In this document: positions 1-64,000 of the stretch, piece by piece
Layout: each line of letters begins with the position of its first letter
Numbering within the stretch: the stretch's first letter is position 1
NCBI GenBank assembly: GCA_030160035.1
Contig: BSNO01000004.1
Span: 1 to 64,000, forward strand
Direction: 5' to 3'
Source: Rhizobium albus
Lineage (GTDB): Bacteria; Pseudomonadota; Alphaproteobacteria; Rhizobiales; Rhizobiaceae
Length of the DNA: 64,000 bases
Notes under the pieces: model-generated
What the model was told of the DNA's origin: nothing
What the model saw: the letters and a program-made list of their open reading frames with translations, nothing else
Databases searched by the model: none
Made by a program: the position numbers and the translations under genes

Positions 1-51
1 CGTTGGTGAGCGGGTTATAGTCCGAGCTATTCGTTCCGGTCAACAGCCATT

Positions 52-93
52 TTGCAGAAAAATGACAGTTTTCGCACCTTGCAAGAAAATGTC
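52..93. repeat. Pair of 15-bp direct repeats upstream of fbpA
   Basis: TTGCAGAAAAATGAC (52-66) and TTGCAAGAAAATGTC (79-93) match at 13 of 15 positions, with starts 27 bases apart. Repeats of this size and spacing can be binding sites for a dimeric regulator, but I do not recognise the motif and no gene start lies directly downstream. Function is unknown. Confidence 0.35.
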
Positions 94-319
94 CCAACAT
101 CCCGTTTTGGCGACAAAAAATGCGCCGACGCTGCCTGCTTTCTAGCGCTGCCTGTTGAGTGTGCAGGCTCCCCGCCTTGGCGCTTCAAGGTGACTTGTCC
201 GAACAGCACGTGCGGGTATGCGCGTACTATATAGGTAGGGATGGTCTGCCGGCCTGGTGCTAATCGCCACCCCTCCCAAAGCAGTCGCATGCGCCGCTCT
301 TCGTGCCGCGGATATTACT

Positions 320-334
320 TGACGATATTTGTCA
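320..334 (+). promoter_or_regulatory. IRO-box (RirA-type iron operator) at the fbpA promoter
   Basis: The sequence TGACGATATTTGTCA fits the rhizobial iron-responsive operator TGA-N9-TCA exactly. It overlaps a candidate -35 element TTGACG (319-324), followed 17 bases later by a weak -10 (TAGCGA, 342-347). RirA, an Fe-S cluster Rrf2 regulator, is known to repress iron uptake genes of rhizobia through such boxes when iron is sufficient. The position is suitable for blocking RNA polymerase at the fbpABC promoter. The motif is seen; binding is inferred. Confidence 0.65.
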
Positions 335-449
335 GGTATTGTAGCGACGCCTCAACAGAGGGGGCCGCTCAAAGCAGCCTGCTTCAGGAGAAATCTCGGG
401 GTGGCTTCCATCCCGCAGACCGGGACAGACAACATAACGGGAGACACTG

Positions 450-1448
450 ATGTCCAAGACGACCCGATCGCTGATCGCCGCGGCTGCCTTTGCGGCCGTA
501 TCGCTGCCAACGCTTGCGAGCGCACAGGAACTGACGATCTATTCCGGCCGTGGCGAAGCCTTCGCGCAGCCCATCATCGACCGCTTCGCCGAAGAGACTG
601 GCATCGAAGTCGAAGTCCGCTATGGCGGAACCGCCGAGATGGCCGTCCTGATCACCGAAGAAGGTGAGCAGAGCCCGGCGGATGTGTTCTGGGCACAGGA
701 TCCGGGTGCTCTGGGCGCCGTCGGCGAACTGTTCGAGCCGCTGCCGGAAGAGGTGCTGGCCAACGTTCCTGAAACACTGCGCGATGACGAAGGCCGCTGG
801 GTTGCCGCTTCGGCACGTGCACGCACATTCGTCTATTCGCCGGAGCGTGTCGAAGAAGGCGAGCTGCCGACGTCGATCACTGACCTGACCGGCGAAGAGT
901 ATCGCGGCCGCGTCGGCTGGGCGCCGACCAACGGTTCCTTCCAGGCGCATCTCACCGCGCTGCGCGTGCTGCTCGGCGAAGAAGAAACCAAGGCCTGGCT
1001 CGAGGCGATGATCGCCAATGACACGCAGGTCTATTCCAACAACGCGTCGCAGCTTCAGGCGATCGCCGACGGCGAAGTCGATTTCGGCCTCGTCAATCAT
1101 TATTACCTTCTGCGCCAGAAGGCTGCCGATGCCGCCTTCCCGGTCGAGCAGTCGATCTTCGCCAATGGCGACGCCGGCAATCTGCTGATGGCGGCCGGCG
1201 CAGGCGTTCTCGCCTCGTCCGACAACAAGGAAGCGGCCGAAGAGTTCGTCGCCTTCCTCCTGTCCGAAGAAGCCCAAACCTATTTCGCGCAGGACAATCA
1301 GGAATACGGTGTCATTGAAGGTGCCGACAATGCCGGCATCGAGCCGAACATCGAGGACGTCATCCTGGCATCGCCTCCGCTCGACCTGAACGACATCGAC
1401 GATCTGGAAGGCACGCTGAACCTGCTCCGTGAGGTCGGCTTGCTGTGA
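450..1448 (+). CDS. fbpA: Ferric iron ABC transporter, periplasmic substrate-binding protein
   Basis: This is a 332-residue periplasmic Fe3+-binding protein of the FbpA/FutA/AfuA class. A Sec signal peptide covers residues 1-25, with likely cleavage at ASA|QE. The mature protein starts with the family pattern ELTIYSGRGE. Two adjacent tyrosines at 218-219 in NHYYLLR match the family's iron-ligating pair. The ATG is preceded by GGGAGA. The stop overlaps the permease GTG by four bases, so the genes are translationally coupled. The upstream IRO-box suggests repression by RirA under iron sufficiency. Putrescine or other SBP families are less likely because of the tyrosine pair. Confidence 0.9.
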   Translation: MSKTTRSLIAAAAFAAVSLPTLASAQELTIYSGRGEAFAQPIIDRFAEETGIEVEVRYGGTAEMAVLITEEGEQSPADVFWAQDPGALGAVGELFEPLPEEVLANVPETLRDDEGRWVAASARARTFVYSPERVEEGELPTSITDLTGEEYRGRVGWAPTNGSFQAHLTALRVLLGEEETKAWLEAMIANDTQVYSNNASQLQAIADGEVDFGLVNHYYLLRQKAADAAFPVEQSIFANGDAGNLLMAAGAGVLASSDNKEAAEEFVAFLLSEEAQTYFAQDNQEYGVIEGADNAGIEPNIEDVILASPPLDLNDIDDLEGTLNLLREVGLL

Positions 1449-3028
1449 CAACCCTTGTGACGGGCGGCCGCAAACGCGCGGCGCCCGCCATCTTCGTCAT
1501 CCCCGCCATTCTGGTGGGGCTGGCGATGCTGGTCCCTATCTTCTACCTCGTGCTGCGCGCGACCGAGGCCGATTTCGGCACGGTCGCTTCTCTCGTTTTC
1601 AGGCCCCGTACCGGCCAACTGCTGTTGAACACGACAGCACTCGTCGCCGGCGTGCTCATTCTCGCGACCGCGATTGCCGCGCCGCTGGCCTGGCTGACCA
1701 CGCGCACGAGCCTGAAGGGACGGCGCATCGCGCATATTCTGGTTGTGTTGCCGCTGGCGGTTCCGGGCTACGTGATGGCCTATGCGCTGATCGGGCTATC
1801 CGGCTATTACGGCTTCATGAATACGCTCTTCGGCTGGACCTTTCCCAGGCCGCAAGGCTGGCTCGGCGCGACGCTCGCTCTCAGCCTCTACACCTATCCC
1901 TACATCTATCTGAATTTGCGCGCGGCGCTCGGCAGCATCGATGCAAGCCTCGAAGAGAGCGCGCGCGCACTTGGCGCGTCACCCCGTGAGGTCTTTTTCC
2001 GCGTCACGCTGCCCTATCTGCGCCCGGCGCTGTTTTCCGGCTGGCTCGTCGTCGGCCTCTATGTGATTGGCGATTTCGGCGCGGTTGCGCTGATGCGCTA
2101 CGAGGTCTTCTCCTACGCGCTCTACACGCAATACGCCGCTGCCTACGACCGCATCTATGCCGCCTGGCTCGCATTGATCATGATCACCATCGCGGTCTCG
2201 GTCATCTGGTGGGAGAGCAAGCTGCGCGAAGGTGCCCATTTCGCCCGCACCGGCACCGGCTCCGGCGTGCGATCGAGCCTTTCCTCGCTCAGCACGCTCC
2301 CGTCCGTAGCCGCCTGGTGCTTCATCGCCCTCGTGGCGCTCGCCTCGCTCGGCCTGCCAGTATCGGTTCTTGCCTTCTGGCTTTCGGCCGAGCCCCTGCT
2401 GCCGAGCCTGCCCGCGCTTCTGACGAGCTTCTGGCATTCCGTGTCGGTGGCGGTCCCCTCCGCCCTGCTCGCCGGTGCGCTCGCGCTGCCCGTCGCCGTC
2501 ATGGCGGTGCGCTATCCGTCGCCACTGTCGAGCGCGATCAACCGCCTGGCCTTCATCGGCTATGCGGTGCCACCGCTCGCCTTTGCGCTTGCCTTCGTGT
2601 TCATCTCGCTCGGCTTCGCACGGCCGCTCTATCAGTCGCATCTGCTGCTTGTGATCGCCTATTCGCTAGCTTTCCTGGCGCTGGCGCTTGGACCGATCCG
2701 CGCGGCGCTGTACCTCGCGCGCCCGTCGCTTGAGGAAGCGGCACGCTCGCTCGGCTACAGTCCGCTTTCGGTCGTCGCGCATGTGGTGTTCCCACTGATC
2801 CGGCGCGGCGTGATCGGCGGCATGGTGCTCGTCTTCGTCATCGCCATGAAGGAACTGCCGATCGCATTCCTGCTGGCCCCGACCGGATACCGTTCGCTTG
2901 CGATTACGCTGTTCAGCCGCACATCTGAGGGCATGCTGGTGAATGCGGCACCCTATGCCGCAGCCATCATCATCTTTTCCGGCTTGTTTGTCGGGGTCGT
3001 TCTCAGGCATGAAGCAAAACATGACTGA
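1445..3028 (+). CDS. fbpB: Ferric iron ABC transporter, fused two-half permease
   Basis: A 527-residue inner-membrane permease carrying two homologous BPD-type halves, as is normal for FbpB. Each half has the cytoplasmic EAA loop that docks the ATPase: SLEESARALGASPREVF in the first and SLEEAARSLGYSPLSVV in the second. About twelve hydrophobic segments are spread over the protein. The start is GTG, overlapping the fbpA stop, and the 3' end overlaps the ATPase gene. It forms the iron channel of the fbpABC importer. Confidence 0.92.
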   Translation: MTTLVTGGRKRAAPAIFVIPAILVGLAMLVPIFYLVLRATEADFGTVASLVFRPRTGQLLLNTTALVAGVLILATAIAAPLAWLTTRTSLKGRRIAHILVVLPLAVPGYVMAYALIGLSGYYGFMNTLFGWTFPRPQGWLGATLALSLYTYPYIYLNLRAALGSIDASLEESARALGASPREVFFRVTLPYLRPALFSGWLVVGLYVIGDFGAVALMRYEVFSYALYTQYAAAYDRIYAAWLALIMITIAVSVIWWESKLREGAHFARTGTGSGVRSSLSSLSTLPSVAAWCFIALVALASLGLPVSVLAFWLSAEPLLPSLPALLTSFWHSVSVAVPSALLAGALALPVAVMAVRYPSPLSSAINRLAFIGYAVPPLAFALAFVFISLGFARPLYQSHLLLVIAYSLAFLALALGPIRAALYLARPSLEEAARSLGYSPLSVVAHVVFPLIRRGVIGGMVLVFVIAMKELPIAFLLAPTGYRSLAITLFSRTSEGMLVNAAPYAAAIIIFSGLFVGVVLRHEAKHD

Positions 3029-4085
3029 AACAGCTGACATTGATCGGAGTTCGGGACCGCTGCTCGCGGCGCGCGATCTCGTGCGGCATTTTCCGTCGGC
3101 GCGCGGCGCCGCAGTCGCCGGCGTGTCCTTCGAGGTCATGCCGGGCGAACTCATTGCGCTTCTCGGTCCTTCGGGATGCGGCAAGACCACGACGCTGCGC
3201 CTGACCGGCGGCTTCGAGCGGCCGGACGCAGGCACGATCAGCCTCAATGGCCGCGATGTGACGAACCTGCCACCAGAAAAGCGCGGCATCGGCTTCGTCT
3301 TTCAGGATTACGCGCTCTTTCCGCATCTGAGCGTTGCGGCCAACGTCGCCTTTGGATTGCGACACGCCTCAGCTGCCGATCAACGGAAGAGAACGGCGCA
3401 GATGCTGGAGATGGTCGGCCTCGCCGATCTCGCCGAGCGGATGCCGCATCAGCTATCGGGCGGCCAGCAGCAGCGCGTGGCGCTCGCCCGCACGCTAGCG
3501 CCGGCACCGCCTCTGGTTCTGCTCGACGAGCCCTTTTCCAATCTCGATGCCGCCTTGCGGGTCGAGACCCGCCAGGAAGTCCGCCGGCTCCTGAAGCAGG
3601 CCGGGTCCGCAGCCATTCTGGTGACGCATGATCAGGAGGAGGCGCTGGCGCTTGCCGACCGCATCGCTGTCATGCATGCGGGCCGGATCCTTCAGATGAG
3701 CACGCCCGATGACGTTTATCGGCGCCCTGCCGACGAATTCGTCGCGCGCTTCATCGGCCGTTCCAACATCGTTCCCGCTTGCGCGAACGGATTCCTCGCC
3801 CAGACGGATTTCGGCGACCTCGCCATCGACCGGACCATGTACGGCAATGTGCGACTGGCGGTGAAACCCGAGCAATTCGTGCTGACGCCTGCAGAAGATG
3901 GCAACGGCGTCGTCATCGGCCGCGAGTTCCGCGGCCACGATCAACTTTACTGGGTCCGCGTCGGCGGAACCGAGATCATGGCGATCGCGGCGACCAACAG
4001 CTTGCTGACGATCGGCACGCCGGTGCGGCTGACCACATCCGAGCCCGTTGCCCTTTTCGAACAGGCCGTCGCAGAAAACTCGTGA
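3009..4085 (+). CDS. fbpC: Ferric iron ABC transporter, ATP-binding protein
   Basis: A 358-residue ABC ATPase that powers the importer. Visible motifs are Walker A GPSGCGKTTT, signature LSGGQQQR, Walker B LVLLDEPFSNLD and the switch histidine in VTHDQEEA. The C-terminal part (from about residue 240) fits a TOBE-like regulatory domain. I chose ATG 3009, which overlaps the permease end. ATG 3021 is equally possible because its ATGACTGA context also couples to the permease stop. A longer in-frame start at 2943 lies deep inside fbpB and is unlikely. Confidence 0.9.
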   Translation: MKQNMTETADIDRSSGPLLAARDLVRHFPSARGAAVAGVSFEVMPGELIALLGPSGCGKTTTLRLTGGFERPDAGTISLNGRDVTNLPPEKRGIGFVFQDYALFPHLSVAANVAFGLRHASAADQRKRTAQMLEMVGLADLAERMPHQLSGGQQQRVALARTLAPAPPLVLLDEPFSNLDAALRVETRQEVRRLLKQAGSAAILVTHDQEEALALADRIAVMHAGRILQMSTPDDVYRRPADEFVARFIGRSNIVPACANGFLAQTDFGDLAIDRTMYGNVRLAVKPEQFVLTPAEDGNGVVIGREFRGHDQLYWVRVGGTEIMAIAATNSLLTIGTPVRLTTSEPVALFEQAVAENS

Positions 4086-4175
4086 ATCGCCACTTATGCC
4101 GGTGTTTTACCATTTGCGAATGGAACCAACGTCGCAGGCCGTCGTTCTCCCGGTCGAAATGCAAGGAGAAAAACA

Positions 4176-4250
4176 ATGAACAGCATCATCTACATCGTCG
4201 GCCTCGTCGTCATCGTCATCGCCATCCTGTCGTTCCTCGGCCTGAGCTGA
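4176..4250 (+). CDS. 24-residue single-span membrane peptide
   Basis: A short frame with a strong ribosome-binding site (AAGGAG) nine bases before the ATG. After MNS the peptide is almost entirely Ile, Val and Leu and ends in FLGLS, giving one transmembrane helix with almost no soluble part. It lies 90 bases after fbpC on the same strand. I recall similar tiny Ile/Val-rich membrane peptides in rhizobial genomes, but their function is unknown. A good Shine-Dalgarno sequence and an intact hydrophobic helix argue that it is translated. Confidence 0.6.
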   Translation: MNSIIYIVGLVVIVIAILSFLGLS

Positions 4251-4271
4251 TACGACGCACAAAGATCAGGA

Positions 4272-4880
4272 CTACCCCGTCGGACGAGCGGCTGATTCCG
4301 GCGCATGATGCGCCATCAGACCGTAAGCCAGCCGCATCTGCTTTCCTGCCCGCGTATCCGGATAGCCTCCTGCATCTCGATGCAGCGGCATGTCGAACGT
4401 GATCTCCCCCTCGGCCGCATCCGCGATATGCGCGCCGAGGGAGATCATCAGCTGGATCATCCCGCGATTTTCCGGATGAACATAAGCCACGAACCGCTTG
4501 ATCCCTGCTTCCGCCGCACAAAAGGCGATGGCGCCGATCAACAACGGGCCTACTCCACGACCCTGATAGGCATCGATGACGGTCACGGCCATCTCTGCGC
4601 TTTCCTGATCGGTATCGAGCCGTTCATAACGCGCGATGGCGACCGGGTCAGGCGGAACGACGCTCATGTTCAGCGCGCCGATCGCACAGTGCTCGAAGTT
4701 GGATCGAGCAGTGAAGCGGGCGAGATCCTTTTCGGAAAGCCGCGTGACACCGCCCAGGAAGCGGAAGAACCTCGACCGTTCCGAAAGATGGGAAAACCCG
4801 GCCAGAAGATGCGCCTTGTCCGCCGGCTCGACGGTGCGCACCAGCAAATCCAGATCATCTGCGATGCGCGTTCGGAACAT
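4272..4880 (-). CDS. GNAT family N-acetyltransferase
   Basis: A 202-residue GNAT-fold protein, convergent with the fbp operon. The acetyl-CoA pyrophosphate loop appears as YQGRGVGPLLIGA, followed by the helix ending in VHPENRGMIQLMISLGA, typical of motif A/B of the fold. The N-terminal part (SHLSERSRFFRFLGG) resembles acetyltransferases related to the C-terminal domain of Pat-type protein acetyltransferases. The acceptor substrate cannot be read from the sequence. It is transcribed away from the BrkB gene. Confidence 0.8.
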   Translation of the reverse strand: MFRTRIADDLDLLVRTVEPADKAHLLAGFSHLSERSRFFRFLGGVTRLSEKDLARFTARSNFEHCAIGALNMSVVPPDPVAIARYERLDTDQESAEMAVTVIDAYQGRGVGPLLIGAIAFCAAEAGIKRFVAYVHPENRGMIQLMISLGAHIADAAEGEITFDMPLHRDAGGYPDTRAGKQMRLAYGLMAHHAPESAARPTG

Positions 4881-4948
4881 TCCTTCCCTCCGGACCTTGA
4901 TCCTACCAACATGCGAAACATCGCGCCAACCAAACCGGGGACACCAGC

Positions 4949-5983
4949 GTGAGCGATTTTGGCGACGAACGCACCGGCATCATCGATGCTTCCACCGCTG
5001 CCAAGCAGGACAAAGAGCGGACCGATGGTGCGCACATTTCGCGCGGACGTCGTGCCGACCACCCGATGCAGCTTTCCCGACACGGCTGGCTCGATGTGGC
5101 ATGGCGCATCTGGAACAACATAGGCGCCAATCGCATCATGCTTGTGGCAGCAGGCGCAACCTTTTATCTGCTGCTGGCACTTTTCCCCGCGCTTGCCGCG
5201 TTCGTGTCGCTCTATGGCCTCGTCGCCAACCCCGTCAGCGTCGCCGACCACATCGCCTTCATAGGATCGCTCTTGCCTGCCGGTGGGCTCGATATCATCG
5301 AGACCCAATTGGACGCTCTGGCCACTCAGGATGTCAGCGCGCTCAGCTTCGGCTTCATCCTCGGTCTCATGATCGCCCTGTGGAGTGCGAACAACGGCAT
5401 CAAGACACTCTTCGACGCGATGAACATCGTCTATGCGGAGGAGGAAAAGCGCGGCTTCATCAAGCTCAACCTCCTCTCCGCAGTCTTTACGCTCGGTGGT
5501 CTAATGGTGGCGATCGCCTTGATCTTCACGGTTGGTGTCGTGCCAGCGATCATCGCTTTCATGGGGCTGGAACGTCAGGCCGATCTGATGATCGCATGGC
5601 TGCGTTGGCCTATCCTTCTGTCCATGATCGCGGTCGGCATCACGCTCGTATACCGTTTCGGCCCAAGCAGGCGGCCTGCGAGATGGCGCTGGCTCGTCCC
5701 CGGTTCGGTGCTTGCGACCATCGTGTGGATCGCTGCCTCGGCCGCCTTCTCTTTCTACCTGCAGAATTTCGCAGATTATAACGCCACCTACGGCTCGCTC
5801 GGCGCTGTCATCGGTTTCATGACGTGGACCTGGATTTCGGTCATCATCCTGCTGGTCGGCGCACAATTGAACGCCGAGATCGAGCACCAGACTTTGAACG
5901 ACACGACAGTCGGTCCAGGCCGTCGGATGGGCGAGCGGGGAGCAGTCGTGGCAGACACGGTTGGCGAAGCCAGGCCTGCCTGA
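4949..5983 (+). CDS. YihY/BrkB family inner-membrane protein
   Basis: A 344-residue polytopic membrane protein of the YihY/BrkB (formerly 'ribonuclease BN') family. Residues 1-50 are hydrophilic; the family core follows with about six hydrophobic helices and the typical phrases ATFYLLLALFPALAA and NATYGSLGAVIGF. The transport or envelope role of the family is not settled. The start is GTG. A shorter start at Met40 would remove the hydrophilic lead. It is monocistronic, convergent with the hydrolase gene at 6070. Confidence 0.88.
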   Translation: MSDFGDERTGIIDASTAAKQDKERTDGAHISRGRRADHPMQLSRHGWLDVAWRIWNNIGANRIMLVAAGATFYLLLALFPALAAFVSLYGLVANPVSVADHIAFIGSLLPAGGLDIIETQLDALATQDVSALSFGFILGLMIALWSANNGIKTLFDAMNIVYAEEEKRGFIKLNLLSAVFTLGGLMVAIALIFTVGVVPAIIAFMGLERQADLMIAWLRWPILLSMIAVGITLVYRFGPSRRPARWRWLVPGSVLATIVWIAASAAFSFYLQNFADYNATYGSLGAVIGFMTWTWISVIILLVGAQLNAEIEHQTLNDTTVGPGRRMGERGAVVADTVGEARPA

Positions 5984-6011
5984 CGCCAAATCCAAGTCTG
6001 CCTGAAACAAG

Positions 6012-6044
6012 AACGACGCGGCTTCAGTACGAGGCCACGTCGTT
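6012..6044. terminator. Imperfect hairpin between convergent genes
   Basis: Arms AACGACGCGGCTT and AGGCCACGTCGTT can pair over 13 positions with two G-U or mismatched pairs and a 7-base loop. It sits between the ends of the BrkB gene and the convergent hydrolase. There is no clear T-run on either side, so termination is only plausible. Confidence 0.4.
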
Positions 6045-6069
6045 GCGTTGTGTCGAACACGTTCTGAAC

Positions 6070-6690
6070 TCAGGCACTGACCCCGAGACGAGAAGCGAAA
6101 GCCTGCGCGGCCTCAACTTCGTTCGGACGGATGTCATGCCCGCCCTCGTGCCATTCGAGCTTGACCGCTGCGCCCTGTGCCGAGAAGTAATCGGCCAGCA
6201 CCTGCGTCTCGGCCGGCGGACAGATCGGATCGCGACGGCCGGCCGTGATCACGATGTCCCGGTCCTTGAGAGCCGCATTGGCCGCGGGCGCCCACGGGAT
6301 CAGCGGATGCATGAGCACGGCACCGTCGAAGAGCGCACCGTTTTCCAGCATCATGGCTGCCAGGATATTGGCACCATTGGAGTAGCCGAGGCCGTAGACG
6401 GCGCCCGCCTTCGCCTCATCGCGATGCGCAGCGACGAACGCAGCGAGAGCATCCCGCCGGATCGCCAGATCGTCCATGTCGTACACACCTTCGGCCTTGC
6501 GGCGGAAGAAGCGCAGTGCGCCACCTTCCGACACATCACCACGGGGCGAAACGATCGTTGCCTGTGGCATCAGCCGGGCGGCAAAGTCGAAAAACTGGTT
6601 CTCGTCGCCGCCCGTCCCGTGAAAGGCAAAGAGGATCGGCGCACCCAGCGCGCCTGGCCGGATGCGATGCTTGTAGGACTGCAGGCTCAT
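6070..6690 (-). CDS. Alpha/beta hydrolase, carboxylesterase type (MhqD-like)
   Basis: A 206-residue esterase of the phospholipase/carboxylesterase family. The nucleophile elbow is GYSNG with Ser104; Asp154 (GRRDP) and His185 (EGGHD) complete a plausible triad. The ATG overlaps the stop of the upstream dioxygenase gene (ATGA), so the two are co-translated. In Bacillus the equivalent pair MhqO (dioxygenase) and MhqD (hydrolase) is induced by hydroquinones and catechols. By that analogy this enzyme could hydrolyse a ring-cleavage product, but no substrate is shown here. Confidence 0.82.
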   Translation of the reverse strand: MSLQSYKHRIRPGALGAPILFAFHGTGGDENQFFDFAARLMPQATIVSPRGDVSEGGALRFFRRKAEGVYDMDDLAIRRDALAAFVAAHRDEAKAGAVYGLGYSNGANILAAMMLENGALFDGAVLMHPLIPWAPAANAALKDRDIVITAGRRDPICPPAETQVLADYFSAQGAAVKLEWHEGGHDIRPNEVEAAQAFASRLGVSA

Positions 6691-7637
6691 GCCGCAGCTC
6701 CCGCTGCACCGTCGATCTTCTGCAGCGTGTTTTCGAGATACGGGCGAAGATGCGCGTGCTGGCGCGGCAGCTTGAGCGCTTCACCGAGATGCGCCCGGTC
6801 TTCGTCACGCTCGAAGCCCGGCTCGTTGGTGGCGACTTCGAAGAGGACTCCACCGGGCGTGCGGAAATAGATCGCCCAGAAATAATCCCGGTCGATTACC
6901 GGCGTCACCTGGTATCCCGTGTCCATCAATGCCTTGCGCACCGCCAGCTGGCTGTCGCGATTGTCGACCGCGAAGGCGATGTGGTGCACCGAGCCGGCAC
7001 CCTGGTCCGCATGGGCGATGTTCGGCATGGTTTCGATGTCGATGCGATGTGCACCGTTGCCGCCGTCGATCGCGAACCGCTTAACGCCGTCGCGCGCTTC
7101 GATTTCGCTATAGCCCATGAACTTCAGAAGTTCGCCGGTCGCGCCATCGTCCCGCAGCCGCATGGCGGCAGAGTGAAACCCGCGGATCGCGACATCGTCA
7201 CCAACGCCATTGCCGGTCCAGGGCTGGCGGTCGTCGTCGCTTGTCTCAACAAGCGCAAAACCGTCACCATCGGGCCCGGCAAAATTCAGGCGCTTCTCGC
7301 CGAAGAGTTCCTCTTCCTTGAGGCCACTGACGCCCAGCTTCTGGAACCGCTCTTTCCAGAACGGCAGCGCACCCTGCGGGACGGCGAAGACGGTCGTTCC
7401 GACTTCACCCGTGCCCGGGCGACCGCGGCGGATGTTCGGGAACGGGAAATAGGTCATGACCGAACCCGGCGTGCCGACCTCGTCGCCATAATACAGGTGA
7501 TAGACATCGGGCGCGTCGAAATTGACGGTTTTCTTAACCCGGCGCAGGCCGAGCGTGTCGGTGAAAAAGCGATTGTTCTCGCGCGCATCTGCAGCCATCG
7601 ACGTGACGTGGTGCAGGCCTCTGATCTCGTTCAACAT
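6687..7637 (-). CDS. VOC-family ring-cleaving dioxygenase (MhqO-like)
   Basis: A 316-residue protein with two vicinal-oxygen-chelate modules. His residues in GLHHVTS near the N-terminus and VHHIAFAVD in the second half, plus the Glu in GVLFEVATNEPGF, fit the 2-His-1-carboxylate iron site of extradiol-type ring-cleaving dioxygenases. I chose the ATG at 7637 because AAAGGAATTCCG precedes it; the frame stays open 90 bases further up without a better start. The gene is divergent from a LysR regulator and overlaps the downstream hydrolase. The likely role is cleavage of quinol or catechol-like compounds. Confidence 0.85.
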   Translation of the reverse strand: MLNEIRGLHHVTSMAADARENNRFFTDTLGLRRVKKTVNFDAPDVYHLYYGDEVGTPGSVMTYFPFPNIRRGRPGTGEVGTTVFAVPQGALPFWKERFQKLGVSGLKEEELFGEKRLNFAGPDGDGFALVETSDDDRQPWTGNGVGDDVAIRGFHSAAMRLRDDGATGELLKFMGYSEIEARDGVKRFAIDGGNGAHRIDIETMPNIAHADQGAGSVHHIAFAVDNRDSQLAVRKALMDTGYQVTPVIDRDYFWAIYFRTPGGVLFEVATNEPGFERDEDRAHLGEALKLPRQHAHLRPYLENTLQKIDGAAGAAA

Positions 7638-7714
7638 CGGAATTCCTTTCTGCCTTAGAGGGCATGTGGACTGTTGGACCCAATGTCGCGATGTTCCACT
7701 GTCTTTGCTAGTAC

Positions 7715-7731
7715 GATAATCTGCCATTATC
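7715..7731. promoter_or_regulatory. Inverted repeat, candidate LysR operator
   Basis: GATAAT-CTGCC-ATTATC is a perfect 6-bp inverted repeat with a 5-base spacer. It lies in the 128-base region between the divergent dioxygenase and LysR genes. LysR-type regulators typically bind AT-rich dyads of this size (T-N11-A) in such intergenic regions. Operator function is inferred from position and symmetry. Confidence 0.5.
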
Positions 7732-7765
7732 TGTTGCGGAATTCAGAACAGTCAGAAGGGCAGTC

Positions 7766-8704
7766 ATGGGGCATCTCGAACGCAGCCGGATCTTTCTTGA
7801 GGTTGCCGACCGCTCGAGCTTCGCCGATGCGTCGCGGGCGCTGAACCTGTCGCGATCTGTGGTCACGCGGCAGGTGGCCGAGCTGGAAGAAGAGCTCGGC
7901 GTGCAATTGTTCGTGCGCACCACGCGCAAGGTGGCACTGACCGCACCCGGCGCCATCTACGCAGACCGCATGCGCACGGCCATTCGCCAGATCGACCAGG
8001 CGACAGACGCGGTGCGCGACGAACAGCATACCCTGCGCGGCACGCTGAAGGTCAGCGCCCCGCTGTCCTTCGGCATGCGGTTCCTTCCCGATGCGATCGC
8101 GCGATTTCGCATCCTTTATCCGGACCTGACGCTGGCCATGGACCTGACCGATCGCTTCGTCGACATCTTGCGGGACGACTACGACATGGCCCTGCGCATC
8201 TCGGGCCCGCCCACCGATCGCTCCACCATCTGGCGCAAGATCTGCGAGGTGCCCCGCGTGCTCGCAGCGTCACCGGATTATGTTGCCAGGCGCGGCAGCC
8301 CCACTGATCCACAGGAGCTCGCCCGGCACAATTGTCTCGCCTATTCCAACTCTAACGATCCGCAGATATGGCGCCTGCGCAATGGCGACGAGAGAGCCGA
8401 TGTGAGCATCGCCTCAAAGCTTGCCTGCAACAACGGAGAGCTTCTGGCGGATCTGGCAACCGCCGGCGAAGGCATCGTGCTGTTGCCGCGCTTCATCATG
8501 GAGGAGGCGCTCAGCGACGGTCGGCTGGTGCAGGTGCTTCCCGATTGGCCACCCGAGATGATCTGGCTGACGGCATTCTATCCGCCCTATGAGCGCTTAC
8601 CGGCAAAGGTCGATGCGTTTACGCGCTTCATCGAGGACGCGGTTGCCGCCGATCAGGAAGAGCTGCCGAATTTGGGCCAGAAGAAACCCGCGCGCCGCTT
8701 ATAG
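7766..8704 (+). CDS. LysR-family transcriptional regulator
   Basis: A 312-residue LTTR. Residues 1-60 hold the winged helix-turn-helix (FADASRALNLSRSVVTRQVAELEEEL), followed by the linker helix and a periplasmic-binding-like effector domain. It is divergently transcribed from the dioxygenase/hydrolase pair, which is the classic arrangement for a local activator that senses a pathway metabolite. The 3' end overlaps the convergent methyltransferase gene by 52 bases. The effector is unknown; an aromatic or quinone ligand would fit the neighbours. Confidence 0.9.
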   Translation: MGHLERSRIFLEVADRSSFADASRALNLSRSVVTRQVAELEEELGVQLFVRTTRKVALTAPGAIYADRMRTAIRQIDQATDAVRDEQHTLRGTLKVSAPLSFGMRFLPDAIARFRILYPDLTLAMDLTDRFVDILRDDYDMALRISGPPTDRSTIWRKICEVPRVLAASPDYVARRGSPTDPQELARHNCLAYSNSNDPQIWRLRNGDERADVSIASKLACNNGELLADLATAGEGIVLLPRFIMEEALSDGRLVQVLPDWPPEMIWLTAFYPPYERLPAKVDAFTRFIEDAVAADQEELPNLGQKKPARRL

Positions 8705-9219
8705 GCGGCATAGTCATGCCCCAGCGGCGAGGCGGCAATGGTCGCCTCCTCGCCCTTTGCCGCCCGCATATAGACGAGCGCGATGATCATGACCGGAAGG
8801 ATCGAGACGAGAGAGAACGTGGTCAGTGCCCAGCCGGACCACAGAACCAGATAGGACACGTAGAACGGGTGACGAAGGTATCGGTAGGGCCCATCGGTGA
8901 CGAGCGTGTTGGGGCTACGGCCTTCGAAGACATACCAGAGCCGCGCCTTTTTCGATGCTCGGATCGCACTGACGAACAGCAACGATGCCCCGATCATCAT
9001 CAAAAGTCCGGCCACATGAGCCCCGACCGGCTGCACGCGCGTCATCAGCAGATAGATGAAGAGGGCGATCATCGCGATGCTGATCACGGAGATCATCTTC
9101 GCGGCAGGCGGCATCTTTTCGGTGGTGAAGTGAAACCGCATCGCCCAGGTGAACTGACCGACGACGACGAGGCCGAGAAGAATGCTGGCGAGATCTAGGA
9201 GGGTCTGACTGTTCATCAT
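8653..9219 (-). CDS. Isoprenylcysteine carboxyl methyltransferase-like membrane protein
   Basis: A 188-residue integral membrane protein with about five hydrophobic helices. The C-terminal motif RYLRHPFYVSYLVLW matches the SAM-binding RHPxY region of the ICMT/phospholipid methyltransferase superfamily. I chose the ATG at 9219; Met at 9216 is equivalent, and the longer frame to 9312 begins with a Cys-rich stretch unlike the family. Bacterial members methylate small molecules or lipids that remain mostly unknown. Its last 52 bases are shared with the LysR gene on the other strand. Confidence 0.8.
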   Translation of the reverse strand: MMNSQTLLDLASILLGLVVVGQFTWAMRFHFTTEKMPPAAKMISVISIAMIALFIYLLMTRVQPVGAHVAGLLMMIGASLLFVSAIRASKKARLWYVFEGRSPNTLVTDGPYRYLRHPFYVSYLVLWSGWALTTFSLVSILPVMIIALVYMRAAKGEEATIAASPLGHDYAAYKRRAGFFWPKFGSSS

Positions 9220-9407
9220 CAACGACTGTCTGGCGCGGTTTTGGGACGCTAACCGGGGTGCTGAGGGATGGCAAGCGCAACATGCTGAAGTAGCACAGCT
9301 TTCTGAACACAACCGTAATATGTCGTTCTGCTAACGGTTCCTTGACCATTCCCTTACACGAAATCTAGAGGGCCTCGTGTCAACATGGGACGCTACTGAA
9401 TGGGACA

Positions 9408-10271
9408 ATGGCCATGGCGCCAATCGATCGGATGATAACCACAAGCGATGCGTCGCTGCGGGTGCGCGACACCGGCGGCGACGGTTTGCCGATCGTTCTG
9501 CTTCACGGCTCCGGCAGCTCGATCGACGTCTTTCATCGTCAGTTCGCAGACCCGATCTTGAGCCATCACCGCTTGGTGGCCATCGAGCTTCCGGGCCATG
9601 GCCTGTCCTCCGACGCCGCAACACCGGAGAAGACCTACACGTTGAAGGGTTTGGCCGGCGTCGTCACGGAAGTCCTGACGTCGATTGGCGTCAGCCGAGC
9701 CGTCTTCTTCGGCTGGTCGCTAGGCGGCCATGTAACGCTGCAGATCGCTGCAACCACAAGCATCCCGGTCGCTCTCTTGCTATCGGGTACGCCTCCTGTC
9801 TCGCTCGGCCCGCTCGGACTGCTGCGCGGTTTTCAGCCGAGCTTCGACATCCTGCTCACTTCCAAGCGCCACTTCTCCGAACGTGACGTGACGCGGTTTG
9901 CACAATTGTGCTTCGGCGATTCATTCGACCCGGCATTCCTGACGATGATTGCGCGCACGGACGGACGCCTGCGCGTCAATTTCCTGCGCAGCCTCATGCA
10001 TGGACACGGCGCCGACCAGCGCCGGTTGGTGGAGACGTCGCAGATGCCGATCGCGCTCGTCAACGGCGTGCTCGATCCATTTGTTCGCTTGAGCTATCTC
10101 GAAACGATCCCCTTCGCCAATCTGTGGCGTGATCGCTCCCACCTGATACCCGCAACGGGTCATGCCGCATTCTGGCACGCGCCGCAGCTGTTCAATCCCC
10201 TTTTGAACGCCTTCGTTCGAGATGCCGAACTCGTGCTCCGGGCGGAGCGATTGAACCTGCGCCGCGCCTGA
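9408..10271 (+). CDS. Alpha/beta-fold hydrolase
   Basis: A 287-residue alpha/beta hydrolase. The oxyanion motif is LLHGSGSS, the nucleophile elbow GWSLGG, and the catalytic His lies in TGHAAFWHAP near residue 250. No signal peptide is evident. Met3 and Met9 are alternative starts. It stands alone, between a convergent membrane methyltransferase and a lipoprotein gene. The substrate cannot be inferred; the fold fits esterases, haloperoxidase-like and lactonase-like enzymes. Confidence 0.8.
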   Translation: MAMAPIDRMITTSDASLRVRDTGGDGLPIVLLHGSGSSIDVFHRQFADPILSHHRLVAIELPGHGLSSDAATPEKTYTLKGLAGVVTEVLTSIGVSRAVFFGWSLGGHVTLQIAATTSIPVALLLSGTPPVSLGPLGLLRGFQPSFDILLTSKRHFSERDVTRFAQLCFGDSFDPAFLTMIARTDGRLRVNFLRSLMHGHGADQRRLVETSQMPIALVNGVLDPFVRLSYLETIPFANLWRDRSHLIPATGHAAFWHAPQLFNPLLNAFVRDAELVLRAERLNLRRA

Positions 10272-10359
10272 CAGGCAAAAGTCTCTGTCAGCCTGCTCCT
10301 TGACGGAACAAGAGCTTGCCGTAATTACTTTTGGAGTGGGACGCTCGGAGAAAACCAAA

Positions 10360-10620
10360 ATGAAGAAGATCCTGTCTGCAATCCTTATGACTGCCGCCTT
10401 GGCTGCCTGCACCCCGACCCAGGAAGGTGCCGTGATCGGCGCCGTTGCTGGTGGCGCTGTCGGCGGGGCTGTTGGCGATACCGAAGGCGCGATCGTTGGC
10501 GCAGCGCTTGGTGGCGCAGCCGGCGCCTTGATCGGTCGCGCATCCGAACAGCCGGGCCAGTGCTACTATCGCGACAGCTACGGCCGCCGGTATGTGGCAG
10601 CCTGTCCACGCGGCTACTGA
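10360..10620 (+). CDS. Glycine-zipper lipoprotein
   Basis: An 86-residue envelope protein. Residues 1-17 are a lipoprotein signal (MKKILSAILMTAALAAC) with lipobox LAAC. Residues 24-60 form a glycine zipper (AVAGGAVGGAVG and VGAALGGAAGALIG), which usually inserts into or packs against membranes. The C-terminus has two more Cys residues in QCYYRDSYG and AACPRGY. The family resembles short 17-kDa-antigen-like or YMGG-like proteins. GGAG lies 11 bases before the ATG. A terminator follows 22 bases after the stop. Confidence 0.8.
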   Translation: MKKILSAILMTAALAACTPTQEGAVIGAVAGGAVGGAVGDTEGAIVGAALGGAAGALIGRASEQPGQCYYRDSYGRRYVAACPRGY

Positions 10621-10642
10621 GAAAGCCGGTTTATTGCTCATC

Positions 10643-10674
10643 GGGATCGGGCGCTTTCGCGGCCGATCCCTTTC
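10643..10674 (+). terminator. Rho-independent terminator after the lipoprotein gene
   Basis: GGGATCGG (10643-10650) pairs with CCGATCCC (10663-10670) around a short loop that can itself fold (GCG-CTTT-CGC). TTTCT follows. The position, 22 bases after the stop, fits termination of the glycine-zipper gene. Confidence 0.7.
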
Positions 10675-11043
10675 TGACGACCTGGCCCGTCACCTTCACC
10701 GCATGGCTTGACTCCCTTTCGATTCGGAGTCCTCGCCCGCATCCGCCTGTGCGGACAACATCAACCGCCAAATGCTTCAAAAGATTCACGATCTAGACGC
10801 GCCAGCCGCCACGCAGCATAGATGTTGCGGTGAACAAACCCGGAATCCGTTAGAGTCAGCGATTCGTCGTTCTTTCGTTCCGCGCCTGTTCCAGATGGCT
10901 CGATCGTGCTTGGTCTTTTGGCGTCCGACGGACCTGCTCGCATTCGGGCGGCAACAGCCCCATATGGAGCGCTGCCAAGCCCACGTCCGGTTTCGGGCAG
11001 GAAGGACGCCTTGCCCCACTCACCAGTGACATCCGACCGTCGG
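10675..11043. other. Intergenic region upstream of the helicase gene
   Basis: About 370 bases follow the terminator with no supported gene. An in-frame extension of the helicase runs back to a GTG at 10906 but encodes low-complexity sequence without family similarity. I found no clear promoter or repeat. Confidence 0.5.
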
Positions 11044-14000
11044 ATGCCCGAGAAAAGCCAGCCTCCCGTCTTTTCCGGCCGGGGCGTGACGGCGGTTCTG
11101 GGACCGACCAACACGGGCAAGACGCATTACGCGATAGAGCGCATGATCGCGCATGGCAGTGGCGTCATCGGCCTGCCTTTGCGGTTGCTGGCGCGGGAAG
11201 TGTATGGACGGATTGCTGCCCGGGTGGGTGAACAGAACGTCTCGCTGATCACCGGCGAGGAAAAGATCGTTCCGCCCAAGGCGCGTTACTCGGTTTGCAC
11301 GGTCGAAGCCATGCCGAGCCGCACCGGCGCAGCCTTCGTTGCCATCGACGAAGTGCAACTCGCAGGCGATCTCGAGCGCGGCCATGTCTTCACCGACCGC
11401 ATTCTGCATCTGCGCGGAACGGATGAAACGCTGCTGCTCGGCGCAAACACCGTGCGCGGCATTTTGGAAAAGCTGCTGCCCGGCCTGACGGTGGTGGAGC
11501 GTCCACGTCTGTCACAGCTGCAATATGCCGGTGCGCGCAAGATCACCCGCCTGCCGCGACGCTCCGCCGTCGTCGCCTTCTCCGCCGATGAAGTCTACGC
11601 GATTGCCGAACTCATCCGCCGGCAGCGCGGCGGCGCAGCCGTGGTGCTCGGCGCGCTCAGCCCGAGAACCCGCAACGCGCAGGTCGAGCTCTACCAGAAC
11701 GGCGATGTCGATTATCTCGTGGCGACCGATGCGATCGGCATGGGCCTCAATCTCGATCTCGACCATGTGGCGTTTGCGCAGGACCACAAGTTCGACGGCT
11801 ATCAGTATCGACCCTTGAACCCTGCCGAACTCGGCCAGATCGCCGGGCGCGCGGGGCGCCATGTCCGCGATGGCACATTTGGCGTCACGGGTCGGGTCGA
11901 TCCGTTCGGCGAGGAAACCGTCGAGCGCATCGAAGCGCATGTCTTCGATCCCGTTCGCATCCTGCAATGGCGCAGCAAGGACATGGATTTTGCCGATCTG
12001 CAGGCGCTGCGTCGCTCGCTCGACCGTCTGCCACCCACCCAGGGCCTGACCCGCGCCCTGCCCGCGGTCGATCAACAGGCGCTTGATTATCTGGTGAATT
12101 ATCCGGAAATTCGCGATCTTGCGACCACGCCCGAGCGCGTTGCCCGGCTGTGGGACGCCTGCGCCCTGCCCGATTATCGCCGAATTGCGCCCGCACAGCA
12201 CGCCGACCTCATCGCGACGCTCTTTGCCGATCTTGTCCAGCTCGGCTCGGTCAACGAAGACTTCATGGCCGAGCAGGTCCGCCGCGCCGACCGCACCGAT
12301 GGCGAAATAGACACGCTTTCCGCCCGTGTGTCGCAAATTCGGACATGGAGCTACGTATCCCACCGCCCGGATTGGCTTGCCGATCCGACACACTGGCAGG
12401 AAAAGACTCGAGAAATAGAGAATCGTCTGTCTGATGCTCTGCACGAAAGGTTGACGAAACGCTTCGTTGACCGCAGGACATCCGTTCTCATGAAGCGCCT
12501 GAGAGAAAATGCAATGCTCGAAGCTCAAATCAGTGTCGATGGCGACGTCTATGTCGAGGGCCATCTTGTCGGCCAGCTCGCCGGCTTTCGGTTTACCCCC
12601 GACAGCGAAGCCGAGGGGCCGGACGCCAAGGCTGTCCTGGGCGCCGCGCAAAAGGCACTGTCTATTGAATACGAAGCACGCGCCGCGCGGTTGTACGCCG
12701 CCGGCAACAGCGACTTCGCGATCGGCTCCGATGCGACCGTGCGCTGGGTCGGCGAACCGATTGCCCGCCTGACCGCAGGCGACGACACGCTGCGTCCGCG
12801 CGTGGTGCTTCTGGCCGACGATCATCTGAGCGGCACGGCACGCACCCATGTGGCTGCACGCATCGAGCGCTTCGTTCAGCACCACATCGCAACGGTCCTC
12901 AAGCCGCTCGACGATCTGTCGCGCGCCGAGGACATCGACGGTCTCGGCCGCGGCCTCGCTTTCCAGCTGGTCGAGGCGCTCGGCGTGCTCTTCCGCCGCG
13001 ATGTCGCCGATGACGTCAAGGCGCTCGATCAGGATGCCCGTGCCCAGTTGCGCCGCTATGGCGTGCGCTTCGGCGCCTACCATATCTTCATGCCGGCCCT
13101 GTTGAAGCCGGCGCCGGCGGAACTGATCACGCTGCTCTGGGCGCTAAAGAACGACGGCATCGATCAGCCGGGTTATGGCGAGCTCATCCCCGCCCTCGCT
13201 GCCGGCCGCACCTCCGTTGTCACCGAACCCGGCTACGAGCGCACATTCTACAAGCTCGCCGGCTTCCGCTTTCTCGGCAAGCGTGCCGTTCGCATCGATA
13301 TCCTCGAGCGTCTGGCAGACCTGATCCGCCCGGCCCTCAACTGGAAGCCAGGGACGGGCAGTCGTCCGGAAGGCGCTTACGATGGTCGCCGCTTCACCAC
13401 GACGCCCGCCATGCTGTCGATTCTCGGCGCAACGGTCAGCGATATCGAAGAAATCCTGAAAGGCCTCGGCTACCGCGCAGATGAAGTGAGCGCCGAAGAG
13501 GCCGCCACCTACCTGGCTCGGCAGGAAGCGCCGAGCGAAGAACAGGCCGCCGAGGCTCCTTCCGAAACGACTTCCGACGCCGAGACACAGCCTACCGCGA
13601 CCGACGATCAGGAGACGCCGGCCAGCGACGAGCCAGCGTCCGAATTGGCATCCACGGAAACCGAAGCTTCCGCCCCTGCCGCAGAAGCGCCGGCGGAACC
13701 AGTTGCCGCGGCCGAAGCAGGCGAAGAAGAGCAGCCGAAGCCCGTGCTGCTCTGGCGACCGGCCGGCAACCGGCCGGAGACGCAGCGGCCGCAGCGCCAG
13801 AAGCAGGGTCGTGGACGTCGTCCTGCTGGAGGCACTGCCGAGGCCGGCGCCACGCCTGCAGGCGGCGAACAGCCGGCACGCGACAAGCAGCAGCATCGTC
13901 GCCGCGACAATCATGCGCCGGGCGGCAAGGGCAAGGACAAGCGCGGCGGTCACCCCGGCAATCGCAAGGGCAAGGATGCGGAGCGTCCGGCGCCTATGGC

Positions 14001-14088
14001 GGCGCGGCCACCCCGCAAGGAGCGTCCGATTGATCCGGATTCACCCTTCGCGAAGCTCGCAGCCCTCAAGGACAAGCTTGGGAAGTAG
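11044..14088 (+). CDS. SUV3-like DEAD-type RNA helicase with long basic tail
   Basis: A 1014-residue helicase of the group related to mitochondrial SUV3. Walker A is GPTNTGKT at residues 20-27 and motif II is DEVQ at 102-105. The second RecA domain includes the AGRAGRHVRDGTFG region. After about residue 800 the protein changes to an acidic Ala/Glu/Pro-rich segment and then a strongly basic Arg/Gly/Lys tail that probably binds RNA. I chose the ATG at 11044, just before the conserved VTAVLGPTNTGKT. The S4 gene follows after nine bases. A role in RNA turnover or ribosome assembly is inferred. Confidence 0.85.
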   Translation: MPEKSQPPVFSGRGVTAVLGPTNTGKTHYAIERMIAHGSGVIGLPLRLLAREVYGRIAARVGEQNVSLITGEEKIVPPKARYSVCTVEAMPSRTGAAFVAIDEVQLAGDLERGHVFTDRILHLRGTDETLLLGANTVRGILEKLLPGLTVVERPRLSQLQYAGARKITRLPRRSAVVAFSADEVYAIAELIRRQRGGAAVVLGALSPRTRNAQVELYQNGDVDYLVATDAIGMGLNLDLDHVAFAQDHKFDGYQYRPLNPAELGQIAGRAGRHVRDGTFGVTGRVDPFGEETVERIEAHVFDPVRILQWRSKDMDFADLQALRRSLDRLPPTQGLTRALPAVDQQALDYLVNYPEIRDLATTPERVARLWDACALPDYRRIAPAQHADLIATLFADLVQLGSVNEDFMAEQVRRADRTDGEIDTLSARVSQIRTWSYVSHRPDWLADPTHWQEKTREIENRLSDALHERLTKRFVDRRTSVLMKRLRENAMLEAQISVDGDVYVEGHLVGQLAGFRFTPDSEAEGPDAKAVLGAAQKALSIEYEARAARLYAAGNSDFAIGSDATVRWVGEPIARLTAGDDTLRPRVVLLADDHLSGTARTHVAARIERFVQHHIATVLKPLDDLSRAEDIDGLGRGLAFQLVEALGVLFRRDVADDVKALDQDARAQLRRYGVRFGAYHIFMPALLKPAPAELITLLWALKNDGIDQPGYGELIPALAAGRTSVVTEPGYERTFYKLAGFRFLGKRAVRIDILERLADLIRPALNWKPGTGSRPEGAYDGRRFTTTPAMLSILGATVSDIEEILKGLGYRADEVSAEEAATYLARQEAPSEEQAAEAPSETTSDAETQPTATDDQETPASDEPASELASTETEASAPAAEAPAEPVAAAEAGEEEQPKPVLLWRPAGNRPETQRPQRQKQGRGRRPAGGTAEAGATPAGGEQPARDKQQHRRRDNHAPGGKGKDKRGGHPGNRKGKDAERPAPMAARPPRKERPIDPDSPFAKLAALKDKLGK

Positions 14089-14097
14089 CAGGCGCCA

Positions 14098-14487
14098 ATG
14101 ACCGCAGACCGCCAGCGCATCGACAAGTGGTTGTTCTTCGCGCGTGTGGTCAAGTCACGTACCCTGGCAGCAAAGCTCGCCCAGAACGGACGCATCCGGG
14201 TCAATGGCGACAAGATCGACCAGGCAAGCCACCAGGTTCGCCTCGGTGATACGCTGACGATCACGCTCGATCGAACTGTGCGCATTCTGAAGATATCGGC
14301 GCCGGGCATTCGTCGCGGCCCTGCAGAAGAAGCGCGGACCCTCTACGAGGACCTCACACCCGTCGTGGAAAAATCGGCCGACAGCCTGCCCACGGCCCTG
14401 GCGCCCATTCGGGAACCCGGAACGGGCCGTCCGACAAAGCGCGAGCGGCGCAAAATGGATATGTGGCGAGAAGGCTCGGGCGACTGA
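14098..14487 (+). CDS. S4-domain RNA-binding protein (Hsp15-like)
   Basis: A 129-residue protein. Residues 4-60 form an S4 RNA-binding domain (RIDKWLFFARVVKSRTLA, then NGRIRVNGDKI), as in Hsp15, which binds 50S subunits carrying stalled peptidyl-tRNA. The C-terminal tail is charged (RPTKRERRKMDMWRE). It is the second gene of a helicase-S4 pair with a nine-base gap. In many rhizobia as I remember them, ferredoxin and carD genes follow; here a convergent polysaccharide cluster begins at once. Confidence 0.88.
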   Translation: MTADRQRIDKWLFFARVVKSRTLAAKLAQNGRIRVNGDKIDQASHQVRLGDTLTITLDRTVRILKISAPGIRRGPAEEARTLYEDLTPVVEKSADSLPTALAPIREPGTGRPTKRERRKMDMWREGSGD

Positions 14488-14497
14488 CGCTTCCGCG

Positions 14498-15253
14498 TCA
14501 CCGCTGCTTGGACTTTGCCGAACGCTGCCTGCTTTCCACAAGATGGCGCAGATAGCCCATCGAATGCGGCACCGCCTGCGACGCCACCGTCACATGCGAA
14601 AGCGAAAAGGTCCGGCGCCGGATGACGTGACCGGTGTTGGGCACGATCTTGTGCAGGACGCCCTTGCAGATCGTCATCTTGTTCCAGGCCCAGTCCTCGA
14701 ACCCAACACCCCCTGGAATATCCGAGGGCGGATAGGGCGTGTCCAGATAAATGCTGCGTCGGGCAAAACTCAGCGCCGTCCAGTAATTCTGATCCATCAG
14801 CACCACGGGCCTGTAGGACGGTGACTCCATGTCCACATGGTGCAGAATGTGCTTGGTGCCATCGAAGAACGCGCAGACTTCCGGGTGCCACACGATGGGG
14901 TCGGACCGCTTTGTCGCTTCCGCATGAGCGCGCACCAACCAGCTCGTTCCCCAGAAATCGTCGGCATCCAGAAACGCGATATGGGCGCCGCGCGCTTCTT
15001 CGACGGCAGTGTTGCGCGATCGGCCGAGATCCCCATAGGCAACCTCGATCAGGCGATCGTCTTGCCCGAGCCCGCCTTTGATGACTGCGCGCGTCAGATC
15101 ATCGCCGCGATCGAGAACACATAGGAGTTCGACACGGATATCCGCTTCGGCTGCAGCGGCGATGGCCCGCTTCATGCTGGTGAGCGATGCATGGGCAAGC
15201 AGACCTTCGCGATGTGCATTGAGAACGGCGGTGATGTCAGGCGCCATCGACAT
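14498..15253 (-). CDS. Family 2 glycosyltransferase
   Basis: A 251-residue GT-A type glycosyltransferase. The nucleotide-sugar site is visible as AFLDADDFWG (DxD-like), with the GT2 N-terminal strand at DITAVLNAHREG. No membrane span is seen, so it would act at the cytoplasmic face. I chose ATG 15253, whose start lies inside the end of the upstream glycosyltransferase gene (17-base overlap); ATG 15247 is an alternative. The frame continues upstream without GT features. It ends 10 bases from the convergent S4 gene. Confidence 0.85.
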   Translation of the reverse strand: MSMAPDITAVLNAHREGLLAHASLTSMKRAIAAAAEADIRVELLCVLDRGDDLTRAVIKGGLGQDDRLIEVAYGDLGRSRNTAVEEARGAHIAFLDADDFWGTSWLVRAHAEATKRSDPIVWHPEVCAFFDGTKHILHHVDMESPSYRPVVLMDQNYWTALSFARRSIYLDTPYPPSDIPGGVGFEDWAWNKMTICKGVLHKIVPNTGHVIRRRTFSLSHVTVASQAVPHSMGYLRHLVESRQRSAKSKQR

Positions 15254-17087
15254 GCAACAGCCCTCCCTGTCTCGGCTCGGCTTCGAGCATACGGACATAG
15301 CCCGCCCAGCTATGCACATCCGCGACGCGCTTTTGCAGCCGCCCCGCCCGCTGCCTGGCTTCGGCCGGATCTCGTCCGATTGCGCGCAAGGCTGAGACGA
15401 AGCCTTCCAGCGCATCGGGATCGTCGATGAGGTAACCCGTGTCGTCGTCGATCAGTTCGCTGATCCCTCCGACATTCGGCGCAACGACAGGCAGCCCGCA
15501 TGCCCCCGCCTCCAGCAGGATGTTCGGCAGCCCGTCCCAATGCGACGTGTAGAGAAACACATCCGCCTCCGTCAGCGGCAGCGCCGAGAAGTCGTCGAAC
15601 GCACCGTGGTAACGAAGATTGACGATCTCGCGTGCGGCCTCCGTCACCATGGCTTCGTGCTCCACATCGCCCTTGCCGAATATCTCGAAATCGAATTCAG
15701 GCACGGCACGAGCGATACGAAGCAAGAGCGGGATGTTCTTCTGGCGACTGAGCCGGCTCGCCCAGATGACCCTTTGCCGACCCGTTGACTTTCGTTGTGG
15801 CAAAACCCGACCCGCAGGAGCCGGCTGGCGCGCCACGACAAGCCTCGACACAAGCGATTCCGGAATGCCGAGAGACTGGATCAGCTCGGCGCGATGGGCG
15901 GCGTTGTCGAAATAGACGCCTGAAAGATGCGCCAGGCAGTCGCGCAGATAGAGATCGCTGTAGCCGGCACGTCGCCCATCCGGCGTGAAATCCGCACAGA
16001 AGAGCGCCCCGTAGAGCCGCGTATAGCGGGCAAGCACACGTCCTTTTTTTAGGACTGCGTCCCAGCACGCCCGGCTGTTTACATTGAGGATCGCCTCGGG
16101 ACGAAATCCCCGGACCAGAAGCTCGACCAGACGCACCCGCTCATCATGAGAGAGATCCGGATCGACGCGCGAGAAGGACAGAACCGGTATATCCGGCGCA
16201 ATCATGTCGCGGGCACTTTCCAGGTCGTAATCGGCCAGGATGACGAGAACCCTTTCGGGCCCCAGCCGCTCGGCCATCGCGCGCACCGCATGGGCTGCCA
16301 CGCGTTCGGCACCTCCGCGCACGAGCCAGGGCATGAAAACAATTCGTTCCGGCACATGCTCGATCTGGTCGACAAGCGCGGTCAGTGCCCGCTCCAGCCG
16401 GTTGTGTGCCGCTCCATCGACGACTTCCAGATAATCCGCATGCGCGAAGTAGTCCGCGCCATAAAGCGCCACGTCGAGATCCTCGACGCTGGCGATGGCT
16501 TCTCGCGCGGCCTTCAGCGCACCATCCGGACGGCGCGGCTTGCGCCCTTCGAAACGGCCATAGTCGATGTAGTGTAAAAGCGGGTGCATGCCCACGATGT
16601 CGGGATTGCGCATGAGATACCATTGCGCATCGAAATCCGGACCCGGCGAGCGACCTTCCAGCGCGCCATGAAGCATGTAGTGAAGGAGCGCCGGATAGTT
16701 GGCCCGCCGAACGTCGGGATTGGTCTCCAGATAAAATTTCGCATCGAAGAAACCCGAGGCAACTACTCGATCCGCTTCACTCGGCGCCGGCGGTCGGACT
16801 TCAAACCCTTTGCGACGGCCATGCATTAGATAGTGGACGAGCGGGTTCCCCTTCACCTCATAATGCGCGAGGTAGGCAGCCGCATCGAAACGCGGCCCCG
16901 GTGAGCGTCCTTCGTGACCATGCCGCAGAAAATGATCGAGCGGATCCCGCCCGGTACGCAGCACGTCTGGATAGGCGAGCAAATACCAGTCACGATCGAA
17001 GTATCCGGACAAAACAATGATTTGACGCCAGAGGGATTGCGTAAACCTCTGCCGGACAAAACGCACCGGGGCCCAGGATTGGGTCAT
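15237..17087 (-). CDS. Family 4 glycosyltransferase with N-terminal FD..YL..NPDV repeats
   Basis: A 616-residue two-part protein. Residues 28-190 hold four imperfect repeats, each built of an FDxxxYLxxNPDV-like strand-helix (FDRDWYLLAYPDV, FDAKFYLETNPDV, FDAQWYLMRNPDI) and a LLHYxxxGxxEGRxP turn. Residues 230-600 form a GT-B glycosyltransferase with LVRGGAERVA, the acceptor loop and the C-terminal donor site motif SHWDGLPNILLEAGACGLP. Such N-terminal repeats occur in other cell-surface polysaccharide enzymes but have no assigned role. It is co-directional with the GT2 gene and likely builds a surface polysaccharide. Confidence 0.85.
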   Translation of the reverse strand: MTQSWAPVRFVRQRFTQSLWRQIIVLSGYFDRDWYLLAYPDVLRTGRDPLDHFLRHGHEGRSPGPRFDAAAYLAHYEVKGNPLVHYLMHGRRKGFEVRPPAPSEADRVVASGFFDAKFYLETNPDVRRANYPALLHYMLHGALEGRSPGPDFDAQWYLMRNPDIVGMHPLLHYIDYGRFEGRKPRRPDGALKAAREAIASVEDLDVALYGADYFAHADYLEVVDGAAHNRLERALTALVDQIEHVPERIVFMPWLVRGGAERVAAHAVRAMAERLGPERVLVILADYDLESARDMIAPDIPVLSFSRVDPDLSHDERVRLVELLVRGFRPEAILNVNSRACWDAVLKKGRVLARYTRLYGALFCADFTPDGRRAGYSDLYLRDCLAHLSGVYFDNAAHRAELIQSLGIPESLVSRLVVARQPAPAGRVLPQRKSTGRQRVIWASRLSRQKNIPLLLRIARAVPEFDFEIFGKGDVEHEAMVTEAAREIVNLRYHGAFDDFSALPLTEADVFLYTSHWDGLPNILLEAGACGLPVVAPNVGGISELIDDDTGYLIDDPDALEGFVSALRAIGRDPAEARQRAGRLQKRVADVHSWAGYVRMLEAEPRQGGLLHVDGA

Positions 17088-17233
17088 GCACCGTCTACTC
17101 GAACTGACCGCCAGCCCCGACTCGGTGCATGCGGATTTGAACGATCACATCCATGCATGGACTGGAACGGCACGCAACCCGACGGCGTCCGAAGGGCTGC
17201 GGGACCTCGATTCTCGCTTAATTTCTGCGCGAT

Positions 17234-18637
17234 CTATGCGAGAATCCCTCCCGCAGTGACGATCCCGGCGCCGTTGCCCGGCAAAAATGCTTCGCCTGCT
17301 CCAAATAGACTGATGGTGCCGTTGGTCGTGGCCGTATAGCGCCGCCCGGTCGCCATACCTAAGAACGTCGCGTTCCAAAGCGAAAGAACCGCCCCGTTGG
17401 AGACGAACGCGAATTCCTCGATGAAGGCGGGATCATCGAGCAGCGTCACCGTCTGATTGTTGCTCGTGACCATGAGATGGCCGGACAGGTTGAAATGCCT
17501 CAATGCACCGCCGGAGATCGTATAGTCCCCAAGGAAATTGATCTGGCCGAAGCCGGTTCCGGCAATGTGGGATCCGTTCGCACCGCAAGGTCCGAAATCC
17601 ACCACTCCGAGCGTCAGCATCGCGCCTTCCTGGACCGTCAACGCGCTCATCCAGGGTGACGCCATGACAAAGCGGATGCCGGACACCAAGACCCGGGCGC
17701 CACCACCGGCAAGGATGCTCGAAGAGACGACGACGGTCGACGCATCCGCGTCGTAGCCTTCGATACGCAACAGCCCACCGCCGACGAGAGGGCGCAGCAC
17801 GACTGCACCAGAATGCGTTCCCGCGCCAAGCTGGATCGTGACGTCGAACGTCATGCAGTCGAGCATATGGGCTGCATCCACCGCCCGCTGCAGTGTCGCG
17901 AAGGCCGTATCGGGGCTCAGTCCATCCGCCGCGTCGGATCCGCTCGATGCGACAAAAAGCGTCCGCGGAGCGACGAGCCGCTCGCGCACGCCGGAAATGC
18001 CGGACGGAAATGATGCCACCCCAGTGGCCGATTGCACGACCATGGCTTCGATAAAAGTCTCCCCGTCACCGGAGACCTTAAGATGGAAATCGTCATCGCC
18101 GGTCAACCCGAATTCGGCACGCCCCGAGAAGCCGGTCTGATAGAGGATGCTTGCTGTGTCGATCGCTGCCGCCTTGTTAATCTTCACCTGATGACCGGCG
18201 CCCTCATGATTGAAGAGCGATGCATCTCCTGCAAGCGCCAGGCGGTTGGGTCCATCTGCCGTGGCATTGATCCCAAGACGCTCGGCAAAATCGATGCTGG
18301 ATTCCAGGACCTGCCACGACCCCTCATGGAAAACGAGAAGCCGATTTTCGTTCGAGCAGAACGCGATCCAGCCTTCCACCGGCTGGTAGAACCGCCACCC
18401 GCCATCCTGCCAAGCTGCAATCTTGGCGTGTTGGTCGATCCAGGCGCCGGCAGCTGTTTCCGGCACGATGAAGCGCGCGCCATCAGCAAGGTCTGCCGGG
18501 GGTTCACTCATTGCTCTGCTTTGCACACCCATCTGCATGAGCGCGTCGATCAGAAGTAGAGCTTCGTTATGGGTGACATGTTTCTGTGCCTGAGCCATAA
18601 GAATATAGGGGATTTTCAAGTTAGTCGTTCGATCCAT
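17234..18637 (-). CDS. DUF2793 protein with C-terminal beta-helix (spike-like)
   Basis: A 467-residue protein. Residues 1-90 are a DUF2793 domain (LKIPYILMAQAQKHVTHNEA at the start). From about 220 the sequence becomes a repetitive beta-solenoid (GSDAADGLSPDTAFATLQRA, then many short G/V/T-rich strands), as in phage tail fibres and spikes. From memory, DUF2793 occurs in the head-spike proteins of the Rhodobacter gene transfer agent, which bind capsule. No capsid, portal or terminase gene is nearby. It lies between polysaccharide glycosyltransferase genes. AAAGGGGAATTCT precedes the ATG and the promoter region is AT-rich. Confidence 0.75.
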   Translation of the reverse strand: MDRTTNLKIPYILMAQAQKHVTHNEALLLIDALMQMGVQSRAMSEPPADLADGARFIVPETAAGAWIDQHAKIAAWQDGGWRFYQPVEGWIAFCSNENRLLVFHEGSWQVLESSIDFAERLGINATADGPNRLALAGDASLFNHEGAGHQVKINKAAAIDTASILYQTGFSGRAEFGLTGDDDFHLKVSGDGETFIEAMVVQSATGVASFPSGISGVRERLVAPRTLFVASSGSDAADGLSPDTAFATLQRAVDAAHMLDCMTFDVTIQLGAGTHSGAVVLRPLVGGGLLRIEGYDADASTVVVSSSILAGGGARVLVSGIRFVMASPWMSALTVQEGAMLTLGVVDFGPCGANGSHIAGTGFGQINFLGDYTISGGALRHFNLSGHLMVTSNNQTVTLLDDPAFIEEFAFVSNGAVLSLWNATFLGMATGRRYTATTNGTISLFGAGEAFLPGNGAGIVTAGGILA

Positions 18638-18773
18638 AGAATTCCCCTTTATTTAACAGATTTCTTATCATACTATTCTTCTGGGGCTCGGGGATAAGCG
18701 CATCCTGCAACAGGTGCGCAGTGCAACAGTGTGCCCTTGCGTAGGGGTAGGCACATTGAACGATTCCAAGGCC

Positions 18774-21068
18774 ATGGCGGCATTGAGAGGCCGCGTGAAA
18801 ATCCACATCGATCGCGAGCGGGCGGCCAGGTCTTCCCCGAACAAACCAACAAAGACTTCAGCCAGGGTCGACATATCGGTTATTTTGAACCTGCATGATG
18901 AAGCCCGTTACTTGCTGCGGACACTTCGATCCTTGCAGGAGGCGATGCAATACACGGCGCAGTTCGGCCTGCAGATGGAGCTTGTCGTCGTGCTCGACAA
19001 CGCCGATGCAGACACGCGGTCGGCTTTGTCGAGCGTCGACCTCACCGTTTTTGATCATTTTCAGGTCATAGAGGTCGCGCACGGCTCGCTCGGCCCCTCG
19101 CGTCATGCGGGCATCGACGTGGCTCGTGGCGCAATCATCGCAACTGCCGACGGAGACGATCTCGTCGGCTTCGACTATTTTCATCGCATGCACGCCGCAC
19201 TGAAGGCGGGCGGGCCAAAGTCGATAATCTGCCCCGAATTCTATTTGGGTTTCGGCACCACATACTACGTGTGGCAATTCCTGCCGCTGAAAACCATCGG
19301 CGCCGCGGCCATGATGGACAACCACCCGTTTGTCTCGCGGATCATGCTCTATCGCGAAGCCTTCAACGAGCTGCACTTCGCCGACGTCTCCTACAAATCC
19401 GGCTACGCCTACGAGGACTGGCATTTCAACTGTTCGGCAGTCGCGCAAGGATACGACATTGCAATCGCCAAGGACGCGCTCGTCTTCTATCGCGAACGCC
19501 AGAGGAGCATGAGCCGCCGCTTTCGCGCCGAGACCCCGGGGCTCATTCCGCCAAGCCCCTTCTTTGAACCGGCAAGGTTCCACAAGATCGCTTGGGCTGA
19601 CTTCAACGGCGACCTGCCGCGCAGCGAGCCGCCGACCTTCTCAGCAGCAGCCTTCGTCGACATGCCCGGAATGGCAGATCTCGTTGCAGCAGCCAACGCC
19701 ATCGACCCCGCGATCAGTCTCGGGATCCTGAAAGACAAACCCGGCAGCACGAACTTCACGCAACCTGCCGGACTGTCACGTGCTTATTTCGAGCTTTGCG
19801 GCATCCTTGCCGGCCAGGAATTCACCGACATCCTGCTTGTCCCGTATCTCACGCGGGGCGGCGGTGAGAAGTTCATCCTGTCGGTTCTTTCGGCCCTGAA
19901 GGCCGAACGGCCCGATACGCGCTGTCTCGTGCTCGGCGGCCAGCGCGTCGCTTATCATCACTGGGTGGATCGCCTGCCCAATGACAGCCTGTTTGTCGAT
20001 CTGCACAGTCTCGGCATCGCGGGACTGAGCGAAGCCGACATCGAAACGATCACCCTCCGCATCATCCAGCATCAAGCCGGGCTGAAGCGCCTGCATCTGA
20101 AACACTGCGAATATGTCGATGCGTTCATGCGCAACCATGCAGATCGGCTGGGTGACGTCTCAACCTACTTCTACCATTTCTGCGAAGCCATCGACACGAT
20201 TCATGGCCTCAGGTTCGAGAACGGCTTTGGCTTTGATCTCATCACCGAAACCGGCCATCGTTTTGATGGCATCATTTCAGACCATCAGGCGATCCTGACC
20301 GATCTGAATGTTCGGCTGGGTGATCATGCCACCCCGAAGCTTCACACTCTTTACGCCGCCTGCAGCGACGAGCGGCGCGTGTTTTCGGACCTGGAGGCGC
20401 CGAAAGAACGGCTGCTTTGGGCGTCGCGTATCGATCGCCAGAAACGGCCCGAGCTTCTCGCTGAAATCGCCCGAGGCCTCCAAGCCTGCCAGCCTAGGTT
20501 GGTCGTCGACGTCTTTGGCAATTTGGGGGTCGGCTCGGAACCAGAATGCCTCCGGAACTTGCCCAACCTCGTCTACAACGGCACCTTCGATGGTCTGTCG
20601 ACCATCGACCTCGAAGCCTATGACGCGTTGATTTACACGGCAGCGTTCGATGGTCTTCCCAATGTGGTGCTCGAGGCCATGGGCGCGGGCTTGCCGGTCA
20701 TCGCCCCCGCCGTTGGCGGCATCGGAGAAGCGGTGAGTTTCGAGACCGGATTTCTTGTTCCCGACCTGATCGACGACGACGCCCTCGTAGCCGCCTATTT
20801 GGCCGCGGTAGCAGAGCTTTACGCCGATCCAATCGAAACGCGACGCAGATCGGACAACGCACGCAAGCTGATGGAAAGCCGCCACTCGATCCGTGAACAC
20901 CAGACCCGGATCGCTCGGATTTTCACCAATCCTGAGCTCCCAGAAGACCAGATTTCGCCTGAGCGGGGCATCCAGCGTCCCAATGGAGTGCGGGCGACGA
21001 AGCCGCCGCCAGCCGGACCGATTCTCATCGGCGGGCAGAAGCTGAACGCAACCAACCCGCCAAACTGA
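18774..21068 (+). CDS. Bifunctional GT2-GT4 glycosyltransferase
   Basis: A protein of about 764 residues with two catalytic modules. Residues 25-260 are a GT2 domain (ISVILNLHDEARYL, then ATADGDDLVGFDY as the DxD region). The rest is GT-B like: TRGGGEKFILSVLSAL, a donor-site arginine region LLWASRIDRQKRPELL, and AAFDGLPNVVLEAMGAGLP. One chain could add two sugars in sequence. The start is unclear: ATG 18774 is used, but a TTG at 18756 with AGGGGTAGG upstream and a further start at 18714 are in frame. It is divergent from the DUF2793 gene. Confidence 0.85.
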   Translation: MAALRGRVKIHIDRERAARSSPNKPTKTSARVDISVILNLHDEARYLLRTLRSLQEAMQYTAQFGLQMELVVVLDNADADTRSALSSVDLTVFDHFQVIEVAHGSLGPSRHAGIDVARGAIIATADGDDLVGFDYFHRMHAALKAGGPKSIICPEFYLGFGTTYYVWQFLPLKTIGAAAMMDNHPFVSRIMLYREAFNELHFADVSYKSGYAYEDWHFNCSAVAQGYDIAIAKDALVFYRERQRSMSRRFRAETPGLIPPSPFFEPARFHKIAWADFNGDLPRSEPPTFSAAAFVDMPGMADLVAAANAIDPAISLGILKDKPGSTNFTQPAGLSRAYFELCGILAGQEFTDILLVPYLTRGGGEKFILSVLSALKAERPDTRCLVLGGQRVAYHHWVDRLPNDSLFVDLHSLGIAGLSEADIETITLRIIQHQAGLKRLHLKHCEYVDAFMRNHADRLGDVSTYFYHFCEAIDTIHGLRFENGFGFDLITETGHRFDGIISDHQAILTDLNVRLGDHATPKLHTLYAACSDERRVFSDLEAPKERLLWASRIDRQKRPELLAEIARGLQACQPRLVVDVFGNLGVGSEPECLRNLPNLVYNGTFDGLSTIDLEAYDALIYTAAFDGLPNVVLEAMGAGLPVIAPAVGGIGEAVSFETGFLVPDLIDDDALVAAYLAAVAELYADPIETRRRSDNARKLMESRHSIREHQTRIARIFTNPELPEDQISPERGIQRPNGVRATKPPPAGPILIGGQKLNATNPPN

Positions 21069-21099
21069 TCGAATAGCTGCTGGAAACCGCGAGAGCGAT

Positions 21100-21630
21100 G
21101 TGATGCACGGGAACGATGGCATGAATGGCAATGGCCATGACTATGAGCCGATGACGAAGCGGCAGAGCGGCGCGTCGGCCGATTTGAAGCAACGGCCTGC
21201 AGAGAGCAGCGAACAGGCCGTCATGCGGCGGCGCCTCATGCATTACGCCGAACAGATGCGCCGAATGTCCAACATCATCCACGAGCTTTCCGAGCGTGCG
21301 GACGATTATGAAGACAAACGCGTGAACTGGTACGAACCGGAACTTCTGAAATTGAAAGAGGAGGTTGGCCGGTACGACAATGTGCGTTCCACCTGGTACG
21401 AGCCGCAGCTTGAGGCAAGGCAGCAGCGCATTGCCCATCTGGAGCAGACTGCCGAAGCCTATGAAGCGGAGCGAAGCTCCTATTTTGCCCCCGCTCTCGC
21501 CCAACGCGATGCACGCATCGCCGAACTCGAGCAACAGCTGCTTGATCTGCAGGCGCAGCTCGCCGCGGCCGTCGCTCCCAAGAAGAAACGAGGCGGCATT
21601 ACCAGGCTTCTCGGCATTGCGCCCCGCTAG
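21100..21630 (+). CDS. Coiled-coil protein with WYEP repeats
   Basis: A 176-residue soluble protein I do not recognise. After a polar lead of about 40 residues, a long coiled coil follows. Within it a motif recurs three times: NWYEPELL (76-83), TWYEPQLE (98-105) and SYFAPALA (127-134), each preceded by Arg and followed by an RIxxLE-type heptad. The C-terminus is basic (PKKKRGG) and ends in a short amphipathic stretch. It begins with GTG-ATG 32 bases after the bifunctional glycosyltransferase, so it is probably co-transcribed and may act as a scaffold or chain-length ruler. Confidence 0.7.
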   Translation: MMHGNDGMNGNGHDYEPMTKRQSGASADLKQRPAESSEQAVMRRRLMHYAEQMRRMSNIIHELSERADDYEDKRVNWYEPELLKLKEEVGRYDNVRSTWYEPQLEARQQRIAHLEQTAEAYEAERSSYFAPALAQRDARIAELEQQLLDLQAQLAAAVAPKKKRGGITRLLGIAPR

Positions 21631-21714
21631 CGCTTTCGATTAAGTCCCACGGCGATGTTCGCGGCAGCGACGCGGCATCGGCTTGTCGAACGCAGCTTGT
21701 CATTGGGGTCATGC

Positions 21715-22710
21715 ATGTCCGTACTCGTCACCGGCGGCGCCGGCTATATCGGCAGCCACATGGTCTGGGAACTGCTCGATGCGGGTGAAGAGGTCGTCGT
21801 CCTCGACCGGCTGAGCACGGGCTTCGACTGGGCAGTCGCTCCGGAAGCAAAGCTCGTCGTCGGCGACATCGCCGACCAGGACCTCGTCGAATCCACCATC
21901 CGCGAAAATGGCGTCGATGCCATCATCCATTTTGCCGGCTCCGTCGTCGTGCCCGACTCCGTCGCCGACCCCCTTACCTATTACGAGAACAACACCTCCA
22001 AGACGCGGTCTTTGCTCGAGAGCGCAGTTCGCGCCGGCGTTCCTCACTTCATCTTTTCCTCCACGGCCGCCGTTTACGGCACCCCTCAGAAGGTGCCCGT
22101 AACCGAGGACATGCCCACCCAGCCGGAATCTCCTTACGGCGCATCGAAGCTGATGACGGAATGGATGCTGCGCGACACCGCCGCCGCCCACGATTTCGCC
22201 TATACGGCGCTGCGCTATTTCAACGTGTGCGGCGCCGATCCGCGGCTCCGCACCGGACAATCCACGCGCGGTGCGACGCATCTGATCAAGGTCGCTTGCG
22301 AAACGGCGACCGGCAAGCGCGACTTCATGGAAGTGTTCGGCGGCGATTACCCCACGCCGGACGGCACCTGCATTCGCGATTACATCCATGTCACCGATCT
22401 GGTGCGGGCACACCGTCTGGCGCTTGCCCGACTTCGCAATGGCGGCGATAGCCTGCTTGCCAACTGCGGCTATGGCCGTGGCTATTCCGTGCGCCAGGTC
22501 ATCGACACCGTGAAGAAAGTGACCGGGTTTGATTTTGACGTGCGCGAGCGCGAGCGTCGTCCCGGTGACGCCGTCACCGTCGTGGCCGATGCCGCCACTG
22601 CCCGACGGGAACTCGGCTGGACTCCGGAGCTCGACGATCTCGATCTGATCGTGACGCATGCGATTGCATGGGAGCGCCATCTCAAGCAGCTGAATTCCAG
22701 CCAAGCCTGA
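21715..22710 (+). CDS. galE: UDP-glucose 4-epimerase
   Basis: A 331-residue extended SDR enzyme that interconverts UDP-glucose and UDP-galactose. The NAD site is TGGAGYIGSH at residues 6-15, the catalytic pair lies in YGASK (Tyr and Lys), with Ser in FSSTAAVYG. Length and motif order match GalE. The ATG at 21715 is chosen because it starts directly before the Rossmann strand. Its place at the end of a glycosyltransferase cluster suggests it supplies UDP-galactose for the same polysaccharide. Confidence 0.92.
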   Translation: MSVLVTGGAGYIGSHMVWELLDAGEEVVVLDRLSTGFDWAVAPEAKLVVGDIADQDLVESTIRENGVDAIIHFAGSVVVPDSVADPLTYYENNTSKTRSLLESAVRAGVPHFIFSSTAAVYGTPQKVPVTEDMPTQPESPYGASKLMTEWMLRDTAAAHDFAYTALRYFNVCGADPRLRTGQSTRGATHLIKVACETATGKRDFMEVFGGDYPTPDGTCIRDYIHVTDLVRAHRLALARLRNGGDSLLANCGYGRGYSVRQVIDTVKKVTGFDFDVRERERRPGDAVTVVADAATARRELGWTPELDDLDLIVTHAIAWERHLKQLNSSQA

Positions 22711-22737
22711 TCCAGAAGTTCCCTCTACAGTTCCCGA

Positions 22738-22765
22738 TTGACCGCACCCATTTGATACGTATACT
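22738..22765 (+). promoter_or_regulatory. Sigma70-type promoter of the monooxygenase gene
   Basis: TTGACC (22738-22743), a 16-base spacer and a perfect TATACT (22760-22765) lie 33 bases before the GTG start. The palindromes ATACGTAT and TTATCATAA overlap the -10 region, so a repressor could bind here. No regulator gene is adjacent. Confidence 0.55.
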
Positions 22766-22797
22766 TATCATAATGTATTGGCGATTGGGAGGATATC

Positions 22798-24768
22798 GTG
22801 CAGTTTCATCTCAACGGCTTTCGTACCGGTGATCCCTCGATAGCTCCTCCCGCAAGACCAGAAGCCGGAGGCACGTCCGCCGGTTCCGCGACAACAGAGG
22901 TGGACGTCCTGATCATCGGATGCGGCCCGGCAGGCTTGACGCTCGCTGCGCAACTTGCCGCTTTCCCGGACATCACCACGATGATTGTCGACCAGAAGCC
23001 GGGCCCACTCGAGCTCGGTCAGGCCGACGGCATCGCCTGTCGCACGATGGAGATGTTCGAGGCGTTCGGTTTCAGCGAGAAAGTGCTGAAAGAGGCCTAC
23101 TGGGTCAACGAAACGTCCTTCTGGAAGCCGGATCCTGAAAATCCTCGCGAGATTGCCCGCAGCGGACGCATCCAGGACACCGAGGACGGGCTGTCGGAAT
23201 TCCCGCATGTCATCTTGAATCAGGCCCGCATTCACGACTTTTATCTGGAAGTGATGCGCAATGCGCCGACCCGCCTGGAGCCGCACTACGGTCGCCGGCT
23301 GGCCAGCCTCGAGATCGCGCGGGGCGAACAAGCCGGAAGCCACCCCGTGTCCGTCACGCTTGAGCGCACCGACGCGTCGGGCGACGACGCCCTGGAAATC
23401 GTCAAGGCGCGCTACGTGGTGGGCTGCGATGGAGCCCGCAGCGCCGTTCGGCAGGCGCTCGGCAAACCATTGCTCGGCGATTCGGCAAATCACGCCTGGG
23501 GCGTGATGGACGTGCTGGCCGTCTCGGATTTTCCGGACATTCGCCTGAAGGCTGCCATTCACTCGGCCAATGAAGGCAATGTGCTGATCATCCCGCGCGA
23601 GGGCGGCTACCTGGTGCGTCTCTATATCGAGATGGACAAGCTCAACAAGGACGAGCGCGTCGCGAGCCGCAACATCACGAGCGAGCAACTGATCACCGCT
23701 GCACAGCGCATCCTTCACCCCTACACATTGGACGTGAAGGAAGTCGCCTGGTGGTCAGTCTACGAGATCGGCCAGCGCCTCTGCGCAAGCTTCGACGATC
23801 GGGAGGACGATGCCGACGATAACCACCGGCCTCGTGTCTTCATCGCCGGCGACGCCTGCCACACGCACAGCCCGAAAGCGGGCCAAGGCATGAACGTCTC
23901 CATGCAGGACAGCTTCAATCTCGGCTGGAAGCTGGCAGGCGTGCTGCGCAACATCCTGAAGCCCGAAATCCTGAAAACCTATTCCGAGGAGCGCCAGGCG
24001 ATCGCCCAGGAACTGATCGACTTCGATCGCGAATTCGCGAAAATGTTCAGTGCGCGACCGAAGACGTCCGGCAACGGCGACGACCAGGGCGTCGATCCGA
24101 AGGAGTTCCAGAGCTATTTCGTCAAGCAGGGGCGCTTCACCGCGGGTACGGCGACGCAATACCGTAAGTCAAAACTTACTGAAGACTGCGATCATCAGCA
24201 TTTGGCAGCCGGTTTTCCGGTTGGCATGCGGTTCCATTCCGCCCCGGTCATCCGCTTTGCCGACGCCAAGCCCATGCAGCTCGGACATGTCGTGAAGGCC
24301 GATGGACGCTGGCGCATCTTCGCCTTCGAAGGATCGGGCGCCGCCTCGATTAACCAGACGGTTCAACCAGATCCGATGCGATCGCTCTGTGACTTTCTCG
24401 CAGACGATCCTGCGTCACCAATTCTGCGGCACACCCCAGCCGGGGCAGACATCGACGCGGTCATCGATCTGCGCGCGGTCTATCAAGCAGACCACCGATC
24501 GCTTTCGCGCGATAGGCTGCATCCGCTTCTCACGCCCCGCAAAGGCCGCTACGGCTTGCTCGATCACGAGAAAATCTTCTGCCCCGACCTCAAGACCGGC
24601 CCCGACATCTTCGACCTGCGCGGCATCGACCGCAAAACCGGCTGCCTCGTGGTCGTCCGCCCGGACCAATACATCGCGCACGTGCTCCCACTGACGGCCC
24701 ACACGGAACTTGCCGAGTTCTTCGCAGGGGTGATGGTGGCCACGCATCAGCGGATGGCGTCAGTTTGA
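22798..24768 (+). CDS. mobA: 3-hydroxybenzoate 4-monooxygenase-like FAD enzyme
   Basis: A 656-residue flavoprotein hydroxylase. The dinucleotide fold is LIIGCGPAGL, the second FAD motif is FIAGDACHTHSPKAGQGMN, and the C-terminus (about 450-656) is a thioredoxin-like phenol-hydroxylase domain. The N-terminus MQFHLNGFRTGD and the segment LGQADGIACRTMEMFEAFGF agree with what I remember of Comamonas MobA, which converts 3-hydroxybenzoate to protocatechuate. GGGAGG precedes the GTG start by six bases. No protocatechuate pathway gene is in the window. A phenol 2-monooxygenase is the alternative. Confidence 0.82.
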   Translation: MQFHLNGFRTGDPSIAPPARPEAGGTSAGSATTEVDVLIIGCGPAGLTLAAQLAAFPDITTMIVDQKPGPLELGQADGIACRTMEMFEAFGFSEKVLKEAYWVNETSFWKPDPENPREIARSGRIQDTEDGLSEFPHVILNQARIHDFYLEVMRNAPTRLEPHYGRRLASLEIARGEQAGSHPVSVTLERTDASGDDALEIVKARYVVGCDGARSAVRQALGKPLLGDSANHAWGVMDVLAVSDFPDIRLKAAIHSANEGNVLIIPREGGYLVRLYIEMDKLNKDERVASRNITSEQLITAAQRILHPYTLDVKEVAWWSVYEIGQRLCASFDDREDDADDNHRPRVFIAGDACHTHSPKAGQGMNVSMQDSFNLGWKLAGVLRNILKPEILKTYSEERQAIAQELIDFDREFAKMFSARPKTSGNGDDQGVDPKEFQSYFVKQGRFTAGTATQYRKSKLTEDCDHQHLAAGFPVGMRFHSAPVIRFADAKPMQLGHVVKADGRWRIFAFEGSGAASINQTVQPDPMRSLCDFLADDPASPILRHTPAGADIDAVIDLRAVYQADHRSLSRDRLHPLLTPRKGRYGLLDHEKIFCPDLKTGPDIFDLRGIDRKTGCLVVVRPDQYIAHVLPLTAHTELAEFFAGVMVATHQRMASV

Positions 24769-24923
24769 GACGACGCAAGCATCGCCATCTGTGACGAAGT
24801 GGAAGAGAAAGCCCAAACCCCTGCTGGCTAGCTCGCGGTTCAGCGAAGCGCGCAGGCTACGTGCGCCTCGCTCCTGAACGGCCTTCACGTACACAACTGC
24901 GGACGGAGCGGGGCAGTTCGAGC

Positions 24924-25013
24924 TGGCGGAGAGGGGGGGATTCGAACCCCCGATACGGTTGCCCGTATGCCGCATTTCGAGTGCGGTGCATTCAACCACT
25001 CTGCCACCTCTCC
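24924..25013 (-). tRNA. tRNA-Ser (anticodon CGA)
   Basis: Ninety bases on the minus strand from GGAGAGG to an encoded CCA. The acceptor stem pairs GGAGAGG with CCTCTCC. The anticodon loop CTCGAAA gives CGA (plus-strand positions 24977-24979), which reads UCG serine codons. A long variable arm (ACGGGCAACCGT) is typical for class II tRNA-Ser, and the T-loop GTTCGAATC is standard. A promoter-like sequence lies about 38 bases upstream. Confidence 0.97.
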
Positions 25014-25050
25014 AGGGGCCATGTTGCACGGTGGTCGCGTGCGGGCGTTT

Positions 25051-25079
25051 CAATAGCGGGATGAGCGCTTCGACACAAG
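25051..25079 (-). promoter_or_regulatory. Candidate promoter of tRNA-Ser
   Basis: Read on the minus strand, CTTGTG and CTATTG are separated by 17 bases, close to the rhizobial vegetative consensus CTTGAC-N17-CTATAT. The -10 lies 38 bases upstream of the mature tRNA 5' end. Confidence 0.5.
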
Positions 25080-25111
25080 GGCATGTGACAGGCAAATTTA
25101 CACTGCATATC

Positions 25112-25140
25112 TTGACTCCGCTGCCCCCATCGCTTATCCG
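25112..25140 (+). promoter_or_regulatory. Candidate promoter of rplU-rpmA
   Basis: TTGACT, a 17-base spacer and TATCCG on the plus strand. This would leave a leader of about 230 bases before rplU. The stretch 25141-25375 shows no supported gene. An obvious ribosomal-protein autoregulatory fold was not recognised. Confidence 0.4.
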
Positions 25141-25375
25141 CGCAGCATCTTTGGATGGCGAAGTCCGTCCTCGATCATGCATCGACCAAAATGCTTTCTG
25201 TTTTCCCGGCCGTGTGGCAGGCGCAAACGGCGATCGGTGCGATGTTTCACCGGCTGAACCGTGATCGGTTTTTGGCGCGCGACGTCTCGATCCCGGCTGA
25301 CGCCATAGGACTGATAAAAAGACGGCTCGCGGCCATGTGGTCGAAGAAGCCGGAACGAACATGAAAGGTTAAAAA

Positions 25376-25975
25376 ATGTTCGCAGTCATCAAGACCGGCG
25401 GTAAGCAGTACCGCGTCGCCGCAAACGATGAGCTGACGGTCGAACGGACCGGCGGCGAAGTCGGCGACATCATCGAATTCGCAGAAGTTCTCATGGTCGG
25501 CGTCGGCGCCGATGCCACGATCGGCGCACCCTTCGTTCAGGGCGCGCTCGTCACGGCAGAAGTCGTCGAGCATGGTCGCGCCCGCAAGGTCATCGCGTTC
25601 AAGAAGCGTCGCCGCCAGAACTCCAAGCGCACCCGCGGCCACCGTCAGCACCAGACGGTCATCCGCATTGCCGAGATCCTGACCGAAGGCAAGAAGCCGT
25701 CCAAGAAGGCCGCCGCCAAGCCGGAAGCGAAGTCCGCTCCTGCAAGCGAGACGCTCTTCACCGCACCGCAGGGTGCCGGCGACGATCTGACGGTCATCAA
25801 GGGCATCGGCCCGAAGGCGGCCGAGCAGCTCAACGAGCAGGGCATCACCACCTTCGCCCAGATCGCCGCCTTTACCGATGCGGACATCGCCAAGATCGAC
25901 GAAGCCATGCCGTTCAGCGCCGCCCAGATCGAAGACTGGCGCGATCAGGCCAAGGCTTTGGCCGAGAACAACTGA
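25376..25975 (+). CDS. rplU: 50S ribosomal protein L21 with helix-hairpin-helix extension
   Basis: A 199-residue protein, about twice the length of a standard L21. Residues 1-102 are the L21 domain ([14 protein letters not shown], then [16 protein letters not shown]). A Lys/Ala linker leads to a C-terminal domain around residues 138-198 with a helix-hairpin-helix motif ([28 protein letters not shown]). This extension is common in Rhizobiales L21 proteins and may give extra RNA contact. The ATG is preceded by GAAAGG. rpmA follows after 30 bases. Confidence 0.95.
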
Positions 25976-26005
25976 TAGCGACGAGAAACTTTAAGGAGAA
26001 CACCG

Positions 26006-26275
26006 ATGGCACATAAAAAAGCTGGTGGTTCGTCGCGCAACGGTCGCGACTCTGAATCCAAGCGCCTGGGCGTGAAGAAGTTCGGTGGCGAGAACGTCAT
26101 CTCGGGCAACATCCTCGTGCGCCAGCGCGGCACGAAGTGGCACCCGGGCACGGGCGTTGGCCTCGGCAAGGACCACACGATTTTCGCAGTCACCGACGGC
26201 CAGGTTTCGTTCCGTACGAAAGCCAATGGTCGTACCTACGTGTCCGTGATGCCAATCGCGGACGCAGCGGAATAG
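26006..26275 (+). CDS. rpmA: 50S ribosomal protein L27
   Basis: An 89-residue L27 of normal length. The N-terminus [20 protein letters not shown] is the conserved tail that reaches the peptidyl transferase centre, followed by [20 protein letters not shown]. It forms an operon with rplU and has AAGGAG 9 bases before the ATG. A strong terminator lies 68 bases downstream. Confidence 0.98.
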
Positions 26276-26343
26276 CCGGACCGCTCTTTAAAAAGCCGGC
26301 GTCTCATCGACCCGGCTGAGCACCAAGGTTCAGACCACGTTCG

Positions 26344-26376
26344 AAAGGGGAGATGGGGCAATCCATCTCCCCTTTT
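26344..26376 (+). terminator. Strong terminator after rplU-rpmA
   Basis: AAAGGGGAGATGG (26344-26356) pairs perfectly with CCATCTCCCCTTT (26363-26375) around a 6-base loop, then continues with T. Thirteen paired bases make this the clearest terminator in the window. It separates the ribosomal operon from the GNAT gene, whose ATG comes 25 bases later. Confidence 0.85.
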
Positions 26377-26400
26377 CTCATTGAACGAAGGACTGTTCCC

Positions 26401-27030
26401 ATGCTCATGGATCTCGATGACGACTGTCGGGACGACTTATTGCCTGACGACACCCGGCCCGATTGTCCCGTCCTGTTGACCGAAAGGCTGGTTCTGCGCC
26501 GGCCCCACACGGAAGACGCCGACGCGCTTGCCAATCTCGCCAACAACATGCGCGTGGCCTCCATGGTGTCGCGCATGCCGCATCCCTACACGGCACAAGA
26601 TGCGTCGGACTTTATCCGACGCGCCAAAACGGGCGGTATTGGCAAATGCGTCTACGCGATCACCCTGGCCGATAATGGTGCATTCGTCGGCTGTGCCGGC
26701 ATCGAGCCGCATGACGACACCGACACGGTCGAACTGGGATACTGGATCGGCGAACCCTACTGGAACCGCGGGATCGCCACCGAAGCTGCCCACGCCGTCA
26801 TCGACATGGTTTTCCGCACCCGGACAATAGAGGCGATCGAAGCCCGTTGCCGGGTGACGAACCACGCGTCGCGCCGGGTCATCCAGAAGTCCGGCTTCCA
26901 GCACCAGGGCAACGGCATGGTGCCCTCCATGGCGCTCGGCGGCGCCCTGCCCGTCGAGTGGTATCGGCTCGATCGCAAGACGTGGCTGTCGCTGAAGAGC
27001 TGGAGCGCTGCGCCTCACCGTCGGGCCTGA
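26401..27030 (+). CDS. GNAT acetyltransferase, RimJ/RimL type
   Basis: A 209-residue N-acetyltransferase of the RimJ/RimL class. The family lead LTERLVLRRPHTEDADAL starts near residue 25, and the acetyl-CoA site region is GYWIGEPYWNRGIATEA, ending in RVTNHASRRVIQKSGF. It lies between rpmA and the DUF3833 gene. A GNAT gene beside rpmA and obgE is usual in rhizobia. The acceptor is unknown. ATG 26401 lies after the terminator; the frame is open back to 26353 but that start falls within the hairpin. Confidence 0.88.
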   Translation: MLMDLDDDCRDDLLPDDTRPDCPVLLTERLVLRRPHTEDADALANLANNMRVASMVSRMPHPYTAQDASDFIRRAKTGGIGKCVYAITLADNGAFVGCAGIEPHDDTDTVELGYWIGEPYWNRGIATEAAHAVIDMVFRTRTIEAIEARCRVTNHASRRVIQKSGFQHQGNGMVPSMALGGALPVEWYRLDRKTWLSLKSWSAAPHRRA

Positions 27031-27100
27031 CGCTGCAGGATGATCCTCTCCATCGGCTTGTGCGTAGAAGCCGGTGGAGTTGCCTTGAAGGATCATCGCC

Positions 27101-27598
27101 ATGAAAGCCGTTCGTTTTGTTCTCATTGCCGCGCTTGGTCTCGTACTTGCCCTGCCGGCACGCGCCGAGCTTCTCCTGGAGGAATGGTTTCTCGGCAAGA
27201 CGCGGGCCGAAGGAAGCTTTTCCGCCATCGACGGCACGCATCGGCGCTTCACGGTCGACCTGACCGGCACCTGGGACGGAACCACATTGCGGCTGCGCGA
27301 GGATTTCGCATATGACGACGGCGAACGCGACACCAAGACCTGGATTTTCGAAAAGACGTCCGAGAGAACCTATAGCGGAACGCGGGAAGACGTCATCGGA
27401 ACGACGACCGTCTATCTCGCCGGCAACGAGGCTGACTTCACCTACCGCGTCGATCTTGCGCCGAGAGAAGAGCCCAACATCGTCCGGTTCTTCGACAAGC
27501 TCGTGCTGAACAGCGATGGCACGATCACCAACACCGCTCTCGTTACGAAGTTTGGCGTACCGGTTGCGCGGGTCGAGGTGAATTTCGAGCGCGATTGA
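27101..27598 (+). CDS. DUF3833 family exported protein
   Basis: A 165-residue protein. A signal peptide spans residues 1-22 (ending PARAE). The mature part begins LLLEEWFLGKTRAEGSF, the DUF3833 hallmark, and continues as a lipocalin-like series of strands (GTWDGTTLRLREDFAYDDGE, IGTTTVYLAGNEADFTYRVD). The family lacks a known function and is placed in the periplasm here. GAAGGATC precedes the ATG. It is the last plus-strand gene before the inverted rsfS-obgE block. Confidence 0.85.
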   Translation: MKAVRFVLIAALGLVLALPARAELLLEEWFLGKTRAEGSFSAIDGTHRRFTVDLTGTWDGTTLRLREDFAYDDGERDTKTWIFEKTSERTYSGTREDVIGTTTVYLAGNEADFTYRVDLAPREEPNIVRFFDKLVLNSDGTITNTALVTKFGVPVARVEVNFERD

Positions 27599-27660
27599 CC
27601 GGTCGGCCTCTGCCGATCGTAAATTGAGGCACAGCCGGCGGCTTTTGGCCGCCTTCTGAC

Positions 27661-27993
27661 CTAGTGCAGCGTCTCGTCGCCCAGTTCCGGCGTCATCCAC
27701 ATCTTCTCGAGATTGTAGAATTCCCGGATCTCCGGCCGGAAGACATGAACGATGACGTCGCCGGTGTCGATCAACACCCAGTCGCCGGTCGCCAGACCCT
27801 CTACCCGCGCATTGCCGTAACCGGCTTCCTTGATCTGCCGCAAAAGCTCGTCGCAGATAGCGCTGACATGACGGCTAGAGCGTCCGGATGCGATCACCAT
27901 GTGATCCCCCAGCGCCGATTTTCCGGCAATGTCGATGGAGACGATATCTTCCGCTTTCGAATCCTCGAGGCTTTCGAGGATCTGGTGGAGCAC
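27661..27993 (-). CDS. rsfS: Ribosome silencing factor RsfS
   Basis: At least 110 residues of the RsfS/Iojap family, which binds L14 and blocks 50S-30S joining in starvation. Core motifs are SKAEDIVSIDIAGKSALGDH, SSRHVSAICDEL and DWVLIDTGDVIVHVF. The annotated GTG at 27993 starts directly at the domain. The frame remains open upstream to a CTG at 28074, whose product would begin MTTAHAKG, similar to rhizobial RsfS N-termini as I remember them, with AAAGGG about 9 bases ahead. The longer form has 137 residues. It ends the minus-strand obgE-proB-proA-nadD-rsfS series. Confidence 0.9.
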   Translation of the reverse strand: MLHQILESLEDSKAEDIVSIDIAGKSALGDHMVIASGRSSRHVSAICDELLRQIKEAGYGNARVEGLATGDWVLIDTGDVIVHVFRPEIREFYNLEKMWMTPELGDETLH

Positions 27994-28250
27994 GCGGGTG
28001 TCGGCATCCGTGCCGCGACCCGTGGCTGAGGAGAAACTGCTTGGCGCATTTCCCTTCGCGTGTGCTGTTGTCAGTGTCGTTACCCTTTCAGCAGTGACAG
28101 GACCAGCTTCACCCGCTTTGTTTCTTCAAGGTCCAAAGCAGAATGTAATGATAGGCGCGTCTCGTTAAAGGTTTCAAGACACAAGAAGTTGCCGTCCCAT
28201 CACCAATTTTCTTGGCTCGGCGGCAATTTCTAAGGATGAACGGCTCGGCT

Positions 28251-28883
28251 TCAGGACTTTGCGGGCCAGTGGCTGCGCAATTCGGTGGAAGAAAGAAGCG
28301 AGCGCGGACCGTGAATGAAGGTCCAGGCCGGCGCTTCCATTAGTGCAAGTCGCCCTGCATCATCCTCGTCGACCCGCGCATGGGCGAAAGTCTTGGCCAT
28401 TTTCGAAGAGAGGTAGGAAAGGGTCGAGCCGGGGCGGTCGATCACGGCGATCGGAAACGTCCTGGCAATGGCCTGCCAGTCCTGCCAGTGGTGAAAACCG
28501 GCCAGATTGTCGGCGCCCATCACCCAGACGAAATGGATGCCGGCATTGCGCTGCTTGATCACCGCCAGCGTCTCGGCCGTATAGCGCAGGCCATGGGTCG
28601 CCTCGAACGCCGTCACCTTCACGCGCGGATCGGGCGTGATCGCCTCGCTCAGCGCTATGCGCTCCGCAAGCGGCAGAAGCTTACCGTGATCCTTCAGCGG
28701 ATTGCCAGGCGTCACCATCCACCACAACTGGTTGAGCCCGAGGCGCCTGAGCGCGATTTCCGCTACGAGCCAATGGCCGCCATGGGGCGGGTTGAACGAC
28801 CCTCCGAACAGCCCGACGCGCATGCCCTGCTCGACATGGGGCATGCGGCCGTAAGGCGACAGGGGAGATAGCGATGGGCTCAA
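28251..28883 (-). CDS. nadD: Nicotinate-nucleotide adenylyltransferase
   Basis: A protein of up to 210 residues that makes nicotinate adenine dinucleotide in NAD synthesis. The nucleotidyltransferase motif is GLFGGSFNPPHGGH, with the ISSTELR-equivalent LLSSTELRSHW at the C-terminus. The start is uncertain: a TTG at 28883 lies four bases after the proA stop and would be coupled; ATG 28844 is the other option, just before the domain. Length and motifs are otherwise standard. A gap of about 175-260 bases separates it from rsfS. Confidence 0.92.
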   Translation of the reverse strand: MSPSLSPLSPYGRMPHVEQGMRVGLFGGSFNPPHGGHWLVAEIALRRLGLNQLWWMVTPGNPLKDHGKLLPLAERIALSEAITPDPRVKVTAFEATHGLRYTAETLAVIKQRNAGIHFVWVMGADNLAGFHHWQDWQAIARTFPIAVIDRPGSTLSYLSSKMAKTFAHARVDEDDAGRLALMEAPAWTFIHGPRSLLSSTELRSHWPAKS

Positions 28884-28887
28884 GGGG

Positions 28888-30180
28888 TCAAGGTCGCGTC
28901 TGGCCGGTGCCGTGAACGCGGTACTTGAACGAGGTCAGTTGCTCCACGCCGACTGGGCCACGCGCATGCATCTTGCCCGTTGCGATGCCGATTTCGGCGC
29001 CCATGCCGAATTCGCCACCATCGGCAAACTGCGTCGAGGCGTTGTGCAGCAGGATCGCGGAATCGACCTCGTTGAAGAAGCGCTCGGCAACGGCCGGATC
29101 CTCAGCAATCACCGCTTCGGTATGGTGCGAGGAATAGCGCTTGATGTGCGCGATCGCGCCCGAAATCCCGTCGACCAGCGCCACGGAGATGATGGCGTCG
29201 AGATATTCGGTCGACCAGTCCTCTTCCGTCGCCGGCTTGAGCGCCGGAAACACCTTCAGGACAGCAGCCGAAGCGCGAATTTCGCAGCCCGCCTCGGTCA
29301 ACGCTTCGAGAAGCGGCATCAGATGCGTGCCGGCAGCGGCACCGTCCACCAGAAGGGTCTCGGCTGCACCGCAGATACCGGTGCGCCGCATCTTTGCGTT
29401 CACCACGATGCTTTTTGCCATTTCCAGGTCGGCGGACTGATCTACGTAGATGTGGCAAAGGCCCTCGAGATGCGCGAAGACCGGCACTCGCGCCTCGGCC
29501 TGAACACGCGCCACGAGGCTCTTCCCGCCACGCGGCACGATCACGTCGATCGCGCCGGAAAGGCCGGTCAGCATGGCACCGACGGCAGCGCGGTCGGCAA
29601 CGGGAACAAGCTGGATCGCGTCCTCGGGCAGCCCGGCCTGTTTCAGGCCGCGCACCAGGCTCGCATGGATTGCGCGCGATGAATTCAGGCTGTCGGAACC
29701 GCCCCGCAAGATCACCGCATTGCCAGCCTTCACGCACAGCGCGCCGGCATCGGCGGTCACATTCGGCCGGCTTTCATAGATGACGCCGATCACACCGAGC
29801 GGTGTACGCACGCGCTCGATCTGGAGGCCGTTCGGGCGCTCCCAGGCAGCGATCACGGCGCCGACCGGATCGTCGAGTTCGGCAATCGTGCGGATGCCCT
29901 CGGCAATGCCGGCGATGCGCTGGGCGTCGAGCTTCAGCCGATCAACGAGGGACTCGGCGAGCTCGGCCTGCTTGGCACTGGCAAGGTCGATTGCATTGGC
30001 GGCAAGGATCTTGTCTTCATCGGCCAAAACGGCATCGGCCATGGCAAGAAGCGCCTTGGTCTTCGTCTGCGGCGAGGCGATCGCCAATGGTCCACTCGCC
30101 GCCTTTGCGCGACGGCCGATCTCTTCCATCACGTCGGCGATGGTGTTGTCGTTGGTCTGGACCTGGTGCAGCATGCTCAT
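28888..30180 (-). CDS. proA: Gamma-glutamyl phosphate reductase
   Basis: A 430-residue enzyme for the second step of proline synthesis, reducing glutamyl phosphate to the semialdehyde. Aldehyde-dehydrogenase-fold features include [28 protein letters not shown] and the catalytic Cys in [14 protein letters not shown] chose ATG 30180 because GGCGGAGC precedes it; ATG 30192 and 30174 are alternatives. It is downstream of proB with a gap of 22 bases, so both steps are co-expressed. Confidence 0.95.
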
Positions 30181-30202
30181 GCTCCGCCTCATTTCTCAAG
30201 AC

Positions 30203-31348
30203 TTATGCCATCGGCTCTCGCGATGCGCCTGTCAACACCAGGTCGTCGCGATGAACCATCGCCGCCCGGCCGGAATAGCCGAGGATCGCCTCGATTTCCG
30301 CAGTCTTGCAGCCGGCGATCCGGGTCGCCTCTTCTGCGTCATAGGCGATCAGCCCGCGGGCGATCTCGCGACCCGCTTCGTCGAAGATCGCTACCGTGTC
30401 GCCGCGCGCGAAATCTCCGGTCAGCGAGCGAACGCCGGCCGGCAACAGGCTCTTGCCCATGCGCAGCGCCCGCTCGGCACCCTTGTCGATGCGCAGCATG
30501 CCCATCGGCGTCAGTTGGCCGGCAATCCAGGTTTTGCGCGCCGTCACGGGCTGACCGCTGGGCGCAAAGAAGGTGGAGCGTGCACCTTGGTCGATGGCGC
30601 TGATCGGATGCAGATCCTTGCCGGATGCGATGATCATGGCGCAGCCCGCATTGGTGGCAATCTTGCCGGCTTCCACCTTGGTGCGCATGCCGCCGCGCGA
30701 CAGCTCGGATGCAGCCCCACCCGCCATTGCCTCGATCTCCGGCGTGATCGACGACACGACGTCGAAGAACTGCGCACCGGGATCGATCGAAGGAGAGGCG
30801 CTGTACATCCCGTCGACATCGGAGAGAAGGATCAGCAGATCGGCGCCGATCATCGTCGCGACGCGGGCTGCCAGGCGGTCATTGTCGCCATAGCGGATTT
30901 CGGTGGTGGCGACCGTGTCGTTCTCGTTGATGATGGGGACAGCGCCGAGCTTCATCAGTTCGGTGAGCGTCGCCCGCGCATTGAGGTAGCGCCGCCGGTC
31001 CTCTGTATCGCCGAGCGTCAGAAGCACCTGCCCGGCAATGATCGACCGTTCGGCGAGCGCGGCGGACCAGGCACGGGCCAGCGCGATCTGCCCGACGGCC
31101 GCCGCCGCCTGGCTCCCCTCGAGCTTCAGCATGCCTGCGGGCAGATCGAGCACGGAGCGCCCAAGGGCAATGGCACCGGAGGAGACGACGAGCACGTCGC
31201 ATCCGCTTGCGCGCAGTGCAGCGAGATCGGCGCAAAGCGCCTCCAGCCATTCCTGCTTGAGGCCGAGGCTGCGGTCGACGAGCAACGCCGAGCCGATCTT
31301 CACGACCACGCGACGGTGGGCTGCGACGGGTTTTCTGGATGTTGCCAC
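30203..31348 (-). CDS. proB: Glutamate 5-kinase
   Basis: A 381-residue kinase that commits glutamate to proline synthesis. The amino acid kinase domain (1-260) shows [31 protein letters not shown] and [15 protein letters not shown]-terminal PUA domain follows (about 275-360, [20 protein letters not shown]). Proline feedback regulation is normal in the family. The gene starts 12 bases after obgE and precedes proA. Confidence 0.96.
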
Positions 31349-31360
31349 GGGCGAGTCTGC

Positions 31361-33067
<1,707 letters not shown>

Positions 33068-33088
33068 GCAGACAGGATTTCGTGCGGG

Positions 33089-34801
33089 TCAGTTGGTGAA
33101 GTGCAGTTGCGCCACCATGCTGCCAATGCGTGCGAAGACGCTGTCCAGCTGGCTGACATCGTTGGTCGGGAAGTAGTTTTCAGGAGCAGACGCGCAGCCA
33201 CCATTGGCGCTGCTGTAGACCGCACGGTTGTTGGCAGTGTCAGCCTGCAGCAGCACGGTGTAGATCTCGACACCATTGTTCTTCAGCATGGCGCAGTTGG
33301 CTTTCGTCCACGTATCGACGGTTCGCGCCGCCGTGCCTTGATTGGTGGAGCCGAAACGATTGGACGACATCAAGCCGTTGGACCCGTAATCCGATTTGTT
33401 GACCGTGTTGCTGGACCCGTAGACGACGTTCTCGCCATCCGTCAGGAGAACTACGATCTTCTTCGTGCCTGGAGTGTCAAACGGATCGGCGGTGGTATAG
33501 GGCGCTTCCGGCGAAAGCACGCGGGTGCCCCATGCGAGCCCCTCCGCCACGTTGGTCCCCGAGCCGTTCCACTCCCGCATCTTCGACACGGCTGTCCTGA
33601 GCGCGGCGAAATCGTCGGTCAGCGGCTGAACAGGCGTCGGGCAGGCGCGATTCGGTCCACCTGTCAGCGGACCAGGCTGAGCCGCAGTGTTGAGGTTGGA
33701 GGCGCGAGCATTTTCAGACGTGTATTTCGCGAGTGAGCGCTGGACGACGCTGAAATCACCGGTAAGGGTGTCCTTGAGATAGGACGTGTTGAGGTTGGCA
33801 CTGTTGTTGCCTGCAAAAGGCGTTGCCGCATTGCTGCGCGTGGAATCGGTATCCGGCTCATCAGGCGCGAAATACGGAACGAACAGGGTGCTCCCCGTCG
33901 TCGGCGGCGCATCGACGGCAACAGTGCGCGGGCGAGCCTCTACGCAGCCTTTCCACTCCAAACCGATCTGATGGAAAAGCCGCAGGTGATTGGCCTTGAC
34001 CTGACCACGAGACCCTTGGTTGCCATTGAGCCTCGTCACGCCTGTCGCATTGCTTTCGAGAACCGCCGGGATCGCACAAGGGGTGGCGGCGACGGCGCCA
34101 AGACCGGCGGTCTTGACAGTCTTGTTGCGATCGAATTCAACTTGGATGCCATCAAAATTGGCACCGGCGAATTCGGCAGTCGCATGCAGATCGATCCACG
34201 AGCAGTCGAACTCCGGGCCGCGAATGTTGACCGCGGTTACAAATGGCACGAGCGCCATGCGGATGCGGCGGTTGGGATTTGCTTCAGCAACCGTCTCTAG
34301 AGTATTGACCAGCGTGGTTGCAGCCGTTCGCAGCGCCGCGATGCGATTGTTCGTCGCCATCGATCCGGTGTTGTCCAGCACCATGACGACTTCCAGCGCA
34401 TCTGTCGCTTCATAAGCGTCCGAGCTGACTGAAATCCGCGCCGGGCCGCCCATGAAGCTGTTCATGATCGTCAGCGCCACATCCGCGGTGGCCGTTGCCT
34501 CGGTCCGAATGAAGTTGGCGCCGATCTCAGCGTCGAAATCCATATCGAGATTGCTGATCGTCGGGTCTGCCTCAACCAGAGCGGCAAGATAAGTTTCGAA
34601 ATAGCTCTCGCGGCTCTGGTCACGATCGTTGAGCCGCGTTGCCGCCAAAAGCGCCGCATCGACATTGTTCTGCAGCGCAGTCTTCGCCGCCATCATGCGG
34701 GTCGTATCGACTGCCAATCCGGCCGAAAGCAGCATGACCGGCAAGGAAATGCCGAACATAAGTGCAAATTGGCCGCTACGATCTTGAAGAAAGCGCTTCA
34801 T
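33089..34801 (-). CDS. TadG-like pilus assembly protein with VWA domain
   Basis: A 570-residue protein. Residues 1-60 contain the TadE/TadG N-terminal helix (FALMFGISLPVMLLSAGLAV) followed by KTALQNNVDAALLAATRL, the Flp-associated TadG signature. From about residue 140 a von Willebrand A domain appears, with MIDAS motif VMVLDNTGSM and later VVLLTDGENV. Such proteins belong to Flp/Tad pilus loci, but no other tad gene is in the window. ATG 34801 follows from the start of the conserved helix. It interrupts the rlmH-envC neighbourhood and is convergent with rlmH. Confidence 0.85.
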   Translation of the reverse strand: MKRFLQDRSGQFALMFGISLPVMLLSAGLAVDTTRMMAAKTALQNNVDAALLAATRLNDRDQSRESYFETYLAALVEADPTISNLDMDFDAEIGANFIRTEATATADVALTIMNSFMGGPARISVSSDAYEATDALEVVMVLDNTGSMATNNRIAALRTAATTLVNTLETVAEANPNRRIRMALVPFVTAVNIRGPEFDCSWIDLHATAEFAGANFDGIQVEFDRNKTVKTAGLGAVAATPCAIPAVLESNATGVTRLNGNQGSRGQVKANHLRLFHQIGLEWKGCVEARPRTVAVDAPPTTGSTLFVPYFAPDEPDTDSTRSNAATPFAGNNSANLNTSYLKDTLTGDFSVVQRSLAKYTSENARASNLNTAAQPGPLTGGPNRACPTPVQPLTDDFAALRTAVSKMREWNGSGTNVAEGLAWGTRVLSPEAPYTTADPFDTPGTKKIVVLLTDGENVVYGSSNTVNKSDYGSNGLMSSNRFGSTNQGTAARTVDTWTKANCAMLKNNGVEIYTVLLQADTANNRAVYSSANGGCASAPENYFPTNDVSQLDSVFARIGSMVAQLHFTN

Positions 34802-34959
34802 GCTTTGATCCCCAGCTATCCCTTTGTGGATACGCGCGAGCAATTAAGACATGCTTTGCTTGATAGAGAATCAGCCAAGGAAAAAGGCCCGCACCCTGAA
34901 ATTCTAGGGGTGGGGTTAACCGGCAGTTTCTTCCTGGAAATGTATTTTAGACTGGTACG

Positions 34960-35040
34960 ATGAAACCTCCCTTTCGCCTCAAACTCGACATGCTTGCATC
35001 CGATGGAGACGTCTCGGGCCAAGATCGGATTGTGACTTGA
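34960..35040 (+). CDS. Possible 26-residue leader peptide before envC
   Basis: An ATG frame of 26 codons ends in a TGA that overlaps the proposed TTG start of envC (TTGA, 35037-35040). This layout permits translational coupling. No good ribosome-binding site is visible in front of the ATG and the peptide (MKPPFRLKLDMLASDG...) has no recognisable features. It may be a chance frame. Confidence 0.3.
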   Translation: MKPPFRLKLDMLASDGDVSGQDRIVT

Positions 35041-36485
35041 AGCCAGCACCACGGAGCCGCGGTCACTGCGCCGCGCCGGATCATTCGCGAGGTGGACAGG
35101 TCAGGCTCGCTGCCTGGTTCGCCGGCAAGGCTTTGGTTGTTGGGCTTCTCTCTACCGCTTCGGCCGATACAGTCTACGCTCAGGAGGCCCCTCCTGCTGT
35201 GACCGCTCCTCAGGCGGATGCAGCCGATCCAACCCAATCTCTCGATGCCAAGCGCGCCGAAACGGCCGAGGAACTCGACCGCTTGAGCCGAGCCATCACG
35301 CTGTCCGAACAGCGCATGGCCGATCTGCGCGCCGAGGTGGATGCGCTGCGCCAGGACGAGGCGGCCATTCGCGCAAGCATGATAGAAACGGCCGACCGCC
35401 AGCGCGAACTCACCACGCGCATGGCGGAAGCCGAAGATCGATTCTCGACACTGCGCGGTGACGAAGGCGAGATCACCGCGTCGCTGAAGGAAAGGCGCGT
35501 GCTGCTCGCCGAAGTTCTTGCCGGATTGCAGCGTATGGGCCGAAATCCGCCACCGGCTCTCCTCGTTGCGGCGGAGGATGCGCTTGCTTCGGTGAGAAGC
35601 GCCATCCTGCTCGGAGCCGTCGTACCCGAAATGCGCGAGGAGACGGAACAACTCGCGCTGGATCTGGCTCGCCTTAAAGCGGTGCGTGAAGACATCGAAG
35701 AGGAGCGCGCGAAGCTCGTCGCCGCGCGAACGGATCAGGTCGTCGAAGAGGAACGCCTTGCCCTGCTTCTCGCCGAAAAGCGCGAAATGCAGGGCGACCG
35801 CGAAAGACGCATCGAGGAAGAGCGCGTCGCGGCGGCCCGTCTCGCGGAACGTGCCTCGTCGCTCGGCGAACTCATCGCATCGCTCGAAACGGAGATTTCG
35901 TCCGTCCGAGAAGCCGCCGAACAGGCTCGCGAAGCAACACGATTGCGTGAACAACAAAGCGAGGAAGAGCTCGAGCGGGCGCGCAACCGTGCCGCCAGCG
36001 GCGACCTCGACATGGAAAGATTTTCGCCGGCCGTTCCTTTCGCATCGCGCACCGCAACCCTGGAATTGCCCGTGGAAGGGGCCGTCGAGCGCTGGTATGG
36101 CGACGATGACGGCACCGGCCACCCGCTTCAAGGCATCATGGTCGCGAGCCGGTCGGGGGCACTCGTGCAAGCCCCGGCCGACGCTTGGGTCGTCTATGCC
36201 GGCCCCTTTCGGACTTACGGGCAGCTATTGATCCTCAACGCAGGTGACGAATATCATATCGTCATGGCGGGTATGGACCGTATCGATGTTTCACCAGGCC
36301 AGTTCGTGGTGACCGGCGAACCGGTCGCTGCGATGGGTGAAACGAGGCTCGCAGGCGCTGCTGCTTTGGCTCTGGTTTCCGGGCAGCCGACGCTTTACAT
36401 TGAATTCAGGAAAGATGGACAGCCGGTCGATCCTGACCCCTGGTGGGCAAACGATACTTCGGGAAGGGCAAGCAATGATTCGTAA
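35037..36485 (+). CDS. envC: EnvC-like murein hydrolase activator
   Basis: A 482-residue periplasmic protein. A signal peptide ends near residue 48 (TVYAQ|E). Residues 60-330 form a long coiled coil rich in Glu, Arg and Leu. The last 130 residues are a LytM/M23 domain, but the zinc pattern is degenerate: LQGIMVASRSG replaces HxGxDxA and YHIVMAGM lacks the HxH pair. It thus fits an amidase activator like EnvC and not an active endopeptidase. The start is the TTG at 35037; no ATG or GTG is available in frame upstream of the signal peptide. It overlaps ctpA by 11 bases. Confidence 0.85.
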   Translation: MKPAPRSRGHCAAPDHSRGGQVRLAAWFAGKALVVGLLSTASADTVYAQEAPPAVTAPQADAADPTQSLDAKRAETAEELDRLSRAITLSEQRMADLRAEVDALRQDEAAIRASMIETADRQRELTTRMAEAEDRFSTLRGDEGEITASLKERRVLLAEVLAGLQRMGRNPPPALLVAAEDALASVRSAILLGAVVPEMREETEQLALDLARLKAVREDIEEERAKLVAARTDQVVEEERLALLLAEKREMQGDRERRIEEERVAAARLAERASSLGELIASLETEISSVREAAEQAREATRLREQQSEEELERARNRAASGDLDMERFSPAVPFASRTATLELPVEGAVERWYGDDDGTGHPLQGIMVASRSGALVQAPADAWVVYAGPFRTYGQLLILNAGDEYHIVMAGMDRIDVSPGQFVVTGEPVAAMGETRLAGAAALALVSGQPTLYIEFRKDGQPVDPDPWWANDTSGRASNDS

Positions 36486-37800
36486 AATATCGCTTCTGTT
36501 CGTCGGCGCCCTCATGGGCGCTACCGCCCTGAGCACTGCCCAGCAGTTCAGCATGCCGGCGGAAGCCGCTGGGTCGGATACTTACCGCCAACTGTCGATC
36601 TTCGGTGACGTGTTCGAACGGGTGCGTTCGCAATATGTGACACCGCCGGAAGAGAAAGAGCTGATCGAGAGTGCCATCAACGGCATGCTGACCTCGCTCG
36701 ATCCCCATTCCAGCTATCTCAATGCTGACGATGCCAACGACATGCGCACCCAGACGCGTGGCGAATTCGGCGGCCTTGGTATCGAAGTCACGATGGAAAA
36801 CGACCTCGTCAAGGTCATCACGCCCATCGACGACACACCCGCCGCGCAGGCAGGCGTGCTTGCTGGCGATCTGATTTCTGAAATCGACGGCGAATCGCTG
36901 CAGGGCCTGACCCTGTCGGATGCCGTTGACCGCATGCGCGGACCGGTCGACACGACGGTCGAGCTCACGGTCATACGCGAGGGCGCTGCTCAACCGCTAA
37001 AGATCGAAGTCACGCGTGCCATCATCCAAGTGAAGGCAGTTCGCCATAGCGTCGAAGAGAATGTCGGCTATCTCCGCCTCATCTCCTTCACCGAAAAGAC
37101 CTATGACGATCTCGCTGCGGCGATCGAGCAGATCCAGGAAGAAGTGCCTGAAGATGAGCTGAAAGGCTACGTCCTCGACATGCGCCTCAACCCGGGCGGC
37201 CTGCTCGATCAAGCGATTAGCGTTTCCGACGCGTTCCTGGATCGTGGCGAGATCGTCTCCACCCGTGGCCGTAACGAAGAGGAAAGCCGCCGCTTCAATT
37301 CGCGTGCAGGCGACCTCACCGGCGGCAAGCCGCTCATCGTTCTCGTCAATGGCGGTTCCGCTTCGGCGTCCGAAATCGTGGCCGGCGCATTGCAGGACCA
37401 CAAGCGGGCGACCGTTCTCGGCACACGTTCCTTCGGCAAGGGCTCCGTCCAGACGATCATTCCGCTCGGTGAAAACGGTGCCCTCCGCTTGACGACGGCG
37501 CTCTATTACACGCCGTCGGGCAAGTCGATCCAGGGCACGGGCATCACGCCGGACATCATCGTGGAGCAGCCCCTGCCCGAGGAACTCATGGGCCAGGTGG
37601 AAGCATCCGGAGAATCACAGCTGCGTGGCCACATCCAGGGTGAGAGCGAGACCGAAGAAGGCTCAGGCTCGATCGCTTACGTGCCGCCGGAGCAGGAAGA
37701 CGACATCCAGCTGAACCACGCCTTCGATCTTCTGCGTGGCGACCGCACGGATGCGTCCTTCCCGCCCAACCCGGATCAGGCTGCCGTCACCAACCAATAA
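36475..37800 (+). CDS. ctpA: C-terminal processing peptidase, S41 family
   Basis: A 441-residue periplasmic protease. An N-terminal signal sequence is followed by a helical lead (YRQLSIFGDVFERVRSQYV), a PDZ domain with GGLGIEVTMENDLVKVITPI, and the S41 core. The catalytic Ser is in GGSASASEIVAGAL and the Lys in GTRSFGKGSVQ. The C-terminal tail is acidic and low in structure. ATG 36475 lies inside the envC end. The envC-ctpA pairing suggests a joint role in cell-wall remodelling, since CtpA family proteases control murein hydrolases. Confidence 0.93.
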   Translation: MIRKISLLFVGALMGATALSTAQQFSMPAEAAGSDTYRQLSIFGDVFERVRSQYVTPPEEKELIESAINGMLTSLDPHSSYLNADDANDMRTQTRGEFGGLGIEVTMENDLVKVITPIDDTPAAQAGVLAGDLISEIDGESLQGLTLSDAVDRMRGPVDTTVELTVIREGAAQPLKIEVTRAIIQVKAVRHSVEENVGYLRLISFTEKTYDDLAAAIEQIQEEVPEDELKGYVLDMRLNPGGLLDQAISVSDAFLDRGEIVSTRGRNEEESRRFNSRAGDLTGGKPLIVLVNGGSASASEIVAGALQDHKRATVLGTRSFGKGSVQTIIPLGENGALRLTTALYYTPSGKSIQGTGITPDIIVEQPLPEELMGQVEASGESQLRGHIQGESETEEGSGSIAYVPPEQEDDIQLNHAFDLLRGDRTDASFPPNPDQAAVTNQ

Positions 37801-37818
37801 GGGTCTCTGGATCCTTTC

Positions 37819-37848
37819 GACGCGGCGTTCTTTGAGCGCCGCGTCTTG
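37819..37848 (+). terminator. Hairpin after ctpA
   Basis: GACGCGGCG pairs with CGCCGCGTC over 9 bases around a 9-base loop, followed by TTGCC. It starts 18 bases after the ctpA stop. The T-run is short, so it may only attenuate transcription into the deacetylase gene. Confidence 0.55.
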
Positions 37849-37881
37849 CCGAATCACCCTCAGTCATGAGACCGGTGAGCG

Positions 37882-39090
37882 GTGCGTAACAAGCTAGATA
37901 CTCCATTGGGCCAAGCCCGAAAGTCGAGGCAGAAGCGCCGGCCGTGGCCGGGTCGCTTCGCGCTCGGCACATCTGCAGCCGTCGTGCTGCTTCTCGCCGG
38001 TTCCATTTACAGTGCCATGTCGCCCAGTGGCCTCAGCGGCTCACCGGCGCCCGTCGCAACCGCCGACACACCCGTTGTCGCGCCCGATGAAACGGACGAA
38101 TACGCAAACCTTCAGACAGGCACCGTCCCCGCCCGCACGGCAGGCACGGCAGGCGGCAACATCGCTTCCGAAATGACCGGCGACGGCGTCATGGTCACGA
38201 CCTACCGCCCGGGCAGCCGCGAAGGGCTCGGACCGCTCATCATCGACGGCGGCGCGGTCGGCCAGGATCTGCGCGTCGCGCATTTGCCGGAAGATGCGCT
38301 TCTCGAAGAAACCGAATTCGGTGCCATCCCCACCATTTCTCCAGGCGGTAAGCGTTCGGCAGAAGCCTATGCACGGTCATGGTCCGGCACGAACGGCGCG
38401 AAGATCGCGATCGTCGTCGGCGGGCTAGGGCTCAGCCAAACGGGCACCCAGTACGCGATCGAGAAGCTGCCCGAAGAGATCACGCTTGCCTTTGCGGCAA
38501 GCGGCAACAGCCTGACGCGCTGGATGCAGGACGCCCGCCGTGGTGGCCATGAAATCCTGCTGCAGATCCCGCTGGAACCCTTCGACTATCCCTCCGTGGA
38601 CCCGGGCGCCAACACGCTTACCGTCGAAGCGCCGTTGGAAAGCAACATTGAGGCGCTTCACAAATCACTGGCCCGCATGACGAACTATACGGGCGTCATG
38701 AATTATATGGGCGGACGCTTCATGTCCGACATCGAAGCCTTCGAGCCGGTCATGCGCGAGATCGCAGACCGTGGCCTGCTGTTCCTCGATGACGGCTCCG
38801 CATCGCAGTCGCGGTCGCAGATGCTCGCCAGAACCTTCGGTGCGCCATTCGGCCAGGCAGAGATCGTTCTCGACAGCCGGCGCGAGCGCGGCGCGATCAT
38901 GGAAGCACTCGATGCGCTCGAACGCAGCGCCGTGCGCAACGGTGCCGCGATCGGCGTCGCCTCGGCCTTCGACGTAAGCGTCGACGCCATAGCTGAATGG
39001 GTGCGGCAGGCATCGCGCCGCAACATCGAGATCGTCAGCGTCTCGGCAATCGCGCTTGATCCGGCTTCATCCAGAGCTGCGAGCCGATGA
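37882..39090 (+). CDS. Divergent polysaccharide deacetylase family protein
   Basis: A 402-residue envelope protein. A basic N-terminus ([13 protein letters not shown]) leads to one membrane helix near residues 28-50, then a Pro/Thr-rich linker, then the divergent deacetylase domain (from about 170) with [30 protein letters not shown] and [11 protein letters not shown]. Members keep the NodB-like barrel but vary at the metal site. The start is GTG. It lies between ctpA and rppH, the usual rhizobial order, and overlaps rppH by four bases. Confidence 0.88.
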
Positions 39091-39602
39091 GCCGCATGAA
39101 TGCCGAGGACCTGCCGTATCGCCCCTGCGTTGGGGTGATGGTGCTGAATGCTGAAGGCCTCGTCTGGGTCGGGCGCCGCATTCCGATCGCTGATTCGGAG
39201 CATGCCGGAACGTCTCAGCTCTGGCAGATGCCGCAGGGCGGCATCGATCCCGGTGAAGATCCTTATCCGGCGGCACTGCGCGAGCTTTATGAAGAGACCG
39301 GCATCAAAACCGTCAGCCTCCTTGCGGAAGCGCCGGACTGGATCAACTACGATCTTCCCACGGAGCTGATCGGCATCGGCCTGAAGGGCCGCTATCGCGG
39401 TCAGACCCAGAAATGGTTCGCATTCCGCTTCGAAGGCGATGAGAGCGAAATCGCCATCAATCCTCCCCCGGGCGGCCATGAGGCCGAGTTTGATGCCTGG
39501 GACTGGAAACCCATGGCCGAGTTGCCGAACCTCATCGTGCCTTTCAAGCGCGGCGTCTACGAGACAGTCGTCTCGACATTTTCATCACTCGCCGCCCGCT
39601 AG
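39087..39602 (+). CDS. rppH: RNA pyrophosphohydrolase
   Basis: A 171-residue Nudix enzyme that removes pyrophosphate from mRNA 5' ends and so starts decay. The Nudix box [20 protein letters not shown] is complete, and [20 protein letters not shown] is the RppH family signature. The same group includes the Bartonella invasion protein IalA. The ATG overlaps the deacetylase stop (ATGA). A second in-frame Met is at residue 4. A terminator follows. Confidence 0.95.
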
Positions 39603-39626
39603 ACGCACTCTGTGGCCTGAAACGAA

Positions 39627-39657
39627 AACGCCGGCCCTCTTAAGGCCGGCGTTTTTT
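39627..39657. terminator. Bidirectional terminator between rppH and atpC
   Basis: AACGCCGGCC and GGCCGGCGTT form a perfect 10-bp stem around a 7-base loop. A T-run follows on the plus strand and AAAA precedes it, so it can serve both the rppH transcript and the convergent ATP synthase operon. Confidence 0.85.
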
Positions 39658-39679
39658 CTTGTCCATCGGTCGCTGGAGC

Positions 39680-40087
39680 CTATGCCGGAGGCACGGTGCC
39701 CTGCAGCGTCGTCAACTGGCTCAGATACTCGTCGAGCTTGAAAGCCTGATCGTCGCCGGAAGCCTGTTCACGCTCGGCGCGAGCTGCCTCGATGCGACGT
39801 GCCAGCTCAGCACCATCGAAGGCCGCGCGGTCGTAGCCAGCCTCGGCGAGCACGGTGCAACCGTCCGGCAGAATGTCTGCGAAACCGCCGAACACGATGA
39901 AGGACTGCTTCTGGCCATCTGCCAGTTCGACCGTGATCACACCCGGACGCAGCGTCGACATCAGCGGCGCGTGCTTGGCCATGACCGTCATTTCGCCTTC
40001 CGAGCCCGGCAGCACGACGGCGACGGCTTCGGCCGAGACGAGCAGACGCTCAGGCGATACGAGTTCGAACTTGAATGTGTCAGCCAT
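39680..40087 (-). CDS. atpC: F1-ATP synthase epsilon subunit
   Basis: A 135-residue epsilon subunit. The N-terminal beta barrel shows FELVSPERLL and GSEGEMTVMAKHAPLMSTLR, followed by a helical C-terminal part that can inhibit the rotor. It is the last gene of atpHAGDC, 96 bases after atpD. Length and motifs are typical for alphaproteobacteria. The convergent terminator at 39627 ends the operon. Confidence 0.96.
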   Translation of the reverse strand: MADTFKFELVSPERLLVSAEAVAVVLPGSEGEMTVMAKHAPLMSTLRPGVITVELADGQKQSFIVFGGFADILPDGCTVLAEAGYDRAAFDGAELARRIEAARAEREQASGDDQAFKLDEYLSQLTTLQGTVPPA

Positions 40088-40183
40088 ATCTCGTCGGCCG
40101 ACGGAAACCCATGTGACAGTGACACCGGAGTATCAGCAATGTGCGTCCGTCAGCCGCTCCCTATTCGCCATCTGCTCTAATGA

Positions 40184-41755
<1,572 letters not shown>

Positions 41756-41765
41756 TCAAAGAGCC

Positions 41766-42665
41766 TCAGAGCGCTTCCGCGCCCGAAATGATTTCGATCA
41801 GTTCCTTGGTGATCTGAGCCTGACGCTGGCGGTTGTACGAAAGCGTCAGCTTCTCGATCATCTCGCCCGCATTGCGCGTCGCGTTGTCCATGGCGGACAT
41901 GCGCGCACCCTGTTCGGACGCAGCATTTTCAAGGAGAGCACGGAAGATCTGGACCGCAATGTTGCGCGGGATCAGATCGGTCAGGATTTCGCCGGCATCC
42001 GGCTCGTATTCATAGATGGCGCCGCCGAGACGGGCATTCATCGCATCCGTCGCCGCGGTATCGCCCGAAGGCGCACTTGCCGGGATCAGCTGCTGGGCCG
42101 TCGGAATCTGCGAGATCACCGAACGGAACTCCGAATAGAACAGCGTGCAGACGTCGAACTCGCCCTGGTCGAAAAGCGCGATGACCTGGCGGGCGATCTT
42201 GTCGGCGTCGACGAAGCCGACAGCCTTCACGTCACGAAGATCGACGCGATCAATGATCTTCTCGCGGTGGTCACGGCGAAGGATGTCATACCCCTTCTTG
42301 CCCACGCAGAGGATCTTGACCTGCTTGCCTTCCGAAACGAGCCGGCGGATATGCTCGCGCGCCAGGCGCACGATCTGCGAGTTGAAACCACCGCAAAGAC
42401 CACGCTCGGCCGTGCAGACGACGAGCAGATGCACGTCGCTCTTGCCGGTGCCCGTCATCAGACGCGGCGAATCCTCACCGTCACCCACTGCATTCGCGAT
42501 GTTGGCGAGGACCGCCCCCATGCGCTGCGAGTAGGGCCGCGCAGCTTCCGCCGCCTCTTGCGCACGACGCAGCTTCGCCGCGGCGACCATCTGCATCGCC
42601 TTGGTGATCTTCTGCGTCGCCTTGACTGAGGCGATCCGGTTTCTCAGATCCTTGAGTGAAGGCAT
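41766..42665 (-). CDS. atpG: F1-ATP synthase gamma subunit
   Basis: A 299-residue rotor subunit. The N-terminal helix is [20 protein letters not shown] with [15 protein letters not shown], and the C-terminal helix ends [20 protein letters not shown]; the two make the coiled-coil shaft. The middle contains [12 protein letters not shown]. It lies between atpA and atpD in normal order, with gaps of 34 and 28 bases. Confidence 0.98.
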
Positions 42666-42699
42666 CCGCTATCCGTCCGTTTCTCGGAGTCTGATTAAC

Positions 42700-44229
42700 T
42701 CAAGCGAAGTTTTTGGAGAACTTGTCGAGCTCCTTGCGCAGGTCGGCTTCGGTGTTTTCCTTGAGCGCCTTGTCCGTACGGATGGCGTCGAGGATGCCTT
42801 TGCCTTCGTTGCGCATGTGCGAGAGCAGCCCGCGCTCGAACTTGCCGACATCGCTGACCGGCAGCTTGTCGAGATAGCCCTTCACGCCTGCATAGATCAC
42901 GACGACCTGCTCTTCCGTCTTCAGCGGCGAGAACTGCGGCTGCTTCAGAAGTTCGGTCAGGCGTGCGCCACGGTTCAGGAGGCGCTGCGTCGAGGCATCG
43001 AGGTCGGAACCGAACTGCGCGAACGCCGCCATTTCGCGGTACTGCGCAAGCTCGCCCTTGATCGAGCCGGCAACCTGCTTCATCGCCTTGATCTGAGCCG
43101 ACGAACCCACGCGCGAAACCGACAGACCGACGTTCACGGCCGGACGGACGCCCTGATAGAATAGGTCCGTTTCGAGGAAGATCTGACCGTCGGTGATCGA
43201 AATCACGTTGGTCGGGATGTAGGCCGAAACGTCGTTTGCCTGCGTTTCGATGACCGGCAGAGCCGTCAGCGAACCGGCGCCCTGCTCGTCATTGAGCTTG
43301 GCGGCGCGCTCGAGAAGGCGCGAGTGCAGGTAGAAAACGTCACCGGGATAAGCTTCGCGGCCTGGCGGGCGGCGAAGCAGCAGCGACATCTGGCGGTAGG
43401 CGACGGCCTGCTTGGACAGATCGTCATAACCGATCACGGCATGCATGCCGTTGTCGCGGAAATACTCGCCCATCGTGCAGCCGGCAAACGGCGCCAGATA
43501 CTGCATCGGCGCAGGATCGGATGCGGTCGCGGCGATGACGATCGAGTAAGGCAGCGCGCCGCGCTCTTCCAGAACCTTGACGAACTGCGCGACGGTCGAG
43601 CGCTTCTGGCCGACAGCGACGTAGACGCAATAGAGCTTCTGGCTCTCGTCCGTGCCTTCGTTCAGCGACTTCTGGTTCAGGAAGGTGTCGAGAATGATGG
43701 CGGTCTTGCCGGTCTGACGGTCGCCGATGACGAGCTCGCGCTGGCCACGACCAACCGGGATGAGCGCGTCGATGGCCTTGAGACCGGTCGACATCGGCTC
43801 ATGAACCGACTTGCGGGGGATGATCCCCGGTGCCTTGACGTCAACGCGCATGCGCTCGTCGGCAACGATCGGGCCCTTGCCATCGATCGGATTGCCGAGC
43901 GCGTCGACGACGCGGCCGAGAAGACCCTTGCCGACCGGCACGTCCACGATGGCGCCCGTACGCTTGACGATATCGCCTTCGCGAATGTCACGGTCCGAGC
44001 CGAAGATGACGACGCCGACATTGTCGGCTTCGAGGTTGAGCGCCATGCCGCGGATGCCGCCCGGAAACTCGACCATCTCACCGGCCTGAACGTTGTCCAG
44101 ACCGTAGACGCGAGCGATACCGTCACCGACGGAGAGCACCTGGCCGACTTCGGAAACTTCGGCTTCGCGGCCGAAATTCTTGATTTGATCTTTGAGAATT
44201 GCGGAAATTTCCGCGGCGCGGATATCCAT
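42700..44229 (-). CDS. atpA: F1-ATP synthase alpha subunit
   Basis: A 509-residue regulatory nucleotide-binding subunit. The start is [20 protein letters not shown]; Walker A is GDRQTGKTA, and the hinge [20 protein letters not shown] is conserved. The ATG overlaps the atpH stop by one base (TGATG), so the two are coupled. Confidence 0.98.
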
Positions 44230-44795
44230 CAGCCGACCTCTTTCAGTGCAAGCTTAAGCGAGGAGAGTTTCGTACGAAGCGATGTGTCGATCTGACGCGA
44301 GCCGACCTTGACGATCAGGCCGCCGAGTATTGACGGATCGACATGAATATTGAGCGACACGGTCTTGCCCGTGACGTCCTTGAGCGCTGCAGCAAGCTCG
44401 CGCTGCTGTGCCTCGTCCAGCGAATAGGCGCTCGTGACTTCGGCAGCGACTTCGCCGCGATCGGCGGCGGCAAGCTGGCGGAAGGAGCGAATGATGCCGG
44501 GAAGAGCGAAGAGACGGCGGTTGGCGGCGACGACCTTCAGGAAGTTGCCGGCGAGACCGCCGATCCTGCCCTGATCCAAGATGGCGCCGATGGCGCGCGC
44601 CTGATCCTCGGCCGAGAAAACCGGGCTCATCACCAGTCGCTTCAGGTCGGTGCTCTCTGCGATCATCGCCTCGAACGCGTCGAGTTCGCGCGTGACGGAA
44701 TCGACTTCACCAGCCTCTTTCGCAAGATCGAAAAGCGAGGAGGCATACCGTTCTGCAACACCGGAAATTAGCTGGGATGTGTCTGCCACGGGCAC
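44229..44795 (-). CDS. atpH: F1-ATP synthase delta subunit
   Basis: A 188-residue stator subunit linking F1 to the b subunits. The N-terminal helical domain shows [20 protein letters not shown], and the C-terminal domain ends [20 protein letters not shown] and [13 protein letters not shown]. The start is GTG at 44795. It is the first gene of the operon. The F0 genes are, as usual in alphaproteobacteria, not adjacent. Confidence 0.96.
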
Positions 44796-44929
44796 CCAAA
44801 TCTCTCAAATGTACTCAAGAGCGCCGCCGGTTGAAATCTGGCCAACCACAACACCTTGAATTTGTTGCTGTAATTATCAGGAGCAAATGCCTGGAAGGCA
44901 CGCCCGCTCCGAAATTCGGGGTTCGTCTA

Positions 44930-44961
44930 ACATAGGAATTCCGCCCCCGCAACACGCCAAG
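44930..44961 (-). promoter_or_regulatory. Weak candidate promoter of the atp operon
   Basis: On the minus strand, CTTGGC and CTATGT are 20 bases apart, close to the rhizobial -35/-10 sequences but with a long spacer. It would give a leader of about 130 bases before atpH. Another promoter in this 206-base gap cannot be excluded. Confidence 0.3.
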
Positions 44962-45001
44962 ACGCCTGCTTTGGGCGCATTCTTGGCGCATTCCGTCGCA
45001 G

Positions 45002-45361
45002 TCAGAGCATTCCGAAGACGTATCCGAGCGGCAGGACGGCGAGAACAAGCGCCAGGATCAGCGAAAGCAGCGTGGTGCCATCGGCCCTGCCGTGGCGCGC
45101 CATCGCGACGATCTTGATCAGAACCACGGCCGCCCAGCCCGCTCCGATCGCCAGGTAGACAAGCGGCTGCGCCATCAAGACGGCGACGGCACCTGCACCA
45201 AATTGCAGGCCCGCGGCCTGCGCGCGAACCGCCAAGGCATTTGGAAAATGGGTAAACAGCAGCGCAACGAAGTGCCAGAGCCCGAGAAGCGCGGTCGCGA
45301 CGGCGGCACCAAACGCCAGCCACTCGCCTTGGCTGCCCGGCCAGGGAAAAGCGAATTCCAA
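45002..45361 (-). CDS. Small four-helix membrane protein of unknown function
   Basis: A 119-residue protein that is mostly hydrophobic, with four predicted spans (around residues 12-36, 50-70, 72-88 and 97-117) and only short loops. I do not recognise a conserved motif; DUF4345-like proteins have a similar size and topology, but this is a weak guess. It lies between priA and the atp operon on the same strand. An AGGAGG sequence ahead of the ATG on the minus strand supports translation. Confidence 0.65.
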   Translation of the reverse strand: MEFAFPWPGSQGEWLAFGAAVATALLGLWHFVALLFTHFPNALAVRAQAAGLQFGAGAVAVLMAQPLVYLAIGAGWAAVVLIKIVAMARHGRADGTTLLSLILALVLAVLPLGYVFGML

Positions 45362-45447
45362 CGAAGCACCTCCTGATTTGCGCTGCTGACCGATAGGATA
45401 GGCGCAACGTCAGGTAAAGCGCTGCGTGACACCGCACCGCCCAGCGA

Positions 45448-47682
45448 TCAAAGAAAGCTCTGCGGATTGATGTCGACCTGCACGCGCACCGAGCCCCGCT
45501 CCTTCGGGCCACTGCCGAGCATCGCCTTCAGATAGGCCTGCATGTCGGCCCGCTTCTCGCCGTGGACGAGCAGTCGAAACCTGTGACGCCCCCGGATGAG
45601 CGCGAGCGGCGCTTCGGCCGGTCCGAGCACGGTGATGCCACGGGCGGAAGGCGCGACACGGCGCAGACCCCGCGCATGCTCGTCCGCTTCAGTGCGGGTA
45701 TTGGCCGAAACGATGATCGCGGCCAGTTGCCCGAAGGGCGGAAGCCCGGCCCGTTGCCGCTCGGCGATTTCCCGCTCGTAGAAGGTGTCAGCATCGCCCG
45801 ACACGAGCGCCTGCATCACCGGATGCATCGGCTGGTAAGTCTGGATGAGCCCGAGGCTCTTGAGGCCGGTGCGCCCGGCGCGCCCCGTCACCTGCGACAG
45901 AAGCTGGAAGGTGCGCTCCGCTGCACGCGGGTCGCCGCTCGAAAGCCCGACATCGGCATCGACGATGCCCACCAGCGTCATCAGCGGAAAATTGTGTCCC
46001 TTGGCGACCAGCTGGGTCCCGATGACGATGTCCGCCTCGCCCTTGGCGATCGCCTCCAGCTCCAGCCGCACGCGCTTCGCCCCGACGAGCAGATCCGACG
46101 ACATGACGACGATCCGCGCGTCCGAGAAATGCCCGACGACCTCTTCCGCGATCCGCTCCACGCCCGGTCCGCAGGCTGCCAGATGATCGAACGTGCCGCA
46201 TTCCGGGCAGGCCTGCGGCGTCGGTTCGGCATGGCCGCAATGGTGGCACTGAATTTGACCACGGAACCGGTGCTCGACGAGCCAGCTTGAACAATCCGGG
46301 CACTGGAAGCGGTGTCCGCAGACCCGGCAGAGCGTCAGCGGCGCGTAGCCCCGGCGATTGAGGAAGAGCAGCGACTGCTCCTTGCGTTCCAATCGACCGG
46401 CGACAGCCTTGAGAAGCAGCGGCGACAGGAAGCCGCCCCGTGCGGGTGGGCTCTGGCGCATGTCGATCAGCTTCAGATCCGGCATGGCCGCTTCAGCGTA
46501 TCGGCTGGAAAGCTTCAAGAGGCCGTAACGCCCCTCCTCCGCATTGACCCGGCTTTCAATCGACGGCGTCGCCGAGGCGAGCACCACTGGGCAATCGGTC
46601 AGCCGAGCGCGCACCACCGCCATGTCGCGCGCATGATAGAACACCCGATCTTCCTGCTTGTAGGCCGGATCGTGCTCCTCATCGACGACGATCAGCCCAA
46701 GCTCCTTGAACGGCAGGAACAGCGCCGAGCGGGCACCGACGACAATGCGCACGCGCCCGTCGACCACCTGCCGCCAGACCCTTTCACGGGTACGGGGCGC
46801 AAGCTCGGAATGCCATTCCGCCGGCGGCGCGCCGAAGCGGGCTTCGAAGCGACCGAGAAAGGCCGGCGTCAGCGCGATTTCCGGCAGCAGGATCAGCGCC
46901 TGCTTGCCCTTCTCGATGGCCTCCGCAACGGCGGCGAAATAGACCTCGGTCTTGCCCGAGCCGGTGACGCCATCGAGAAGATGCACACCGAACCGCGCTT
47001 TCCCTACAGCTTCGCGCAGGATCGCAGCCGAACCAGCCTGTCCGTCGCTGAGCTCCGCTCCGCCATAGGTGGGATCGGGCAGAGCAACCACCGGCGGCGG
47101 CGGCAGCAGGATGGGCGCAAACGCGCCCTGCTTCACGAGGCCGTCGACCACGGAGGACGAGACGCCAGCCGCATGGGCAAGGCCCGATTTCGTCCAGGCG
47201 CCGGTTTCCTGTGCCGTGTCCAGCACGCGCCGCCGCGCCGGCGTCAGCTTCTCCGGCACGGCACCGGTCGCGGCCAGTCCCTCGATCATCGGCTCCGGAT
47301 CGAGCGCCGCGGGTGCGCGCAGTGCCATGCGCGCGACGAGACCGGGCGGCGACAGCGTATAATCTGCGACCCATTCGATGAACCGGCGCATCACCGCATC
47401 GAGCGGCGGGCAATCGAAGACATGCGTGATCGGCCTGAGCTTGCGCGCATCGATCTCACGCCCGGGCGGTCCATCCCACACGACGCCGAGCACCTGACGC
47501 GGACCGAGCGGAACTTGTACGAGCGAACCGGGTTGGACATGCAGACCCTCAGGCACCACATAGGAATAAGGCTCTGGCGCAGGAAGCGGCACGAGCACGG
47601 AGACGACCGGCACGGGGACGACGGGCGGTGGCGGCGCGTCGAACAGAACGCTCTGAGAATCGGCAGCGGAATGGCGGGTCAT
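45448..47682 (-). CDS. priA: Primosomal replication protein PriA
   Basis: A 744-residue 3'-5' DNA helicase that restarts stalled forks. Residues 1-120 are the DNA-binding domain (VVSVLVPLPAPEPYSYVVPE). Walker A is VTGSGKTEVYF, motif II VVDEEHDPAYK. A zinc-binding region has paired Cys residues in CRVCGHRFQCPDCSSW and CHHCGHAEPTPQACPECG. Motif VI lies in LSQVTGRAGR. It is divergent from fsa. Confidence 0.97.
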   Translation of the reverse strand: MTRHSAADSQSVLFDAPPPPVVPVPVVSVLVPLPAPEPYSYVVPEGLHVQPGSLVQVPLGPRQVLGVVWDGPPGREIDARKLRPITHVFDCPPLDAVMRRFIEWVADYTLSPPGLVARMALRAPAALDPEPMIEGLAATGAVPEKLTPARRRVLDTAQETGAWTKSGLAHAAGVSSSVVDGLVKQGAFAPILLPPPPVVALPDPTYGGAELSDGQAGSAAILREAVGKARFGVHLLDGVTGSGKTEVYFAAVAEAIEKGKQALILLPEIALTPAFLGRFEARFGAPPAEWHSELAPRTRERVWRQVVDGRVRIVVGARSALFLPFKELGLIVVDEEHDPAYKQEDRVFYHARDMAVVRARLTDCPVVLASATPSIESRVNAEEGRYGLLKLSSRYAEAAMPDLKLIDMRQSPPARGGFLSPLLLKAVAGRLERKEQSLLFLNRRGYAPLTLCRVCGHRFQCPDCSSWLVEHRFRGQIQCHHCGHAEPTPQACPECGTFDHLAACGPGVERIAEEVVGHFSDARIVVMSSDLLVGAKRVRLELEAIAKGEADIVIGTQLVAKGHNFPLMTLVGIVDADVGLSSGDPRAAERTFQLLSQVTGRAGRTGLKSLGLIQTYQPMHPVMQALVSGDADTFYEREIAERQRAGLPPFGQLAAIIVSANTRTEADEHARGLRRVAPSARGITVLGPAEAPLALIRGRHRFRLLVHGEKRADMQAYLKAMLGSGPKERGSVRVQVDINPQSFL

Positions 47683-47776
47683 GATGCGTGACCTTGCCCC
47701 CTGTTTGGTCTAAAGGGAACCCGAAACGGCCTTACCGGCCAACAGGCAGCCAAAGCAAAGCAGAAGAGACAATCTG

Positions 47777-48430
47777 ATGAAATTCTTTGTCGATACCGCC
47801 GACGTCGCCGAAATTCGGGAGCTGAACGATTTCGGCCTTCTCGACGGCGTGACGACCAACCCCTCGCTCATCATGAAATCCGGCCGCGACTACAAGGAAG
47901 TCACGAAGGAAATCTGCGACATCGTCGAAGGTCCCGTGTCCGCCGAAGTCACTGCGGTCGACTATGACGGCATGATGCGCGAAGCCGAAGTTCTCGGTGC
48001 GATCGCCGACAATGTCTGCATCAAGCTGCCGCTCACGCTCGCCGGCCTCAAAGCCTGCAAGACGCTCACCGAACAGGGCAAGCTGGTCAACGTAACGCTG
48101 TGCTTCTCGGCCAACCAGGCGCTTCTGGCTGCCAAGGCCGGCGCAACCTTCATCTCGCCCTTCATCGGCCGCCTGGACGACATCCACCTCGACGGCATGG
48201 ACCTGATCCGCGAAATTCGCCAGATCTACGACAATTACGGCTTCGACACCGAAATCCTCGCAGCGTCGATCCGCACCGCGAACCACATCAAGGATGCCGC
48301 CCTCATTGGCGCCGATGTGGTCACTGCGCCGCCGGCCACGCTCAAGTCGCTCGTCAAGCACCCGCTGACGGACAAGGGTCTCGAGACGTTCCTTGAGGAC
48401 TGGAAGAAGACCGGCCAGACGATCGCCTGA
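47777..48430 (+). CDS. fsa: Fructose-6-phosphate aldolase / transaldolase-like
   Basis: A 217-residue enzyme of the short transaldolase group. It begins [20 protein letters not shown]; the substrate site VTTNPSLI and the Schiff-base Lys in NVCIKLPLT are clear. The C-terminal [17 protein letters not shown] is typical. Annotators call such proteins fsa or tal because activities overlap. CAAAGCAAAGCAGAAGAGA precedes the start. It is divergent from priA and ends at a strong terminator. Confidence 0.94.
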
Positions 48431-48453
48431 TCGGCACCTGGCTCAAGAGCACC

Positions 48454-48484
48454 AAGCCGGCGGCCTAAGTCCGCCGGCTTTTTT
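48454..48484. terminator. Bidirectional terminator after fsa
   Basis: AAGCCGGCGG (48454-48463) pairs perfectly with CCGCCGGCTT (48471-48480), 7-base loop, then TTTT on the plus strand. It starts 24 bases after the fsa stop and touches the end of the convergent ATPase gene. Confidence 0.85.
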
Positions 48485-49647
48485 CATGCGTCGTCATCAG
48501 TCATTTCGTCGGCCTCGTCCGGAACCTGCCCCGTCAGACGCATGCCCTCGATCCAGGTCGATCCATCCTCCTGCCGGATCACCGTCTTCGCCCGAACACC
48601 GGTGCGTTCCACGATCAGGCCTGCCAGTTCGGGCGCGTGGGTGACGACCCAGATCTGCGCATCCTTCGCCGCCCGCGCGATCATGTCGGCAAGCGCCGCG
48701 AGCATCGACGGATGCAGGCTCGCTTCGGGCTCATTCAGCGCGATGAAAGGCGGGATGCGATAGGCAAGCAGCGCTGCGGCAAGACCCAGGAACCGGATCT
48801 GGCCATCCGAGAGCTCCGCAGCCGAAAAGACGCGCTGCGGGAATTGAGGGAAGACGACGCCGAAGCGCGCTTCGCGATCCGGCAGCGGAATATCGAGCCA
48901 GGCACCCCTTAAAGCATCGGCAACGGCCCGATCGAGATCGACCGTATCGCCACGGATATGTTTCAGCGTCGCCATCACAGCCGCGAGATTGCTGCCATCC
49001 ATGTCGAGCATGGGCGCCGTCACGGCAAGCGATGCTGCCCTCAAGGGCGACCCAGCGTCGCTGCGAAAGCCGTGATAAAAGCGGAACCGGGCAAGCGTAT
49101 CGCGCACGATCGCCGCTTCCGCATGCAGCCCCGATCCGCCAAGCGCAGCCAAGCCCGTTTCGGATGAGAGAAGCCTGACGGGATACTCCTGCATCCGCCC
49201 GTCGGCATCGCGGTAGGACAGTCCCTGACCGGCGCGCTTCATTACGTCCACGACACGCCGGCCCTGGTCGATCGAGAGCCGCTCTTCCTTGATCTGCGGC
49301 TCGAACGGAAATCCGGCGCCCATCGGCGGCGTCAGGCCGGCATCGATCGTGTAGCGCCAGCCAAGCGCCGTGTCCTCGTCGATAATTTCGACGGCGATCG
49401 ACAGGCGCACCGGCCGCCCCTTCTTGCGCGTGCCGGTCCAGAGTACGGCCGCCATGCCGCCCTCCGCAGCGATTTCGCGCGCGAACGTCCCTTCGGCCGC
49501 TGACTGGGCGAGATGCAGCGCCCGATAAAGATTGGATTTGCCGACGCCATTGTCGCCCACGAAGACATTGACGTCGCCGATCTCCATGCGGATCGACTTG
49601 AGCGAGCGATAGCCGGCAACGGTCAGCGACCGGAGTTTCATCGACAT
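48484..49647 (-). CDS. AAA family ATPase (RecF/AAA_21-like)
   Basis: A 387-residue single-chain ABC-like ATPase. It begins with SLTVAGYRSLKSIRMEIGDV and Walker A VGDNGVGKSNLY; the signature is LSDGQIRFLGLAAAL and the Walker B region ALNEPEASLHPSML, with Asn-Glu in place of Asp-Glu, a variant I recall in this family. No partner nuclease or toxin gene is adjacent, so a defence role is not supported. Met3 (49641) is an alternative start. It lies 10 bases after lpdA on the same strand. Confidence 0.85.
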   Translation of the reverse strand: MSMKLRSLTVAGYRSLKSIRMEIGDVNVFVGDNGVGKSNLYRALHLAQSAAEGTFAREIAAEGGMAAVLWTGTRKKGRPVRLSIAVEIIDEDTALGWRYTIDAGLTPPMGAGFPFEPQIKEERLSIDQGRRVVDVMKRAGQGLSYRDADGRMQEYPVRLLSSETGLAALGGSGLHAEAAIVRDTLARFRFYHGFRSDAGSPLRAASLAVTAPMLDMDGSNLAAVMATLKHIRGDTVDLDRAVADALRGAWLDIPLPDREARFGVVFPQFPQRVFSAAELSDGQIRFLGLAAALLAYRIPPFIALNEPEASLHPSMLAALADMIARAAKDAQIWVVTHAPELAGLIVERTGVRAKTVIRQEDGSTWIEGMRLTGQVPDEADEMTDDDA

Positions 49648-49657
49648 GGCGCGGCCA

Positions 49658-51058
49658 TCAGATATGGAGCGCCGCGCCCAGCGCCTTCAGCGCCGCTTCC
49701 TGCAGCGCCTCGCCTTGTGTCGGATGGGCATGGATCGTGCCGGCGATGTCTTCCAGCCGCGCGCCCATCTCGATCGCGATGCCGAAGGCAGCGGAAAGCT
49801 CCGAAACGCCTTTCCCCACTGCTTGAATACCAAGAACGAGATGGTTGTCCGCCCGGGCAACCACCCGCACGAAACCCTGCTCGGCTTCCATCGTCATCGC
49901 CCGGCCATTCGCTTGGAACGGGAAGAGGCCAATCTTGACCTCGCGGCCACCGCGACGCGCCTCGTCGGGCGAGAGCCCCGCCGTCACGATCTCCGGATCG
50001 GTGAAACACACTGCCGGGATCACGCGTTTGTCGAAAGCGCGGCGGTGGCCAGCGATGATTTCCGCCACCATTTCGCCTTGCGCCATGGCCCGATGCGCAA
50101 GCATCGGCTCGCCCGTGACGTCGCCGATCGCGTAGACGCCGCGCATCGAGGTGCGGCAGGTCTCGTCGATGCGGATCGCAGCACCGGAGCGGTCGAGATC
50201 GAGTTCTTCGAGGCCCCAGCCTTCCGTCAGCGGCCGCCGGCCCACCGTCACCAGCACCTTGTCGGCTGCGATGCGCAGATCGTTGCCGTGTGCCCCCTCG
50301 ACCAGAAGCGCATCGCCTTTGCCGGAAAGCCCGCGCGCCTTTGCCCCGAGGACGACCTCTATGCCGAGCTCGCCCAGCCGCTTCGCGCCAGGGCGCGTCA
50401 GTTCGCCGTCATAGAGCGGCAGGATGCGATCGGCGGCTTCGACGATGGTCACCTGTGAGCCGAGCTTGGCGAAGGCCGTGCCGAGTTCGAGCCCGATATA
50501 GCCGGCGCCGACGATGGCGAGCCGCTCCGGCACGGCTTTGAGTGCCAGCGCATCGGTCGAGGAAATCACCGAACCGCCGAAGGGGAGCCCGGGCAACGGC
50601 ACCGATTCCGAGCCGGTGGCGATCACGATCGATTCCGCCCGGATGACTTGAACGCCGGTTTCGGTCTTGACCTCGACCGTCTTGCCGTCGCGAAACCGCG
50701 CCCAGCCTTGCACGGTCTTCACGCCGGCCTTCTTCAAGAGTCCCGCCACGCCCGTCGTCAGTCGCCCGACGATCTTGTCCTTCCAGGCCATCGTACGGGT
50801 GAGATCGATGCGTGGCTCGGCAAGCGTGATGCCGAGCGGGCTTTCGCCGGCCGCCATAGCCTTTGTCTCGGCGAACTGATCGGCCGCATGGATGATCGCC
50901 TTGGATGGGATGCAGCCGACATTGAGGCAGGTGCCGCCGGGCTTCACCGCCTCCACGATGACCGTATCGATGCCGAGCTGGCCGGCACGAATGGCGCAGA
51001 CATAGCCGCCGGGACCGGCGCCGATGACGAGAAGCTTGCAGGAAATGTCTTTCATCAC
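49658..51058 (-). CDS. lpdA: Dihydrolipoyl dehydrogenase (E3) of the branched-chain complex
   Basis: A 466-residue flavoprotein that reoxidises lipoamide. The FAD fold is [20 protein letters not shown], the redox disulfide is [14 protein letters not shown], the NAD fold [19 protein letters not shown], and the C-terminal active base lies in [11 protein letters not shown]. Met2 is an equally good start. It is the last gene in the series E1alpha-E1beta-E2-E3, seven bases after the E2 gene, and so is probably dedicated to branched-chain 2-oxoacid oxidation. Confidence 0.93.
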
Positions 51059-51065
51059 CGCCCCC

Positions 51066-52385
51066 TCATGCCACGAAGATCATGGCCGGCGTTTCCATCA
51101 GCGTCTTGATCCGCTGGACGAAGACCGCCGCATCATGGCCGTCGATGATCCGATGATCGAAACTGCAGGACAGGTTCATCATGCGCCGTGGCACGAACGC
51201 GGTGCCGTCCCAATGGGGGCGGATCGCCATCTTGTTGACCCCGATGATCGCGACTTCCGGATGGTTGATCAAGGGTGTCGTCACGATGCCGCCGAGCGCG
51301 CCGAGCGAGGTGATCGTGATCGTGGAACCCGAAAGCTCCTCGCGCGTCGCCGTACCCGATTTCGCCGCGTCCGAAAGCCTGCCGACTTCCGCCGCGCATT
51401 CCCAGAGGTCCCGCGCCTCGCAGTGCTTGGCAACGGGCACGACGAGCCCGGACGGCGTTTGCGCCGCGATGCCGATATGGACACCGCCATGGCGGTGGAT
51501 GATGTTCGCCTCGTCATCGAAATGGCTGTTGAACTGCGGCTGGGCGGCGATGGCCTTCACCATCGCCCGCATCAGGAAGGGCAGCAGCGTCAGTTTCGGC
51601 TGGTCGGGGCGCTTGTCACGGTTCAGCGCCGCCCGCAGATCCTCGAGCGCCGACATGTCCACTTCCTCCACATAGGTGATGTGGGGAATGTGTCGCTTGG
51701 CGATCGCCATCTTCTCCGCGATCTTGCGGCGGAGGCCAACGAGCTTGATGTCCTCGACATCCGTGCGGCGCATGAGACCGGCCGGCGACGCCGCCTTTGG
51801 ACCCTTGGCAACGAACTGATCGAGGTCGTCATGGGTGATTCGGCCCGCTGGACCGGACCCCACCACCTGACGCAGATCGATGCCCGCATCCCGGGCACGC
51901 AGCCGCACGGCCGGTGAGGCCAGCGGCTTGTCGGCACTGGGCGCCGCAGCGGGGCGGGTGGGCCGCTTGGGCGCAGGCTCCTTCGCCTCAGTATCCTTTG
52001 CCGGCTTGGTATCGACCTTCTGGGGCTCGCCTGCAGGCGGTGGCGGCAGATCCTCGCCTTCGCCGCTCATCCCGTCTGCGATCGGCGCCTCGTTCTCGCC
52101 GTCATCCATCGGCTTCGAGGCGTGGTCTTCGTCCGATCCCGCGACCCCCGTCCTGATGCGCACGATCACCGAGCCGACGGCGACGACATCGCCAACGTCC
52201 GCGCCGAGCCAGGCGATCTCGCCATCGCAGGGTGCCGGAATTTCCACCGTTGCCTTGTCGGTCATGACGGCGGCGACGATATCGTCTTCCCGCACGGCAT
52301 CGCCGATCTTCACATGCCACTCGACGAGTTCGGCCTCGGCGACGCCTTCGCCGACATCGGGCAGCTTGATTGCGCGTTCGCCCAT
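51066..52385 (-). CDS. bkdB: Branched-chain 2-oxoacid dehydrogenase E2 (acyltransferase)
   Basis: A 439-residue E2 core. One lipoyl domain (residues 1-80) carries the lipoylated Lys in [11 protein letters not shown] Pro/Glu/Lys-rich linker leads to the E3/E1-binding domain ([20 protein letters not shown]), then the catalytic domain with [12 protein letters not shown] near the C-terminus, where His and Asp are catalytic. A single lipoyl domain fits the BCKDH type better than pyruvate dehydrogenase. It begins four bases after the E1beta stop. Confidence 0.92.
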
Positions 52386-52389
52386 CGCC

Positions 52390-53403
52390 TCAGCCCTCCA
52401 TCGTCTCGATCATCGCCCGGCCGACACGTGCGGGCCCGGGGAAATAATCCCACTCCTGCGCATGCGGATAGGGCGTGTCCCAGCCGGTCACGCGCGTGAT
52501 CGGCGCTTCAAGATGGTAGAAACAATGCTTCTGCACGAGCGCGGCAAGCTCCGCGCCGAAGCCGGATGTCAGCGTCGCTTCATGTACGATCACGCACCGT
52601 CCGGTTTTTGAAACGGAAGCAACGATCGTTTCCAGATCGAGCGGCAGCAGCGTCTTGAGGTCGATGATTTCGGCATCGATGCCCGTATCGGCAGCGGCGG
52701 CCTCCGACACATAGGTCATCGTGCCATAGGCGAGCACGGTGAGTTCCGCGCCCGCCCGGCGCACCTCCGCCTTGCCGAGCGGCACGGTGAAGTGCCCTTC
52801 CGGCACCTCGCCCAAGGCATGTTTCGACCAGGGCGTGACAGGCTTGTCGTGATGCCCGTCGAACGGCCCGTTATAGAGCCGCTTCGGTTCCAGAAAAATC
52901 ACCGGGTCCGGATCCTCGATCGCCGCGATCAGCAGACCTTTCGCGTCGACCGGATTGGACGGAACGACGACCTTCAAACCTGAGACATGGGTGAACAGCG
53001 CTTCCGGGCTCTGACTGTGCGTCTGCCCGCCGAAGATGCCGCCGCCCGTCGGCATGCGGATCACAATCGGGCAGGTGAACTGGCCGTTGGAGCGATAGCG
53101 GATGCGCGCGGCTTCCGACGCGATCTGATCGAATGCCGGATATACATAGTCGGCAAACTGGATCTCGATGCAGGGCCTAAGGCCATAGGCCGCCATGCCG
53201 ATCGCCGCACCGACGATGCCCAGCTCGGAAATCGGCGTATCGAAGCACCGCGTCTTCCCGTATTTCTGTTGAAGGCCCGCCGTGCAGCGGAAAACGCCGC
53301 CAAAATAGCCGACATCCTCGCCGAACACGACCACGTCGTCATCGCGCTCCATCGACACATCCATGGCCGACCGGATGGCTTCGATCATCGTCATGCGCGG
53401 CAT
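52390..53403 (-). CDS. bkdAB: Branched-chain 2-oxoacid dehydrogenase E1 beta subunit
   Basis: A 337-residue transketolase-like subunit. It starts MPRMTMIEAIRSAMDVSMER with VFGEDVGYFGGVFRCTAGL, and contains RMPTGGGIFGGQTHSQSPEA, close to the cofactor-binding regions of E1beta. ATG 53403 is the right start; the frame runs further up through the RIME-like repeats, giving a repeated DPRDEPEDDG that is not part of the enzyme. A 373-base gap separates it from E1alpha. Confidence 0.93.
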   Translation of the reverse strand: MPRMTMIEAIRSAMDVSMERDDDVVVFGEDVGYFGGVFRCTAGLQQKYGKTRCFDTPISELGIVGAAIGMAAYGLRPCIEIQFADYVYPAFDQIASEAARIRYRSNGQFTCPIVIRMPTGGGIFGGQTHSQSPEALFTHVSGLKVVVPSNPVDAKGLLIAAIEDPDPVIFLEPKRLYNGPFDGHHDKPVTPWSKHALGEVPEGHFTVPLGKAEVRRAGAELTVLAYGTMTYVSEAAAADTGIDAEIIDLKTLLPLDLETIVASVSKTGRCVIVHEATLTSGFGAELAALVQKHCFYHLEAPITRVTGWDTPYPHAQEWDYFPGPARVGRAMIETMEG

Positions 53404-53483
53404 GGGCGGTTTCCTTTGACCGAACCAGACAGCCACGCAATTCCGGCATGCGCGTGGTCTGCACCCGGGCCCAACCCTACCTC

Positions 53484-53575
53484 CGTCATCCTCGGGCTCG
53501 TCCCGAGGATCTGCCAGCCCATCCGTGTCGCCGAGCCGCCAGTAAATGGTCGGGACAAGCCCGACCATGACGGCG
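53484..53575. repeat. RIME-like palindromic element, copy 1
   Basis: About 92 bases with two palindromes: CCTCGGG-ctcgt-CCCGAGG and ATGGTCGGG-acaa(g)-CCCGACCAT. The element begins CGTCATC and ends near GACGGCG. This matches the form of Rhizobium-specific intergenic mosaic elements, known from Rhizobium, Agrobacterium and Brucella relatives. It could form two stem-loops in the bkd mRNA. Confidence 0.75.
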
Positions 53576-53648
53576 TAGCTACAGGCCCGGCACAGAGGAT
53601 AGTCTTGTGACAGTTGATGGCAGCAAGCAGACGCCCCCCACCCACTGC

Positions 53649-53735
53649 CGTCATCCTCGGGCTCGTCCCGAGGATCTTCCGGTCCATCCGTCGTGCCGAT
53701 GTGCCAGTGGATGGCCGGGACGACCATGACGGCGT
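53649..53735. repeat. RIME-like palindromic element, copy 2
   Basis: A second, same-orientation copy 165 bases after the first. The first palindrome is identical to that of copy 1. The second is reduced (ATGGCCGGGACGACCAT), having lost about six bases of its loop side, so this copy is decaying. Orientation and end points match copy 1. Confidence 0.72.
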
Positions 53736-53776
53736 GGATGGACGTGCGACGTCAGTTAATTTCTCACGACCCACCA

Positions 53777-55105
<1,329 letters not shown>

Positions 55106-56635
55106 TCAGGCCTCGTGGAGCGCCTCGGCGGCAGCCCGGCCTCGCTTGGACAGCTTGGTCCAGAGGATGGGGCCGGCAACGGCAGCGATGGCGACAGCGT
55201 AGATCGTCAGGGCGATCCAAGAGGTGAAGAGAAACGTGAAATCACCCTGATTGATCATCAATCCACGGCGCAATTGCTCTTCGGCCAGTGGCCCGAGAAT
55301 GGCGCCGACGAGAACCGGCGCCAGCGGATAGTCGAACCGCCGCATGATGAAGCCGAGTATGCCGAAAACGAGCAGCAGAATGAGGGCGAAGGCCGAACCT
55401 TGGGCGCCGACGATGCCGAGCGAGGCGAAGGTCATGATGCCCGCATAGAGCCAGGGGCGCGGGATCGTCAGGAGCTTTACCCAAAGGCCGACGAACGGCA
55501 GATTGAGCACCACGAGCATCAGATTGGCAATGAAGAGACTTGCGATGAGACCCCAGACGAGCTGCGGGTTGCTGGTAAAGAGCAGCGGACCCGGCTGCAG
55601 ACCGTATTGCTGGAAGCCGGCGAGCATGACGGCGGCGGTCGCCGAGGTCGGCAGGCCGAGCGTCAGAAGCGGGATGAGCGTTCCGGCAGCGGAAGCATTG
55701 TTTGCAGCCTCCGGCCCCGCAACGCCTTCGATTGCGCCCCTTCCGCTGTCGAATTCCTCGCGCGCGACGCCTTTCGCAGTGCGGCGCTCGGTCGAATAGG
55801 ACAGGAAAGTTGGAATTTCCGCGCCGCCGGTCGGCAGCGGGCCGAACAGGAAGCCAAGGCCCGTGCCCCGCAGGAACGGCTTGAGGCAGCGCTTCAGCTC
55901 GGCAAGGCTCAGCCAGACGGAGCCTTTGACGGCCTGGAGCTTCTCGTTGATCGTGCTCGCCTGCGACGCGATGAACAGCGTCTCGCCAATGGCGAACAGG
56001 CCGACCGCAATGATGGCGATATCGATGTTGTCACGCAGTTCCGGCACGCCGAAGGACAGACGCGCCTGGCCAGTCAGGCTGTCGATGCCGACGAGTCCGA
56101 TGGACAGGCCGATGAAGAGCGCCGTCAGGCCGCGGATGATCGATCCGCCGAAGGCTGCCGAAACCGTAAGGAACGACAGCACCATCAGCGCGAAATATTC
56201 CGCCGGGCCAAAGGAGAGCGCCACCTTGACCATCAGCGGCGCGATGATCGCGAGGCCGATCGTGGCACAGGTGCCGCCGAAGAAGGAGCCGATGGCTGCA
56301 GCGCCGAGCGCTTTACCACCGCGCCCGTCCTTCGCCATCTTGTTTCCCTCGAGCGCCGTCATGATCGACGCGGTCTCGCCGGGGGTGTTCAGAAGGATTG
56401 AAGAAATCGCCCCGCCATACATGCCGCCATAATAGATGCCGGCGAACATGATCATGGAGCCGGTGGCCCCGAATGACAGCGAAACGGGCAGAAGAAGGGC
56501 GACGGTCAGTGCCGGTCCGAGGCCCGGCAGAACACCGACGGCCGTGCCGAGCAGAACGCCGAGCAGCGCAAAGCCGAGATTGGCGGGCTGGGCTGCGACG
56601 AGCAAACCATCGAAAAGAAGCGTGAACGTATCCAT
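55106..56635 (-). CDS. tctA: Tripartite tricarboxylate transporter, large permease
   Basis: A 509-residue integral membrane protein with about twelve spans. The TctA signature appears early as [19 protein letters not shown] and [18 protein letters not shown], and again in the second half around [12 protein letters not shown]. It works with TctB and the periplasmic TctC for sodium- or proton-driven carboxylate uptake. It is the third gene of tctCBA; a 104-base gap to tctB is larger than usual. Confidence 0.94.
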
Positions 56636-56739
56636 AACCGTCGGAATACTCTCGTTTGGGCCGCGACCGCCGGCTCAAGCCTGAAATTCAGAGGCTTTGT
56701 GCTGCGAGCCGCAATTCTGCGAAGGCGGAAACGCCAACT

Positions 56740-57270
56740 CTAACGAAACAGCGCGTTAAGATACGGCTCGATCAGCCCGGCCGGCAGCGACAGCCCGAGA
56801 CCCTGGCGAAAGAGCACGTAAAGCAAGGCGGAGATCACCACGCCGACGAACACGGTCAGGACCACCGGCTTGCGGCCGAAACCGCGCGCGGCACCCCCGA
56901 ACAGGACCCCGGACGCGATGATGAAACCGGCGCCCGCATAGAGCAGCGCGGTCATGCCGGCGAGTGCTCCGATGATCCAGATCACCGGAACCCAGTTCAG
57001 CGCTTCACGCTCGGGAAAATCACCGCGCCGCGCCATCACGACTGTCAGCACGCCGAAAACGGCGATGCCGACAGCGACGATGTAAGGAAAAATCTCCGGC
57101 CCGATCTGCGCATAGCTGCGCCGCTCGGGATAGGAGGAAGCGTCGAGCGCGATCAGGGCGGAGAATAGAAACAGCCCGATTGCGATCGCCAATCCGCCGA
57201 GGTCGAACTTGCGACGGGCCGCCTCGTCGGGCCGGCGCATGTCGGCCCCGCCCTGTTCGTGCGTCGCCAT
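56740..57270 (-). CDS. tctB: Tripartite tricarboxylate transporter, small permease
   Basis: A 176-residue membrane protein with four hydrophobic segments (first LGGLAIAIGLFLFSALIAL), the usual TctB topology. Family identity rests on size, topology and position between tctC and tctA; sequence conservation is low. The ATG comes one base after the tctC stop. A short hydrophilic lead (about 24 residues) precedes the first span. Confidence 0.88.
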   Translation of the reverse strand: MATHEQGGADMRRPDEAARRKFDLGGLAIAIGLFLFSALIALDASSYPERRSYAQIGPEIFPYIVAVGIAVFGVLTVVMARRGDFPEREALNWVPVIWIIGALAGMTALLYAGAGFIIASGVLFGGAARGFGRKPVVLTVFVGVVISALLYVLFRQGLGLSLPAGLIEPYLNALFR

Positions 57271-57271
57271 C

Positions 57272-58225
57272 TTACTGGCTGATGCCGAGGTCGGAGAGGA
57301 TGGCAGTCGTCGCCTCGATCTCCTGGTTCAGGTAGGTCTGGAACTCTTCGCCGTCGAGATAGGTGTTCACCCAGCCGCGTGTTTCGAGTTCGGTGGCCCA
57401 TGCTTCGGATTCCGACATCGTCCGGATCGTGTCGGTCAGTGTCTGGCGCTCTTCATCCGAAATGTCCGGGGCGGCTGCGATCATGCGCCAGTTCTGGACG
57501 TCGAGGTCGAAGCCCTGCTCGGCAAAGGTCGGCGCGTCGACATAGTCCTGCCGCTCCGGAGCGGTGATTGCGATCACCTTCACTTCGCCGGCTTCGATCT
57601 GCGATGCGAACTCGCTGTAACCGGAAATGCCAACGGTGACCTGGCCGCCGAGGATTGCCGCAAGCGCTTCGCCGCCACCGGAGAACGGGATGTAGTTCAA
57701 GGCGCGCGGGTCGACATCGGCTGCTTGGGCGAAGAGGCCGGCCGCGATGTGGTCGACGCCACCGGCGGAACCACCGCCCCAGGTGACGGAGCCTGGATCG
57801 GCGCGCATGGCTTCGGCCAGCTCTTCGGCATTGTCGATTTCGCTGTCAGCCGGTGCGATGACGACGACATACTCGCCGGTCAGACGGGCGATCGGCGTGA
57901 CATCGGCAAGCGTGACCGGAGCGGCGTTGGCGATGATGGCGCCAACCATGACGTAACCGCCGACGATCGTTGCCGTCGGGTCGCCTGCCGAGCGGTTGAC
58001 GAATTGTTGGAGACCGATCGTGCCACCGGCACCGGCAACGTTTTCGACCTGGATGTTGGACGCAAGACCTTCAGCCTGGAGCACCGACTGGATCGAGCGG
58101 GCCGTCTGGTCCCAGCCACCGCCTGGCGCTGCGGGCGCCATAATCTTCAGTTCGTCCATCTGCGCGAAAGCGGATGTGCTGGTGAGCAGTGCCGCGAAAG
58201 CAGCAGCGAATACGGATTTCTTCAA
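57272..58225 (-). CDS. tctC: Tripartite tricarboxylate transporter, periplasmic binding protein
   Basis: A 317-residue TctC/Bug-type binding protein. The signal peptide is [21 protein letters not shown]. The mature protein has the Bug signature [20 protein letters not shown] and later [20 protein letters not shown] chose the TTG at 58225 because GGGAGG is placed six bases ahead and the signal peptide begins there; no ATG fits. In Bordetella the homologous BctC, when liganded, signals to its sensor kinase. The same might apply to the kinase encoded upstream. Confidence 0.92.
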
Positions 58226-58417
58226 GATGACCTCCCAAATGTTCTGTTTCGGACGCCATGCGGCGTCGCTTCGAACGGCTGGAAGGGCAATGAAACTGTC
58301 AAGGAGCGGTCGCTGAGCAACCTCCTCCCAAGGATCGTTGAGGCCCTCCCAGACCCGATCACGGCAGAAGTTAACACGCCAACCTGTCGTCCACCTGTCA
58401 GCCATGTTCCTGCTTGA

Positions 58418-60895
58418 TCATGGAGGCGAGACGATGCCGCGCCAGGTCTCCAGAAAGCGCGCGCGCCGCTGCTGGTCGAGCGCGACCATGAGCGCCGGGC
58501 CGAGCGCGATCGGCTGCACCGCGCCTCGCCCCATCTCGGTAATGTTCGCCGCCGTCCAGATGCCGCGCACGCCACCCCGCACCGCGCCGAGCGCCGTCGG
58601 TCCCGCTGCCACCGCCTGGCCCTCGTCGGAAAGGAGAAAATCGAGAAAGAGCCTCGCCGTTTCGGCATTCGGCGCATCCCGTGCGATCACCGCGCTGCGG
58701 GTCAGCACCAGCACGTAATCATCGGGCACGATGATCTGGATGTTCGCGCCCTCCGCCTGCCGAGCAAACGCGTAGGAGCCCAGCACATTGTAGGCGATCG
58801 CCAGTTCGCCGGCGTCGACCCGATCGAGAATATCGGGGCTCGATCCGCTGAGCACGGCGCCCGTGCGCCCGAAGGCAGAAGCGAGGCGCCAGAACTGCGA
58901 TGAAATCAGTTGATCCTGCACGGCGAGCAGGTAGCCGACCCCGCTCGTTGCGATGTCGTAGGTCGCGACCTTTCCCGTCAGGCGCGCGACATTGCCTTCC
59001 AGAAACTCCGCAAGCGCCAGATGCGTGCGCGGCGCTTCATCCTGCGAGACGAGATCGGGATTGTAGACGATCACTGCGGGCTCGAAGGTAAACCCGAAAA
59101 CCTCGTTCCGCCACGTCGCCCAATCCGGCATCGACGCCACCGTGGGATCATGCCTCAATACGTGCCCATCGTTGGCAAGCTTCACCTGCAGATCGGACGA
59201 AGAGCTGATCATAAGATCAGCCGGGGGATCGAGCGTACCGGCAAGATAATTCTCGTACATCAACAGCGTGTCGGTCTCGTCGTAACGGACAGCGACGTCA
59301 GGATAGCGCTCCTGGAAGGCCTCGACGAACAGCGTGAAGAGCCGCGTATCCGTCGTTCCAACGATCGTCAGCGTTGCGAGTTCGACAGATCTTGCGGGAA
59401 ACAAAAGAGGCTCGGCAGCGGCTTGGTGCGACGGCATGAACCATGCGCCGACCAGAAGCGCGATCGCCGCAGGGATCGCCCCTCGTCCCGCGCGACCCTC
59501 CCGGCGATCGCTTCCGCGCCCAAAAAGGGGCAGGCATATCTCGGCAACAAGTCCACCACCTGCACGGTCCTTCAGTGTGAAGCGCCCGCGATGCGCCTCG
59601 GCCACGCGGCGCACGATCGCAAGGCCCAGCCCTGAACCCGGCTGATCGCCGGCGCTCGCACCGCGGCGAAAGCGCTCCATCACGGCCTCCTTCTCCACAT
59701 CGGGGATACCAGGCCCCCGATCGAGAACCGACAATTTGAGCACGTCACCGTTTTCTTCCTGTGCGCGTTCCACGCGGATGATCACGTCGCCCTGCGAATA
59801 GGCGAGCGCGTTGTCGACCACGTTCTTCAGCATCTCGCGCATGACGACGCGATCGGCGGGAAAGCCGATCTCCGCCACATCGGCTTCCATCTCGACGCTG
59901 ATGCGCATCAATTGGTCCGGATCGAGCCGCTGCGCCACTTCGTTGACCAGCGCACCGATAGCCGTCACCTGCACGTCGCGCATATCGAGACGATGCGAGA
60001 CCGTCGCATCCATCAGCAACTGGGTCACAAGCTGGCTCGATTGCACGGCACCTTGATGGATCCGCTCGACACGGGCCCGCATGGCATCCGGATCCGTTTC
60101 GTCCATGGCGACCTCCGCCTGTGCGCGCAGCGATGCGAGCGGCGTACGCACCTGGTGGGCCGCCTCCGCCACCAATTCGCTGAGACGCACCATCGACTGG
60201 TTCAGCCGTGCCATGAATTCGTTCAGCGCCCCGACAACGTGGCGCACCTCCACCGGCACCGGAATGTCCACCGGCGAGAGATCGTCGGGCGAGCGGGCGC
60301 GCAATTCACGTTCCAGCGTGAGCAGCGGCGCAAAAGTCCGCCGGATGAGATACCAGACGAGCCATGCGGCGAGCAGGGTCAGCACCAAGAGCGGCACCAG
60401 CGCGTTGTTGACGATCTCGCGCGACAGCGTTTCGCGCGCACCTTGCGTTTCGGCGACACGAATCGTGACCCAGCCGGTTCCGTCCGCCGTCGAAATCAGG
60501 CGACCGACGCTTGCAACCCGCACGACTTCGCCGCCATAGCGCACGTCATCGAACTCGGCATCGAGCGTTTGCGCAAGCGGCATATCGGCAGCAAGATCGT
60601 CATAGCCGGTGACGAGCGAGCCATCCGGCGCGCGCACCGAATAGAACACGCGGTCGTCGCCCGACACCATCGCGAAGGACGCATAAGGGAGCTCCACCGT
60701 CACGTCGCCGTCCTCGATCTGCACCGCGCCGGCGATGGTGAGCGCGGAGGCCGCGAGCAGCCGGTCGAAGGCGCGATCGGAAGCGCGCTCGGCGTAGTCC
60801 CTGATAAACACCACGAGCATGAGGGCGGCGGCCACGAGGAGGATCGCGGCAAGCGCGGTGATCCGACGGCGGATGGAGAAGCTGTCAGCGTGCAT
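58418..60895 (-). CDS. TctE-like sensor histidine kinase fused to a periplasmic solute-binding domain
   Basis: An 825-residue fusion in one frame. Residues 9-33 and about 160-185 are membrane helices around a TctE-type periplasmic sensor. The cytoplasmic part has a HAMP-like linker, H-box AEAAHQVRTPLASLR (His247), N-box NVVDNALAYS (Asn362), DRGPGIP and GSGLGLA. Then a third hydrophobic stretch (about 472-492, AIPAAIALLVGAWFM) leads to an ABC-type binding domain (about 494-825) related to FbpA-like proteins but without the YY iron motif. ATG 60895 overlaps tctD by 11 bases. Topology predicts the extra domain outside the cell membrane. Substrate unknown. Confidence 0.88.
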   Translation of the reverse strand: MHADSFSIRRRITALAAILLVAAALMLVVFIRDYAERASDRAFDRLLAASALTIAGAVQIEDGDVTVELPYASFAMVSGDDRVFYSVRAPDGSLVTGYDDLAADMPLAQTLDAEFDDVRYGGEVVRVASVGRLISTADGTGWVTIRVAETQGARETLSREIVNNALVPLLVLTLLAAWLVWYLIRRTFAPLLTLERELRARSPDDLSPVDIPVPVEVRHVVGALNEFMARLNQSMVRLSELVAEAAHQVRTPLASLRAQAEVAMDETDPDAMRARVERIHQGAVQSSQLVTQLLMDATVSHRLDMRDVQVTAIGALVNEVAQRLDPDQLMRISVEMEADVAEIGFPADRVVMREMLKNVVDNALAYSQGDVIIRVERAQEENGDVLKLSVLDRGPGIPDVEKEAVMERFRRGASAGDQPGSGLGLAIVRRVAEAHRGRFTLKDRAGGGLVAEICLPLFGRGSDRREGRAGRGAIPAAIALLVGAWFMPSHQAAAEPLLFPARSVELATLTIVGTTDTRLFTLFVEAFQERYPDVAVRYDETDTLLMYENYLAGTLDPPADLMISSSSDLQVKLANDGHVLRHDPTVASMPDWATWRNEVFGFTFEPAVIVYNPDLVSQDEAPRTHLALAEFLEGNVARLTGKVATYDIATSGVGYLLAVQDQLISSQFWRLASAFGRTGAVLSGSSPDILDRVDAGELAIAYNVLGSYAFARQAEGANIQIIVPDDYVLVLTRSAVIARDAPNAETARLFLDFLLSDEGQAVAAGPTALGAVRGGVRGIWTAANITEMGRGAVQPIALGPALMVALDQQRRARFLETWRGIVSPP

Positions 60896-61577
60896 CTGCC
60901 GGCCGAGCCTCCGCATCGGCCCTGGCAAGATACCCGATGCCGCGCACCGTCAGGATCGACACGCCGGAATTCTCGATCTTGCGGCGCAGGCGCGACACGT
61001 AGAGTTCGAGCGCATTGACGGCGACATCCTCGTCGATCGAAAAGAGCTGCTGCATCAAGCGCTCCTTCGCAACCACCTGGCCGGCGCGCGACAACAAAAT
61101 CTCCAGAAGCCGAAACTCCCGTCTCCCGATCTCGACCGGCACGCCTGCGATCGTGATCGAGTGCGCCGCGGTTTCCATCACAAGATCGCCGAGCACCATG
61201 CGGCTGGTTACGTGCCCCGTCGGCCGGCGCATGAGCGCGCGCAAGCGTGCTTCCAACTCGCGCAGATCGAACGGTTTGACGAGATAATCGTCGGCCCCCA
61301 TGTCGAGCAGACTGACGCGGTCGTCGATTTCCGAGCGCGCCGTGACGACGAGCACTGGCGTATCGTCGCCGCCGCTGCGCAGCGCCGATATCACCGAAAT
61401 CCCGTCGCGCTGCGGCAGCATGAGATCGAGGACGATGGCATCGAACGACGCATCGCGCGCAAAAGCAAGCGCTGCTTCTCCGTCGCGCACCCAATCCACC
61501 GAATGGCCGGAGCGTTTGAGCCGTCCTTCCACCGCTTCGCCCAGATCGCGATTGTCTTCGACCAGCAGAATGCGCAT
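60885..61577 (-). CDS. tctD: TctD-like OmpR-family response regulator
   Basis: A 230-residue regulator. The receiver domain has acidic pocket VEDN, phosphoacceptor Asp51 (IVLDLMLPQRDG) and Lys in DDYLVKPFD; a winged-helix DNA-binding domain of OmpR type follows (VEIGRREFRLLEILLSRAGQ). ATG 61577 begins MRILLVEDNRDL. Partnered with the overlapping kinase gene, it likely controls tctCBA in response to carboxylates. Confidence 0.92.
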   Translation of the reverse strand: MRILLVEDNRDLGEAVEGRLKRSGHSVDWVRDGEAALAFARDASFDAIVLDLMLPQRDGISVISALRSGGDDTPVLVVTARSEIDDRVSLLDMGADDYLVKPFDLRELEARLRALMRRPTGHVTSRMVLGDLVMETAAHSITIAGVPVEIGRREFRLLEILLSRAGQVVAKERLMQQLFSIDEDVAVNALELYVSRLRRKIENSGVSILTVRGIGYLARADAEARPADAR

Positions 61578-61689
61578 CGGCCTGAATGATCCCCCTTGGC
61601 GCTGCGGCACTCGCAGCGTGGCGGATTTTCAAGCCGAAGCCCGCAAAAAGCAATTCCAACCTGGGGGATAGATCAGGGGTGACAACCGA

Positions 61690-62586
61690 TCAGAACTGAA
61701 CGCGAAATGCGCGGTCGGGATCGGCCTTCAGCCCATAGACTGAGTGATATTCGAGCGCTTTGGTGACGACTGCCGGATCGCCCTCGAGCTGGTCAGGCTG
61801 CAGCAATTCACCGATGGTGAATTCGAAAGTCTGGCTCTTCTTGTTGAGGAGCTCGTGAAAGACCGTCATGTCGCGCAGCTCTGTCGACCATTTCGACAGC
61901 CAGTAGAACAGGCCGGAATTGCGCGCCGTCATGTGGACCGGCAGGATCGGCAGCCCGTATTTGCGCGACAGCGAAATCGCCGAAGACTTCCACGGCCGCT
62001 CGTTGAGCGTGCCATTGGCCCAATAGGCAATGCGGCCCGACGGAAACAGCACCGTCGCTTTTTCTTCCTTCACGGCGCGCGTCGTCAGCTGCAGCGTTTC
62101 GCGCGCTTTCAACTTGCTCTTGTGCTCTTCACGCCACTCGACCGGGATGACCATCTCCACGAAGCGTGGGTTGACGCGAATGGCATCGCGATTGGCAAAG
62201 AACATCATGTCCGGACGACGGTTCTTCAGAAGGTCGAAGACGGCGATGCCGTCGGCAATCCCGGTCGGGTGGTTCGACACCATGATGAAGCCGCCCTTTT
62301 CAGGGATGCGCTCGCCGCGGTTCACCTCGACATTCAGGTTTAACTGAGCGCTGGCATATTCGAACGCCTGGAAGCCTGGCATGTTGGCGACGGCGTCTGC
62401 AAACTGCAGCGCCTTGCCGTAGTGCAGCGCGCTGTAGAGGAATGGCCGCATCACCGGCCAGAGAGGATGATTGACCAGACGCTGCCCGCGCTCGGCGATG
62501 AGCTCATCGACAATATGGCCGGGGCGGCCTTGGGACAGCAGTGCAATGGCATCGACCACGCCGTGAATATCGCGCTTCTGCACCAT
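61690..62586 (-). CDS. Lysophospholipid acyltransferase family protein
   Basis: A 298-residue acyltransferase. The acceptor/catalytic motif reads NHPTGIADGIAV, a variant of the PlsC HX4D box with one more residue between His and Asp, followed by FPSGRIAYWANG where family members have a FPEGTRS-like box. No strong membrane helix is seen. The lead FLYSALHYGKALQFADAV is helical. ATG 62586 has GGGGAC upstream; a TTG at 62610 is in frame. It may act in lipid remodelling. It is divergent from xerC. Confidence 0.82.
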   Translation of the reverse strand: MVQKRDIHGVVDAIALLSQGRPGHIVDELIAERGQRLVNHPLWPVMRPFLYSALHYGKALQFADAVANMPGFQAFEYASAQLNLNVEVNRGERIPEKGGFIMVSNHPTGIADGIAVFDLLKNRRPDMMFFANRDAIRVNPRFVEMVIPVEWREEHKSKLKARETLQLTTRAVKEEKATVLFPSGRIAYWANGTLNERPWKSSAISLSRKYGLPILPVHMTARNSGLFYWLSKWSTELRDMTVFHELLNKKSQTFEFTIGELLQPDQLEGDPAVVTKALEYHSVYGLKADPDRAFRVQF

Positions 62587-62758
62587 AAGTGTCCCCGTTA
62601 TCGCGTCCAACCGGACATCGCATGCTCTTGTAAAGACAGCATGACAGCCCCTTTTCCGACATCACTCACTAACATCGTAACCCTTATATAACCATTGTCG
62701 CAGAGGCTTCGAGGAAAGCCACTGGATATCAAATGACGTTTCTCGGGCGTAACGTAGC

Positions 62759-63694
62759 GTGACAACCGACCTGCTCCCTGCCGCACCGGATGTGATGATG
62801 CAGCGTCAGCGATGGCTTGATGGCCTCAGCATACAGCGGCGTCTGTCAGCGAACACACTTGAGGCTTACGAGCGTGATCTCCGGCAATTCCTCCAATTCA
62901 TGAGCAGGCACATAGGTTCCATGCCTGCCATCGCCGATCTGGCAAATCTTCGTCCGACAGATCTGCGCGCCTTTCTTTCCAGCCGTCGCCGCGACGGAGC
63001 GGGGGCACGCACGCTGGGACGCGGGCTTGCAGGCGTCCGCTCGTTCCTGCGCCATCTGGAACGCGAAGGCCTCGTGAACGCGGCAGGCGCCCGCCATGTA
63101 CGCGCACCCAAGACCGGGCGAAGCCTGCCGAAGCCCCTGTCGGAAGAGCAGGCCGTCGCCGTCGCGAATCTCGATGATCAGATGTCCGACGAACCCTGGA
63201 TTGCTGCCCGCAATGCCGCCTTGCTGACGCTGCTCTACGGCTGCGGTCTTCGCATCTCGGAAGCGCTTGCATTGACGCCGGCGTCTATCGGCCCGACCAC
63301 GACGACGCTGCGCATTGCAGGCAAGGGCGGCAAGACGCGGCTCGTTCCGCTCATGGATGTCGCCAGACAGGCAATCGCCGAGTACCTAAGACTTTGCCCC
63401 TATCATCTCGCAGCGCCGGAGCCGCTCTTTCGCGGCACTCGTGGCGGCGCGCTTCATGCGGCAATCATCCAGAAGGAAATGCGCAAGATGCGGTCGGCGC
63501 TCGGGCTCCCCGATACGGCGACCCCGCATGCGCTCCGCCACTCCTTCGCCACGCATCTTCTGGCTGGCGGAGGCGATCTCAGGACCATCCAGGAACTTCT
63601 CGGGCATGCGAGCCTTTCCACCACCCAGATCTACACCGGCGTCGACAGCGCGCGGCTCCTTGCCGCCTACCGCGCAGCCCACCCGCGCGCCTAG
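62759..63694 (+). CDS. xerC: Site-specific tyrosine recombinase XerC
   Basis: A 311-residue recombinase that resolves chromosome dimers at dif. The N-terminal SAM-like DNA-binding domain (15-105) includes LSANTLEAYERDLRQFLQFM. Catalytic residues are Arg165 (GCGLRISEAL), Lys191 region (GKGGKTRLVPL), His257 and Arg260 (PHALRHSFATH), His283 (LGHASLSTTQ) and Tyr292. YGCGLRISEAL and CPYHL fit rhizobial XerC better than XerD. The start is GTG. It is not part of a mobile element here. Confidence 0.9.
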   Translation: MTTDLLPAAPDVMMQRQRWLDGLSIQRRLSANTLEAYERDLRQFLQFMSRHIGSMPAIADLANLRPTDLRAFLSSRRRDGAGARTLGRGLAGVRSFLRHLEREGLVNAAGARHVRAPKTGRSLPKPLSEEQAVAVANLDDQMSDEPWIAARNAALLTLLYGCGLRISEALALTPASIGPTTTTLRIAGKGGKTRLVPLMDVARQAIAEYLRLCPYHLAAPEPLFRGTRGGALHAAIIQKEMRKMRSALGLPDTATPHALRHSFATHLLAGGGDLRTIQELLGHASLSTTQIYTGVDSARLLAAYRAAHPRA

Positions 63695-63815
63695 AGCGTC
63701 GCCAGGCGAAGTGGGCACCGGTTCAACGTTGGGAAACGCGAGGACGGAGCGGCATTAACGATTTCTTGCGCGGGCGAATGTTATCGCAGAGCGATCAACA
63801 GCACCGGGATGTCTC

Positions 63816-64000
63816 GTGATCGCACGCATCAAAACCGTCACCGAAGAGCATCTGGCGCGCGGCGTCATCGGTTTTCTCGGATTGATCCACCTCATCATGG
63901 CGCTGAGCCTCCTCATGGTGCTGGCGACGCTTGAGCGCGCCGATGCGCAGGAGCAGCCAGCCGCATGCGGCGGCGAGAACCTCATCGACCGCATGCGCGC
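63816..64000 (+). CDS. N-terminus of a TraB/GumN-like exported protein (cut by window end)
   Basis: The first 61 codons of a gene that continues beyond the window. From a GTG at 63816 the frame gives a hydrophobic segment (GFLGLIHLIMALSLLMVLA), then AQEQPAACGGENLIDRMR, which resembles the mature N-terminus of TraB/GumN family proteins of rhizobia. An SD sequence is weak. The family call is tentative because only the start is visible. Confidence 0.5.
   Translation, partial: MIARIKTVTEEHLARGVIGFLGLIHLIMALSLLMVLATLERADAQEQPAACGGENLIDRMR

Follow-up and report, generated by a model that had tools for sequence, protein, structure and literature searches.

Does a sensor histidine kinase whose reading frame runs on into a complete solute-binding protein (SBP) keep that protein attached, or is one chain made and then separated into two products? 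The question is raised by a gene of Rhizobium albus that lies in a window of 64,000 nucleotides, which is the whole stretch of DNA analysed here. The gene occupies positions 60895..58418 on the reverse strand (ATG at 60895, stop at 58420-58418) and encodes 825 amino acids in one uninterrupted frame, and no second copy was found in its own genome. The initial annotation described it as a TctE-like kinase fused in a single frame to a full binding domain, a description borne out by the open frame and by Pfam and AlphaFold, which concur. The same annotation took the binding protein to be permanently tethered beside the kinase, and this is not the reading we prefer. We hold with moderate confidence that the fused gene encodes a signalling polyprotein, whose kinase and SBP would be split by signal peptidase, with the SBP then serving as co-sensor of TctE.

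Kinase and binding protein in one reading frame

The kinase part comprises residues 1-458 (59522..60895, reverse strand) and contains, according to Pfam and AlphaFold, a first transmembrane helix (TM1), a 2CSK_N domain, a second helix (TM2), HisKA with His247, and HATPase_c. The Pfam matches of 2CSK_N (residues 20-161, 116 bits), HisKA (residues 238-296, with the H-box at His247, 36.8 bits) and HATPase_c (residues 348-457, 74.5 bits) are over their cut-offs and follow each other in the order of the TctE type, and a HAMP match at residues 183-233 is under its own. Among the NCBIfam families the best match of the kinase part is QseC, with 166 bits against a cut-off of 475, and no TctE model occurs among the best 25 of the 76 families matched. 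The product of the neighbouring regulator gene has TctD PRK15479 as its best NCBIfam match, with 214 bits, under the cut-off of 337 bits. Because these scores stay under the curated cut-offs, the names TctE and TctD rest on domains and gene neighbourhood; by both, the kinase half is a TctE-type sensor histidine kinase with a putative response to tricarboxylates.

The C-terminal part, residues 495-825 (58421..59413, reverse strand), is assigned by Pfam, structure comparison and AlphaFold to an MctA-like, metal-citrate-binding SBP fold. Matches to SBP_bac_11, SBP_bac_8, SBP_bac_1 and SBP_bac_6 span residues ~520-774, and AlphaFold models the part as a complete two-lobed SBP. Between the two halves lies a segment resembling a signal peptide (residues 472-494, 59414..59482, reverse strand), at whose end a signal peptidase I site is predicted between A494 and E495 (AAA↓E). 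It had been considered in the initial annotation that a second start site might yield a separate binding protein as the main product. From residue 440 up to the signal-peptide-like stretch the fused gene contains no ATG, GTG or TTG codon, and ATG487 and TTG498 fall within or past that stretch; with no suitable start codon ahead of that stretch, a separate exported SBP made from an internal start is unlikely.

The neighbouring genes lie on the same strand in the order tctD, fused gene, tctC, tctB, tctA. The gene tctD (60885..61577, reverse strand; Pfam Response_reg and Trans_reg_C) encodes an OmpR/PhoB-type response regulator and shares 11 bases of its 3' end with the start of the fused gene. 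On the other side are tctC for the free solute receptor of a tripartite tricarboxylate transporter (57272..58225, reverse strand; Pfam TctC, start set from the sequence), tctB for the small membrane subunit (56740..57270, reverse strand; Pfam TctB) and tctA for the large one (55106..56635, reverse strand; Pfam TctA), so that the proposed link of the fused gene with TctD and TctCBA, including a free TctC encoded downstream, is supported. Regarding the start of tctC, its longest open reading frame (57272-58405, reverse strand) is too long, and a signal peptide together with the motif GGGAGG indicates a TTG start at 58225. No Rfam match was found in 53000-64000, and scans for sigma-70 promoters and terminators gave nothing above chance.

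The segment between kinase and binding protein

A third hydrophobic segment had been noted near residues 472-492, and it is indeed present at residues ~472-494. In the window it reads GAIPAAIALLVGAWFMPSHQAAA, followed past the predicted cleavage site by EPLLFPA, with AxA at residues 492-494. If the segment were an uncleaved third transmembrane helix, the SBP would stay beside the kinase sensor and its local concentration would be raised. The location of the C-terminus is compatible with such a tether, since a periplasmic C-terminus, as initially proposed, is predicted under tether and release alike. However, the segment is short and weakly hydrophobic in comparison with TM1 and TM2: its best 19-residue hydropathy (KD19) is 1.48 and its uncharged run 12 residues long, against 2.92 and 20 residues for TM1 and 2.41 and 16 residues for TM2. 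It resembles the signal peptides of free relatives, whose mean KD19 is 1.82 (n=13). In the AlphaFold model residues 459-493 have pLDDT below 50 and form no membrane helix, whereas TM1 and TM2 are modelled as helices.

Two free SBPs, at loci L009 and L013, differ from the fused form in this respect. Their genes start with a long uncharged hydrophobic segment that lacks AxA (KD19 of 2.86 and 2.48, uncharged runs of 21), and the products are apparently membrane-anchored co-sensors, which offer a natural contrast with the released form. They suggest that attachment to the membrane by an anchor that looks uncleaved is workable and perhaps useful, which speaks for a tether in general; the segment in the fused protein is unlike these anchors.

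The segment has the pattern of a signal peptidase I substrate, with a basic, Arg-rich n-region, a short h-region of ~10-15 residues and small residues at -3 and -1. Past the h-region, all 58 sequences examined have Ala at -1, and their -3 residue is small or aliphatic; this figure is no test by itself, the sites having been picked by that same rule. The site lies at a fixed distance from the first conserved motif of the SBP in 29 of 31 non-redundant linkers, whereas shuffling, which ignores kinship among the sequences, would place it there in 14.6. Position -2 varies freely across the linkers, and AxA is equally far from the SBP in several free, secreted relatives. That the -3/-1 motif is conserved in alpha- and betaproteobacteria while its surroundings are not argues against an uncleaved membrane helix. 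Two other tests did not discriminate: an in-house cleavage matrix with TctC as its training set failed to separate the segment from TM1 (p = 0.14), and a loose AxA test, weak as the region is Ala-rich, counted 13 against 10.6 expected. On the strength of the hydropathy, the -3/-1 motif, the fixed distance and the AlphaFold model without a helix, we prefer to read the segment as a signal peptide, internal to the chain and cleavable, and cleavage is predicted.

Cleavage might also be partial or regulated, in which case tethered and free SBP would coexist and the cut would set the sensitivity. A signal peptide placed after a folded cytosolic domain is in an unusual position, which could slow the cut; the cleavage motif, however, is canonical, and no feature indicating regulation was found, so that we regard this mixed fate as distinctly improbable.

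Fused and split forms among relatives

To learn how widespread the architecture is, as the initial annotation had suggested, searches were run on 61 genomes at the levels of genus, family and order, on 385 from the same class and on a single collection that comprises 84,980 species genomes. The fusion is carried by at least 56 distinct loci of alpha- and betaproteobacteria, including three relatives in the genus, Aureimonas, Paracoccus, Alsobacter, Azospirillum, Bordetella (in the sample: hinzii, pseudohinzii and genomospecies), Achromobacter and others. In comparison with two of the genus relatives, kinase and SBP each give a dN/dS of ~0.05-0.07, and the linker of 36 residues gives 0.12-0.18. 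A stop or frameshift between the domains had been named as a possible flaw of the fusion; none was found, and since the frame is intact in the three genus relatives and across the 56 or more loci and dN/dS is low, a sequencing or assembly error is rejected for practical purposes.

Linker length is not conserved, differing by ~20-30 residues at L077, L079 and L112, which would be less expected of a permanent tether. At L077, an Achromobacter locus, ~30 residues are added from the predicted cleavage site to the SBP.

In other loci the two parts are encoded separately. The SBP gene lies directly 3' of the kinase gene in 28 loci (some counted twice), between tctD and the kinase gene in Devosia and Bartonella, and divergently in Cupriavidus and others. 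The kinase and SBP trees are broadly congruent, so both parts travel together, and the fused or split state switches 6 times on the kinase tree and 5 times on the SBP tree. A tree that keeps the main fused clade together and leaves Devosia and Bartonella outside it is rejected (p-AU 0.007, for a clade chosen after the tree was known), and the fusions at L112 and L113 apparently arose on their own. Such easy switching is expected if the end products are identical. The repeated exchange of fused forms for split ones thus weighs against a permanent tether, as do the signal-peptide features, the -3/-1 motif and the AlphaFold model, and we consider the tether proposed initially unlikely.

It may further be asked whether the SBP senses anything, or is a transport protein merely fused to a kinase gene. 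The receptors of ABC transporters belong to the same SBP family, and in Bordetella a related transport SBP adjoins the fused gene. In Bordetella hinzii (L054:7116-11151) an ABC transporter comes after the fused gene; it consists of an SBP, a double permease and an ATPase, has a weak likeness to 2-aminoethylphosphonate or iron systems and, given the link to MctA, may be a metal-citrate importer. Yet this transporter has an SBP of its own, and no ABC permease is among the locus genes tested with Pfam in the window. Moreover, the SBP accompanies TctD and TctE in every arrangement, whether fused, tandem, SBP-first or divergent, a recurrent association of three genes, and its tree broadly tracks that of the kinase. 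A role in transport alone is therefore very improbable, and we continue with the SBP as the released co-sensor of TctE. Concerning Bordetella, the initial comparison with BctE holds in that binding-protein signalling through the periplasm is established for BctC and BctE (PMC5812351, PMC9602780), but the bctE-like kinase that B. hinzii encodes next to tctA is of the common unfused type, and the same genome has its fused gene at a separate locus, adjoining the ABC transporter.

Likely ligand, candidate operator and the predicted signalling route

The solved structures closest to the SBP are the Agrobacterium SBP 3c9h and the MctA series (PDB 7f6e and mutants). Superposition of the model on MctA spans 318 residues, with Z 43.6 and rmsd 1.8, and the whole-domain fold matches to MctA and 3c9h have Z 42-44 and identities of 33-36%. 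The positions altered in the MctA mutant entries, six in all, align with T514, D516, S565, S651, S686 and Y708 (S26T, D28D, S79S, S164S, T199S and Y221Y, from MctA to SBP), all kept or conservatively replaced; the numbering offset of MctA is deduced, and fits 6 of 6 mutated residues, whose role at the ligand is taken from their mutation in the deposited entries. D516, S565, S651 and Y708 are invariant among 19 aligned fused proteins. The fold is common to all three, with ligand-site correspondence for MctA, whereas MctA, named as an ABC-transport receptor, and 3c9h are free proteins and the SBP here is joined to a kinase. From the MctA fold and the kept ligand-site residues, citrate or metal-citrate is the likely ligand, of the same class as that of the neighbouring transporter. 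This weakens the earlier idea that the tethered domain senses one ligand and TctC another, as the site is of metal-citrate type and probably takes a ligand of the kind that TctC carries.

A direct repeat, TGACAGGTGGACGACAGGT, lies shortly 3' of the fused gene and ahead of tctC (58382..58400, reverse strand), and is the sole exact copy in the 4-Mb genome. Most fused loci have the pattern GACAG-N6-GACAG in the equivalent position, namely ahead of tctC in the alphaproteobacterial ones and 3' of the fused gene in Achromobacter and in Bordetella, where the ABC transporter comes next; it is also found ahead of tctC in several split loci. The pattern was counted 80 times in the full set of loci, related ones being entered separately, and mostly with this one spacing, whereas scrambled half-sites gave a median of 2. 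The GACAG half-sites recur with an 11-base period, which is typical of repeats bound by OmpR/PhoB-family regulators. The repeat is thus a likely candidate operator of TctD; a known TctD binding motif was sought in PMC6403454 and not found.

We infer the following route. The kinase part would insert in the membrane as an ordinary TctE, the internal signal peptide after the ATPase domain would take the SBP across the membrane, and signal peptidase I would cut at AAA↓E (494/495) and free it. The products would be a TctE that keeps an additional membrane stub at its C-terminus and, in equal number, an SBP soluble in the periplasm. The SBP would bind citrate or metal-citrate and, once loaded, dock on the 2CSK_N sensor of TctE, a step modelled on BctC and BctE of Bordetella (PMC5812351, PMC9602780). 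TctE would then phosphorylate TctD, which would bind GACAG-N6-GACAG ahead of tctCBA and switch on citrate-type uptake.

The two-component systems TctDE and BctDE control tctCBA and bctCBA (PMC5812351, PMC9602780). Like the present system they combine a 2CSK_N kinase and an OmpR-type regulator beside a tricarboxylate transporter, but there the role of co-sensor falls to the free transport receptor of the TctC type, whereas here a dedicated MctA-type SBP lies within the kinase frame. About ten kinases activated by separate SBPs have been characterised, and SBP-kinase signalling is thought to be common (PMC9602780). In these kinases, as here, an SBP fold confers ligand specificity on a histidine kinase, but the SBP of the fused protein is C-terminal, past the ATPase domain, and has a predicted signal peptide of its own. 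The same likeness and difference hold for kinases with built-in N-terminal SBP domains, such as BvgS. FbcH of Bradyrhizobium, a polyprotein of cytochrome b and cytochrome c1, is one chain split at an internal signal peptide; it belongs to a respiratory complex, is not a sensor and has no sequence relation to the fused kinase and SBP. No paper on this fusion, and none confirming FbcH as a precedent, was found in the open literature searched, which takes in few subscription journals. With marginally less confidence than for the splitting itself, we regard the gene product as probably a sensing polyprotein, whose C-terminal co-sensor would be exported and released; the two partners would then be made in a constant 1:1 ratio, and membrane anchors would flank the catalytic part of the kinase.

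As the fusion names the SBP partner of the kinase, the pair, its likely ligand, the operator and the target transporter can be tested jointly. If the cleavage is real, it would be an unusual bacterial way of fixing the ratio of receptor to co-sensor, and automated annotation would likely miss the polyprotein because its product is entered as a single kinase. The natural fused, split and anchored relatives provide a ready series for studying the effect of tethering on sensing.
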